Below, piece after piece: positions 1 through 64,000 of a stretch of 64,000 nucleotides of DNA (position 1 is the first letter of the stretch; every line of letters starts with the position of its first letter). Source of the stretch: Mycoplasma buteonis (GTDB lineage: Bacteria > Bacillota_I > Bacilli_A > Mycoplasmatales > Metamycoplasmataceae); the NCBI RefSeq assembly GCF_000733865.1, contig NZ_JPOK01000007.1, positions 37,892 to 101,891 on the forward strand, written 5' to 3'. The position numbers and the translations under genes were made by a program. Under the pieces are notes generated by a model, which was not told the DNA's origin, did no database searches, and worked only from the letters and a program-made list of their open reading frames with translations.

Positions 1-938
1 TTTACTGATTCTGTTCCATTAGACATAGCTGCACTCATTCCAGTAATTTCAAACATTCCCTGATCACTATCAGCATCACCAAATGAAATAGTTTTTCCTA
101 AGTCAAAGTCATATGTTTTAGATAATCACTCTAACGCCTCTTTTTTTGAAGCATTTTTAGGCATTAAATCTAGCATATTGTCTTGAGATCAAACTGAATA
201 AACATTTTTTAATTCTTTGATTTTCTTTTTAAGAATCTGTAAATTTTTTAATTTTAAATTATCAGTGAGAATTAAAAATTTATTAACAGGTAAAGTGTTA
301 ATTCCCTCTAAAATATCATTACCTAAATAATACTCACCTAAATTTTTCTTATAATTTCTCTTTTTTAAGAAAGTACTATTACCAGCTTTATTTTCAAATA
401 AACCTTGCGGAGTATACATAACAAAATCAACTTTTAAATCTTTTAATAAATTAAAAATATTAAGTGCATCCACTTTGTCAATTTGTTTTTGATAAATTAC
501 ACTTTTACTTTGAATATCATAAATCATAGAACCATTTGAATTAATTAATGGGAAATCTAATTTTAAATCTTTTAAAACAGGTAACGCGGTAAAATAAGGT
601 CTTCCGGTAGCGATAATCATTTTTTTATCATACGATTGCAAAGATTTAATTTCAAGTAAATTTCTAAGCGAAATTTGCTTTTCCGAATTCAGTAAAGTCC
701 CATCTAAATCGAATACAAAATTATCAATGTTTTCCAGATAAATTTGTGCTCTTCTTATGTGAATAAAATTATTAGGTCAAATCTCATAAATTTTTACTAG
801 AACTTCTTGTTCTTTGTTATAAAAAAGCAGCAAAGTATCCTCTTGTATTTTTTTACCAAAAGAATTCTCTAAAATTGTATAACCATCAGCCATTAATCTT
901 TCAATATCTTCTTGGCTGACTTTTCATCTTTTTTTCAT
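1..938 (-). CDS. HAD-superfamily (Cof-type) phosphatase, 3' end outside window
   Basis: Predicted cytoplasmic HAD hydrolase that removes phosphate from small phosphometabolites; the substrate cannot be told from sequence. Motif I is DLDGTLLNSEK at about residue 75-85, motif II IIATGRP follows, and the metal-binding motif IV FGDADSD is near the part cut off by the window edge, so only a few C-terminal residues are missing. Start chosen at the ATG at 938 behind a good AGGAG site. About 73 residues precede motif I, whereas Cof proteins normally begin almost at this motif, so this family member carries an N-terminal extension of unknown role. It lies 8 bases after the recO stop and is probably cotranscribed with recO. 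Two internal TGA codons are read as Trp. Confidence 0.85.
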
Positions 939-946
939 AACTTCTC

Positions 947-1618
947 CTAAACATAATATCCATTATCTAAAATTAGGGCTTTATACATATTACAGATATA
1001 AAAATTTAATGTAGCACTTGTAACGAACATATATTTTCCCATATCATTAAATGAATATCAAATAGATTGTAAATATTCAACTTTTTGAATTGGAACATTT
1101 TCGTGTCTGCGACATATAAAACCACCATTTTGTAAATCAAAATTAATTAAATCGCGTTCGTTTAAACAAATATTACAGCTTCTAAAGTTTGGACAAATTC
1201 CAAAATAAATCATACTTTGAGCATATAGGAAAGTCAAAATGAAATGACAATTAACCGTATCGATTAAATCATAAATTAATACACATTTATCAAAAATATG
1301 ATTTACACCTTGAATATTAGTAAGTAATTTGACATACTGAAAAGAAAATTCTAAAATCGGTTTATCTTGCACATCAAGTTGTTTTACAATAGTTGCTTTT
1401 TTGAGCTTCCCTACTTTATCTTGCAAACGAGCAGCAAAAAATTCAATTTCTACTAATGCTCCAATTTGAAGGTTACTTTTGTTTTTTGATAAAGATTTGT
1501 TAAGCCCTTGAGCAGCCAACCTTAAAAGTCCTTTTTTGGTTAAAAACGTAACTAAAAATAAATTTGTATCTTCCTGGTAAATTTGTAAAACGATACCTTG
1601 AGTGATTGTTTCTGCCAT
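947..1618 (-). CDS. recO: DNA repair protein RecO
   Basis: RecO loads RecA on SSB-coated single strands together with RecR in recombinational repair. The 223-aa product has an N-terminal OB-fold-like part (residues 1-80, start MAETITQGIVLQIYQED) and a C-terminal helical part with a Cys cluster of the form C-x5-6-C-x2-C...C-x2-H (CPNFRSCNIC, then FICRRH), the zinc site seen in many RecO proteins. An internal TGA is read as Trp; the true stop is TAG at 947. There is no Shine-Dalgarno before the ATG, but a TATGAT box ends 6 bases upstream, so the message is probably leaderless. The HAD gene follows in the same direction. Confidence 0.85.
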
Positions 1619-1624
1619 AAATTA

Positions 1625-1630
1625 ATCATA
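1625..1630 (-). promoter_or_regulatory. Candidate -10 box of recO (leaderless)
   Basis: TATGAT on the minus strand, with only 6 bases between it and the A of the recO ATG. With the usual 6-8 base distance to the start point, transcription would begin at or next to the start codon. No clear -35 is present, as is common in mollicutes. Confidence 0.45.
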
Positions 1631-1752
1631 TAAAATTTTGATTTTTTAGTGCTAAAAATGAAATTTTTACCACAAATTTTGCTACTAAAATATAAAAAAA
1701 ATAATGTTAAAATATTAATACTATATTAATAAGCAAGATTTTAGGAGCAAAA

Positions 1753-2076
1753 ATGACCACTTTAGAAATTAAAGAGATTTTTTATAAAACCTTAATTTCC
1801 ACAATTGGAATAAAAAAAATTCATCCAATGTCATATGATGAGAATTTTACACTTGATCAAGATGTCAATCTTGATGATGCAAATGTTTTAGATTTTTTAC
1901 AAGCTAATGAAACTGAAAAAGGTTGAACCTTGCAAGTAGCAGTTACTATTTTAGATGGAGTACAAACAAAATTTATCGCATCACAATTACACAATAACAT
2001 CACTAAAAAATTTAAGCAAAAGAAAATTCCATTTTATAAACTAATCATTATTTTTAAAGGAGTAATCAATGAATAA
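1753..2076 (+). CDS. Asp23/Gls24-like small protein upstream of fakA
   Basis: A 107-aa protein beginning MTTLEIKEIFYKTLISTIG, with a Shine-Dalgarno (TAGGAG) 7 bases upstream and one TGA-encoded Trp. Its C-terminus overlaps the fakA start by 8 bases, so the two are translationally coupled. In Firmicutes the gene before yloV/fakA encodes YloU of the Asp23/Gls24 family. The length, the pattern of an internal segment like LQVAVTILDGVQ, and this position suggest a diverged mycoplasma version. The family assignment rests mainly on context; the biochemical role is unknown. It is the first gene of the asp23-fakA-plsX-rnc-smc operon. Confidence 0.6.
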
Positions 2077-3700
2077 TCAAATCACAGGTAAGCAACTTGC
2101 AGAAGCAATTATTTCAGGTTCACATGCGTTATCAAATGCAAGACAAAAAATTGACGCATTAAATGTTTTCCCTGTTCCAGATGGTGACACAGGAACAAAC
2201 ATGTCTTCAACTCTTGCGTCAGTAGTGGAAAAATTACAAAAAATGGATAATCCAACAGTTGAAGAAGTCAGTCAATCAGCTGCACTTGATATGATTTATG
2301 AAGCACGTGGTAATTCTGGTGTTATTTTGTCACAAATTTTTAAAGGATTTGCTTTAGCTTGCGAAGGAAAAGAAACTTTAAACATTAATGAAGCAATTAT
2401 TGCTTTCGAAAGTGCTTCTAAAAGAGCTTATAAATCTGTATTTAAACCTGTTGAAGGTACTGTTTTAACAGTTATTCGTGAAACAAGTGAAAAGCTAAGA
2501 AACGAATGCTTTAACCAAGATATGACTGTTGAAGAATTTTTCACTAAAGTTGTAGAATTTGCTCGCAAAAGCTGTGATGAAACACCAAATAAGCTTAAAA
2601 CATTAAGAGAAGTCGGTGTTACTGATAGTGGTGGTGAAGGACTTTATACAGTTTTATTTGGGATGCTTGCTTATTTTAAAGGTAATCCTGTTGCTATTTC
2701 AGATCAAGGTGACCAAATTAATAACTTCATCAGTGAAAGCGAAGTTTATGAAGGTGAATTTGGTTATTGTACAGAAGTACTTGTAAAACTTAATGATTAT
2801 CAAAATTTTAATAAAGATACCTTTTCTAAGGCATTACAAAAATTTGCTAATTCACTAGTTGTAGTTAATGATGATGATATTTTAAAAGTTCATGGACACG
2901 TATTACAACCAGGTAAATTACTTAACTATGCACAAAAATACGGTGAATTTATTAAAATCAAATCAGAAAATATGACACTCCAAGCTAATCAATCAAAAGC
3001 TAATGCTGATCGTTTAAGCGAAATGTCACAAACTGAAGATCGTAAAGAAATTGCTATCATTTCTTGCAATCTAGGTAGTGGAATTATTAAGAGAATGAAA
3101 GAACTTGGATGTGATTACGTCATTGAATCAGGTCAAACTCAAAATCCATCAGCACAAGACATTATTACTGCAATTAAAAGCGTTAATGCGGATAACGTTT
3201 TCGTTTTACCAAACAATGGAAATGTAATTTTAGCAGCACAACAAGCAGCCCAAATCTATCAAGACTCAAACATTGTGGTTATTCCAACTAAAACACAAAT
3301 TCAAGGAATTACTGCAATTATGAACTTTAGTCATTCAGTTAGTGCTGAAGATAATGTTGAAATGATGCAAGAAGCTATTGCAGAAGTTGAAAGTGGTGAA
3401 GTAGTTAACGCTGTACGTGATACAACAATTAATGGTGTGAAAGTGCGTACTGGTGAATACCTTGCAATTTTAAACGGTAAAATTATTAGTTCACAAAAAA
3501 CAGCAGTGCAAGCTGCCAAAAAACTTATGGCTGAAATGAACTTAGATAAAAAAGAAATTATTAGCATTTATTATGGTGAAGAAGCTTCATTAAATGAAGT
3601 AGATGAACTAACAAACCATATCGAAAGTCAATACGATCTAGATATCGAAACAATTGAAGGTAATCAACCTACTTACATCTTTTACTTAGGAGCTGAATAA
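2069..3700 (+). CDS. fakA: Fatty acid kinase catalytic subunit FakA (DAK2/YloV family)
   Basis: FakA phosphorylates fatty acids presented by a FakB (DegV) carrier, giving acyl-phosphate for phospholipid synthesis, so an organism that imports fatty acids can use them. The 543-aa product is full length: an N-terminal DAK2 ATP-binding domain with VFPVPDGDTGTNMSST at about residues 33-48 (the Asp residues bind Mg-ATP), the following EARGNSGVILSQ segment, a middle domain, and a C-terminal DegV-like domain. The ATG at 2069 has the Shine-Dalgarno AAAGGAG. The stop overlaps the plsX start by one base (TAATG), matching the functional link: FakA makes acyl-phosphate and PlsX interconverts acyl-phosphate and acyl-ACP. 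No TGA codon is used here. No fakB is in the window. Confidence 0.92.
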   Translation: MNNQITGKQLAEAIISGSHALSNARQKIDALNVFPVPDGDTGTNMSSTLASVVEKLQKMDNPTVEEVSQSAALDMIYEARGNSGVILSQIFKGFALACEGKETLNINEAIIAFESASKRAYKSVFKPVEGTVLTVIRETSEKLRNECFNQDMTVEEFFTKVVEFARKSCDETPNKLKTLREVGVTDSGGEGLYTVLFGMLAYFKGNPVAISDQGDQINNFISESEVYEGEFGYCTEVLVKLNDYQNFNKDTFSKALQKFANSLVVVNDDDILKVHGHVLQPGKLLNYAQKYGEFIKIKSENMTLQANQSKANADRLSEMSQTEDRKEIAIISCNLGSGIIKRMKELGCDYVIESGQTQNPSAQDIITAIKSVNADNVFVLPNNGNVILAAQQAAQIYQDSNIVVIPTKTQIQGITAIMNFSHSVSAEDNVEMMQEAIAEVESGEVVNAVRDTTINGVKVRTGEYLAILNGKIISSQKTAVQAAKKLMAEMNLDKKEIISIYYGEEASLNEVDELTNHIESQYDLDIETIEGNQPTYIFYLGAE

Positions 3701-4686
3701 TGAATTACAAAATTGTATTTGATTTAAATGGAAATGATAACGGTCAAGCTAGCGGGATTGCTGCTGCTAAGCAATTTGCAAAGCAAAATCCCAATTTTCA
3801 AATTTCTTTAATTGGTGATTTTCAAAAAAAATCAGATCTTGAACTTACAAACATAAGTAATATTAAACTTTTAAACAATCCAACAACACCAACTAATCCA
3901 AAAGACTTACGTGGTTCTATGATGGAAAAAACTTCTATGAACCAGGCTATTGATTTATTAAAAAATAAAGAAGCCGATGCAATTTTATCTAGTGGAGATA
4001 GCGGATGCTACATTTCTAGTTTAACTTTTAAAATTGGAAGACTTAATAACGTGTCTCGTCCAGCATTTATGCCAATTTGTAATGCAATTAATGGACAAAA
4101 GTTTTTATTCATGGATGTCGGTGCTAATTTAGTGGCTAAAAGTGACTTTTTAGTTGAGTGAGCTAAGTTAGGATCTGCATTTTATGAAGTAATGTTTAAT
4201 AAACCTAATCCATCAGTAGCTTTATTAAACATTGGAACAGAAGATTACAAAGGAAATGAAAATGCAGTTGAAGCTAACAAGATTTTAAAAGAAGATTCTA
4301 ATTTAAACTACGTTGGTTTTAATGAAACACGTGATTTATTCCGTGGTTTAGTTGATGTTGCCGTTATTGACGGTTACGGAGGAAATTTAGTCTTAAAAAG
4401 CTACGAAGGTGCTATTTTTACTTTTAAAGACTTATTAAAAGAAAAATTTACTAAAACTTTTTTACGTAAGCTTCATGCCCTAGCTCTTAAAAAAGCTTTT
4501 AAAGAAGCTGGTGATGTGCTTGATTACCGCCAAGTAGGTTCTGCCTGAGTTATTGGTATTGATGGAATTGCAATTAAAGCTCACGGTTCAAGCGATACCT
4601 TATCATACCTTTCTGCATTAAATACAATTAAAACAGCTTTAGAAAAAGATTTATTAAATAAATTAAAGGACAAACTCAATGATTAA
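3700..4686 (+). CDS. plsX: Phosphate acyltransferase PlsX
   Basis: PlsX interconverts acyl-ACP and acyl-phosphate, feeding PlsY for phosphatidic acid synthesis; it works at the inner face of the membrane. The 328-aa product keeps the PlsX length and fold signature: an N-terminal phosphate-binding loop region (KIVFDLNGNDNGQASG, diverged from the usual D-x-M-G-G-D), ADAILSSGDSGCY, and DGYGGNLVLKSYEG near the C-terminus. Two TGA codons are read as Trp, so this is one gene and not two fragments. It overlaps fakA by 1 base and rnc by 8 bases, indicating tight coupling in the operon. Confidence 0.9.
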
Positions 4687-5356
4687 ATCTAATAGTTTGA
4701 CCGAGTTTTTTGACAATCATAAAATTACTCCAAATAACACAATTACATATTTTGAGGCTTTAACACATTCTTCATTTAATCGTGGTGATACTTCTAAAAT
4801 TAAAAATTATGAGCAACTGGAATTTTTAGGTGATGCTGTTTTACAATTTGTTTCTAGTTCTTATATTTATTTAAAGTATCCTGAGTTAGCACAAGGATAC
4901 CAAACACGCTTGAGAGCTAAAGCGGTATGTACTGAAACACTGAGCAAAATTTCAGTCGAAATGGGACTTATCGATTTACTCAAAACAGGTCCAGGACAAA
5001 TGGAAAAAGATGTTAAAGATTCACATAAAGTACAAGCTGATATTTTTGAATCTATGGTTGGTGCTATTTATGTTGATCAAGGTATTAAAAAAGCTCAAGA
5101 ATTTATTTCACAATACATTTATCCTGTGATTGACGAAGTACACCTAAATAATAATAAAGATTCAAAAACTGAATTACAAGAATATTTCCAAAGTTTTAGC
5201 AAAGATAATATTAGTTATATAACAGAACAATTACCAAATAAACAATTTAAAGCAAAAGCAATTCATGATAATCAAATTTTTGGTTCAGGTATTGGAAATA
5301 CCAAAAAAGAAGCAGAATTAGAAGCTGCCAAAGATGCTTTAAGCAAACTAAAATAG
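4679..5356 (+). CDS. rnc: Ribonuclease III
   Basis: Double-strand-specific endoribonuclease that processes rRNA precursors and structured mRNAs. The 225-aa protein has the family signature NYEQLEFLGDAVL at residues 43-55 with the catalytic Glu/Asp residues, the second acidic cluster DIFESMVGAIYVDQG, and a C-terminal double-stranded RNA-binding domain (about residues 150-225, ending in the typical KKEAELEAAKDALSKL helix). The ATG at 4679 lies inside the plsX end and has AAAGGA upstream. The smc gene starts 13 bases after the stop, preserving the common rnc-smc pair. Confidence 0.95.
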   Translation: MIKSNSLTEFFDNHKITPNNTITYFEALTHSSFNRGDTSKIKNYEQLEFLGDAVLQFVSSSYIYLKYPELAQGYQTRLRAKAVCTETLSKISVEMGLIDLLKTGPGQMEKDVKDSHKVQADIFESMVGAIYVDQGIKKAQEFISQYIYPVIDEVHLNNNKDSKTELQEYFQSFSKDNISYITEQLPNKQFKAKAIHDNQIFGSGIGNTKKEAELEAAKDALSKLK

Positions 5357-5369
5357 AGATGAGGTTGAT

Positions 5370-8309
5370 ATGAAATTAGTAAAAATTGAAGCACATGGTT
5401 TCAAATCTTTTGCTGACCCAATTGTACTAAGATTTGATGGAGGTGTAGCTGGAATTGTTGGACCAAATGGTTCAGGAAAAAGTAATATTAATGATGCAAT
5501 TCGTTGAGTGCTTGGAGAACAAAGCTCAAAAGAACTTCGTGGTGATAGCATGGAAGATGTTATTTTTTCTGGTTCTAAAACAGTTCAACCTATGAATCGT
5601 GCTACTGTTACGCTGACTTTTGATAATCGTGAACGTAATTCAAGTATTAACACCGATTACATCACAATAACTAGATCTCTAGAACGTGGAAAAGGAACCA
5701 ATGAGTACTTTTTAAATGGTGAACCTTGTCGTCATAAAGATATTAAAGCAATAGCTATGGAAAGCGGAATTGGAAAAAGCTCATTAGCTATTATTTCACA
5801 AGGTACTGTTGCAGACATTGCACAATCTAGTGATGAGCAAAGACGTTTAATTTTCGAAGAAGCAGCCGGTGTATCTAAATATAAATTACGTAAAACAGAA
5901 GCTTTAAGAAAATTAGAGCGTACCGAAAGTACCTTAAAACAAATTGAAGCGGTAATTAAAGAACTTCAAAAACGTTTAGAGCCACTTAGAAAGCAAGCTG
6001 AAAAAGCATTGGCGTATAAAGATAAAAATAAACAACTTAGAGAAGTTGAAATTGCGTATCTTGCAAGTGAAATTGTCCGTTTAGAAAAACTTTATCAAGA
6101 ATTACACGAAGACTTAGCTGGTGTTGAAGACACTAAAAGAGATTACCGTAATCAAATCGATCAATTTTTAGTTTTAATTAATGAAAAACGTACTGAACTA
6201 AATAATTTAAGTTCAGAGTTAGCTCAGCTCCGCGGCCAAAGAGAAGCTATTAATTTAAGATTAGGTGACTTAAAAGTTACCCAAGCAAGAGAAAATGAAC
6301 GGCGTGATATGATTGCACGTGGTGAAATTCAAGCTTCTTCAGATGAAAAAATCGAAGCTTTAATTAGTTCTATTAAAGAAATGGAACATAAAATTAACTA
6401 TTTTAAAACTACTAAATACGATTTAGAAGTCAAAATGGATGCTTCAAATAGCCTACTAGTTCAGTTAAAAAAACAAATTAACGAGCAGTACATTATCGCA
6501 AATGACGCTGAAAGAAAAATAGAAAATTGTAAAACTCATTTAGGGATTTTATTAGAAAAGAAAAATAAACACACTAATTTATTTAAAGGAACTAAAACAA
6601 TTGTTGAGAACAAATTAAACTTTAAAGGTTTTAAAGGTTTAGTTAGTGATTTAATTAAAGTACAACCAGATTATGTAACCGCAATTGAAACAGTGCTAGC
6701 TAATGCTGTCCAACATGTTGTAGTAGATCGACCAGATACAGCTGTTGAAGCTGTAAATTTCTTAAAGAAAAATAATGGTGGAAGAGCTACATTTATTCCG
6801 CTTTCATCAATTAAAGAGAAGTTTGTACGTGACGATTATTTACTAGTTGTTCGTAATTACGCAGGTTTTATTGGACTTGCAAGTGAACTAGTTGATACTA
6901 AACCAGAATACAACACTTTAAAAAGTTTTTTATTAGGAAACGTTATTGTTGTTGATGATATTAAATCAGCTGAAAAAATTTCAAATATTTTAGATAAAAA
7001 GTACATGGTAGTGACACTAGATGGTGATATTGTGCGTGTTGGTGGAATTATTGTTGGTGGTACTGCTCAAGAAAGTGATGATAACTTAGGAATTGAAAAC
7101 AAAATTAAAGATTTACAAAACTTAATTCCAGGTTTAGAATCAATTAAAAATAATGCTACAACAAATATTTTAAAATTAAAAAATCAGTTACAGAGAGAAG
7201 AAACTTTCAACAAACAGCACACTAGTGAATTCGCAACAATTAATGTACATTTAGCTAATTCACAAACTCAACTTGATGAATACAAAGCTCATGCTGCTCA
7301 GCTCAATGCTCAAAAACAAATTCAAGAAGAAAAAATTGACATAACTCCATTGCTGCAAAAAGTTCAAGAACTGGAAAATCAGGTTCGTTTAATTGATTTT
7401 GAAATTAAAACAAAATCAAAAATTGAAGATGATTTACGCGGTGAATTAGCACAATTAGAAAACGATAAAAACAAAACTACTTCAATGCTCTTGACTTTAA
7501 ATGATTCATTTAATCAAAAAATTAAACTTTATGAAAATTCTAAATTTTACTTAGAAAAACATAAAGAACGTTTATCACAATATTACAAATTAACTCTAGA
7601 ATATGCACGTGAAAACTTTGCACTATCAATGTCTCTTGAAAGTGCCAAAGAATTAATTTCTGAACTTAGAAGCGAAATTGAAGCTTTAGGAAATGTTAAT
7701 TTAGAATCAATAACTGAGTTGGAAGAAGTTGAAGCACGCTACGATAATTTTAGCGAAAATTTTGAAGAGTTAACCGATGCACGAAATACTATTTTAAGTG
7801 CTATAGCTGAAATGGATAAAATTATTATTACAAGATTAACTAATATTGTTAATGATGTTAATAAGGAGTTTTCAAGAGTTTTCAGCTCGATGTTTGGTGG
7901 TGGAACTGCAGAAGTAAAATTTGTTGATCAACACAATGTTCTTGAAAGCGGAATTAGCATTTATGCTCAGCCACCAGGAAAAAGTATTAAAAACTTAAAA
8001 CTATTTTCAGGTGGTGAAAAATCATTAATTGCAATTTCGTTGTTATTTGCAATTTTAAGAGCAAGACCACTACCTCTTTGTATATTAGATGAAGTGGAAG
8101 CTGCTTTAGACGAATCAAATGTAGTTCGTTACGGTGAATATTTACAAGAACTCAAAAAACAAACTCAATTTTTAGTTATTACACACCGTGTTGGAACAAT
8201 GACTAAAGTAGATGCTCTTTTTGGAGCAACCATGCAAACAAGAGGTGTGACAAGCTTCTTTAGTGTTAAACTTGAAGATGCAAAACAAATGGTTGAAAAT
8301 GATAAATAA
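5370..8309 (+). CDS. smc: Chromosome segregation ATPase SMC
   Basis: SMC forms the condensin ring that organises and segregates the chromosome, with ScpA/ScpB as partners (not in this window). The 979-aa protein shows the full architecture: N-terminal head with Walker A GPNGSGKSN at residues 31-39, a long coiled coil, the hinge around residues 418-560 (starting near FKGLVSDLIKV), a return coiled coil, and the C-terminal head with the ABC signature FSGGEKS at 879-885 and Walker B CILDEVEAAL near 903-912. The start is the ATG at 5370 behind GAGGT; an in-frame TGA at Trp 47 would wrongly suggest a later start. Last gene of the operon, followed by a terminator. Confidence 0.95.
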
Positions 8310-8310
8310 T

Positions 8311-8338
8311 AAAATACCTTAAAGGGTATTTTTTATTT
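8311..8338 (+). terminator. Rho-independent terminator after smc
   Basis: Inverted repeat AAATACC...GGTATTT with a six-base loop, followed by a T-rich run, directly after the smc stop. It closes the asp23-fakA-plsX-rnc-smc operon. Confidence 0.75.
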
Positions 8339-8619
8339 AATATTTGTAAAATAAAAAATTAAAAAAACATAAAAAGTTAATAAAATACATCTTTTTTGAA
8401 AAAATAATTATTTTTTCTAATTTATAAGCCTATTTTATAGTGATAAAAGAAATTAAACTGATTGTGAAAAATTTTTTCAGAAAGCAATTCGCAACAACAT
8501 ATATGATTTTAAAAAAGATATAATTATATATGAAAAACAAGCTATATTTCAAATAGCTAATATATATATATATATATTATGCAGTGAATGCATTGATATA
8601 TTTACAGAAAAGGAAGAAA
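8339..8619. other. AT-rich intergenic promoter region of the 878-aa lipoprotein
   Basis: No gene is visible. The region holds a perfect TATAAT at 8519-8524, the TA-dinucleotide tract at 8561-8576, a TATTAT box directly after it (8575-8580), and the Shine-Dalgarno AAAGGAAG at about 8609-8616. Two alternative promoters are therefore possible for the downstream lipoprotein. The rest is low-complexity A/T sequence with nothing recognisable. Confidence 0.6.
8561..8576. repeat. (TA)8 dinucleotide tract in a lipoprotein promoter
   Basis: Eight perfect TA units, running directly into TATTAT at 8575-8580, which has the form of a -10 box about 40 bases before the lipoprotein start. The tract would occupy most of the -10/-35 spacer, so slipped-strand gain or loss of TA units would alter spacing. 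Such control by promoter TA repeats is described for the vmm gene of Mycoplasma mycoides; its use here is inference. Confidence 0.7.
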
Positions 8620-11256
8620 ATGAAAAAATACTTAAAGAAAGCAAGTAAGGTTGTTTTACCTGGTACTGCTGTAGTTCTTACGCCGCTAATTTCTGCTGCT
8701 TGTTCAACTGATAAAATACAAGAAGATAGAAATAATGCTAAAAACGAATTAAACAACTCAAGATATTTAAATTTTTTACAAACTTCAAGTTTTAATGACA
8801 AAATTCAAAGTGCTAAAACAAAAGAAGAAATCAAGACAATAATAACTGAAATTAAAAATAAAAATTTTGAAGCTGCAAAATTAAACTTTGCAAATAGTAT
8901 TGATAATCTAAATAGATTAACAACAGAAGAAAAAGCAACTGCTAAAAATGTTTTAATGCAAGCTAATGACTTAGAAAACTTATTAGCAGAATTAAATAAA
9001 ATAATTGTTAAAAATGAAACACCAATTTTAGAAGCTAAACAAAAAATAGAAACATTTAATGATTTATCTAAAGAAGAAAAAATGTTTTTTGAAAAATCAT
9101 TACATATAAACTCAACACTTAATCACATAGTGACTGTTCTTAATGATGCAAAGCATACTAATGATGCAAATCAATATGCAAGAGAAACTACAGAAGCAGC
9201 ACCAAAACTAGAAAACTTAAATAAACAGTTACTAGAATTACAAAATCTTTTACCTGAATTAATGGTTTCAGAAGAACTTAAAGCACAAGTATCACCAATT
9301 GTTAAAAATGGTTTAGAAGCTAAAGAAGATAAAAGTAATGATGAATTAAACTCACCACTTAAACTTGTTAATTACAAACAAAATAAATTAAAAGAATCTA
9401 CTGATTTACTATTAGCAAATCTTTCAGAACAATTACAAAATAACTTTAAAGCTGTTGCATCAAAAACTATTACAGAAAATGCTCAAATTTTAGCAAAAGA
9501 AACTTTTACAGAATTTAAATCAAGTTTTGAAAAAATAGCAAATTTACAGTTAGTAAATAATGTAAGTCAATTAAACACTCAATTAACAAAGTTAAATGCA
9601 GAGTTACCACAATTAGTGTTGGACTTTAATAATCTTAAAAAAGCTGAAACTGATAAAGTTGTTGCAGCAATCAATAATAAAAATACAGAAATCGCAAACT
9701 TTATTGAATTAGTTAAATCTTCAAGCTTAGAAGAAAATGAAAAAAACACTTTAGAACAAGAACTTGCAAATATTAAAGATCTTGAAATTAGTAATGAAAA
9801 TCCAATACTTATTGATTATGAAGATTTACTTAAAAATAAAACTGAAAGCTTAGCTAGTTCAAAAGAAAAAGCTTTATCAAAAGCAAACCAATTGTATTCT
9901 AAATTAATTAGAGATGTTGCTAGAACCACAATTTCACAAGCTCACGAAAATATATCTGAGTTTTCAAGAAATTATTTAACAAATGTGTTAAATTTTGAGC
10001 TTGAAAAAGATTTTGAAAAAGTTGAAGAACAAATTTCACACAATAAAGATTTAATAACTGCAGAAGTAAAAAGTGTTATTAAGTATTCATTTGATAAAAT
10101 TAAAGATTTTGAATTTGATATTGAAAGATATATAGAATATCACCCTGATAAAGAAGAAGATACTGAAAAAGCAAGAAAAGAAAAAGAATTCCACGCTACA
10201 CTTAAAACTTTTGCTGAAAAAATTAAAGCATTACAAAATGATTTTAAAACTGTTGAGCAAGCATACAATAAATATGTTGAATTAAAACAAGAATTCTTAC
10301 CTTTAGAAGCACAAATGAATAAAGTTGAAACAGAAGAAAGAACACAAAGTGGTTCTACTTCTAACGTAGTACTAAAAGATACTATTAAAGAAAATAAAAT
10401 TAAATTTAACGAAGAAGATAAAAAGGCATTAGGTAAGGCCACTGAAGCTCTAGATGCTGTTGCAACATTAAATGCTGAAATTGCAAAATTAAATGAAAAT
10501 CCTGAAGCTTCTGCGGAAGAATTAAAAGCTAAACAAGAACAACTAAAAGAAAAATACAAAGAAGCACAAAACTCATTAAAAGAAATATTACAAAGTAAAT
10601 GAGATACCGCAAGAGCAAAATACTTTGATTTAGCACTATTTACAGCTCTTCCAGGTGACAAAATATGAAGTTTAGCTTACTGAAATGATTTAGCAAGATC
10701 ATTTTATGAAACACAAATTTTAATGAATGAAGCACAAAAACTAATTGATGATGAAAATGCTAAAATTGCTTCTTCAGATAAAAGTGAGGCTCAAAATACT
10801 TTATTAGGAAAAATTGAACAACTTATTAAAAAACTCGAAGAAGTTCAAAGCAATGTTGATAAAGCAAAACCTGTTTTAGTAAAAGATGGTTCAAAACAAT
10901 TTCCAGCTTACCAAAGTATTGCTAGATGATCAGCACAAGTTTATGCAAACTGAATTGAAAAACGTTTAACAAAATATCCAGATATTTCTAGTGATGCTGA
11001 ATTAACTCAGTTAAAACAAGATACAAAAACCTTATTTGATGATTTTAAAGCATTTTCAGTTAAATGATCAAATGGTGATAATTATCAAACAAAAGCAACA
11101 GCTCTTGCTAAAGCGTATGATGCTCTTTACCAAAAAACATTAGAAAAGAAAATTACAATTGATAAAAAATTCGAGACACCAAAATTTGCTAGAGAATATA
11201 TTGCTATAAGAGATGCATTCTTTAGTTCTCTTACTGATGAAAATCACTGAAACTAA
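8620..11256 (+). CDS. Surface lipoprotein, 878 aa, helical, function unknown
   Basis: The start is the ATG at 8620 behind AAAGGAAG; a GTG further upstream at 8584 is in frame but has no ribosome site and would spoil the signal peptide. Residues 1-28 form a lipoprotein signal: a Lys-rich start, a hydrophobic stretch, and lipobox ISAAC, so the mature protein is lipid-anchored on the outer face of the membrane. The remainder is almost entirely predicted helix, rich in Glu, Lys, Asn and Leu, with coiled-coil character, a pattern typical of mycoplasma surface lipoproteins. Several TGA codons near the C-terminus encode Trp. No catalytic motif was recognised. It stands alone between two terminators, with a TA-repeat promoter that suggests variable expression. 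Confidence 0.85.
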
Positions 11257-11291
11257 TTCGGATTATTATTTATCAAAGACGAAAAACAATG

Positions 11292-11319
11292 AAAGTTGAC
11301 AAAAATGTCAACTTTTTTT
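11292..11319 (+). terminator. Strong terminator after the 878-aa lipoprotein
   Basis: Ten-base perfect stem AAAGTTGACA / TGTCAACTTT with an AAAA loop and a run of seven T, 35 bases after the stop codon. Confidence 0.9.
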
Positions 11320-11434
11320 GTGAATACTTTTCTGATTTGTTGGAAAATTGTTTTTTAACGTCGAATTCAAAAAAACATATAATTATTAAAAAGTAATATT
11401 TAAAATATAAAATCAAAAGGTGTTGAGGTAAAAA

Positions 11435-12184
11435 ATGTCTGATGAACTAAAAAAGAAAAAAATTTTAAGAATTTGGTGAGTTATAAATATATTTACTTGA
11501 TTTTCATTAATTTGCTCTTTTGTACTTATTGTTCTTTTTCAATTTAATTCAGTAATACTTTTTAAGCAAAAAATAAATAGTGAAATGATTGTTTTTTCAA
11601 TATTAGCAATAATTTTATGAATACTTTTTTGTGTGTGTTATTGATTCGCTACTGTGTATTGTTTTTTCAACTTAGCTATACGTTGAAATAAATCATTAAG
11701 AAGTATACAACAAAGATTTCCGGTTAATAAATCTGGTATTATCCTTTTCATTTATAAATACGTGTATTTATTACCAATCCAAGAAAAAGATGAAGTGAAA
11801 TTTAACAAGCCAAATGAGAAAATGAAGAAAATAATTAAAGCTTTCATAGTTTCATTTTACATAATTACTATATTATTATCTAGTGGATTTTTAGGATTAG
11901 CAATTTATATTTTGGGTACAAGTGATGATATTTTAATTTTAGGAGTTTTCCAATTATTTACTGCTATTTTTATAATAGTTTATGTACATATAATGATAAT
12001 TCCAGTAATTATTTATCAAACAATAAAATGAAATTCCCTTGAAGAAGAAGACTTTAAAAATAAAATTCTTTGAGTACTATTTAATAGATATGCAAAAGAA
12101 TATCCTTACTGATGAATGAAGAAAAATATTAATATTCATATAAAAAATAAAAAAGGTTATGACGAAGAAATTTTTTGAAAATAA
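11435..12184 (+). CDS. Multi-pass membrane protein, 249 aa, function unknown
   Basis: The ATG at 11435 has a GAGG site upstream. About four hydrophobic segments are visible: two in the first 85 residues (from IWWVINIFTWFSLICSFVL, then IVFSILAIILWILFCVCYWF) and two around residues 135-195 (IVSFYIITILLSSGFLGLA and an Ile/Phe/Val-rich stretch). The termini are charged and the tail is Lys/Glu-rich. Numerous TGA codons encode Trp, so only a fragment appears under the standard code. No family was recognised. It forms a monocistronic unit between terminators, convergent with the opp operon. Confidence 0.7.
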
Positions 12185-12214
12185 AAATCAGCTTTTGGCC
12201 GATTTTTTAATCTT
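12185..12214. terminator. Hairpin between the convergent membrane protein gene and oppF
   Basis: Imperfect stem AAAATCAGC / GGCCGATTTT followed by T residues on the plus strand, directly after the 249-aa gene. The flanking A run means it could also stop transcription arriving from oppF on the minus strand. Confidence 0.55.
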
Positions 12215-12232
12215 TAAAATATTAATTAAATA

Positions 12233-13579
12233 TTATTTTCAGAATTCTTCTTTTCATTTTACAACTTCTTGTGGAGTCGCTAAAACATAATGATCATCAT
12301 TTATTTTAATTCATTCTGGTTGAATTTCATCAGTATAACCGTGATCTAGCGGGTTATATACATACCCAATCAAAGAACCTTTTGTTCCGTGAATTGAAGG
12401 CACAGCATCAAGTAAGCTCTTAGTATAAGGGTGTAATGAATGATTCATAATTTCTTCTGTTTTACCAATTTCAAGAAGTCTTCCACGGTTCATAACAGCA
12501 ATACGGTCAGAAATATATTCAACCATACGTAAATCGTGGGCGATAAATAAAATTGTTAAGTTATATTTTTCTTTTAGTTCATTAAAAATATTAACTACTT
12601 GAGCTTGAATAGAAACGTCAAGAGCAGAAATAGGTTCATCGGCAACAAGAAGCTGTGGACGTAAAACTACTGAACGAGAAATACCGATTCTTTGTTGTTG
12701 TCCTCCAGAAAATTCTAATGGATAACGTCTTAAAACTGCTTCATCTAAACCAACACTTTTAAGCATTTCCACTACTAAAATTCTCTTGCATTCTTTTTCA
12801 CTTAATTTTGAAAGCTCTTCACGTTCTGCTTTTTTATCAGTAAGTCATTTTGCCGCTTCATGTAAATTTGCTTTCGCTAAATCATTAAGCATATTTACAT
12901 ATAAAGCTTCAAAACTAGCTACTTCATTTTCAGCAATTTTAAAGCCTAAATTTCTTTTGTAATCACCAAAGAAATTTGGATGTTTTTTAGCATCAAGAAA
13001 GTTTTGATAAAGCTCTTTTTCAATTTCTTGATCTATATTATATAAATAGATTTCTTTTGAATTTTTAGTATTTTCTAATCCTTCAGAAACTACTGCTTCA
13101 ACGTTAACATGCGGATTTAAAGAGTTAGCAGGATCTTGGAAAATCATTTGAACTTTATTAACCATAAAGTTTTCGATTTCCTTATACTCTTTTAAAGCTT
13201 TACCAAATTTAAATCCACGTTTGAGTTTTTTCGGTAAGGTTTTTTCAAGTAATTTGATTTCACCAAAACTATAAGGAACAAGACCAACTAAAGTTTTACC
13301 AATAGTACTTTTACCACTTCCGGATTCACCAACAAGCCCTAAAACTTCACCTTTATAAATATTAAGTGAAAAATCTGAAACAGCTTTAAAAGCTTTTGAA
13401 CCACTACCATAAGTAATATCTACATTACGTAATTTAACCAAAATTTCTTCATCATGCTTTGGTGTAAGCATGTCTTCAATTCCGTTAGTTAAATAACGAT
13501 AATATGTCACTTCACCTAGTAACTTACGTTTTGTTTCAGTATACATAGGTTTATCTAAAATAACTTTTTTATCTTCCAT
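12233..13579 (-). CDS. oppF: Oligopeptide ABC transporter ATP-binding protein OppF
   Basis: One of the two ATPases that power oligopeptide import by OppBC. The 448-aa protein has Walker A GESGSGKS at residues 84-91, Q-loop FQDPANSLNP near 148, signature FSGGQ at 290-294, Walker B LLVADE at 310-315, and the His switch in IAHDLRMVEYISD. About 110 residues, largely Lys/Glu/Leu, are inserted between the Q-loop and the signature; together with an N-terminal extension this makes it longer than the roughly 310-330 residues usual in other bacteria. TGA-coded Trp residues lie inside and near the end. Last gene of the operon; it starts 2 bases after the oppD stop. Confidence 0.93.
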
Positions 13580-13581
13580 AA

Positions 13582-14838
13582 TTATTTGGCTTGATAAATA
13601 ATTTTCTTGCTTCCTGTTTTTGGATTAGTAGCAACAATTGTTTGAAAATTATTTTTAGCTAGATATTCCTTTCATAATTTAGCAATAACTTTTGGTGGTT
13701 CATATGTTGGAGCATTAACATCAAGTAATGCACTTTTAACACGGTGTGTATCAGAAATATAGTAAAAATCTGGTTCTTTTTCAAAATCAATACCTAAAGC
13801 ATAATCATTTCTAGGTGCAAAAGCATCACCTACAATATTATTTAAGCTAGCAGGAACACTTCCACGAATTGTCTTTAATCTTGTTCCTGTATTAACATCA
13901 GGCATACTTGAAATCAATCCTCAAGTATATGGGTGTTGTGGGAACTCAAGAATTTCTCTTGCAGTTCCTTCTTCAATAATTTGACCTGCATACATAATTG
14001 AAATGTAATCACTAATTGAAGCAACAACTCCTAAATCGTGAGTAATAAAGACAATTGATAATTTTAATTTTTCTTGTAAATCTTTAATAACGTCTAATAC
14101 TAACGCTTGCACTGTTGGATCAAGTGCTGTTGTCGGCTCGTCCATAACTAAAATTTTAGGTTCAAGAGCCACAATAGCAGCAATAACAACACGTTGAATC
14201 ATTCCACCTGACATTTCGTGTGGATATAACTTCATAACAGCTTCTGGATCAGCAATTTTAGTTAACTTTAAAAACTCAATAGCTCTAGCGTATGCTTCTT
14301 TACGATTTTTAACAACTTTGTTAATTAGCATACCTTCCATGATTTGTTCTCCGACTTTCATGGTTGGATTTAAAGTTGACATTGGGTTTTGGAAAACTGC
14401 TGAAACTACTTTTCCTCTGTATTTTGAACGTTCTCAATCCTTTAAAGTAAATTCTTCTACGTTGTTATTATAAAGTTTAATTTCACCAGCATCTATCACA
14501 GAGTTATCACCAGTTAAACCATATAAAAGTGAAGTAATAACACTTTTACCACTTCCTGATTCACCGATGATAGCGTGAACTTTACCTTCATAAATTTGAA
14601 TACTTGGTCCACGAAGAACTTTATTTTTTTCTCCAGGACGAGCTGGGTTAGTAAATGATAAATAAATATCTTTAATCTCAGCAGCTATTTTTAATTTTGT
14701 TCCATCAGCAAATTCTTTATATTGCACATCTTTTGTAAACTCTTCTCAGTTGAAAACTTTTTCTCTTTTGCTTGAAAAATTCAGAGAATTTAGAAAACCT
14801 TTTAAGGCAGATACATGTTTTTTCTTGTTTTGTGACAT
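13582..14838 (-). CDS. oppD: Oligopeptide ABC transporter ATP-binding protein OppD
   Basis: Partner ATPase of OppF. The 418-aa protein has Walker A GESGSGKS at residues 92-99, Q-loop around VFQNPMSTLNP, signature MSGGM at 209-213, Walker B ILVMDE at 229-234 and His switch FITHDLGV. The C-terminal oligopeptide/dipeptide transporter extension (QHPYTW..., then ISSMPDVNTGTRLKTIRGSVP) is present and includes a Pro-rich loop typical of OppD. The ATG at 14838 has AGGAG upstream. Three TGA codons read as Trp join what would otherwise look like three fragments. It sits between oppC (8-base gap) and oppF (2-base gap). Confidence 0.93.
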
Positions 14839-14846
14839 TATAACTC

Positions 14847-15875
14847 CTATCTTTGTCTTCTAAGTGCATCTTGCACGCTAGCTCCAATAAGTTGCACGCT
14901 AGCTGTAATTGCAACTAAGAATGTTGAAGGAACAAAAACGTATCTTAAGAATGTTGGGAATATTTTTTGTCCTTCTGAAATTAAGTTTCCAAGAGTTGGC
15001 ACATCATCAATAGCTAAACCAATGAAGGCTAAAGAAGTTTCTGATAAGATAACACCAGGAATAGTGAAAACTAACTGAGTAATTAAAATAGGTAAAATAA
15101 CTGGTACATAATTTTTTAATATTTTGTACATTGGAGTACCTAGCACTTTTGAAGCCGCAACTCATTCTAAATGTTTGGCACGTTTAACTTGAGCACGAAT
15201 TTGGTTTGCCATTCCGATTCATCCTGTTAATGAAAGAGAAAAGACAACAACTCAAAAGCTAGGGCTTAAAATAATAGTAAGAAGAATTAAAATAATAATA
15301 CTTGGAACAACAGAAATAATTTTAATTATAAAAGTCATGATTTTATCAAATAACTCAAATTGTCCCATCATAATACCGATACTTAATCCAATTACAACTT
15401 CAATAGCAGTAACAACTAGCGAAAGAGCTAGTGAATAACGCATACCTCATCATAAACGAGCTCAAAAATCTCTACCTACACTATCTGTCCCTAAAATATG
15501 GTAAATTTGACGTGAATCTGTTTCACCAATAGTTAAATTTTTATCAAGAACATATGAAGAGTTAGGATCTTGAGTGGTAAACGGAATAATTAATGCAGCA
15601 ATAATAATTGAAACTAAAAGTAAAAATCCAAATACTCCTGCGAAATTTTGAGAAAAACGGTAAACAAATTCTTTGAATAAATTAGTTTCTTTACCTAAAT
15701 GACTACCTTCGTGGTATTCAAAAGTTTCACCAATAATTTTTCAAGCCTGATGGTTAAATGGTTGAGCAAGTGCACTAGGTCCATCTGCTGGCATTTTAGC
15801 TTCAGTTTGCTCTTTTTGACGTATTTTATCAGCTTTAACTTTTAATCAATTTGTAAGCTTATTATTTTTAGCCAT
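14847..15875 (-). CDS. oppC: Oligopeptide ABC transporter permease OppC
   Basis: Membrane permease that pairs with OppB. The 342-aa protein has a charged N-terminal cytoplasmic region, a first membrane helix near residue 90 (IIAALIIPFT side), and a C-terminal binding-protein-dependent permease domain with several helices, including VVIGLSIGIMMGQFELFDK and VPSIIILILLTIILSP, and an EAA-type loop (AASKVLGTPMYKILKNYVPVI). The ATG at 15875 overlaps the oppB TAA by one base and has GGAGAGG upstream. Several TGA codons encode Trp. Confidence 0.9.
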
Positions 15876-16915
15876 TATTTACCTCTCCTTCTAACTCTAG
15901 GATCAATTGCTTCATATAGAATATCCCTTGTTGCATAAGAAAGAATTGTAAGTAAAGCAAAAATGATAATTAAGAATAAAATAACGTTGTAATCCTTAGT
16001 TTGGATCGCTTGTAATAAGGTTGCTCCAGAACCAGGAATGAAGAAGATTTGTTCAATGAAAATACTTCCAATAAATGAACCGAAAATTACAGCCGGGAAG
16101 AAAGTAGCAATTGGGAAAAGTGCTGGTTTCAGAGCATGTTTTCACACAAAACGACTTTTTGTCAACCCTTTTAAATAAGCAAATTTAGCATGTACTGAAT
16201 TTAACTCACGGTTTAATTCAGTACGGATATATTTAATGTACACGATAATACTTCCAAGTGATAAAGCAATTCCAGGAAGAATATAAGTACTAAAATCATT
16301 TGCATCAAAAACATATGGTAAGCCAATTACACGTCCAATAAAAATTAAAAGCAGTGCAAAAATAATTGATGGAACTGATGAAAAAATACTTACAAGTACA
16401 GTTGCTACGTTATCCACAATACCACCTGGATTTTTACCAACTCAAATTCCAAGCGAAATACCAATTGTCACAGTTAAGAAAACTGAAAAGATACCAACAA
16501 GGAATGATTTATAAAATCTCGTTCAGATGAAATCATTAATTTCTTGTCCTGGGAATAATGATAATGAAATACCAAAATTACCATGGAATAATTGATAAAT
16601 ATAATTTAAATAACGCTGCATTAACGGTAAGTTTAAACCGTATTTTTGTTCGATTGCTTGACGAATTGCAGCATCTTTTGCTGACGCTACTAAAGAGTTA
16701 GAACCAGGAACAGCATTAATTAAGAAAAAGGTAATAGAGATAACAATTAAACCAATAATAAGAAACTCTGCAATTATTTTAATCATTTTTCAAAGTCCAC
16801 GTAAAATTGGTGAATCAATTGCTGTTAACTTTTTAAATAAAGTAAGTTCTTGATTACGAGTAGCTTTAAAAATTACTTTGTTATCGCTATGAATCATTTT
16901 ATTTTTTTTACTCAT
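15875..16915 (-). CDS. oppB: Oligopeptide ABC transporter permease OppB
   Basis: First permease of the transporter. The 346-aa protein has an N-terminal cytoplasmic stretch, a first helix (IIAEFLIIGLIVISITFFLI) leading into the OppB-typical NAVPGSNSL segment, further helices around IFSSVPSIIFALLLIFIG, and an EAA-type loop ending in a final helix, then the charged tail DPRVRRRGK characteristic of OppB/DppB proteins. The ATG at 16915 overlaps the oppA stop by one base (TAATG) and has the strong site GGAGGA upstream. TGA-coded Trp residues occur at several points. Confidence 0.92.
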
Positions 16916-19900
16916 TAACTGTGTCCTCCTACATTTCTTGGTAATCCTGGTCTTGGTGGTTTAGTTACATCATAAGCATATTGTAAATCGAAAGTGAAGA
17001 CAGATGAAATACCTGCAATTTTACTTACTTCTCAGTTAGTGTCAACTTCCATCAGTGGCACTACAAAGCTTGCATCACGAACAATTTTTTCATATGTTGC
17101 TATTAAACCGTAAATGTAATCTTGTGATCATCCTTGTTCAATTTCCTCATTAGTAAAGTTACCTGAAAAGAATGCGTTAAGACGATCTGAATATTGCTGT
17201 GTATTTTCTTCTAATCTTTGGTATCCTAAATCAATTGCTTTAAGTCAGAAGTTTAGTTTTTTGCCTGCCTTAGTTTCAACAATACCTTCATGTAATCTTG
17301 TACGTGCTTCAGCTGTTAATTGATCAATTTTTTCAACTCCATACTGAGTTAAAATTCAGTAAATTGCTGCATGACGTAGTTTAGTTTCTTTAATATTAGC
17401 ATTTTGAGTAGCTAAATATTGCAAGATATCTTTAATAAACTTATTAGTATATGTCGCTTTATTTACAATATCTGAACTTGCAATTTCATTTGCAAAAGTA
17501 TCAGTATATGTTTCGGCAAATTTAATAATTTCTGGTTTTGATTGTTTTTTATAAACTTGATCAAATTGTGACTTAATGTCGTTATTACTATTAATTTTTT
17601 CTTGAATTACATTAATTTCTGTTGCTAAAGCTCTTTCTAGTGAACCTTCGAATAATTTATCCACTACTAATTTTGTGAAGTAATCACCGTAAGTATAATC
17701 ACCTGTCGGATTATCTTTGAATCCAAATTCATTTCCTTCTAATGAGTTAATTCCATCACGTTTAAAGAAAGCTGAAATATAATCCTGTGGTGAGTTACCA
17801 CCAATTTTATCGTAGTTTTGGTAAACAAAATCAAATTGTCCTGTTTCGTAGTAACTTCCAAAAACGTTTTCAGGTAAGCTCTTGATTTCTACACGAATAA
17901 ATCCGTTACTCATAGCTTCAATTTTTTCTTTTAAGAATTGTCCAGCTTTCTTTTGTTCATCAGAAGAATTATTTAAGTATTTTAAAGTGATTCCTTCTAA
18001 TCCAGGGTGAGCTTTTTTAAACTCTTCAAGGTAAAATTGTGCTGTTTTTAAATCAAAAGCGTAATCTTTTCTCACTGTATTTTCAAAGTTATAGCTTTTT
18101 GATAAGTGAACTATGTAATCATAGTTAAGTAAATCAAAAGTTTTACCATTTTTAGCATCAATTTGCTTTTGATTAAAGAACATTTCTAAGTTTCTTCCAT
18201 CAAAAGTTTTATATTGACCGTATGCTGTTCAGTTATTAACTGGGAATGAGAATTCTCATCCAACATATCTAAGCATTTCTTCACGGTCGAGAGCATAATA
18301 AATTGCATTACGGATATTTTGATCTTGAATATAGCTGTTAGCATTTGTTTCAGGGTCTAAGTTAAACCCAAGAGCAATAGTTCCATATCCATTATTTTTC
18401 TTTAAATATTCTTTAGTTGCTGGATTAGTTCAAAAGTTATTGATCTCTGTTCCAGGAATAATAGTTTGTGAAATATATCCATCTTTAAAGAAGATTGCAT
18501 TAATATTTTTTTCAGTTGAAAATAAAATCTTAATTTTTCTTGGGATAACATTTTCTACATCAAAATAATCTTTATTTTTTGTTAAAACAATATTTCCTTG
18601 AGGACCAAGAACAACATCACTTGGTTTCATAACAAATGGGCCACTAGTTAAAAATTTCTCAGCAGTAGTTCCATAATCAGAAATTCCACCAGTTTCAGTT
18701 TCGATGTACTTACGGTTAACTGGATATAACTGCATTAAAATGTGCCCTAGCAAGAAGTTTAAATCAGGTGTTTTATTTTCGTCAAAAACAACTGTAAATG
18801 AATTTTCATCAAATGCTAATGTTTTAATTTTTGGTTTTAATTCACGATTTACTGTATCTAAATCAAAAGCTTGGTAAGGGTTTAAATACACATTTTTGAC
18901 TAATTTAACAGTAACAATTTTATTTGCATCACTTGAATCACGCATTCTAAAATCTTGCGTCTCAGCTGTTAAGCTTAGCTGTGGATTTAAATCTAAGTTT
19001 TTAATAATATCTTCATTAGTATAATCAAGGAAAATTTGTCCAGTGTAAAAAGAGAATTTTAAAGCTGCATCTTTAATAGCTTGAACTTCTTTTTCGTCTC
19101 CTGGTACTTGTGATTGTCAAACTTGATAATTAGGATCTTGAACATATCTATATTTTGATAATTCACTTTTAATGTAAGGACGTCTACCTCATGGATTTTT
19201 ATAAAATTGTCCATGTTTTTTATTGTAATCTACTTGAGCGTTAGTAAATTCTTCTGCTCCTTGAATTGACATCTTTTTGATTTGGTCGAATTTTTCTGAA
19301 CCATTATTGTAATCTAAAATGTATTCAAGATAATCACGCATATCTTGAGCAGTTACAATATCACCATTTGATCATACGTTTTTACCATGATTAGTAATAC
19401 CTGTTACAGCCATGTAATTATTTGAGTTTTTAGGGTTCGGAAACGCATAAGTTGTTGCACCTTCTTTATAACCTTCACCTTCAGTTGCTCTTCCAAGACC
19501 ACCAAAAATTTGGAAATCGTGTAGTCCATAAACTGAACCTGGAACTTTACCATAACCGTTATCATCAGCTAATGCTGATGAACCGTTTGGAGCAGATGGA
19601 TTTTTCTTAGTTTTATTGAAAAAGTTATCAAAATTTGATGATCCTTGCCCAAGTCCTGTATCCATCACTGACATATTAAATTTAGAAGTATTTAAAACTG
19701 ATTTTAGAGCATCTGTAGGTCCATTTTTTAAAAAGGAATCAACTAAAGAAGGAGCTATTTTATTAACTGACTGTTTTAAAACGTAGTTTAAATTATTAAG
19801 TGGTTCAGTAGCTAAACCTAAATCATAGTCAGCTGCATCTAATTTATTAACATTGCTTGGTTGTGTTTCTTGCTCTTTTGTTGTAACACAAGCAGCAGAA

Positions 19901-19965
19901 ACAGCAGCAAGTGATGTAGCTGTAGCACTTAATAATAAACTAAAAAGTAATTTGCTTTTTTTCAT
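16915..19965 (-). CDS. oppA: Oligopeptide-binding lipoprotein OppA (large mycoplasma type)
   Basis: Extracellular substrate-binding component of the Opp importer. The 1016-aa protein starts MKKSKLLFSLLLSATATS and has lipobox VSAAC, so it is membrane-tethered. The body resembles family-5 solute-binding proteins, for example LTSGPFVMKPSDVVLGP followed by ILTKNKDYFD-like segments, and NIRNAIYYALDREEM downstream. It is about twice the usual OppA length, as in the hominis-group OppA of Mycoplasma hominis (P100), which also has surface ecto-ATPase activity; whether that activity exists here is not shown. The Shine-Dalgarno is AAAGGAGAG, in the 11-base gap after the PDxFFG gene. Confidence 0.9.
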
Positions 19966-19976
19966 AACTCTCCTTT

Positions 19977-22900
19977 CTATCCTAAGATGTTGAACTGATA
20001 ATCAATTGTGAATAATGTTTTACCAGTGCTATTCCCATTTTCATCAAGCTCTTGTTCTAATTTAATTGGTGCTTGTGAAACTAGTTTTCCGTTTTCCGCA
20101 AGCACAGGAACATTTCCTAGTGTCATGTCAGTTACTGTATTTTTATCAGCATCCGCAAATTCTACATAGTATGAAGATTTTGGAGCTAATAAACTACCAC
20201 GGTATTTTCCCATATAATCAAAATCAGAAATTCATGTTGAATATCCATAGTCTGCTAAAGTGCGTTTTGAACTAGCATCACCTTGTTTTGTTAAATAGAA
20301 AATATTATTTGTGTTACTTATGTTAATTGATAAGTAAGCAACATCTTTTGGATTATCTTTATTTGTAAATTTTAAGTATTTAATTCTATTTGCATGTTTA
20401 GTTTCAATATATCCATAAAGAGCTAAAGCATCAAAGTTTTTGTTTCTGAAAATTCCTGTAACGTTTCTATTTCCAACTCCAAAGTTTAAAAGCTGAGAAA
20501 CAAAGAATGCTTCAGGAACATTATCAACTAAAGTTTCTCCATCAAAAGCTGTTAAACGACGATCGTTTTCAGGAATTTGAACTGGATTTCCATAATCATC
20601 ATAAAGTTGCATGTCAATCATAGCTTTTTCTCAACGATCTTTAAAGTATCCGTTTGAATTTGCGATAAATTTACCAAAGTATGATGAATCTCTTTGTTCA
20701 GTTTGATCATTAGATAAGATTTTTGAATCAAAAATAACAAAATTTGAATGATTATCAATAACTCTTTGAATGTCGTCTGATAAGTCTGATAAGAATTTTA
20801 ATAACTCTGCTTTTGCTGTTTGTAAGTTTGAAATTAAAGCAGCAGAAAGTTCATGATCTGGTTCGTTTTTAGCATCCTCAATTGCTTGATTAATTGCTGC
20901 TAACTGAGGTTGTAATTTAGCTTGAGTTTTAAATGATTCACTACGCATTTTTTCAATTTCAGTTTGAGTTTTATTGAATAATTTTCATTGACTAATTGCA
21001 ATTTGAGCTAAATTAATTTGGTTATGATTTAGCTTTGTATCATTAATTTTATCTAACTGAGTAGCATCAACAATGTAATCCAGTCCTGTTGTAGCTTCAT
21101 TAACATTATTTAAATAACTTGGTAAGTTACCAAAATTTTTCACACTTGGAACATAAGTTGTTTGAACATAATCACGAGTTAATGTTTCTGGTAATGAATA
21201 AATATAATCAGTAAATTTATCGTTAATTAGAGGTTCAATTCTACTTAAGTTGTAACTTAAGAAATCACTTGAAGGCATACCTGTTGATGGATTACCAAAA
21301 GTAATGTTGCCATAAAAAGGACGCACGTTAACACCACGATTTCTAAGTTCCATAGTATTACCAATTAATTTGAAAAGATCAAAACTATTAATATTATTTA
21401 AATCCACTTGTTCAGTGATTCCTGCATCAATTGCAGTTTGTTTTATTAATTCTTGAAGTTTATCAGCTGTTAAACTAATTCTTTTATCTTTTTCAGGAAT
21501 AAAAGAAGCATCTTCATAATAGTTGTTTGCTAATTCAGGACTAAAAATCTTAAATCCAAATTCTTTAGATAAAATAGCTTGATTTTGCACTAAATCTGTG
21601 GTTGGATTAAAGTCTTTAACACCCAGTAAGAATGATGAAAATCTCATTCTTCTTATAATATCATTAGCAATTTCTTGATTATTAGTTAATTTATTAGCGT
21701 TAGACTTATCATCTTTAATTGCTGCTTGGACAAACTTATCAAAATCAAAGTAATTTTGTAAGTAATCAATATTAGCATTTCATTTAACTTGTTGATTATC
21801 ATTATCAAGCTCTTTTTTAGTAAATTGACTGTAATCAATTGTGAAAAAGTCTAGCATCTCTTCGAAATTTTTAAATACTAAAGCTTTTTCTTTATTTCCA
21901 TTATTTTTAATTTCTTGAAGGAATTTAGAAGCTGCTATTAATGGTGAAGTATCTGACATATTCACAGCACTAGGACGCACTACAACTTTTGAATCAGCAG
22001 CAGTTGGTTCACCGACAAATTCACCATGCGAATTTAAGTAACCGAAACTACGTAGTTGTTCACGGTTATGAGTAAATACTCATGAATCAAAACCTGTAAA
22101 GAACGCTCCGTATGGAACTGTTCATCTATATCTTTCAGCTGTTTCTTTAATTGAAGGAATATCACGGTACATATCCATTAATGATTTAGCATCAGTTGCA
22201 AATGGAAAACTATAACGCTTGTGACTACCATCTTTCTTACTAATTGAAACTACTGGGTTAATTCCAGCAAGTGCTCCATCGAAAGAATTACTTTTAATTT
22301 TAGCTGCATTAATTGAATCAATTTTATCAGGTAAACCATCATAGTTAGCTTTTGAGAAAAATTCTAAACGTGTAATGTATTGGTTTAAAGCGTTATTATC
22401 TTCACTTAAAGCTAAGTATGAATATGCTTTACGAGTTTTGTCGTTAATTGTAAATCCATATAAGTTATTCATTACATCAGTTTCAACATCATTTTTTCTG
22501 TTTTTAACTTCATCTCTTCACTCATTAAAGGTGTCACCTGCAGTAACTGAAGTTCAAGCAATTTTTGGATTACCACCAAGTACGGTTGCTGGTCCATCCC
22601 AACCGCTATCATAACCATGATCACGAACAAGGTTCATAATACTGTCGTTAATTACTGCGATTTTCTTATTAACATACTCATATGAGTTATGATCTAATAA
22701 TTTGTAAAGTGGCACATCAATAACAGGTGTACCGTCAGCATTAAAGACATTAACTTTAGTAAACATTGTTCTACCATTAACAGTAGTACTTTCCACAATT
22801 TTTAAAGTCACATGTCCAGCATCATCAACTGTGTAAGGAATGTGTTGATTTACACCATCAACAACAATGTTCATAATTCTTTCTTCTGAAATTGGCTCGA

Positions 22901-25331
22901 ATTTAGTTTTTTGTCTACTATCAAATGATAAAATAGTTCCATCAATAAATGGGTTTAATGTTCCTGAGTTACGGTCAAAAGAGTTTGCGATAAATAAATC
23001 ACCAAGACGTACATCTCTTAATTTCGCCACTTCTTTCATTGATTCATAACTTTGTAAAAATCTACGAGCTTTATTATCAACTACATCAAAAACATTGTCA
23101 GTTTTTTCAGCTGAACCTCATACATCAGCTTCAGTTTCTTTATATCAATCATTTGAGCTAACTTTCTTAAATTTAAAGTTAATGAATTCACCATTAGGTT
23201 GCTCATTCCCTAACGCATCGACACGAACAATATCTAAGTTTGTACGTGCTTTAAGATAGTTCATTAATCCTTCAATTCCGTAGTAAGATTGAATATTTAC
23301 ACCACCACGTGTACTTAATCCACCTACAACAACTGAATTATTTTGATTATTTAAAGCTTGTGTACCTTCAAGTGTATAGTGGTGTCCATATTCATGGGCT
23401 CCAACGTATTTTAAAAAGTCCGTTGAAATTCCTTCATACTCATCAATAAAAGCATTAAGCACTAACGGAAGACCAATACGATCACCATCATTAAGTCCTT
23501 TGTATGGACCATCAACTACTTTATATTCATAGAAACCTTGATCATTAAGAACTTGTTCAACGTGTGGTCCATTATATTCTTTAACTAAGTGTGGATACTT
23601 AGTTAAAATAATGTCTAATAAACCTGAGTAAACTTCATTGTAAAGTTGATAGTTACGTGCTGCTAAACCACGAATTTGATTTCCGTTAGCATCTTTTAAT
23701 GTAATATTTTCAGGTCCAGCTGATAGTACTGTTGGTCTAATTGCACCTTTGTAACCTAAAGCTTGTTTGAATTGGAAAAATTCCATTTTTGCTTCTAATT
23801 CATTTAAGTCTCCAGAGTTAAATGCAATAACTTTTTGTTTTGGACTTTCACCAGCTGTTTTTGAATTTTGCTTATCTAAGTAAGCGTATAAAATGTAGTT
23901 TCCATCAGAAAGTTTTTCTTTTTTGAAGTGATTTACTTTATACGCAATTGACTTATCTAAATCTTTGATTTTTAATGAATCTTGTGCTTTTGCTAAAGAA
24001 TCATAAAAGAATCTTTTACCATTTTTTTCATAAACATAGATGTTAGCACCTATAAAGTTATTAAAATCATAAAAATCTAAAAAGTTTTCAATTTGTGATT
24101 CGACAGTATTTTTGTATGTTTGCAACGAAACTAAATCAAAGTAGGTATCAGGAACTTCTTTGTAATAGTGATCAAAACCTGCAGTATTTTCACCTTTATC
24201 AAATGAAACTTTCATAGTAATAGGTGTTTTTCTACCTGAAGGATCAAAAGTTGCTTCTTTTGTTACGTCTGCAACTTGATAAAGTTCAAATTGATCAAAA
24301 GTTACATTTTGATATAACTCTGGGTTTGCACTAGCTATCTGGTTAAATTGCTCTGCTGTTGTATCTTTTGGTAAAACTAATAATAATCCTTGCGAAATGG
24401 AATTTTCACTACTTAAAGCAACTTTACGTAAATTTTCTTCTGAATCATTACGGTAAACTAAAAATTCTTTGTCAAGTAAACGACCAGGCATTAATAGTCC
24501 ATTAAAGAATTCGATATTTGGACGACGATCTCTAGCTGCATTGCTATTGCTATCTAAATATGACTGAGTAAATGAGTTTTCACGGTTATTTAAAATGGCA
24601 CTAGCAAGTGGAATATTAGTTAAAAATTCTTCTAATGTCTCTAAATTAACATTTGATTGGAAAGCACTATATGTTAATGAATCAGGAGCAAGTCCTCGTC
24701 CACCAGCTACTGAGAAAATTGGTAATGAACCAAAGAAAGCATCAGGGAAGAATTTAATTTCACTAGATTCTTTACGATCAGTAGAGTGTGAACCAAGTGT
24801 AATTGAGTTACCATGTTGCTCAGCTCCACGCACAATTCTAAAGCTTTCTAATGTTAGAATATCAGGTCCTCAAGCAACATTATTCATGAATCATTTAGTA
24901 AAATCAATAAATTGTTTTGGACGAACAGCTAAAACATACTCATCATAAAAACTAAATGAAGCATATTTAACTTCTAAAATAAAATCTTCTTGATAAATTT
25001 CGTAGTATTTCTTAAAGAAAGTATCTAAATCCATTTTTTCTTCTGGATTGTCTACAAATCAATAAAGAGTTCCATCTTCATTAATGTCAGCTACTTTATG
25101 GTTTTTAAGTGGGTTAAGGATAGCTAAAGTAGGTGTTAAGTCACCTTTTTCATTTCTAATTAAAGAGTAGTTATTTGCTAACTCTTCTTTTGTATATGGA
25201 TTTTTAGAACCTTTAACCTCGTCAGAATTCTTTGAATAAGCATACATCGCACCATAAGTTGCACCAAAACCAATTCCGATTAAACCAAGCGAAATTAATG
25301 TTTTAGTTGATAAACTTAGTTTTTTTGCCAT
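19977..25331 (-). CDS. PDxFFG-family membrane-anchored protein with zinc-protease motif
   Basis: A 1784-aa protein, one continuous frame once TGA is read as Trp (more than ten internal TGA). Residues 9-32 form an uncleaved signal anchor (LISLGLIGIGFGATYGAMYA) with no lipobox, so the bulk should be extracellular. PDAFFG at residues 196-201 matches the name-giving motif of the mycoplasma PDxFFG family. VGAHEYGHHYT, with HEYGH at 646-650, fits the HExxH zinc-binding site of metallopeptidases; the third ligand was not identified. The rest has no recognised domain. The ATG at 25331 has GAAAGGAG upstream. The stop is 11 bases before oppA, so it is the first gene of the opp operon. Peptidase activity and a role in feeding Opp are inference. 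Confidence 0.8.
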
Positions 25332-25359
25332 AGAATTCTCCTTTCAATTAGGTATTTAA

Positions 25360-25400
25360 TAAAAAGCAACAAACCATATTAACAAATATGGTTTGCTAAT
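25360..25400 (-). terminator. Terminator after the 965-aa lipoprotein, before the opp operon
   Basis: On the minus strand, a stem of about 11 bases (AAACCATATT / AATATGGTTT) with a short loop, then GTTGC and a T-rich tail. It separates the lipoprotein from the PDxFFG-opp operon. Only about 30 bases lie between the hairpin and the PDxFFG start, so the opp promoter must overlap it, or the operon depends partly on read-through. Confidence 0.7.
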
Positions 25401-25404
25401 TTAT

Positions 25405-28302
25405 TTATTTAATATATTCGTTTTGTAAAAAGTCTAATACATCATAGCTAGCAAGCTCAGTAGCGTATAGACTAGCAAGTTTTAAAGGACTTAAGCTAAC
25501 TAATTTTCCACTTTCATAATGTGAAGTATTAAATTTAGCATAAGCTGAACGTGAAAATGTATAGTGTTTGTCATTTAAAACATCATAGTATGCTTTTCTA
25601 GCATTATCAAGTGCTGTTTTTAATGCATCTGTATTTTCATTTTGCACTTTTGCTTGATAGTAAGCTTCGTATGCTTCAAAGTATTCTTTTTCTTTTTCCA
25701 GTACTAAAACCTTGATTTTATCTGAAGTGTAAGCTGAATCAATTTCATCACCATTGTATGCAGCATCTGTTGGATTAATATCATCAATATCTAAGTTTGT
25801 AATGTGGATATATGGTTTTGTTGAAGTGTCTTCGTGTCCAAATTTTCATTCTTTTGAATATTTTTTGAATAACTCAACAGCTTCACGATCAGGATCTTTT
25901 TCAGAATCTAAATCAATAGCAGCTAAATTAGGACGATATTTAATGTTTCATTGTCTAATAAATGCATATAATTCTTGGTTTGGAACTGTATAGTATTTTG
26001 GATTTGCATCAGTAGAAGCTGAATCATAAGCTGCTTGTTTTTGTTTCAGTTCTTCTTCTGCAGCTTTTAAGTCCGCGATAACTGTATTTTTTCTTTGAAC
26101 GGATATGTCATCTTTTAAATCTGCAGCAAAAGATTTATCACTGTAAGAGAGTTCTGTTTTTGAGTTTAATTCTTCATAACGATTTTTAATTTCTGAATAT
26201 TTTGTTTCATAATAATCTTCAAAAAAGTACTCGTATTCAGTTCAAGATTCATATTTTGAATCCATGTTATTTTGGATATCTTGAATTTTGTCAAAAGCTT
26301 CTTTTAAATCTGTAATAAATTTTTTGTAAGCCGCTAATTTTTCTTCATCACTAGTAGAAGAACTGTTTAAATCAGGTAAAACAATAGCATCAGTAATTGG
26401 ATAAATTTTTTCTTCAAAAAACTCTTTTGCTAATTTTTTATCATTAAGATCTGATTTTGCTTGATTTAATCTTTTAAGTAATTTTTCAGGTTTAGATTTT
26501 AAATTAAATAAAGCTTCCATTTCATCTGATTTCGGATCAATACCAACAAATTCTCAGTAATTGTATAGCTGACTCATGTGAGTTACATAGCTAAATACTA
26601 AATTTAAAGCAATAAATTTATCAAAAGCTTCTACATAGTTATTTTCTGTCATTCTTTTTGCAGAATTAAAGTACTGATTGATGTTATCTCTTAAATCTAC
26701 AAAAGGAGTATAAGAAGCATCATCCGCAAATTCTTTATTTGCTTTTTGGTTAATAGGCTTCATTAACTCATTAATCTTTGTTAAAAGCTCAGCATTTTTA
26801 TTTTTAATTTCAGTAGTTTTGCTTTCCACTTCACTGCTATTAACAGCTAAAGTTTTTACACCTTCAGTTGCTTCAGTAAATGTCCCAAGTACTTCATAGT
26901 AAGTTCTTGCATCTGCATTGTATTTGTAATTTAATGAATTTTCAACAAATTTATCTCATTGGTTATAAACTTTTCTAAAACCAATTGAATTTAAGTATTT
27001 GTGTCCTTCATTTCTTTTGAATGCTCCAAGTTGAGCTAGTACGTTGTTGTAGTAAACGTCAAGTTTTGCTGTTTTTTCGTTTTCTAATAAACGACTATAA
27101 AGTGGATATTCAGTCATTTTTAAAGAAACTTTTAAAAATGGAGCAAATTCATCATTAACAAATTTATTTAATAAGTTTGGTAATGTGTATTTTTCTTCAA
27201 TTGAAATATAGCTAAATAATTGATCAGCATAGTTTTTAGCTTTAGCTTTACTATCTTCATAAAGTTTTTTAACTTCTAAAATAGTTAAAGCAATTCCGTT
27301 TTGGAATTCTTCTGCTGTTTTTTCATTTTGAGTTGCGATTTCTGAATATACATCAGAATTATTTGCAACTACTGCATCATGTAAAGCTTGTAAGTTATAA
27401 ATTCTTCAATCATATAAAGCTTCTAAAAATTTACTTTTTGGAAATGGTACATCATAAGGGAAAATAGACTTATATTGGCTAGCAAGCTTTTTAATTCTAT
27501 CCATTGTAATAGCTAAATCCACTCTAAAGTGCTTTCTAGTAGCAAAACGTTCTTGAGATTTCTTAGTTTCTTCTAAAGCTAATTCAGTTGATGTTTTTAA
27601 ACCTTCTAAAGTTTCCTTTAAAGAATCAATTGCTTTTTGTGTTTCTTCATTTGCTGTTGGAAACTTACCTAAAAATTCAATTAGTTCACCATATCAAGTA
27701 ATTAAGTATTTTTGAGCTTCAATAAGTGCTAACTTTCCTGAAAGTTGTCTTGGTAAAAAGTTTTTAGTAATTTCTTCGTTTTCTGTAGCTGCGCCACTAG
27801 ATGTATTTTGTGTAGCAATTTCTAACTCATGTTGTAATCTTTCAATTTGATCTTTTAATTTTTGATTAGCAAGCTTTTGACTATTTAAACTTTCATCAAT
27901 GACTTTTAAACTGTTTTCTAAGCTAGTTGAATTAGTATCTTTTTTAGATAATTCTTTTTGTGATTTATCGATTACAGCAAGTAAGTTATCAGCTCATTCT
28001 TTCATTTTGCTATCATTGAATTTTTTTAGTGAACTTAAAACTTCATTTTTTTCGTTTGAATTTTTTGCATTTTGATACTTAATTTTTAGCTCAGCATATT
28101 TACTGTTTGCATCAACAAAAAATTCAGGACTAATTTCTGAATTATTCATTGAATTTAAAAAATCTTCAGTACGTGCAGATTCGTTTTTGAAAGCATCATC
28201 ATTTTTTTGTGATTGAGCGTCATCATTTATACATGATGTTAAAATAGGTGAAAGTGCTAAAAATGAAGCACTTATAGATGTTAAAAGCATTTTTTTCTTC
28301 AT
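25405..28302 (-). CDS. Surface lipoprotein, 965 aa, helical, function unknown
   Basis: Lipoprotein signal MKKKMLLTSISASFLALSPI with lipobox LTSC, Cys at residue 24. The mature part is nearly all predicted helix with extended coiled-coil segments rich in Glu, Lys, Asn and Leu; no enzymatic motif was seen. A middle stretch (about residues 100-490) contains repeated Tyr/Phe-rich helical hairpins but no exact repeat. The ATG at 28302 has AGAGGAAA upstream and a TATAAT box 40 bases before it. Scattered TGA codons are Trp. It lies directly upstream of the PDxFFG-opp operon in the same direction, separated by a terminator-like hairpin. Confidence 0.82.
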
Positions 28303-28341
28303 AATTTCCTCTTATTTTGTATCTAAATTAATTATTAATTT

Positions 28342-28347
28342 ATTATA
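28342..28347 (-). promoter_or_regulatory. -10 box of the 965-aa lipoprotein gene
   Basis: Perfect TATAAT on the minus strand, 39 bases upstream of the ATG at 28302, with the AGAGGAAA ribosome site in between. Confidence 0.65.
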
Positions 28348-28782
28348 TCAAAAAAGTCATTTTTTTGCTTGACAGCAATTAGTCCCTTTTACAAGTTATT
28401 TGTAAACCTATTTTTGTTTATTAAAAGTTTAAAAATAGTATTTTGAATTTAAATTTTGTTAAACTAAATAAGTTTTATAAAATTTATTTTTAATTTCATT
28501 TTTGCTAATTCATTGATAAATTTGTTAATTCAAATTCTTATTAAAATTTTTAAAATAAAAGGATTTAGTTAGTAGTTTTACTATTTAAATTGCATTAAAA
28601 AAATAACTTTAATAGTTGCTAAGTCAAAGTAAAATGAAAACATTTTATATTGACTATACAACCTTTAATGTAATTATCAATCATTCAATGACAGTAAATC
28701 AGAATGCAGTTAAATTTTCATTAATAAGTAAAAAATAATTTTTATGTAGGTTTAAAAGATAAATACAAAATTTAAAATTTAA

Positions 28783-28788
28783 TATAAT
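28783..28788 (+). promoter_or_regulatory. -10 box of the SPFH protein gene
   Basis: Perfect TATAAT, 21 bases before the ATG at 28810; the strong ribosome site AGGAGG lies between them, giving a very short leader. Confidence 0.65.
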
Positions 28789-28809
28789 TTTTATATTACA
28801 GGAGGTAAT

Positions 28810-29730
28810 ATGACGACAATTATTTTAGCATCAGTATTTGGATTACTTGGTTTAATTATTTTAATTTTAATTTTTAGTGCAATTAAAATTGTTCCTCAAA
28901 CACAATTTTGAATTGTTCAACGGTTTGGAAAATACCACAAAACATTAACAACAGGAATTAATTTCATTATTCCTATTGTGGATAGAGTAGTAATTAAAGA
29001 CACAATCAAAGAAAAAGTTTTTGATTTCCCAGAACAATTAGTAATTACAAAAGATAACGCGACAATTAAGGTTGATACTGTAACTTATTTAAAAATAGTA
29101 GATCCAAAGCTTTATGCTTATGGTGCAGAACGTCCTATTTTTGCGATTGAAAACTTAACAGCAACTACTCTTAGAAATGTATTTGGTGAACTTGAATTAG
29201 ATCAATCTTTAACATCAAGAGAAGTAATTAATAGTAAATTAACAAGAATTTTAGACGAAGCCAGTGACGCATGAGGAATTAAGGTAAATCGTGTAGAAAT
29301 TCAAAACATTGTGCCACCAAAAGAAATTCAAGAAGCAATGATACGTCAAATGCAAGCTGAAAGAGACAAACGTGCTCAAATCTTAGAATCTGAAGGAATT
29401 AAGCAAAGTCAAATTTTAAAAGCTGAAGGAAATAGACAAGCAACTATCTTAAACGCTGAAGCAGAAAAAAGTAAAATTGTATTAGCAGCTGAAGCTCAAA
29501 AAGAAAAACTTATTTTAGAAGCACAAGGACAAAAACAAGCAATTGATATTATTAATAGTGCAAAATTGAACAGTGATATTTTAAGCTTAAAAGCAATCGA
29601 CAAACTTGGTGAACTTGCTGATGGTAAAGCAACTAAAATTTTTATACCTGGAAGCATTAAAGATTTTGCATCACAAATCGCTGGTGCTAGTGAAATTTTT
29701 AACTCAGTTACAAAAACAGAAGAAAAATAA
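28810..29730 (+). CDS. SPFH/Band 7 (stomatin-prohibitin) membrane protein
   Basis: Single N-terminal membrane helix (residues 1-25, [19 protein letters not shown]) followed by an SPFH domain: [19 protein letters not shown], then [25 protein letters not shown], then the [15 protein letters not shown] segment. Next come the Ala/Glu/Lys-rich coiled coil (about residues 170-260, with repeats of the type ILxAEG/A) and a short C-terminal tail. At 306 aa the length matches bacterial stomatin-like/QmcA proteins, which form oligomeric membrane scaffolds and often affect membrane proteases. The usual NfeD-type partner is not adjacent. Start at the ATG behind AGGAGG; one TGA-coded Trp in the SPFH domain joins the frame. 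Confidence 0.88.
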
Positions 29731-29757
29731 AAGCTAGTTATAAACTAGCTTTTTTAA
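29727..29757. terminator. Bidirectional terminator overlapping a gene end
   Basis: Stem AAAGCTAGTT / AACTAGCTTT with an ATA loop, flanked by A on one side and T on the other, so it can act for both convergent genes. The last codons and stop of the minus-strand lipoprotein (stop at 29738-29740) are inside the hairpin. Confidence 0.8.
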
Positions 29758-30571
29758 TTAAATTTTTAATTTCAAATAGGTGCGTGAAATTTGAAGTAGA
29801 TAGTAAATCAATTTTTTCTTGTTGTGATTCACTTGAATCATTAGAAGATAATAAATTATCAAATAGTTCTATTTTTTGATAAATTTCGTCAAAAATTTGT
29901 TCATACTCAGTATCAGTTAAAATATTAAAATCGAATTGATAAGTATCATAAAATCTAAGCATAATATTTTTTGTGACATCATCATATAAATCAATTATTT
30001 TTTCTGCTGCAGCAAATACCTCTGTTTTTGCTTTATTTGTCTCTATTTTTCTTTGCTCCTCTAAATTAAATCTAAACGAATTTAAAGCACTAAGAACACT
30101 TTGGTAACCTCCTGATGTATTACCTAATGAAGAGACAGTAAAATAAGGAATAATTAACAGTTCAGAGTCATAAATTGGATTAGTTTCTAAATTAGTTTTT
30201 CTTTCAGCTATATTTTCGTCAATTGCTGTTTTAATTTGTTTAGCTGAATACATTACAGTGTGCATTCCCGCAAGTAAGTTATTATAATTAGTATCTGATA
30301 AATCACCTTTTGTACTTAAATGAACTTGGTTATTAATGAGTCTGAGATTATCCATATAAGAACGGAAAGAAGCAATTAAATATTTATATTCTCCATTTTT
30401 AGAAGTATTTTCTTTTTCCAAATCACTTTGGTATTTTTCCATTTCTTTATAAAAATCTTGGTAGTCTTTTTTACTAGGTGTAAAAACACAAGCTGCACTA
30501 AGGACAATTGGTGAAGAAACAACTGCAAACCCTATTTTGAAAGCTTGGAAAAGTTTTTTAGTTTTTTTCAT
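29738..30571 (-). CDS. Surface lipoprotein, 277 aa, function unknown
   Basis: Signal peptide starting MKKTKKLFQAFKIGFAVVS with lipobox LSAAC, Cys at residue 28. The mature part is helical, Asp/Glu/Lys-rich, with no recognised motif. There is no Shine-Dalgarno. Instead TACAAT at 30578-30583 ends 6 bases before the ATG, so it is probably leaderless like recO. Its 3' end overlaps the terminator shared with the SPFH gene. Monocistronic, with a terminator also upstream. Confidence 0.8.
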   Translation of the reverse strand: MKKTKKLFQAFKIGFAVVSSPIVLSAACVFTPSKKDYQDFYKEMEKYQSDLEKENTSKNGEYKYLIASFRSYMDNLRLINNQVHLSTKGDLSDTNYNNLLAGMHTVMYSAKQIKTAIDENIAERKTNLETNPIYDSELLIIPYFTVSSLGNTSGGYQSVLSALNSFRFNLEEQRKIETNKAKTEVFAAAEKIIDLYDDVTKNIMLRFYDTYQFDFNILTDTEYEQIFDEIYQKIELFDNLLSSNDSSESQQEKIDLLSTSNFTHLFEIKNLIKKASL

Positions 30572-30577
30572 ATTTTA

Positions 30578-30583
30578 ATTGTA
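30578..30583 (-). promoter_or_regulatory. Candidate -10 box of the 277-aa lipoprotein (leaderless)
   Basis: TACAAT on the minus strand, 6 bases before the start codon, the same geometry as at recO. Confidence 0.4.
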
Positions 30584-30633
30584 GCATTTTCACAATAAAT
30601 AAGCCTTAATTATAGCAAGTAATGAAATTAGCT

Positions 30634-30662
30634 ACAAAAAAAACACCCAAAGGTGTTTTTTA
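30634..30662 (-). terminator. Terminator of the nuclease-ABC operon
   Basis: On the minus strand AAAACACC, a short loop and GGTGTTTT followed by a run of eight T, 3 bases after the stop of the 611-aa lipoprotein. Confidence 0.88.
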
Positions 30663-30664
30663 AA

Positions 30665-32500
30665 TTATTTAACATGTGCGTAATTTTCGAAAATTGAATC
30701 AATTTGTAAATTAGCAGGTTTGGTAGTTTGAATAAAGTTGCTAATAGGTTCTTTTTTGAATGCAAATTTTTCATTAAGTAATACTTTTGGTTGAATTAAT
30801 TTTCATGTGTTTCCATTTTTATATTCTACTCAGTAGGTAACTTCATTTGTAGTGGTATCTGTTCCTCTGATAATTTGCACATGGTATACACCAGCAGCAA
30901 ATAGAGATCTTGCAAAAATTTGGTTTAATGAAAATTCATTACTAAATGTCTTAGCTTCTTCACGTTTAATGATTTCACTAATTCTAATTAAGTCGTTTTT
31001 AATATATTTTGTACTTTTAATATATTTATCAACCTCAGCATATATTTTATTTAGTTTTGCTGTTTCTTCTGTAATTTTAGCTTGGTTACGTTCTGCATTT
31101 TCTTTTAAATTTTCAATTAATTTTACTAATTGATCAATTTGAACTTGATAAGCTTTCATCTTAGTAATTTCCGGTAAGATTTCTCTTTTTGTTGTATTAA
31201 GTCTATTAAGTTCTTGTACTCTACGATCATAGATTTTCTTATTTGAAGCATTATTTTTTGAATTAAGCTCTTCTTTTGCTCTATTTAAATTGCTTTCGGC
31301 TTTTTGAATTTCTGAATCAACAGTAAAGTATGATTGACCTTTTTTGATTAATCCCATGTATCATAATCCAGGATTATGTTTCATGAATTCCAGTGGATTG
31401 ATTGAAAAGTCTCTAATTTGTCCAATAGATAATTCTGAATCCATTGCTTTTTCAAAAATTTTGTAATTGTCATCTTCTGAATCTGAGTTATTTGATTTAT
31501 TTCTTAATAAGTGAATTGGTCCAAAAGCTAATGCAGCACCATTTTCCATTCCATTTTCATTATCATATCTGAAAACTGAATGTTGTAATTGATTGTATCA
31601 AAGAGTTAAAATGTCATCTGCATTTGCATTTTCCGGTTGGTATGATTGGTATTTTTTAAAGACAGAATCTAAAAACTCTTTAAAAATAACAGTCGGTGTA
31701 CCATTATGAGTTATGTAATCTGGATCTTTAAAAATAAAGTTACCTTCACCGTTTTTAATAATAAATCTTTTATCAGCTTCATCGTGGCTTTGTTTAATTA
31801 AGTAATCAGCTAAAAATGGAGTGTCTAAAATTGCATTAAGAACAACTTTATTAATTGTAGCTTCTTGTGTTGGAGCTTGTCCTTCTTTAAATAGCATGTA
31901 GCTAACAATTTGAGATTGTGCATATGCTTGATAAATTCTTTTAGCAGCTTCATCATTAGGGCTAAAAGTAGCACGAGTAATTTGTCATAATGATAACTCA
32001 TCAAATTCAGGTTTTTTTGATGATTTGTATGCGTCAAAGTAAGCGGTAACAGCTGCTGTAAATTCATCAAGTATTGGTTTGATGTATTTTTCATAGTCTG
32101 CTGCATTTTTACTTTGCTCAGCTACTTTTTCTTTGGTAATAACTTCATATGTTTGATTACCTGTAATTTTAATAACATCTTTGTAGTAGTAGTTAGCAAA
32201 GTTGTTATTAATATTGTAAACATTGTTTCCGAAAACTCAGTTAAATGTTGAATAATTAAATGTTAAGTTTTTTGCACTATAAAGCTTATCTTGAAATTCA
32301 ATTAAGCTTGGGTTGTTAAGTTCGCTTGCTTTAATTTTAGGTCTAACACTTTCGCTTAAACCATTTTTTGCTACATATGAGTGACCATATTTAACGTATG
32401 TTGAATCGTCGTATAAACATGAAACCATGCTAAGAGGCATAGCAGCAGCAGTTGCTGCACCTAAAGTTAATAAAAATCTTTTCTTAAAAATTCTTTTCAT
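30665..32500 (-). CDS. Lipoprotein, 611 aa, last gene of the nuclease-ABC operon
   Basis: The start is the ATG at 32500, giving MKRIFKKRFLLTLGAATAAA and lipobox MVSC; a frame extension upstream lacks support. It begins one base after the stop of the 91-aa gene without its own ribosome site, so it is probably translated by coupling. The mature part has no recognised domain. A Lys/Glu-rich coiled-coil stretch lies near residues 390-500 (from SEIQKAESNLNRAKEEL), and the region before it contains Trp and Tyr residues in a more globular pattern. At least five TGA-coded Trp. Its place in the operon suggests an accessory surface component of the transporter, but no function can be named. Confidence 0.78.
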
Positions 32501-32501
32501 A

Positions 32502-32777
32502 TTAATAGAACATTTCTGTATATTTAAGTGATTTAATTCCTGAATAAGTAATAATTGTTCCAAGAACAGTCACTAAACAACAAAATGCTAAACCTCCTAT
32601 CATGTATGATTCAACTGTACGATATGCGTTTGTAATTTCTGATGCAAATGAAATAAATTTAAATAAATCTATTGTTGAACGAATTAATGAAATCCCAACT
32701 GAAAGTCCTATAACTCCGAAAATAGCAAAAACTGTTAATGCTATTCAAATAATTAATTTTCTTTTGTATGATTTCAT
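32502..32777 (-). CDS. Small two-helix membrane protein, 91 aa, in the nuclease-ABC operon
   Basis: Short gene between the second permease and the 611-aa lipoprotein. It has AAAGGA before the ATG at 32777 and begins 2 bases after the permease stop. Two hydrophobic helices are visible (LIIWIALTVFAIFGVIGLSV near residues 8-27, and MIGGLAFCCLVTVLGTII near 61-78), separated by a polar loop of about 33 residues. The ends are MKSYKRKL and KYTEMFY. One TGA-coded Trp. No family recognised. The conserved spacing and its own ribosome site make it a real gene; a role as an extra subunit of the transporter is inference. Confidence 0.75.
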
Positions 32778-32779
32778 AT

Positions 32780-33832
32780 TTATCCTTTAATTGCTGATCC
32801 TTGTCTACTGATTGCTCTCATAATATTCTTTCTAAAGATTAAGAAAGCAAGGAACATTGGGATAATAGAAATTACAACAGCAGCAAGTCTAATGTTTGTA
32901 GTTACAGGGATTTCACTTTGACCATCAATTCTACCAGCGTTGAATAATCATACTGACATAACATCAAATGATTGTCCATCACCTTTAATTGTTGAAATAA
33001 GTTGTGGTCATAAGTATGAGTTTCATGAAGCAAGAGAAGTTAAGATAACAATTGTAAGTGTAGTTGGCATAACCATTGGGAATGCGATTTTAAATAAGTA
33101 CTTAGCTCCACCAGCACCATCAATAAGTGAAACTTCTTTAATTCTTCCTGGAATTGCTTCAAAAGCATTACGGTACATGTTAGTATTAAAAATACTTGCA
33201 GTGAATGGGAATGCTAAAGCAAGAAGGAAAGTAAATCAGTTTTTGTAAAGCTTAGTCTCTAAAATCATTTTATATTGTCCAGCTAGTAAAGCTACTTCTG
33301 GAAGAACTAAAAGTGCAAGAGCAAAGAATCATAAAAGGTTTTTTCCACGTCAGTTTCTTAATGAAAAGGCATATCCCATTAAGAAAGTAATTAAAATTTT
33401 GAAGAAAACTGAAACTAAAACGTTTGAAAATGTTAATGCTACAGATCTAAAGAACTGTGCATCAAAAGCTCTTTTATATGTATTAGCTACAACTTGAGCT
33501 CAGCTTAAGATTTGTTGTCCTTGACTTTTAATTGAACCGTTATCATTATAAGTAATAACGTAAGTTAATCCTTTACCAAAGTTAGGTAAAAGTTGGAATG
33601 AGGTTTTTAAACTTTCAGATTGACTATCATCCATAAATGAAATTGAAAGCATAAGGAAGAATGGGAATAAAATAATTACTCCAAAAAATGATAATAGCAG
33701 GATTTTAAGTAAAGAGCTAGCAATTACTCTGCTAACAGTGGTTTCATGAACTTGTGAAGAAACACGTTCTTGGTTTTTCTTAAGTTTACTTCTTAGAAAC
33801 TTGTTCTGAATTTTTAACTTTAACTCAAACAT
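32780..33832 (-). CDS. CUT1-type ABC transporter permease (MalG/UgpE-like)
   Basis: Second permease of the nuclease-linked transporter, 350 aa. Membrane helices start near residue 45 (SLLKILLLSFFGVIILFPFF), and the cytoplasmic EAA loop EVSLIDGAGGAKYLFKIAFP that docks on the ATPase is clear in the C-terminal half. The CUT1 family mostly imports sugars and glycerol phosphates. The order here (lipoprotein, nuclease, ATPase, permease, permease) matches the MG185-MG189 / MPN133-136 arrangement of M. genitalium and M. pneumoniae, where the permeases carry ugp names. The ATG at 33832 follows TAGGAGAGAG. It overlaps the first permease gene by 47 bases. Confidence 0.88.
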
Positions 33833-34823
33833 TTCTCTCTCCTAAATTATTAAGTGTAATTTGTGCCATGAAGAAACCACCACGGATAATTGATGAATAT
33901 GTAACACCAATGATAAATAACGCAATTGATGCGGCTCCTGAAACCGAAATATTACCTGCTGTAGTTGTATAGTAAACATAAAGCATAATTGATGCACCAC
34001 CATTTTTGAATGCATCAGCGGCAGCGTTATTGAAAAGTGCAAGTGGGAAGACTTTAAGTCCACCGATAATTGCAAATGTAATTAAAAAGTTAATTGTGCT
34101 TTTAATTGATGGTAAAGTAATTGCAAAAAATTGTTTTACTTCTCCACACCCATCAATTGAAGCTGAACGATAAAGGTTCTTATCTACACCAAGCATAGCC
34201 GTTGTATAAATAAGAATGTTAAAAGCAAGACCGCTTCAAACACCATTAGAAACCATTGGTAATAATGCATTAAATGAAAACTTATCATTTGAGTTTAATC
34301 AATCATTTTGTCCGCCAAAAATACCATTAAATAATCCTGATGGGCTGAACACTTGAATGAAAACAAGTGAAACAGCAACAGCATTAGTGATATAAGGCAT
34401 GAAGAAAACTGATTGTCAAAATCCTTGCACTGACTTACGATATAGTTTTGCAATAACTGATGAAACAGCTAATGAAATTGTCATAGTTAGTGGAAGAACA
34501 AAAATACCATAAATAAATGAGTTTCTAACTCCAACTGCAAAGTCCTGATCAAGGAAAACGTATGAATAGTTTCTAAGTGTCAAACTACCATCGCTTGTAG
34601 TTAGAGAATTATAGATGTTAAAGAACATAGGGATTAATGTGAAAAGAATAATTAATGTCACACCAGGTGCAAGCAAAATAAAAGGTTTTCACATCGGAGT
34701 TCTTCTATCTAAAATTGAATGTGAAAGTTCAAACTTTCTAGAAGCATCTTTTTTGAGCTTACGATTATACAAGAACGGAATTCTATCTATAACACCATCA
34801 AAGAAGCTGCTAAATTGTTTCAT
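33786..34823 (-). CDS. CUT1-type ABC transporter permease (MalF/UgpA-like)
   Basis: First permease, 345 aa. The N-terminus is a basic cytoplasmic stretch of about 45 residues, followed by a helix (LLAPGVTLIILFTLIPMFF) and further helices. The EAA loop SASIDGCGEVKQFFAITLP lies about two thirds along. Reading TGA at 33825-33827 as Trp extends the protein by 13 residues to TAA at 33786, inside the next permease gene. The start at 34823 is 14 bases inside the end of the ATPase gene, with AAAGGGTGG upstream. Coupled translation of ATPase and both permeases is likely. Confidence 0.88.
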
Positions 34824-36903
34824 ATTCCACCCTTTCTTCTGTATGAGCATCAAAAATGTGAAGTTTATCTTTTGGTAAATTGAAGTAAATTTTATCTCCA
34901 ACATGGAAATCAAATTTATTATTAAGTAAGAAGTTAATATTTCCAACTCCAGGTAAATTAACAACTAATTTACTTTCTTTACCAAAGTTTTCTTGAACTA
35001 CTACATCACCTTCAAACATGTAATCGTCGTTTGCTGTTTTAATAATGTAATCTTCTGAACGAACACCAACATTAAGTGAAGTTCCATCTTTTACATTAAC
35101 TTTAATACCTTCGATTGTTTTACCAGCAACTACTAATTCACCATTAATAAATTGTGATGAAATAAGTCCCATTTCTGGCATACCTAAGAAACGAGCAACA
35201 AATTGGTTTTTAGGTTTTCTATATAGTTCAATTGGTGAGCCCATTTGTTGAACTTTTGCCATAGACATACATACAACAATGTCACTAATTGACATAGCTT
35301 CTTCTTGGTCGTGAGTAACAAAAACTGTTGTAATACCAAGTGATTGTTGAATTTGTCTAATTCATTGACGTGTAGAAATACGTAATTTAGCATCAAGGTT
35401 TGAAAGAGGTTCATCCATTAATAAGATTTCTGGTTTTTTAACAATAGCACGTGCAATAGAAACACGTTGTTGTTGTCCACCTGATAAACGTGTTGGTTTC
35501 TTTTGTAAAATTGGAACAATTTCAACACGGTGTGCAACTTCCATAACTTCGTTGTGGATTGCTTTTTTAAGTGGAATATTGTCTTTTGAAAATTCTTTAA
35601 TAACAGCTTTATCATCTTCACTAAGTTGTAATTGTGATTCGTTTTTTGTTAAAGCTTTTAATTCTTGTGAAAGATTGTATTTCTTTTCGAGTTGTCCAAG
35701 AATATTTTTAAAGTTTTTTTCTGCAACAATTGGTAATGTTTTTGAATCTTTTAATAATTCTTTGTATTCAACATTATTTTTAATTAATGTTTTAAATGCA
35801 GCTTTTTCTTCTAAGTATTTTTCTTTTAATTTAGGTAATAATTCTGCATATTTTTTAGCAATAGCTTTTCTTTTTAATTGATGTTTGTAACGAATTTCTG
35901 TTTTAAGAATTTTTTCTTCTAATTTAATTACAGCAATTCTATCTTTTAAATTTAAGTTTTCAAAATCTAAAGAAAGAAGTTCAGCAGCAGCATCACCTAA
36001 TTCTTTAATTCTTGCTTCAATTAATTTTTCTTCAACTAATCTCTTAAATTTAAAGTTATATTTTTTATCTTTATATTTAGCAAGTAAATCTGAAGATTTA
36101 GTTTCAGCGATTAAACCAATTGAAGAAGCATTTTTAAATTTATCTTTTGCTTCAGCAACTTTATGTTTTGTATCACTTTTTAAATTTTTAAGAACTTTAA
36201 TTGTGTTTTTAGCTAATACAGCGTATTCTGAGTGTTCGTGAACTTGAGCAACTTTATATTCTGTATGTGCTTTTTCATATTTATCAACTAATTGAGCGTA
36301 TAACTCATTTAATTTGTGTGAATAAAGGTTGTGTGTTTCATTTCATGAATTGAAAGAATCTTTTAAGCTTTTAATTTCTTCATTTGAAGCATTAAGGTTT
36401 TTTAATAAAATAGCCTTAATTTCTGTTTGAGCTTTAATTTTCTTTAATAAAGTATTTTTTTGTCAGTTTTCATCATTTTTAAGTGGGAATGCAATGTTGT
36501 CATATACACTCATGTGTGGATATAAAGCGTAGTTTTGGAAAACAAAACCTATTTTACGTCTTTGTGGTGTAAAATCAGTAACATCTTTACCTTTGAAAAG
36601 AATTTTACCTGATGTAACTGTTAAAAGTCCAGCAATAGCATTTAATGTTGTTGTTTTTCCACTTCCTGATGGTCCTAATAAAGTAACTAATTTACCTTCA
36701 GGAATTTTGAATGTAGCATTGTCAACAGCTAATGTTTCACCAAAATCAATATTTAGGTTTTTAAGTTCAATAGCTGGAGCAAGCTCTTTATCTTGATTAT
36801 CATGCAATTCTTTTACATACATTTCAATACGCTTTAAATCTTCATCAGTAACTTTAGTAGTTACAGTATTGAAATAATGTGTCAAAAGACTTGTTAATTT
36901 CAT
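34810..36903 (-). CDS. ABC transporter ATP-binding protein with about 300-aa insertion (MsmK/UgpC-like)
   Basis: ATPase that drives the two CUT1 permeases, 697 aa. Walker [10 protein letters not shown] at residues 77-85, Q-loop [16 protein letters not shown] from 121, signature LSGGQQQR at 473-480, Walker B ILLMDE at 493-498, His switch [10 protein letters not shown], then the C-terminal regulatory OB domain ([12 protein letters not shown] to the end) typical of MalK/UgpC. Between Q-loop and signature lies an insertion of roughly 300 residues (about 147-450) that is almost pure Lys/Glu/Leu/Ala coiled coil, where normal MalK has about 40 residues. A shorter enlargement is known for the M. pneumoniae/M. 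genitalium homologue. The ATG at 36903 has AAAGG upstream. Confidence 0.9.
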
Positions 36904-36933
36904 ATATTACCTTTCTTTATATTCAACTTTTGC

Positions 36934-38520
36934 CTATTTAGTTTTTAATTTATCCAATGCTTTTTGAACATTGTTTTCACTGCCACTTCAAAATGGAGTT
37001 CAAGCAGTATTAGTTTTACTATCATAAATATATGATTCAGCAAATTTAAGGTTGTCACCTGAACCTAATCATTTGAAATATCCATTTCTTTTTTCAATGG
37101 CTTCATTAAATGCATTGTAAATTGCTGGATAAACTACTGATTCATATGAATTTTCTTCAGCTAAATCATTTTCTCAAGCGTTTGTATTTGCAGCATATGG
37201 GAAAGTGTAACCAGCTTTTGTAATTTCTACACTATAAGAAACATCAAATTTATTATCTTCATTTCCGTAGAAAATATCACCTACTACTCTTTTATAAGCA
37301 TCTGAAGTACTTGAAATGAAAATTCTAACTTTTCTTCCAACCGGGAAAGTTTTTTGTGCATATATTGTTGATAGAAGTGCAAATTGATATTCAAATGGTG
37401 AAGATTCAACTGATTTTTTATTATCACCAACTGCTTTTTCCGGTGTATCAATTCCAGCTAAACGAATAGTAATTTGATTGTCTTTGAAATTAAATACATC
37501 TCTGTTAATGTTGTGGAAGGCAGGATCAACACCGTCTGAACCGATAGGAGCTAATTTCAATGTTACAGTATCACCATCAGCTACACTCTTAACAACTCCA
37601 TCAATATATTTAGCTTTAGTTCAATCAACGTCGATATGAGTGTATGTTTCTGGTTTGATTTGAACTTCTTTATCAGCAACAGCGAAAGTTGGGTTTACAC
37701 TAACTTCTGATTCTAATGAAAGAGAAGCTCTAAATGGTTGGTATTGACCTTCTGTAAAGATAGTTACGTTTCCTAAACTTGAAGAACCAAAATAATCAAT
37801 TCTTGCTGAACTACCAATTTTATTTACTTCTGAAAACATTTCGTGTGTTCATTTTTGGTCTGGAAAATTACGTTTAGCATCATTTTCTTTATAACCATAA
37901 ATTCCTAAATTTAAATTTTTACTTAAATTTTGGAAATTAAAATCAATAATTAATTTTTTAGGTGTAAGTTTATTATTTACGTTTTCAAGTACATCAAGTT
38001 CTAATTTAAAGTTTTTAAATTTTTCAGGAATTGTATTTTTTTCAATATTTAAGAAAATGCTATCTGTATTTTCGTAATTAACAGCATCTTTTAAAGCATT
38101 TTTAATATTTGCATTAATGTATTCGTTTAATTTGTTACTTAAATGTTGTGAAAATAAACCAGATTTTTGAACATCAATTCTATTTTTCTTTAAAGAATTA
38201 GCAATAAATACATGGTATCCATTAATTGGATTTTTATCTTTTTGGAGTACTAATTTAAAGTTTTTTCAAGAATTATCATCTTTATTAACATTTAAGTCTC
38301 TTAAAAATGAATTAAAATCATATTTTAAATCTGCTTTTACTTGTGATTCTTGAGAACCATCTGAAACTGTAGGTGTTGTACCATTTTTAGTTGAATCATT
38401 AGCTGTTGTATTGCTGTTTGTTTTAGTGTTATCACAAGCTGCAGCTACTAAAAGAGGTGTAGTAGTAGCAATAACTCCTGAAAGTCCTAGTAAGATTTTT
38501 TTGTTAAATTTAAAGTTCAT
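36934..38520 (-). CDS. Thermonuclease-domain surface lipoprotein (MG186/Mpn133 type)
   Basis: Surface nuclease lipoprotein, 528 aa. Signal MNFKFNKKILLGLSGV with lipobox VAAAC, Cys at residue 29, followed by a Thr/Asn/Ser-rich linker. The C-terminal half carries a staphylococcal-nuclease domain: IRLAGIDTPE (about 352-361) holds the Arg, Asp and Glu of the active site, and YKRVVGDIFY (Arg near 411) supplies the second catalytic Arg. Homologous MG186, Mpn133 and M. hyopneumoniae mhp379 are Ca-dependent nucleases shown experimentally in those species. Here it is the second gene of the ABC operon, implying extracellular digestion of nucleic acid coupled to uptake. Several TGA codons are Trp. Confidence 0.88.
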
Positions 38521-38545
38521 AAACTCTCCTTTTTAGACTTAATAA

Positions 38546-38577
38546 AAATATAATTTGCCTTTTTGCAAATTATATTT
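38546..38577 (-). terminator. Intra-operon hairpin between binding lipoprotein and nuclease
   Basis: Perfect 13-base stem AAATATAATTTGC / GCAAATTATATTT with a six-base loop in the 79-base gap. On the minus strand it is followed by TTTTATT, a weak T tail. It probably terminates part of the transcription or protects the upstream message, giving more binding lipoprotein than the downstream genes. Confidence 0.6.
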
Positions 38578-38599
38578 GTGATTTCTTTTTCAGAAATAA

Positions 38600-41086
38600 C
38601 TATTGTCTTGGAGCTTCTTTTTTAAGTCCTGAGATAAATGTTTCAAATGTTGGAGCGGCTGATTTTGATGTTGCTGCTTTTTGAAGTGAATCAAGTCCTG
38701 CTCTAATTTGATCTCTAAATGTATCTGAATATTCTGAAGCTGGTTCTTCGTATAATTTAACTTTTGAATCTTCAGCTGCAGTATCTTTAAATGATGCGAA
38801 AGCTTGTTTTAAGTATGAGTTGTGTCCAAAAATTTGATTAATTTGTTCTTCTGTAGCTTTATCATATCCTTTAACAGGAATAATGTAGCTAAATGCATCT
38901 TCAATAAATTTAATAGGTGTAGTAACTTTATCTTTATCTAAACCTTTTTTAACATCTTCTGGGTTAGCTTTAAATGTAACATCTGTTTCTGTTGTTAAAA
39001 TTCATTTAACAAATGCACGAACAGAATCGTCTTGCACTTTGTTTCCTGAGCTAACTCCAATAAGTGATGGTCCTTGTCCAAATACAACTCCTGTTTTTGT
39101 TTTACTGTCTCAGAAGTATGGTGTTGGTAATACTAATAATTCATTTTCATTAAGTACAGTAGTTGAATCTGTTTTTTCTAGTGTAAATTGTAGTGATTTA
39201 AGTGCTTCTTGGGTTGCTTCAGTCATATCACCATTATTAAATTTACCTTTTGAATCTGCGTTAGGTAATCCATTAGGAATGATTAATAAGTAACCTGCTG
39301 AATCTGCATTACCTCCAAGAGTAACTTTTCCAGCGTAATATTTAGAGCTTGTAAATGTATCTAAATAAGACTTCATTTTATCGTTTTCTTGGATAAATAA
39401 AAGAAGCGCTTTGTCACCCATTGCTTCAAATTTTTCTTTGAAACGTTTTGTGTCTTCCGGTGTGCTTAATCTAACTGCATGTTTTTGATCACTATCTTGT
39501 AATTGTTGTGAAGTTACTGTATCAGGGTAAATTGGATTATTGTAACGTGATGATTCAGCTAAAGCTAATGAACCAAATTCTTCTTTAAGATCTTTGTTGA
39601 ATTTTTCTAAATTAACATGACGGATTGAACGGAACATTTTATTGTTTTCAGCAATATCATATTTAACGTCACCAAGTGCTCTTGATGATAAGTTTCATCC
39701 ATTTGATTTTTCTAATGGAACATAGTTGTGTTCAAATCCAGATGTTGAACCTGTTGAAAATGCAAATTTATGTTGAATTTGACTTGATGATGAGTAAGCT
39801 CCACCAGGTTGTAATACTGTTGCTCCTTTAGTTACTGATGTAGATAAAGCATCATAAATTTTTTGAGCATTCTTTTTAGCTGTTCCATCGTTTAAAAGAG
39901 TAGTAAAGTCAACTGTAGTTACACCATTTGTTTTAGTAATTTTACTAAATGTATTTTCAAGTTCTCCGTTACCTAATGAGAATAATGTTGAACCAAAGAA
40001 TGAAGGTGGACCGTCAATTCCAAATACGTGTACTCCAGCATTTGCGGGATCTCCATTATTGTATGATTGTGTAAATAAACTTTGAGCAAATGTTGAGAAT
40101 TTTAATAAATCATCGTATCTTTGGAAATATCCTTTTCTAAATACTGCTAATGATTTATCTTCTCCTTTATCCATTTCTGCTTTTATCATATCTTGAATTT
40201 TTGTAACAGGTAAACCTCAAAGTGATTTAACGCTGTCAAAGTCTTTTTCACCAACTTCTTTAAGTTTTGCGTAAAATGCTGTTGTTTCAGCATCATCCGC
40301 AACTTTTCCACCATTATCAACTATTGATTTAACGATGTAGTAAAGAACTGGACCATTAACAGCCATAACATTTGTACTCTTAAGCAATGGTAAAGAGTAT
40401 GTTGAAGGGTTTTGAATATTAGCAATTGTAAAGTTTTGTTTTGTAAATGCTGCATCAAAATCATCAATATCAACATTAAATTGTTCTTCACCACTATTAA
40501 ATGATAAAAGCATGTTTTTTGCAGCTAACTTTGCAGCAGCTGGTGGATAGTTAATAACAATATTAGGTGTATTTTCTGTATCTTTAGATTTTAATTTAAG
40601 TTCTAAAGTTTCACTACCTTTTGAATATCCACTACCCATGTTGATTGATTTAACAGGTAATAAAGTTATTTGAGGATTTTTAGCTTTTTCAGCTGCTAAA
40701 TATTCATTGTAAGCTGCCATTAATTTTTCAAGAGCTTTACCTTTAGTATTTGTTGAAGAGAAAGTGTTACCGATTAAAATTTCTTTTCTACCTTCATTTA
40801 ATTTAAATGATTGATTTGCTGCTGTAGGGTTTGCACCAGAAAGAGCATTATCGATACGTTCTTGTTCTTCGTCAGAAATATTTGAATCTTCAGTTTCAGG
40901 TGTTACTGTACCAGGTTCAGGTGTTATTTCTCCTGTTCCAGGTTCGGGTGTTACTGTCCCAGGCTCTGTAGTTTCTTCTTTGTTTGTTTTAGTGTCATCA
41001 CAAGAGGCTGCTACTAAAAGTGGTGTACCAGCAGCTAGCACTCCTGAAAGTCCTAATAAAATTTTTTTATTAAATTTAAAGTTCAT
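38600..41086 (-). CDS. Binding lipoprotein of the nuclease-ABC transporter, 828 aa
   Basis: First gene of the operon. The signal MNFKFNKKILLGLSGVLAAG with lipobox VAASC (Cys 29) is nearly the same as that of the following nuclease. A Pro/Glu/Gly/Thr-rich linker with EPGT repeats follows (about residues 38-65). The mature part looks like an extracellular solute-binding protein of the CUT1 class: NIVINYPPAAAKLAAKNMLL, DSVRAFVKWILTTETD and a helical C-terminus. The position equals MG185 in M. genitalium and, by analogy, the polynucleotide-binding MslA of M. gallisepticum; substrate identity here is inference. The ATG at 41086 has AAGGAG upstream. Confidence 0.8.
40893..40975 (-). repeat. EPGT-type linker repeat in the binding lipoprotein
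   Basis: Three copies of a unit coding for EPGT-[VG]-[TE]-[IP]-x-P lie in tandem in the linker after the lipid-anchored Cys, with slightly different codons. Such Pro-rich spacers lift the binding domain off the membrane and can vary in copy number between strains. Confidence 0.55.
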
Positions 41087-41511
41087 AATTTACTTTTGCT
41101 CCTTATAAAATAAATTTATAACAGATAATATAAAAGTAAAGTTTTATATTTTAAGTTATGATTGATTATTACTGAGTAAGAAGATTAAATTGTCTTTTAC
41201 TCTCATATTTAATTATTTGCATTAATATTATATTTAATTACTTAAACTTAATAATTTTCAGTTAAATAAATGTTTAAAATTGAAAACTTTTTCATATTTT
41301 TTCCATATTTTTTAATTTTTGAAATTATTTTTCAATTTTAAAAAAGCTCAAGTATTTTTTTAAAAGTAATAAGTTTTAAAATTTACGCTCAATTTAGTGA
41401 AATTTAGTAATTTTTAAATTAGCTACTTTAAATAAGAAAAAACAAAATTTTAATAAATAAATTACAATTGAAACTAAATTTCATTTTAAAAATTAAAACA
41501 ATAATTGAAAT
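41087..41511. other. A/T-rich intergenic region upstream of the nuclease-ABC operon
   Basis: About 425 bases with no gene. The operon promoter must lie near its left end: on the minus strand TATAAT-like boxes (TATATTAT around 41125-41132, TATAAA nearer the gene) precede the AAGGAG site. The remainder is A/T runs with no clear structure. Confidence 0.5.
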
Positions 41512-41542
41512 AAAAAAATGTGAGTATTATAACACTCACACT
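41512..41542 (-). terminator. Terminator after rsmG
   Basis: On the minus strand TGTGAGTGTTATAATACTCACA forms a hairpin with one mismatch, followed by a run of seven T; it lies about 26 bases beyond the rsmG stop. Confidence 0.82.
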
Positions 41543-41566
41543 AAATTAAATTCATTATTTATATAG

Positions 41567-42253
41567 TTATTTTTGTTTGACAATTTCTTTTCATGGATAA
41601 GGAAACTCTTTGGGAGTACTTCTTAGTTTTTGAATTTCAACAATATAATTGTGACGTTCTACATCTTGACTAATAAATGGATAAAAATTTAACTCTGCTT
41701 TTACTTTACTTAAAATATCTTTTGCTGCTTCAATTTCTTTTGGTGCATTAAATCCTTTTAAAAGGATCATCTTACCTTGTAATTTGACTAAATGAAAAGA
41801 AGACATCAGCATAGTTTTAACATTTCCTACTGCTCTAGCTGTAACAATATTAAATAAATTTTTTTCAAACTGTGTTTCAGCTCTTTCATTATAAACAGTA
41901 ACAAAGGATTCTAAATTTAGTTCTTTAATAACTAAATTTAGAAAATTCACTCTTTTTTGAATAGGTTCGTAAATTGTAATATGGTTGTTTGGCTTTGTTA
42001 GTACATAAGGAATTGAAGGAAAACCGCATCCAGCACCAATATCTAAAATTTCTAAATTCTCTTGCTTTTTAGTGATTTCTTGCATAAAAAGTAAAGATTC
42101 TAAAATCCCTTCTTCTCACAAGCGATCTCCAGTAAAACCGGTAAGATTCATTATTTTGTTTTTTTCTTCAATTAAATTTACATATTTTTCGAATAATTCA
42201 AAATCTCAGTTGTTTTCCTTACACATTTGCTCAACAATTAATTTATGTTTCAT
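41567..42253 (-). CDS. rsmG: 16S rRNA (guanine527-N7)-methyltransferase RsmG
   Basis: Methylates G527 (E. coli numbering) of 16S rRNA with S-adenosylmethionine. The 228-aa product has the SAM-binding motif LDIGAGCGFPSIPYVL and the RsmG features NLTGFT near residue 37, RAETQFEKNLFNIVTARAV and LLKG in the C-terminal half. Start ATG at 42253 with AAGGA upstream. An in-frame TGA before EEGILESLLFMQ encodes Trp. Flanked by terminators on both sides, so it is either monocistronic or fed by read-through from prs. Confidence 0.92.
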
Positions 42254-42267
42254 ATTTTTTCCTTGGT

Positions 42268-42297
42268 AAATTAAAAGTGCATTTTGCACTTTTAATT
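42268..42297 (-). terminator. Terminator between prs and rsmG
   Basis: Stem ATTAAAAGTGCA / TGCACTTTTAAT with a TTT loop; the prs stop is at its edge. The A/T ends give it a T tail in the prs direction, but the rsmG start follows within 15 bases, so some read-through is expected. Confidence 0.75.
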
Positions 42298-43270
42298 ATA
42301 GTTTTGTAATTTCTTCTTTTAGCTCTTTATAAACATCCGAAATGCTTCCACTATTAAGTGAGGCACTAACAACTTTTCCTAAAAAATCACCTAAAGAAAC
42401 AATTTCTAATTTAGTAAATTTTTCTGCTAATTCATAGTTATCAATGCTATCTGTAATAATAACTTTATCTACATTCGGATTGTTTTCAAACATTTCAAAA
42501 CCTTTAGTAAAAATTCCGTGTGTAGCAGCTACGATGACTTTTTTAGCACCGTTAGCTTTTAGTGTATCAACCGCTTTTAAAATTGTTCCACCAGTATCAA
42601 TAATATCATCGACAATAACTGCATTTTGGTTTGAAATATCTCCGATAATTCCCATAACTTCAGTTTGGTTAACTCCTGTACGTCTTTTGTCAATAATACA
42701 AATTTTGACTGTATCAGCAATTAACTCTGCCAATTTTCTTGCACGGACAGTTCCACCGTGATCAGGTGAGACAACTGTAAATTTCTCATTTAATTTTTTT
42801 AATGCTTTCGCAAGAGGGTATTGTCCTTTGAGATCATCAACCGGAATATTAAAGAACCCTTGAATTGATGGGTTGTGTAAATCTACACAAATAACTTTAG
42901 TTGCACCTGCTGTTTGTAATAAGTCAGCTACTAACTTAGCGCCTATTGGTTGACGTCCACTAGCTTTTCTGTCCTGACGAGCATAACCGTAGTAACTTAA
43001 GCAAACATTAATGCTTCTACCACTTGCTCTTTTTAGCGAATCAATAAAAAGAAGTAGTTCCATAATGTTGTTGTTTACAGGTCTTGAAGTAGAAGCGATA
43101 ATAAAAACATCTTTATCACGCACAGTTGGTTCTGACACCATCATTACTTCACCATCAGCATAAACTGTTCTTTCAACTGTTGATAAAGGAATATCAACAA
43201 TTTTTGAAACATGCTCAGCAAGTTTTAAAGAATTTTGCATTCCAAATAAAACTGTATGATTTTTATCCAT
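42296..43270 (-). CDS. prs: Ribose-phosphate pyrophosphokinase
   Basis: Makes PRPP from ribose 5-phosphate and ATP for nucleotide salvage, essential in an organism that depends on phosphoribosyltransferases. The 324-aa protein is full length with the ATP site (YGYARQDRKASGRQPIGAKL), the catalytic flexible-loop region, VSPDHGGTVRARKLAE, and the PRPP-binding loop AVIVDDIIDTGGTI. Start ATG at 43270 behind AAAGGA. No TGA codon is needed. Monocistronic by its flanking terminators. Confidence 0.96.
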   Translation of the reverse strand: MDKNHTVLFGMQNSLKLAEHVSKIVDIPLSTVERTVYADGEVMMVSEPTVRDKDVFIIASTSRPVNNNIMELLLFIDSLKRASGRSINVCLSYYGYARQDRKASGRQPIGAKLVADLLQTAGATKVICVDLHNPSIQGFFNIPVDDLKGQYPLAKALKKLNEKFTVVSPDHGGTVRARKLAELIADTVKICIIDKRRTGVNQTEVMGIIGDISNQNAVIVDDIIDTGGTILKAVDTLKANGAKKVIVAATHGIFTKGFEMFENNPNVDKVIITDSIDNYELAEKFTKLEIVSLGDFLGKVVSASLNSGSISDVYKELKEEITKL

Positions 43271-43361
43271 TTTTTGTCCTTTGATTTTTCATTTTTATAC
43301 ACAATTATTTTACTTTATTATTATTTTTTAAATAATTAAATAGCTAAAGAAAAAGAAAATT

Positions 43362-43393
43362 AAAAATAGTAAGCTCGTTGCTTACTATTTAAA
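43362..43393 (-). terminator. Terminator after trxB
   Basis: Stem AAATAGTAAGC / GCTTACTATTT with a five-base loop and a T-rich tail on the minus strand, about 20 bases past the trxB stop. Confidence 0.8.
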
Positions 43394-43411
43394 TAACAAA
43401 TTTAGTAATCT

Positions 43412-44344
<933 letters not shown>

Positions 44345-45328
44345 CTAATTTTCTTTGTTTAATTTTGTTTTCATTTTTAATAAATTATATTTGTATGATG
44401 TTGCTAAAACATGTGCTTTATATAGCTCTGGATTAGCATATTCATAAGTTCTAGTTCATGGTTTTTTAGCTTCGGCTTTTAGTTTGTATTCCACTAGTCC
44501 AAAGAATTGGTAGTATACAAACACCAATAATCCAATTACCGCAAAACCAACTGCTAAATATTTATAAACATCATAGCTTTCTTCACGTAGTGGTTCCATC
44601 ACTAAACGAAGTAAACCGTATCATAATAAGTAAAGTCCAGCTGAAGCACCTGGCTTAGTGAAGTTAAATAAATTAAGCACTCAAACAATGAGTAAGTAAC
44701 CAACTAAGTTCGCCAATCCTTCGTATAAGAATAGTGGATAACGATATGCTCCTTGCAATCCTAATTGTTCACTGACTGAATCGCTAATAAACATTTGACT
44801 GGCAAAAGTGTGTCCTCACATTAAGCTAGAAGCTCCAGATCAATCTATTTTTCCGTAAACCTCGTGGTTTGAAAAGTTCCCTCAACGACCCACAAATTGA
44901 CCAATTAAAATAGTTGGAATAATGTATGAAGCAGCTTTACGCACATCAATTACTTTACGCTTAGTATATACATAAATTAAATCAGCAATTGTCGCTAAAA
45001 TAATTCCGTACTGAATACTAAGACCACCTTCTCAAATTGCTCATCAACGTGCAAGCGGTTGTCCAGCAATGGCACGTTCAATAATAAAACCAAGACGAGC
45101 ACCTATCATAGCACAAGGAACTGTGATAATAATTAATGTTAATAAAATTTCAAAAGGATATTTTTCACGTTTTCAAAAGTAAGCGGCTGTTAAAATCGAG
45201 CAAGTAAATCCAAGCAAAATACAAAGCGAATAAACGTTCATTGTTCAACTACCAATACTAAATAAGACTGTTGGTGTTCCTTCGCTAATTGCTTGCGATG
45301 GTACAAATGATGGTAAACTATTTGTCAT
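44345..45328 (-). CDS. lgt: Prolipoprotein diacylglyceryl transferase
   Basis: Attaches diacylglycerol to the lipobox Cys of prolipoproteins, the first step in maturing the many lipoproteins in this window. The 327-aa integral membrane protein has about seven helices and the Lgt signature GRWGNFSNHEVYG, plus PCAMIGARLGFII upstream and the conserved YPLFLYEGLAN segment. At least ten TGA codons encode Trp, which hides the gene under the standard code. The ATG at 45328 has AGAGGAG upstream and lies inside the 3' end of hprK (11-base overlap). Confidence 0.93.
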
Positions 45329-46274
45329 TTTTCTCCTCTAGTTCTTCTTTTCTGCGATCAGCAATTAATTTTAAGATGTCATGATCTTCGCGTCATCCTA
45401 AATAAGCACTAACAGCGGCTTCAATTAAGGAAGCGGCTGAACCACCCTCTTTAATTGGTACTTTAATTTTACGGATATATCTTCCAAAAATTGGATACTT
45501 TAAAATTTGTGTTCCCAGACGATCTAAATCGTTTTGGTGTTCTTGTTTAACTAATTCAACCACTAAATCAATAAGCGCAGATTTAGCTACCGAATTTAAT
45601 CCATAAGTAAATTTAATATCAATAAGTCCAATTCCACGAACTTCTAATAAATTTTGAGTTAACTTAGGAGCTGTACCTATAAAAACACTTCCACTATCTT
45701 TAATTAAAACTGCATCATCCGCAATCAAAAGATGTCCGCGTTGAATAAGTTCAAGTGCAGCCTCTGATTTCCCTACTCCACTATCTCCTGTAATAAGCAC
45801 ACCGGTACCACCTACAAGTACAAGAGTTCCATGTACCTGTGTTTGCTCTGCGAAATAATCATTAAGATAAGCGCCAATAGCGGTAGAAATAACAGATGAA
45901 CTCGAATTTGATAATGCAATTGGAATGTTATATGTATTAGCAATTTCTAAAACCCAAGCCAATGCTGGTTTAGAAAAACCTTTTGACAAAATAACAAGCG
46001 GTGGTTTTTGTTGAAAAACATATTCTAATGATTCGATTGCACGTTTTTTTCCAATTTGGAAAAATCACATTGATTCACTTGTACCTCAAGAAATTACATT
46101 TAAATTAATCCGATCAGCGCGAACTTTTTCACTTAGTTCTAACCCTACTCTTTTAATAGCAGGTTCATAAATATCATTATATGTTAGATAAGGATTATCA
46201 GCATTAATGATATTTAAATCGAAAAATCGAATGACTTTTTCAACATTAATTTTTTTGTGACTTTTATTTGACAT
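45318..46274 (-). CDS. hprK: HPr kinase/phosphorylase
   Basis: Phosphorylates Ser46 of HPr and reverses it, linking sugar status to PTS activity. The 318-aa protein has an N-terminal regulatory domain, then VHGTLVLV (catalytic region), P-loop GDSGVGKS at residues 163-170, and the HprK signature EVRGIGLIDIKFTYG. Several TGA-coded Trp. The ATG at 46274 follows AAGGAG, with TATAAT 20 bases upstream, so this is the first gene of hprK-lgt-trxB; the stop TAG is inside lgt. Confidence 0.94.
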
Positions 46275-46293
46275 ATTGCTCCTTATTTTATAA

Positions 46294-46299
46294 ATTATA
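46294..46299 (-). promoter_or_regulatory. -10 box of the hprK-lgt-trxB operon
   Basis: TATAAT on the minus strand in the 45-base gap after uvrA, 19 bases before the hprK start codon. No terminator separates it from uvrA, so read-through from uvrA is possible. Confidence 0.6.
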
Positions 46300-46319
46300 T
46301 CGGTTTCTAAATTCTTTTC

Positions 46320-49163
46320 TTAGATAACCTTTTTTAAATATTCAGCAGTATATCCTCTTCCTAAATTAACTATGGTTTCTGGAGTACCTTGAGCAACAAC
46401 TTTTCCTCCATTAATTCCACCATCAGGACCTAAATCAATAATTCAATCAGCTGATTTGATCATATCTAGGTTATGTTCAATTACTAAGACGGTATCACCA
46501 TTATCAACAATCCGATTTAAAATGTTGACTAATTTTTTTACGTCATGCACGTGTAACCCTGTTGTAGGTTCATCGAGCACATAAATCGTTTTTCCTGTTG
46601 CTTTCTTTTGTAAGTAAGTTGCTAATTTAACTCTTTGTGCTTCACCACCACTAAGAGTTGTTGACATTTGTCCAAGTTTAATGTAGTCTAATCCCACATC
46701 AGATAAAATTTGTAATTTTTCAATAATTTTTTGCTTGTTTTCGAAAAATTCAATCGCTTCTTCGACTGTCATTTCTAGTACATCAGAAATAGTTTTTTTA
46801 TGATATCTAATTTCGAGTGTTTCACGATTGTATCTTTTCCCATCACATTCATCACACGGAACATACACATCAGGTAAAAAATGCATTTCCACTTTTAAAA
46901 ATCCATCTCCAGTACATTTTTCACATCTACCATCAGCTACATTAAAACTAAATCTACTTTTAGTGTATCCTCTCGCACGTGCTTCATAAACATTAGCAAA
47001 AATATCTCTAATATCATCAAAAACACCTGTATAAGTTGCTGGATTACTCCGTGGAGTTCTTCCAATTGGACTTTGACTAATTGGAATTACTTTATCTATT
47101 TCACTAAGCCCTTGGATTGAATGGAACTTAGCACGTTTATGTTGTAACCCTTCTGAGATACCTAACATTTGTTGAATTCCAGATACTAAAATTTCATTAA
47201 CTAGGGTACTTTTCCCACTACCTGAAACACCTGTAACAGCAACAAATTTACCAAGCGGGATTGTTACATCAATATTTTTTAGGTTGTTTTCTTTTGCACC
47301 TTTAATTAAAATTTGTTTACCGTTTCCAGATCTTCTAACAGCAGGAACAGGAATCAGTCACTCTCCAGAAAGGTACTTACCTGTAATTGATGTTGGTTCA
47401 TTAGTAATATCTTCTAGTGTTCCAGCAGCAACTATTTCACCACCATGCACACCAGCTTTAGGTCCAATATCAACAATATAATCAGCAGCAAACATAGTAT
47501 CTTCATCATGCTCTACAACAATTAAAGTATTACCTAAGTCAACCATCTTTTTGAGTGTTTCAATTAACTTAGTATTATCTTTTTGGTGTAACCCAATTGA
47601 TGGTTCATCAAGTACATACAGCACACCTGAAAGATTTGAACCAATTTGTGTAGCTAACCTAATTCTTTGTGCTTCACCTCCACTAAGGGTTTCGGCATTA
47701 CGGTCTAGTGATAAATAATCTAAACCAACATTTTTTAAAAATGATAGTCTGTCAATAATTTCTTTAGTAATTAAGTTTGAAATTTGTTTTTCATTTTCAT
47801 CAAATTGTTCAACTAATTTAGTAGTAATTTCTAAAGCATCTGAAATTGATTTCTGTGTAAATTCATAAATATTCATTCCATCAATTTTAACTGCTAGAGA
47901 TTCTTTTTTTATTCTAGCACCTTTACAGGTTGAACAAGCTACTGAACCAATATATTTTTTATAATATTCTCTTTTTCTTTCGCTAGTAGTTTCGAAAAAC
48001 AGACGTTCAATTTTAGTTACAATACCTTCAATTTCACTAGTACGACGGAAAGTACTTCCGTTTTCACTTTTCATTTCATAATCTACCGGACCATCAGAAC
48101 CATACATAATAACTTCTAGTTCTTTTTTAGTCATTTCTTCAAGTGGTTTTTTAATGTCAATGTTGTAACAATTTAATAAAGCTTCAAATCTTTGTCACTC
48201 TAAATTGAAAGTACCAATTGTATTTTCAAAATATTTAATCGCACCTTCCTGAATTGAACGTCATTTTTCTGGAGCAATTAAATCAAAATCAGCTTTATTT
48301 TCAATCCCAAGTCCTTTACAGGTTGGACACATCCCTTGCGGCGAGTTAAATGAGAATAATCTTGTTTCAATTTTTGGTAAATTAAAGTCTTTATAAATAC
48401 ATGAATGCGTTTTAGAAAACTTTTTAATTTCATTTGTATCTAAAATTTCAACTGAAATTTGTCCACCAGTTAAATCACCAGCAGTGTCAATAGCTTGTGC
48501 AATTCTGCTGTAATTACTTTCAGTCAGAATTACATTATCAATCACTAAATCGATATCATGCTTTTGATTTTTATCTAAATTGATTTCATCGTCTAAAAGA
48601 TAAATCACTCCATCAATTTTAACTCTTAGATAGCTTTCATTTTTAAGTTTCTCTAATAAATTCGCGTGTGTTCCTTTTTGGGCTTCAACTAATGGAGCAT
48701 AAATTCTTAATTTTGAATTTACAGGATACTCAGCAAGAGTTTTTAAAATATCATTTGTACTTTGTGATGAAATTTCAATGTTATGTGTTGGACAGTAAGC
48801 TTTTCCTAAACGTGCAAAAAGCAAACGTAAATAATCATATAGTTCAGTTACTGTTCCAACTGTAGATCTTGGATTACTATGCACTGTTTTTTGTTCAATA
48901 CTAATAGCAGGACTTAAACCATCAATTTTATCCACATTAGGTTTTTTAGTTCCACCTAAAAACATACGTGCATATGAGCTAAGAGAATCTACATAACGGC
49001 GGCGTCCTTCTTCATAAATAGTGTTAAAAGCCAGCGAACTTTTACCACTACCACTTAGTCCTGTAAAAACAACTAATTTATTTTTAGGAATGGTAAGAGA
49101 AACATTTTTAAGGTTATTTTCTCTGGCTCCTTGTATTGTTAAAAAATCACTATTTTTAGACAT
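46320..49163 (-). CDS. uvrA: Excinuclease ABC subunit A
   Basis: Damage-sensing ATPase of nucleotide excision repair. The 947-aa protein has two ABC modules: Walker [10 protein letters not shown] near residue 33 and GVSGSGKST in the second half, signatures LSGGEAQR in both, Walker [12 protein letters not shown] and [11 protein letters not shown]. Zinc-binding Cys clusters are visible: CPTCKGLG and CSTCKGAR in the first half, and the C4 finger CEKCTGDGF...CDECDGK in the second. Start ATG at 49163 behind GGAGGTG. Two or three TGA-coded Trp join the frame. Last gene of the HTH-uvrB-159aa-uvrA operon. Confidence 0.96.
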
Positions 49164-49182
49164 TACACCTCCTTATAATTTT

Positions 49183-49662
49183 TTATTCAGGTAAATCACA
49201 ACCACTAACTGGTTCAAAATCAAAGTTTTGTTTGTTAACTTTAGCTAATGCTTCTTCAGAGAACAAGTCAAAGTTATCAACTAACTTAACTAAATCCATT
49301 GATTTTCCTTTTAATTTTAAAAAGTCAAAAATATTTTGCATTTGACTAACCACTAATTCTTGGTTGTCAATATTATTTTTTAACTCATTAATTTTACCTA
49401 ATAATGACTCATCATTTCCTTTAAACTCTACACTTGTAATAACTTTTGCAAGTGCTAAAGCATAGCGATTTAAAATTTTTGAGTAATTACGATTTGTTTC
49501 GAAGTGATTAACCAATACTTCTTCACGTAACTCTTCATTTCAATTAACTTTATCAGCTAATTTTAATAATTTAATAAATCCTTGATGAATTGAATAAACA
49601 TCAATTGTGTATGAATTCACTGAATCCACGTTGTTTCTAATTTCTGTAATTTTATAAAACAT
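49183..49662 (-). CDS. Unknown 159-aa helical protein between uvrB and uvrA
   Basis: Start ATG at 49662 overlaps the uvrB TAA by one base (TAATG), so it is translated by coupling; uvrA follows 19 bases after its stop. The product is predicted fully helical and soluble, acidic at the C-terminus (ending EPVSGCDLPE), with no signal or membrane segment and one TGA-coded Trp. I recognise no domain. The tight placement between the two excinuclease genes suggests a repair or DNA-related role, but this is inference from position only. Confidence 0.78.
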
Positions 49663-51653
49663 TATTTTTCCTTTTGCAATTCTAACAAAATATCTCTTAG
49701 TTGAATTGCTCTTTCATAATCTAATTCTTTTGCAGCTTGATTCATTTGCTCTTTAATTTCTTTAATTAAAGTATCTTTTGATTTCTTATCTGCTTTTTTA
49801 ATATTTTTACCACTTTGCGATTGATCAAGCAATAATTGCACCGCATTCATAATATCATGCCCATGAATAGGTTCTGCAATTGGTTTGATAATCGTTTGTG
49901 GTGTAATATTGTGTTTTTGATTGTAAGTTATTTGTAACTTACGTTTAGTAGCGTTATCGTCGATACACTCTTGCATACTTTTGGTGATTTTATCAGCATA
50001 TAAAATCGCCTGACCAGAAGCATTTCTAGCTGCCCGACCTACAATCTGAATAAGGCTTCTAGTATTACGCATAAAGCTTTCTTTATCAGCGTCCAGTACC
50101 AGCACCTTCGAGACTTCAGGTAAGTCGATTCCTTCTCTAAGTAAGTTAATACCAACAACAACTTCATATATTCCACTTCTTAATTTTCTTAAAATTTCAT
50201 TCCGAACAAAGGTGCTATGTTCAGAGTGAATATAAGCAGCTTTAATTCCTTTTTCAATTAAGTAAGTAGAAAGTTCTTCAGCCATTCTTTTTGTAATAGT
50301 TAAAATGATTGTCCGTTCATTTTTTTCTTTTTGGGACATAATTGTGTCGTAAATGTCTTCCACCTGATTAGCTGTTGGTCGAATAATAATTTCTGGATCA
50401 ATAAGACCAGTTGGACGAACATACAGAGGAACTACCTCATTTGTTTGTTCTAATTCGTAATCACCAGGTGTAGCCGAAATATAAATTTTCTTGAATTTAA
50501 AGTTACTTTCTCATTCATTAAAACGTAAAGGTCTATTTTCTAGTGCACTAGGTAATCTAAAACCATATTCAACCAGCGATTCTTTTCTTGACCTATCACC
50601 TTTGTACATCGCATTTAGTTGTGGTACAAACATATGGGATTCATCAATGAACATCAGCGAATCCTTCGGAAAGAAATCTAAAATTGTAAATGGACGTTCA
50701 CCAAATTGTCTACGATCTAGATACATTGAATAATTCTCAATACCTTTACATTGTCCAAACTCAAGCATATCATCAACATCATTTTTAATTCTTTGATTTA
50801 AGCGGGTAGCTTCTAAAATCTTTCCTTCTTTTGTGAACTTTGCGACACTTTGATTAAGCTCATCTAAAATTTTAGGAGCTATTTCTTCGTAAACACTGTT
50901 GCTTGTTGCGTATTCAGTTCCTGGTGAAAGTGTATAAATTTTCACTTTTTCAATTACGTTTTTAGTTAATGAATCTACAATTGCAATTTCTTCAATTTCA
51001 TCATAGAAAAAACTAATACGTACTGCTTTATCCTCACTATCAGCAGGTTGGACAAAAACAATATCTCCTTTAACTGTGAAAGTACCTGGTTTTAATTCCA
51101 CATCATTTCTCACATATTGAATATTTAATAATTGATATGTAAAATTTTGTAATGAAATTTCTTGTGAAACAAAAAAACGATAAAATGAATTTTTATAAAC
51201 TTCTGGATTTAATGCGCCGTAAATAGCACTAACACTAGCTACTACTATTACATCTTTTCTAGTAACAAGCGAATTAAGAGCGCTTAAACGAAGTATTTCT
51301 ATTTGCTCGTTTGTTTTAGAATCTTTTTCCACATAAGTATCAGTAGCTGGTAAATAAGCTTCTGGTCTAAAATAGTCAAAATAACTAATAAAGTATTCTA
51401 CTGCATTGTCTGGAAAAAATGATTTTAACTCACTATAAAGCTGACTAGCAAGTGTTTTGTTATGAGACAAAATAATTGCTGGTCTATCAAAATTTTTAAT
51501 AACATTAGCAATTGTAAAAGTTTTACCACTACCAGTTACACCTCTAAGAACTTGTTGATCAATACCGTTTTCAATATTTTGTGTCATTTTGCTAATAGCT
51601 TCTGGTTGATCACCTGTAGGTTTATAATCAGCTTTTAGTTTAAAAATTCCCAT
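49662..51653 (-). CDS. uvrB: Excinuclease ABC subunit B
   Basis: Helicase-like subunit that verifies damage and recruits UvrC. The 663-aa protein begins [20 protein letters not shown]; Walker A GVTGSGKT at residues 38-45, the beta-hairpin region [16 protein letters not shown], Walker B-type [11 protein letters not shown], the helicase motif [20 protein letters not shown], and the C-terminal UVR domain ([18 protein letters not shown]) that binds UvrC or UvrA. Start chosen at 51653 (AAAGGA 6 bases upstream) rather than an upstream in-frame Met without support. No uvrC is in the window. A TGA encodes Trp between the halves. Confidence 0.96.
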
Positions 51654-51663
51654 CAAATCCTTT

Positions 51664-51873
51664 CTAGTCACAATCACTAATACATTCGATAATATCTGAT
51701 AAATCGCAACTTAATGCTTTACAGATTTTTATCAAAATATCAGTTGTAACATTTTTGTTATTAACTAACTTATATAAGGTAGTTTTGCTAATGTTAGCTT
51801 TTTCCATCAAATCTTTTTTACTTCAATCTTTATCTATTAAAAGCTTTCATAGCGGTTTATAACTAAAAATCAT
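51664..51873 (-). CDS. Small Cro/C1-type HTH regulator before uvrB
   Basis: A 69-aa protein beginning MIFSYKPLWKLLIDKDWSKK, with the helix-turn-helix pattern SKKDLMEKANISKTTLYKL followed by the LIKICKALSCDLSDIIE helices of the compact XRE/YozG-like DNA-binding fold. It has the strong ribosome site AAGGAGG. The stop lies 10 bases before the uvrB start, so it is probably the first gene of the uvrB-uvrA operon. Two TGA-coded Trp hide it under the standard code. It may be a repressor of its own operon; no ligand or trigger domain is present. Confidence 0.85.
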
Positions 51874-51895
51874 TTTCCTCCTTACTAAAATACTT

Positions 51896-51926
51896 TTTTC
51901 GCATTCAAAAAGTTTTTTATCGAAAA
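51896..51926. promoter_or_regulatory. Inverted repeat upstream of the HTH-uvrBA operon, possible operator
   Basis: TTTTCG and CGAAAA arms separated by 19 bases, 22-53 bases before the HTH start codon and overlapping the expected promoter region (TATTTT-like box near 51891). The dyad could be the binding site for the HTH protein itself. The short arms in A/T-rich DNA make this tentative. Confidence 0.3.
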
Positions 51927-51934
51927 CTACTAAA

Positions 51935-51962
51935 CATAAAATAAAAGCACGTTTTTCGTGCA
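51935..51962 (-). terminator. Terminator after the 36-aa basic protein gene
   Basis: On the minus strand GCACG-AAAAA-CGTGC followed by TTTTATTTTA, 9 bases after the stop of the 36-aa gene. Confidence 0.8.
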
Positions 51963-51969
51963 TGAATTA

Positions 51970-52080
51970 TTACGCAGCAGCTTGTTCAGCTCTTCTTTTA
52001 TCTCTTGCTACTTCTTTAGCAACTTTTTTAGCTCTTTTTTCTGCACGTAATTTGTTTTTTAATCTAACTACTTTACGCAT
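51970..52080 (-). CDS. Very small basic protein, 36 aa
   Basis: Encodes a 36-residue peptide starting MRKVVRLKNKLRAEKRAKK and ending EQAAA. More than 40 percent of residues are Lys or Arg and the rest is largely Ala, Val and Leu, so it should be one amphipathic basic helix, as in ribosome- or nucleic-acid-binding peptides. GAGGAT precedes the ATG and a strong terminator follows the stop, so it is its own transcription unit. It does not match the small ribosomal proteins I know (bS21, bL34, bL36). Function unknown. Confidence 0.65.
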   Translation of the reverse strand: MRKVVRLKNKLRAEKRAKKVAKEVARDKRRAEQAAA

Positions 52081-52293
52081 AAAATATCCTCTATTAATGT
52101 TTGTTTTTTAAATAAATAAACTTAAGCTTAGTTTAGTTATTTTTTAATTTTACTATAAATTTACTTTTTAATTTTATTTTTAAAAAATATTAAAACTTTT
52201 CAGTTTTTATCATTATTAAATTATAAACCTAAAAAGAAAGTTTATAAACTAAATAAATTTTTTTATCAAAAACTTCAAAAAATGTATAAAAAC

Positions 52294-52308
52294 AAAAAAA
52301 AAAAAAAA
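52294..52308 (+). repeat. Poly-A tract (15 A) upstream of the giant surface protein gene
   Basis: Fifteen consecutive A, 22 bases upstream of TATAAT (52330-52335) and 90 bases upstream of the start codon at 52398. A shorter -10-like TAAAAT directly abuts the tract (52309-52314). Poly-A tracts next to the -10 box control on/off switching of vlp genes in M. hyorhinis; the same use here is inference. Confidence 0.7.
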
Positions 52309-52329
52309 TAAAATATAAATAATATTAAA

Positions 52330-52335
52330 TATAAT
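52330..52335 (+). promoter_or_regulatory. -10 box of the giant surface protein gene
   Basis: Perfect TATAAT, 62 bases before the ATG, within A/T-rich sequence containing other weaker boxes closer to the poly-A tract. Confidence 0.5.
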
Positions 52336-52397
52336 TTAATATTTTTAACCATTTTATTTAGACCGAATTTTTACTAAATAAAATTCGAAAGGAAATT

Positions 52398-55300
52398 ATG
52401 AAAAGTAAAAAAAATAAAAAAGTTTATCTTTTAACTTCAACAGGAGTACTTTTAACAACAGCATTACCACTTGCTGTTTCAGCTGCTCCTGGAGATGGTA
52501 ATAGAGAATCAATTCCAGAACCTTCGCCGTCATATAACGTCTGAACGACAGAAGAAACAGCTCAGTATTCCGATTCTTTAGGAAACAGTAAAAGAAATTG
52601 AGCCGTACACATGAATTATGATGATTCTGGAGATAATAATGTAAATGATACAAATGACGTAGTACTTAACGTTCAAGCAACAGGTGATATAAATCAAATA
52701 AGAGCGAATCAAGCAATTTTAAATAACGAAGTACAAGAATGAACTGCTAAAATTAATACAGATGCACCGTGAAATTGAGTTCCTGCTTCAAAAAACTTTC
52801 ATTTTGCAATATTTATTTCTAATGATTTAGATTTTATTCCAGGCAGTTTTTATATCACCGTTTATGATAGAAAAGATAATTCTACAATTTTAAGTAGAAA
52901 GAAAATTAATGAATTAGATGGTTCAATACCAGGAACATTTGATAAGTATGCTTATCCCTTTACTGCAAAAAGCGCAGAAGACCAAGCTAAGTATCCATTA
53001 TCTAAAAATAATCCAGATAACTACATTCAAAATATAATAACATCTAATGTGGCGGATGGTGCAAGACCTTTTGCTTTAATAATGGATGATATGTTAGCTT
53101 TAAGAAGTGATTCAAAAGGTTTTTATAACTTTATGAATAACTTTAATGATTTAGGTCATATTGTTTCATTTTGAACTCATTTTACACCAAAATATTCTAA
53201 TGATAATGATATTTCAGATCTCCCTATTATTCATTTAGAATTCCAAACTCGCAAAAAAATTGTTAATGAAAGTAATAACGTTTTAATTAACAATAAAAAG
53301 AATTTATTACCAACAGATAAAAAATATGATTTATGACAACAAGGCGATGTCAACCCTAAACCAATGCGTTCTTTTGTCGCTGCACTTTGAGGTGAAAAAA
53401 ATAAAAAAGATACTAGTGAAGGAATACATAGAGGTAATAGACGTATAAAATCTATTTTTTACGATAGATCTAATTATCAAGATGCATATGTAAATACAAA
53501 TATTAAAGTTCAAGAAGCAAATAACCAACAAGTTAATAGTCAGTTTGCAGACCCTAAATTAAAATATCAATTTTATTATGATGATTTAAATACTCCAGTA
53601 GGATCAATGGATTTCACTGAAAATACATTTAACGCGCAAGATGTTGGTATCACTAAAAAAGCACTTTTTAGCTATAACGGACAAACCATAAATGCTTACG
53701 ACGCAAACTCAGACAAAATAAAAAGTGGGTTAGTATTTTATAGTGATTCAAATAATCCTAGCGATATAAATTCTAGACAAAATTTATTTTTAAAAGAAGA
53801 GCAATTTACTTACGATCATTCTTTATTTACATATCAAAATAATATAAATCTTGTTTTTAATAACGAATGATACAATAAAAGACAAGAATTAATATCTGAA
53901 ATTAATGCCGTTCAAAATTGAAACGAAAAATTCAAAAACAAAACTTTACAAAGTTTAAATCAACCGGGAATTTTTAAATATACCTCAAGAACACAAACTG
54001 CTACAACTTTAGAAGAAAATGATAAAGTTCAAAACGTTTTAAAACAAGCAGAATATTCTAAGAAAATTTATGATGATGTGTTAAAACCATTTATAGATGG
54101 TATTAACACTTCAGTAAAATATACAGAAGCAACGCCATCTATTAAAGAAAAATTAGACAAAATTTTATTAAAACTCGACGGTTATTATACTCAAGATAGT
54201 TCAAAAAATACTACTTCAATTATTAAAGAAGATGCTGAATTAGATGGTCCAAAAATGGAAGAACAATATACTGAGGCTCTTAATGCAATTGAAGAATTAG
54301 ATGGTGTAGAAAGATTAGCTGCTGAAAGAAAAAAGACTCAAGCAATAATGGATAGTGCCCACTGAATTTCTGACGACAATTTAAAACAAAAATTGCAAAA
54401 ACAAATTAATGACATTACAACAGTAAGAGCATTACAAAATTTAGGTCAACAAATAGCAACTCTAGACGGTTTCGGAAGAAATATACATGACGATTTACAA
54501 GACAGTGCTTCTATTAAAAATACAGATAATTATAATTATGCTGATCAAGACAAAAAATTAGCTTTTGATGAAGCGGTTAAAAAATTACAAGAGTATGCTG
54601 GTTTAGATAACAAAATTAATAAAGAAGACACAGCAGGTCTTCAAGAAGCTTTAAAAGCTTTCGACGATGCTAAAAATGCTTTAAATGGAAACAGTAATAT
54701 TGGTGCTGCTAAAGATACTGCAAAAAGTGAAATTGATAAGTTAACTCATTTAACTGAAAATCAAAAAAAACAATTAAAAGCGAAAATTGATAGTGCACAA
54801 AACTTTGCCGAATTAAATAACACTAAAACACAAGCAAGTGATTTAGATACAGCTATGAGTGAATTAAACTCAGAAATTACAAGTGCTGAAGAAACTCAGA
54901 AACTTCCTAAATATACAGAAGCAACTAATAAAGGTAATCTGGATACTGCTTTATCTAATGCAAAAGAAGGTGTGAAAAATGCTGAAAATCAAAGCATAGA
55001 TCCAAAAGCAATCAAAGAACTTAAAAAAGCATTAAATACAAAAATCTCAGAACTAAACGGAGATCAAAAACTTCAAGATAAGAAAAATGAAGTAAATAAA
55101 TTTATTGACAGCTTAACACACTTAAATAATGCTCAAAAAGAAGCTCTTAAAAATGATGTTAATTCTAAAAACACTATTAGTGAAATTGAAACCATTAAGA
55201 CAAATGCTCAAACTCTTGATAATTCAATGAAAACACTAAAAGAAAAAATTGATGAATTAAAACCTAAAAAATCTAATGTTAAATATGTTGATGCTGATAG

Positions 55301-58300
55301 CGGTAAAAAAACAGAATTTGATGAAAAACTCAAACAAGCAGAAAATTTAGTAAATATTCAAGAAGGGCAAAATTCTGATAATGCAGCAGTTCAAACATTA
55401 ATATCAGAGCTTCAACAAAAATGAGATGCTCTTGATGGAGATACTCAATTACAAAAAGCTAAAGCAGAGGCATTAAAGAAAGTTGAGCCTGAAGAAGGAC
55501 AAGAAGCTGAACTTAAATATTTAACAAATCCTCAAAAAGAAGCTCTGAAAGCTAAAATCGCTTCAGCTCCTTCGAAAGCAGAGCTAGCAAAAATTATGGA
55601 AGAAGCTTCTAAATTGAACGATGCTATGAAAAAACTTTCAGAACTTCGTACAGATACAAGTACAACAATTAAAGGTGTAAACTACAAAGAAGCTGATAAG
55701 CCTAAACAAACAGATTATCAAAATGCAGTAAGAGAAGCATTAAAAATTAACTCTGCAAGTGCAAATCCTACTTTAGAGGAAGTAAATGCAGTTTTAAAGA
55801 CTTATGATGCTGCTAAAAAAGCTCTTAATGGTGAACAAAAATTAAGTGATGCTAAAGCTAAAGCTACAGAAAAAATAAATTCATTATCTAATCTTAATGA
55901 TGCTCAAAAGCAAGAATTATTAAAAGAAGTAGAAAAAGCAACTTCTATTGGTGATCTAAATACTATACAAACTGATGCTGAAAATTTAAACACAAAAATG
56001 AATGATTTAAAAACAGCTATTGCTAAAGCTAATGAATATAAGGAAAATCAAAACTATAAAGATGCAACAGAAACACCTAAAAAGAATTTTGATGAAGCTA
56101 TTTCTGGTGCAGATTCTAAAGTATCTAATCAAAATATTTCAGCTGAAGATATAGATAATTTATTAAAAGACCTATCAGAGAAAAAAGAAGCTCTTGATGG
56201 TGCACAAGAATTAACAAAAGCTCAAGAAGAAGCTAATAACTCAATTGATGATTTAACAAATTTAACTGAAAGTCAAAAAACTAAATTAAAAGATTTAGTT
56301 AACGATAAATCAACCAAAGAAGAAGTAGCTGCAGCTTTAGAAGAAGCTAAAAAACTTGATGAAGCAATGAAAGCTCTTAAAGATGCAAAAGAAAAAGCTG
56401 AACAGGCAAAAGATACTACAAATTATAATTATTCAGATGAAGATAAAAAAGAAAAATTAGATACAGAATTATCTAATGCTCAAGGTGCACTGCAAGATTC
56501 AGTAACTCAAAGCATCGATTTAGAAGAAATCAAAAGACAAACTAGTGAGTTAAATACTGCTGTTGCTCAGCTTAACGGTGATGCAAAACTCCAAAAAGAT
56601 AAAGAAGCTTTAAAACAAAAAATTTCTAATTTACCTTATTTAAATGATACACAAAAAACAGCTTTAAAACAAAAAGTTGATCAAGCAACAAACACTGAAG
56701 AAGTGCAAGCAGTTGAAACTACTTCAGATGACTTAAATAATGTAATGAGAGAATTAACAATCGAAGCTCAAAATGATGCTCAAATCAAAGATAAACCTAA
56801 ATATACAGATGCAGAATCACAAAAACAAAGTGCATTTGATTCAGCTTTAGAAGAAGCACAAAATGCAATTAAAACAAATGGTGATAACCTTGATCAAGCA
56901 GCAGTTACAGCACTTAAAAATAAATTATCAGAAGCTAAAGCGGCTCTTAATGGTGATGCAAAAATTAACGAAGCCAAAACAAAAGCTATTGAAGAAATCA
57001 ATAAATTAAGTAATCTAAATGATGCACAAAAAGCTGAATTAATTAAAAACATTAATGACGAAGCTACAGACACTCTTGCAAAGGTAAATAAAGTACTTGA
57101 AGATGCTAAAGCTCTTGATGATGCTATGAAAGGCTTAAAAGACGCTTTACAAACTATTAAAGATGCTAATTATGCACAAGATTCAAATTATTTAAATGCT
57201 ACTGAATCACTTAAAAATAATTTTGATGGAAAAATCACTGATTCTACTAATTTAACTAATTCAACTGGTAATGCTGTTATGAACGTTGCTGACATAAATA
57301 ATCTTAAAGATAATTTAAATAATGCTTACAATGCTCTTGATGGTAATAAGCAACTTGAAGATGAAAAAACAAGTGCTTTAGCTGATTTAGAAAACAAATG
57401 AAATAACCTTAATAAAGCTCAAAAAGAAGCGGTTAAAAATGCAATTAATGCTTCACAACTAAAAGAAAATGTAGCGGCTGAAGTTACAAAAGCATTAGAA
57501 TTAAATGAAGCAATGGGTGATTTAAATGCTCTAGTTAATTCATACAAAAATCCTAGTGTTCTTGGCTCAGAAGACTATACAAACGCGGATCAAAATCTTA
57601 AAGAAGAATTTAAGAAGCAATCTGATTCAGCAAACCAATTAGTAAATCTTGAAAGTGATGAAGCACAAAATCTTGATAAAAATGCAGTTGTTGCTCTAAA
57701 AGATGCTTTAAAAAAAGCTAGAGAAGCACTTAATGGTGAAGAAAAACTAAACACTGCTAAAACAAATGCACTAGCAGAATTAGAAAAATTAACTCACTTA
57801 AATGACGCACAAAAAGAAGCAGCTAAAAAATTAATTAATGGTGCTAAAAATGATGAATCTGTGGCAAATGCTCTTAGTGATGCTCAAACATTAAATCAAA
57901 AAATGGATGAGTTAAATAAAGCTATTGAAGCTGCTAAAAAAACAAAAGAAACACAAAATTACAAAGATGCTTCTTCAGAAAAAAGCTCAGCATTTGATAC
58001 AGCTTATAGTGCTGCAAATAGAGAAAACGATAAAGAAGCAGGTACGGCTATTGATAGTGCAAAAGCTCAAGAGTTAATCAACGCTTTAAAACAAGCACAA
58101 AGCAATCTTGATGGTGTAGATAAAATTACACAAAGTAAACAAGATGCACTTGATGCTATTGACAATGCTAATAATTTAACAGATGCTCAAAAGAAAGCTC
58201 TCAAAGAAGATGTTGGTAATGCTACAACTTTAGATCAAATTGAAAAAATTAAAGAAAAAATTCAACCACTTGATGATGCTATGAAAGCTCTCAAAGAAGC

Positions 58301-60872
58301 AAAAACAGCAGCTGATGCAGCAAAAGCTACATCTGATTACACAAACGCAGATTCAGAAAAACAAACCGCTTTTGATGAAGCTAAAACAAATGCATCTAAT
58401 GCTTTACTTCCGACTGCAAACTTAAGTTTAGAAGATGTTAAAAATGCTACTACAACTCTTCAAACAGCAACAAAAGAGTTAAATGGTGATGAAAACTTAG
58501 CAACAAAAAAACAAGAATTACTTGAAAAAATTAATCAAGCAGAAAACTTAAATAAAGCTCAAAAAGATGCTTTAAAATTAGAAGTAAATAATGCTGAATC
58601 TCTTACAAGCTTAAATAATATTAATGCTAAAATTCAACCACTTGATGATGCAATGAGTGCTTTAAAAGATAAAATTAAAGCACTTGAAAACGTTAAAAAT
58701 ACTAACAACTACAAAGATGCTACTCCTGAAACTAAAGAAGCTTATGATACAGCAGCACAAAATGCACAAGATGCTTCACAATACACAACTGGTTCAAACT
58801 TAACAAAAGAGGAAGTTGAAGACTTAGTAAATAACTTAGAAACTGCACACAATGGACTTAATGGTGATAAGGAATTTGAAGATAAAAAAATAAACGTTCT
58901 TGATGCTATTGATAAAATGCAAAATCTTAACGATGCACAAAAGAAAGCTTTAAAAGAAAAAATTAACACTTCAGATGTTACAACAGTAGATGATTTAGAT
59001 AACCTTTTAGGTGATGCACAAAGATTAAATGAAAAAATGTCAGCATTAAAAGAAGCTCTTGATAACGCTAAAAAAATTAAAGAACAAGGTAAATATCTTG
59101 ACGCAACTAATAAAGGAGAACTTGATAATCCGTTTAATTCAGGTAATGCAGCCTTAGACAAAGCAAAAGGAACTAACCTTTCTGAAGACGAAATTCAAAC
59201 CTTAATTAACAATTTAAAATTAGGTGCGGAAAAACTTGATGGTGAAGCTCAATTAGCAACTAAAAAAACTGAAGCTAAAAACGCAATTGATGCTATGGAA
59301 AACTTAACAGCAGAGCAAAAAGAAGCACTTAAAAAGAAAATAGATGAAGCTGATACTGACACTATTGAAAAAGTAAATAAAATACTTGAAAACGCTAATT
59401 CTCTTGACAAAGCAATGAAATTACTTAAAGATGCTCAAAAGAGTGCTAATAGCACTAAAAATTCACCTGATTACAGAGACAGTGACGCTGATAAGAAAGA
59501 AAATCTAGATTCACAATTAGAAAAGGCAAATACAACAGTAAACAGTACAAATTCATTAGATGTAGAAGCAATCAAAAAAGAAGCTAAAGCTCTTAATAGT
59601 ACTACAGAAGCTCTTAATGGTGATGAAAAATTTGATGCTCTAAAAGAACAAATTGAACAAGCTTTAGCTGAAAATCCTGCTTTTGAAAATTCAAACATTT
59701 TCCAATTATCTTCACCAGAGCAACAAAAAGCTTATAAAGATGCAATTAAGTTAGCACAAGATTTAAAAGATAACAATAAGTTAAACAACCAAGCTCAAAC
59801 AGTAAGTGATCTTCAAAAAATTCTTGATGATATTAAAGCAGCTAAAGATCAAGTTCTATCTAAAATTGCTGATGCAATTAATGAAATTAATGCATTACCA
59901 AATCTTAGTGATGAACAAAAAGCCGATTACATTAACAAACTTCACAATAATCCAAATAATTTAGATGATATTTTAGCTGACGCAAAAGCTGAAAATAATC
60001 GAAAACAAGATGCTATTGATCAAATTAATAATCTTGAAAACTTATCAGAAATTGATAAACAAAAATACATTAATGATGTTAAAAATGATAATGCTACATC
60101 AAAAGAAAATGTTCAAAACATTGTTGATAAAGCAAAAGAAGCTAATACCTTAGTTAAAGACATTATTAAAGGATTAAAAGACTTAGCTAATAATTATGAT
60201 TTAGCTAAAGCTAACGAGTTAAAAGATAAAATTAAGAATTTAACTGGAAAAATCACAAATCCTAGTGACTTTGAAAACACATTAAATCAAATTGAAAATA
60301 ACGAAAAAACAAAAGAACTTCTTGATCAACTTAGAAATACACCTTCTGATTCTCCTGAAGCTTCACAACTTATGGAAAATATTAATAAGTTAACAAAAGA
60401 AAATCAACCTAGTGCTACAAATCCAGAGCTTAACAATCTTATTAAAAGCGAAAATACAAATAGTAAAACAAACAAAGATATGTTATCTGCTATCCAAAAA
60501 ATTGTTGACGGAATTAAAAACAATAACTTTGATGACGTTAACAAAGGAAATAAAGAATTAAATAGCATGGGTGTTTCAAATAATAACGAATTAGTATTTA
60601 ACATGAAAATTAAAAATGCTTTAAATATATTTGCAAAAGATCCGTCAGATGTTACATCAAAAGATATTGAAATTTTAAAATCTGTTAAATTTGACAAAGC
60701 TGATGAAATTATTAAAACAGCATATCTAGAAAAATTAAATGCTTTATTCAATCTTCATGGAATCAAACTTGATAGTGAAGAGCTAAAATGACCATGATGA
60801 CTTGTTTTAGCAACAGCAACCGCTGGAGCACTTGCAACTATTTACGGAATTATCAAAAACAAGAAAAAATAA
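52398..60872 (+). CDS. Giant surface protein with FIVAR/GA modules (Ebh-like), 2824 aa
   Basis: Largest gene of the window. Residues 1-30 form a cleavable signal peptide (LLTSTGVLLTTALPLAVSAA, no lipobox). Residues 31 to about 700 form a unique, Trp- and Tyr-containing region without recognised domain. Residues about 760-2410 hold 13 tandem modules of about 126 aa, each with a FIVAR-like part and a GA-type three-helix part whose core is L(N/T)DAQKxALK. Then come about 390 helical residues with two degenerate GA motifs. The end, WPWWLVLATATAGALATIYG plus KNKKK, anchors it in the membrane. The architecture resembles staphylococcal Ebh and other albumin- or matrix-binding proteins, so adhesion is likely. 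TGA-coded Trp are common. Start ATG behind AAAGGAAA. Confidence 0.88.
54676..59613 (+). repeat. 13 tandem FIVAR/GA-coding repeats of about 380 bp
   Basis: Unit borders marked by L(N/D)Gxxx (such as LNGDAKL, LNGEEKL) occur at about 54676, 55054, 55432, 55828, 56194, 56572, 56947, 57335, 57733, 58110, 58480, 58858, 59236 and 59614, an even spacing of 366-398 bases. Each unit runs LNGD...AK...L..LNDAQK.ALK...A..LD.AM..LK...NY.DA...K..FD. The copies are diverged in DNA, so this is old duplication rather than recent expansion, though exact blocks such as those coding GIQPLDDAM-like segments recur in adjacent units 10 and 11. Confidence 0.85.
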
Positions 60873-60875
60873 GAA

Positions 60876-60907
60876 AAATCTTGCTGGTTAACCAGCAGAT
60901 TTTTTTA
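60876..60907 (+). terminator. Terminator after the giant surface protein gene
   Basis: AAATC, then the palindrome TGCTGGTTAACCAGCA, then GATTTTTTT, directly after the stop codon. Confidence 0.9.
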
Positions 60908-60947
60908 TCTTTTTATTGCACTCCTTTCAATTCTTTATGTAATTTAA

Positions 60948-60953
60948 TATAAT
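60948..60953 (+). promoter_or_regulatory. -10 box of parC
   Basis: TATAAT 43 bases before the parC ATG, between the terminator of the giant gene and parC. Confidence 0.55.
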
Positions 60954-60996
60954 TAAAATTACATAAAAATAGTTAAAAATTGTCAGTAGGTAAATT

Positions 60997-63582
60997 ATGA
61001 AAAAAGAAAAAGTAATTGAAAAACTTATAAATGAATCTTTAGAAAAGATTATGTCAGATCGTTTTGGAAAGTATTCTAAGTACATTATTCAACAAAGAGC
61101 ACTTCCAGATGTAAGAGACGGACTAAAGCCAGTGCAACGTAGAATTCTTTTTTCTATGTTCGGATTAGGACTAGAATATGACAAACAATATAAAAAATCA
61201 GCAAGAATTGTTGGTGATGTAATTGGTAAATATCACCCACATGGTGATAGCTCTGTCTACGAAGCAATGGTTAACATGTCACAGTGATGAAAAATGAATA
61301 TGCCACTTTTAGACATGCATGGTAATATCGGTTCAATTGATGATGACCCGCCTGCCGCAATGCGTTATACTGAAGTTAAAATGTCTAAAATTGCAAACTA
61401 TATTCTTGGTGATATTAAAAAAAATACAGTTCAATTTGTACCAAACTTTGACGATTCAGAAACTGAACCTATTGTCCTACCTAGTATTTTTCCAAATGCA
61501 TTGGTTAACGGAGCAAAAGGTATTGCAATCGGGATGGCAACAGAAATGCCACCACATAATCTTGGTGAAATTTTAGATGCTACAATTTACAAAATTAAGC
61601 GCCCTGAAGCAACGCTAGAAAAATTGATGACTTTTGTTAAGGGACCTGATTTTCCTACTGGTGGACAAATATATGGAACTAAAGGAATTGAAGAAGCATT
61701 CGAAACTGGTAGAAACGAAAAAAATAAAATTAAACTCTTTTGTAAATACTCAGTTTTTACAAAAGGTAAAAATCAATTTATTCAAATTACTGAAATTCCT
61801 TATGGAATTATTAAGTCTAAATTAGTTTATGACATAGACTTAATAATTAATAATCATGATATTGATGGAATAGTAGAAATTAAAGATCAATCCGATCGTG
61901 ATGGTTTAAATATTTTAATTACGTTAGAAGAAAATGCTAATTTAGATAGCATTTTAGGTTATTTATTCCAAAAAACACAAATGCAAATTACTTACTCATA
62001 CAATAATGTTGTTATCAAAAACAATGCACCTGTGACTTTAAACTTAACTAAATTACTTGATAGTTACATTCAGCATATTTCTGATGTTAAAACCAAAACA
62101 CTTGAATTTGATTTAATTAAAAATCAAATTCGTTTAGAAATAGTTGAAGGTTTTATTAAAGTTTCCGAAATTACCGATCAAATTATTAATGTTATTCGTA
62201 AATCAGAAGGTTCGAAAGCAGGAGTTATTCGTGATTTAATTGAAAAATTTGCTTTTAGTGAAAACCAAGCTAAAGCTATAGCAGAGTTAAGACTTTATCG
62301 CTTAAGTAAAACCGATAAAGAAGCATACTTAATCGAAAAAGCTCAGTTAGAAGAATTAATAAAAAACATTAAATTACTTCTTAATGACAAAAATAAATTT
62401 CACGAATTTTTAATTAGTCAGTTGCAAGAAATTAAAAAAGAATTTGCAACACCACGTAAAACAATAGTTCATGAAAAAGAATTTGATTTTTCATATTCAG
62501 AACTAGATTTAATTAAAGAAGAAGATGTTAATATCGGAATTTCACGTCAAGGATACATTAAACGTATTTCTCAGCGTGTCGCCGATAGTAATGAATTTTC
62601 AAATTACGTTTTAAAAGATGAAGATTACTTAATTCATTATGAAAAAAATAATACTTTAAATAGCTTACTAATCTTTACCAGCATGGGTAATTATGCAATC
62701 ATTCCAATTTACAAGATTAATGAATCAAAATGAAAAGACTTAGGAATGCATTTAACGGATTTTGTTGACGTACATCCTAGCGAAGAAATTGTTTCAATTA
62801 TTGAAGTAAAAGATTGAGACTCTTTAGTTTACGTTGCAATCGGAACTCAAAAAGGAATGTTCAAAAAAGTTTTACTTAAGGACTTTTTAGTTACTCGTTT
62901 AAACAAAGTTTATACCGCAATTAACATTGAAAAAGATGATCAAGTAGTTAATGCTTGTTTAACTAATGGAATGCAAGATATTATCATACTAACTAAAAAT
63001 GGTCTTTCAAGTAAATACTCTGAAAACGAACTAGGACTTTATGGACCAAAAGCTAAAGGAAATAAAGGAATTTATCTATCATTAAAAGATCAAGTTTCTA
63101 ACTTTACAGCCGCACTAAATGAAGATGTTATTACTTTTTTAACAGATGATGGATTTTTAAAGAAAATTAGATGTAAAAAAATACCTAATATTCCCAAAAA
63201 CATAAAAGGAAAACCTATTTTTAAAGAAGAAACTGACAGTAAAGAATTTATTGTCTCTGACATGTATCCAACAAGAGAAGATGATCTGTTACTCATTAAA
63301 AATACTTTAGGTCAAACATTTTTAGAACCAATTAAACAATATTCTTTTTCTACAGCAAATCCGAGTTTGATTGAAGTTAAGATCCCAAACTTATTAAAAG
63401 TGAGAATTAAAAAACATTATAGTGATCAAAAAATTAAAGTGAATAAATCAGAATTATTTACTAAAGAAAAACAAGAAACTGAAGAGACAGTTTTTGTAAA
63501 AAATACTAAAAAAATTGAAGATATTAATTTTGACGAAATCGATAAAAAGTTATCAGAATTTCGTGAAAAATTTAAAAAATAA
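60997..63582 (+). CDS. parC: DNA topoisomerase IV subunit A
   Basis: Breakage-reunion subunit of topoisomerase IV, which unlinks daughter chromosomes. The 861-aa protein has the ParC/GyrA N-terminus ([20 protein letters not shown]), the quinolone-determining [14 protein letters not shown] with the usual Ser and Glu, and MRYTE with catalytic Tyr 124. The strand before it reads [12 protein letters not shown], where most ParC/GyrA have GSIDGDxAAAMR. The C-terminal half holds the beta-pinwheel blades typical of ParC rather than the GyrA box. The start is ATG at 60997 with a weak AGTAGGT site. parE is not adjacent. TGA-coded Trp occur at WWKM and further on. Monocistronic. Confidence 0.93.
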
Positions 63583-63593
63583 TTGCATATTTT

Positions 63594-63637
63594 TAGCACA
63601 AATTCTATTCATAAAAATGGAATTTGTGCTTTTTTTA
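63594..63637 (+). terminator. Terminator after parC
   Basis: Eleven-base perfect stem AGCACAAATTC / GAATTTGTGCT with a loop of 14 bases and a run of seven T. Confidence 0.88.
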
Positions 63638-63670
63638 ACTAAATTTACCTTAAAAAGCAATTTTTTTGAA

Positions 63671-63690
63671 TATATATATATATATATATA
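63671..63690. repeat. (TA)10 tract upstream of the second exported protein gene
   Basis: Ten perfect TA units, 160 bases before the start codon at 63850 and about 25 bases upstream of the -10-like TAAAAT at 63715-63720, which is preceded by TGC (extended -10 form). It is the second such tract in the window. Confidence 0.7.
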
Positions 63691-63849
63691 TGAAATAAAT
63701 AAAAAATATTGTGCTAAAATTCTTGCACTATTAAAAATAGTAGTCAAGATATTAAAAATATAAGTTTAAAACATTTTAGTATCAGAAAAATTAAATATTA
63801 AATATAAAAAATTAATCAAGATTGTTTGTTTAATTTACGAAGGGATAAA

Positions 63850-64000
63850 ATGAAAAATAAAAGGACACTTTTACTAATAAGTGCAACTGCCACGCTCGGC
63901 TCTCTAACTTCATTAGCATTTTCAGCCCAAACCGTTGAAACTAGTGCTAATACTAGGACAGTACCTAGTCCAAGTTCTTCAAGCGAAACAATTAACTGAA
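63850..64000 (+). CDS. Exported surface protein, 5' end only
   Basis: Start ATG at 63850 with GAAGGGA upstream; only the first 50 codons are in the window. Residues 1-27 are a signal peptide (MKNKRTLLLISATATLGSL, cleavage near AFSA-Q) without lipobox, followed by a Ser/Thr/Pro-rich stretch. The layout, a Lys-rich start, Thr/Leu/Ala core, and then PSPSS near residue 40, resembles the start of the giant FIVAR/GA protein on the other side of parC, suggesting a related surface protein. The rest is unknown. Confidence 0.7.

Follow-up and report, generated by a model that had tools for sequence, protein, structure and literature searches.

A giant PDxFFG protein with a predicted zinc site is encoded next to oppA in Mycoplasma buteonis and its relatives

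Results

A very large PDxFFG gene precedes the opp genes

The window analysed here is a stretch of 64,000 nucleotides from Mycoplasma buteonis (contig NZ_JPOK01000007.1), and all of its features given below lie on the minus strand. The gene at 19977-25331 encodes a protein of 1784 aa from an ATG start and is preceded by the ribosome-binding site AAAGGAG (25338-25344). This reading frame holds 13 TGA codons and is open only with TGA as Trp, a reading that every gene of the opp cluster in the window needs. The protein matched NCBIfam NF012210 ('PDxFFG') with 346.6 bits (cut-off 150, E = 9.2e-104) over residues 3-293 (24453-25325) and carries PDAFFG at residues 196-201 (24729-24746); with this motif and a score above the curated cut-off, it is a member of that family, whose name gives no function. 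A Pfam scan of the protein matched no family, and a subtilisin-like serine protease domain was likewise absent from its results. Residues 9-32 (25236-25307) form a hydrophobic segment that, read by eye, looks like an uncleaved signal anchor and has no lipobox Cys; because of this segment, the protein is predicted to be extracellular and anchored at its N terminus. Its relatives at the named loci described below vary from 1000 to 3300 residues and carry long variable inserts.

Only 11 bases (19966-19976), which include the ribosome-binding site AAAGGAG at 19970-19976, separate PDxFFG from oppA (16915-19965), the gene of a 1016-aa family 5 solute-binding protein (PF00496, E = 2.3e-22) with a lipobox-like N terminus (SAAC, by eye). 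Behind it follow the permease genes oppB (15875-16915) and oppC (14847-15875), each with PF00528, and the ATPase genes oppD (13582-14838) and oppF (12233-13579), each with PF00005 and oligo_HPY (PF08352), at spacings of -1 (oppA/oppB), -1 (oppB/oppC), 8 (oppC-oppD) and 2 bases (oppD-oppF). By its Pfam content (PF00496 once; PF00528, PF00005 and PF08352 twice each), the cluster encodes an Opp importer, and the ORF coordinates agree with the first-pass annotation, which had placed oppA 11 bases behind PDxFFG and had described near-touching genes as far as oppF. A Walker A-like pattern was absent from the window OppA and present in 1 of 40 OppA proteins compared. The genome contains a single NF012210 match, a single PF00496 match and one PF01432 (PepF-like) gene, the last located elsewhere than the opp cluster.

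PDxFFG likely heads this opp operon. Between an upstream 965-aa lipoprotein gene and PDxFFG lies a hairpin resembling an intrinsic terminator (25398-25367; 14 pairs, loop of 4, tail CTTTTTATTA); the scan of 17 kb gave 10 sites of this kind where 5.3 were expected. Since just 35 bases separate it from the PDxFFG ATG, transcription of the operon would either start near the hairpin tail or arise from partial read-through past the hairpin. When ORFs of at least 150 aa were counted upstream of PDxFFG in the 27 relatives in which it comes first, the nearest was on the opposite strand in 11 and on the same strand in 15 (17-18 bases from PDxFFG in 4 of these 15), and one relative had no upstream ORF within the fetched stretch.

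PDxFFG and oppA stay together across loci and genomes

A protein database search with PDxFFG, using word matches along the entire chain, yielded 66 proteins, query included. A 43-row PDxFFG alignment used on genome contigs gave 41 named loci, fetched with up to 10 kb per side; the locus scan relied on the patterns [AT]HEYGHHxT and F[FY]PDAFFG, so that loci with neither pattern escape detection. Translation table 4 was used to call the locus ORFs, which took their labels from a BLASTP comparison with the window proteins. Alignments comprised 43 of the 66 proteins (A1), 18 of about 40 OppA proteins (A2), the window with 40 of the 41 loci (without L068) and 25 of the 65 other database-search proteins (A3), and the window with 37 of the 41 loci (without L038, L049, L063 and L068; A4). 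At two loci (L037, L067) the contig ends inside or just past PDxFFG, and these stand outside the count of 39 loci with downstream sequence.

At 38 of these 39 loci, oppA is the next gene past PDxFFG, nominally -35 to 32 bases away; the sole exception is Mycoplasma sp. Ms02 (L059), in which two ORFs lie between them. Whether the two genes adjoin in other mycoplasmas had been put forward as a check by the first-pass annotation, and the adjacency, which also extends to 84 of 87 whole-genome copies by distance, is stronger than had been asked. Two operon orders were found: PDxFFG-A-B-C-D-F at 27 loci and B-C-D-F-PDxFFG-A at 11 (Ms02 among them, with D and F swapped), while 3 loci were unplaceable. 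Mapped onto an OppB tree of 36 loci, operon order requires 2 changes (2-3 over bootstraps), and the rows tied to these changes (L044, L059) sit on long or moderately supported branches. As the pair survives both orders, the unit that stays together is PDxFFG-oppA and not the whole cluster. Second clusters with their own PDxFFG and OppA were present in Mycoplasma sp. CSL7491-lung (L038, L066) and Ureaplasma diversum (L044, L050). The same tree nests the clusters of M. bradburyae and M. imitans among Mycoplasmopsis-type clusters, in line with the idea, proposed in the literature, that one M. gallisepticum opp operon derived from the Hominis group (PMC5797395).

Whole genomes showed the same association. 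NF012210 was present in 51 of 198 genomes drawn from the order, and a long-OppA profile gave long matches in the same 51 (as two pieces in G142 and G063), so that PDxFFG and long OppA occur jointly in 51/51 versus 0/147 genomes; 4 other genomes of this draw had short, weak OppA matches (E = 1.3e-14 or weaker). Before counting, a duplicate row of one gene (G187) and a weak row (G113) were removed for PDxFFG, as were short pieces (G038, G063) and the weak genomes G015, G022, G059 and G189 for OppA. A second draw took 392 genomes from the phylum. Of these, 81 matched a profile built on the HEYGH region described below, one of them weakly and partially (G123, E = 3.6e-4), and the long-OppA profile matched the 80 besides that one, plus 45 partially or weakly; the sole same-family genome among those 45 (G424) matched with E = 3.7e-31 in a 365-aa frame. 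Fifty of the 80 were already in the order draw, and the 30 new genomes, the only ones used for the count, had both proteins in 30/30 (a duplicate row of one gene in G445 was removed). OppA lay just downstream on the same strand for 53 of the 55 PDxFFG copies in the order draw and for 31 of the 32 copies from the new genomes. This total of 84 of 87 is a count by distance and takes in one genome (G021) with a 122-aa ORF between the two genes; of the three unpaired copies, one sits at a contig break (G124) and the other two are second copies in genomes (G193, G407) that each have an adjacent pair as well.

Presence was mixed inside genera (26 of 28 genomes of g1 and 4 of 13 of g2 in the order draw), and this patchiness suggests that PDxFFG and long OppA have been jointly gained or lost repeatedly. 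All 14 order-draw genomes of family f1 that have no pair also have no long OppA, and each contains another OppD paralogue; the pair is thus no mere proxy for general peptide import. Taken with the adjacency, these patterns make it very probable that PDxFFG and OppA form a unit.

An invariant HEYGH motif and a distant Glu predict a zinc site

The motif HEYGH occupies residues 646-650 (23382-23396), and H646 and H650 would be zinc ligands and E647 the catalytic residue. With the composition of the window protein, 0.014 HExxH motifs are expected by chance, and 73 of 5000 shuffles had one. Conservation of HExxH in the homologues, on which the first-pass annotation had staked its protease reading, was borne out, with HEYGH kept in 66/66 (query included); it also occurs in every named-locus ORF covering the site, a conservation that the fetch patterns partly build in. 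The 66-row alignment has 35 invariant columns. Counting only His, Asp, Glu and Cys, the invariant positions are H182, E188 and D197 in the N-terminal PDxFFG domain and no others than H646, E647, H650, H651 and E732 in the 411-residue HEYGH region (residues 516-926, 22554-23786). E732 (23136-23138; 66/66 rows) lies 82 residues past H650 and, as the sole invariant acidic residue of this region besides E647, is the natural candidate for a third zinc ligand. An Asp at +4, which many gluzincins (clan MA(E)) have as part of an ExxxD pattern, is common, yet not invariant. The homologues diverge to about 23% identity while H646, E647, H650 and E732 stay invariant, and we consider PDxFFG probably a zinc metallopeptidase, its activity being predicted from these residues.

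Structure prediction was in keeping with a helical HEYGH motif. An AlphaFold2 model of residues 36-965 (66 rows) reached a pLDDT of 84.3 and a pTM of 0.79; it placed HEYGH within helix 637-658 (602-623 in the model), with a value of 73 for the ten-residue block over the motif, and E732 between a strand and a short helix. The metalloprotease-like region (residues 516-926) modelled alone had a pTM of 0.45 and repeated the HEYGH helix, with low confidence there. Neither model had a meaningful match, by Foldseek or VIA-align, to solved structures or to a peptidase fold, PDB sequences held no relative of the PDxFFG profile, and Pfam peptidase families had no significant match among 38 PDxFFG members.

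Published expression and mutant data touch on PDxFFG and its neighbours

Exposure of M. synoviae to chicken cells is reported to upregulate its PDxFFG gene (VY93_RS01090) most significantly of all; the ABC ATP-binding genes RS01085 and RS01080 were likewise up, as was RS01075, a gene under the KEGG term 'quorum sensing' (PMC10652285). A M. synoviae-like cluster, whose PDxFFG is 99% identical to the named M. synoviae protein, runs oppB-oppC-oppF-oppD-PDxFFG-122-aa ORF-oppA, and by this gene order and the consecutive tags RS01085 and RS01080 would fit the neighbouring oppF/oppD pair. A transposon library of M. bovis, as described in the cited text, contained an insertion in ORF 0038, a hypothetical gene of 9,980 bp; its two opp operons were without insertions, and oppF2, a further oligopeptide ATPase gene, was hit (PMC4045577). 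The PDxFFG gene of M. agalactiae (L057) has 9,981 bp, the size of ORF 0038, and if ORF 0038 is PDxFFG, a match by size only, the gene would be dispensable in rich medium.

Discussion

Because the pairing is very probable and the peptidase assignment probable, extracellular proteolysis in the service of OppA would be the plainest joint role. We therefore favour, at a little better than an even chance, a membrane-anchored zinc endopeptidase that is paired with oppA and likely feeds peptides to OppA/OppBCDF, its activity being predicted. The N-terminal hydrophobic segment would tether the protein on the outside of the membrane, zinc would be bound by H646, H650 and E732 and water activated by E647, so that PDxFFG could degrade extracellular proteins to peptides. 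The products would pass, perhaps by direct contact, to OppA made from the same mRNA and be imported by OppBCDF, after which cytoplasmic peptidases, such as the product of the genome's PepF-like gene, may finish them. Protease activity, a host substrate and the hand-over of peptides to OppA are inferred here. The M. synoviae expression data speak for this role, as do the pepF gene past oppA in M. hyorhinis and the PF01432 gene of this genome; the searches that recognised no peptidase family or fold, the non-invariant Asp at +4 and, if ORF 0038 is PDxFFG, the M. bovis insertion speak against it. A bolder version, to be taken tentatively and at somewhat less than an even chance, would see in PDxFFG the founder of a metallopeptidase family not known before, whose giant surface proteins are restricted to mycoplasmas and ureaplasmas and have long OppA as obligate partner; the two would act as one machine that shreds host protein and imports it directly, and the cassette would move between species as a unit.

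Three other readings were weighed against the feeding role. PDxFFG might be a large non-enzymatic surface accessory of the importer, serving in capture, as an adhesin or as a scaffold on which OppA docks, and HEYGH would then be a metal site of structural use; Pfam, the PDB profile and the fold searches recognised no peptidase family or fold, and the N-terminal domain, with its own invariant H182, E188 and D197, is also highly conserved. We nevertheless regard this as unlikely, since H646, E647, H650 and E732 are the site expected of a metallopeptidase, invariant despite about 23% identity, and a structural metal site would not need E647. A metallopeptidase could also mature, shed or regulate OppA or other surface lipoproteins, with no food peptides involved. 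OppA is indeed its tightest link, kept in both operon orders, and the two proteins are found in the same genomes, but why such work should call for long variable inserts and a chain of 1000 to 3300 residues is not obvious, which leaves this reading rather unlikely.

Giant size and variable inserts would equally suit surface exposure in a host-directed protease with an immune or matrix target, merely co-regulated with opp, and the most significant upregulation on chicken cells reported for M. synoviae PDxFFG (PMC10652285) speaks for such a role. Shared regulation alone, however, leaves the survival of the pair in two operon orders unexplained, as it does the second clusters of CSL7491-lung and Ureaplasma diversum with their own PDxFFG and OppA, and we judge this reading quite improbable.

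The favoured endopeptidase role has precedents in part. Lactococcal PrtP, a cell-envelope proteinase of the subtilisin-like serine type, works with OppABCDF, and the shared logic would be a surface protease making oligopeptides for Opp import; PDxFFG differs in its predicted zinc site and in a gene inside the opp cluster and, having no subtilisin-like domain, would be an analogue of PrtP by logic only. The Lactococcus opp-pepO operon likewise includes a metallopeptidase gene (a predicted one in our case); its product PepO, an M13 enzyme, is cytoplasmic and acts after import, whereas PDxFFG, with its anchor-like segment at the N terminus, would do so before import. OppA of M. hominis (P100), also a mycoplasma OppA of an opp operon, is reported to be a substrate-binding ecto-ATPase and adhesin (PMC3179953, PMC4398514); the window OppA differs in having no Walker A-like pattern. 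Literature on the PDxFFG name gives its function as still to be determined, and the present analysis adds to NF012210, from sequence, the link to oppA and the conservation of HExxH and of a Glu. Found in animal mycoplasmas, PDxFFG proteins are very large, and the predicted protease role beside OppA would likely be the first function proposed for the family. The near-perfect pairing makes peptide supply from host protein directly testable in wall-less, amino-acid-dependent bacteria, and the test narrows to a single enzyme, active-site residue and transporter.

Genes past the cluster were listed for 17 loci, and 8 downstream or intervening proteins were scanned with Pfam, 6 of which gave no peptidase. 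The other two are encoded in M. alligatoris, by an M42 aminopeptidase gene past the cluster, and in M. hyorhinis, by an oligoendopeptidase F (PepF) gene 100 bases past oppA (PF01432, E = 6.8e-62).

Size, division and second copies of PDxFFG

The N-terminal domain of PDxFFG, the giant predicted surface protein encoded directly ahead of oppA, is encoded at 24453-25325 of the window (minus strand) and has invariant residues of its own, namely H182, E188 and D197. Among the loci of relatives, the protein reaches 3100-3340 aa (L046, L051, L053, L054, L056, L057 and L060), and the extra residues of the longer homologues in the 66-protein PDxFFG set lie chiefly between the PDxFFG motif and HEYGH, the predicted zinc site. 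In M. marinum the protein occurs in a form of 1040 aa (L072). Two ORFs make up the protein in M. iners (L061, 4568-13912) and likewise in a second M. marinum locus (L071, 9974-13050), where they overlap by one base, so that at this locus the gene may be interrupted or may encode a protein in two parts. Second copies were also observed, one beginning two ORFs 3' of oppF (L074, genome G193) and the other being a long ORF immediately 5' of the PDxFFG gene that adjoins oppA (L077, genome G407), and both retain HEYGH.

Genes flanking PDxFFG and peptidases near peptide importers

Upstream of the terminator-like hairpin that precedes PDxFFG in the window lies the gene of a 965-aa predicted lipoprotein (25405-28302; lipobox-like SC, judged by eye), for which searches of NCBIfam and Pfam returned zero matches. 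In L055, L066, L068 and L070, an ORF of 1037-1063 aa ends 17-18 bases 5' of PDxFFG, and the operon therefore likely starts one gene earlier at these loci. As for known peptidase families, oligoendopeptidase F is encoded just 3' of oppA in M. hyorhinis (L063, 20726-22555) and an M42 aminopeptidase 3' of the opp cluster in M. alligatoris (L041, 15976-16998). Outside the window, the same M. buteonis genome (G000, contig C5) has a PepF-like gene (PF01432) about 6 kb from its second OppD paralogue, the two being at 137539-138684 and 144431-145381, which suggests that there may be a second peptide-import cluster with a peptidase of its own.
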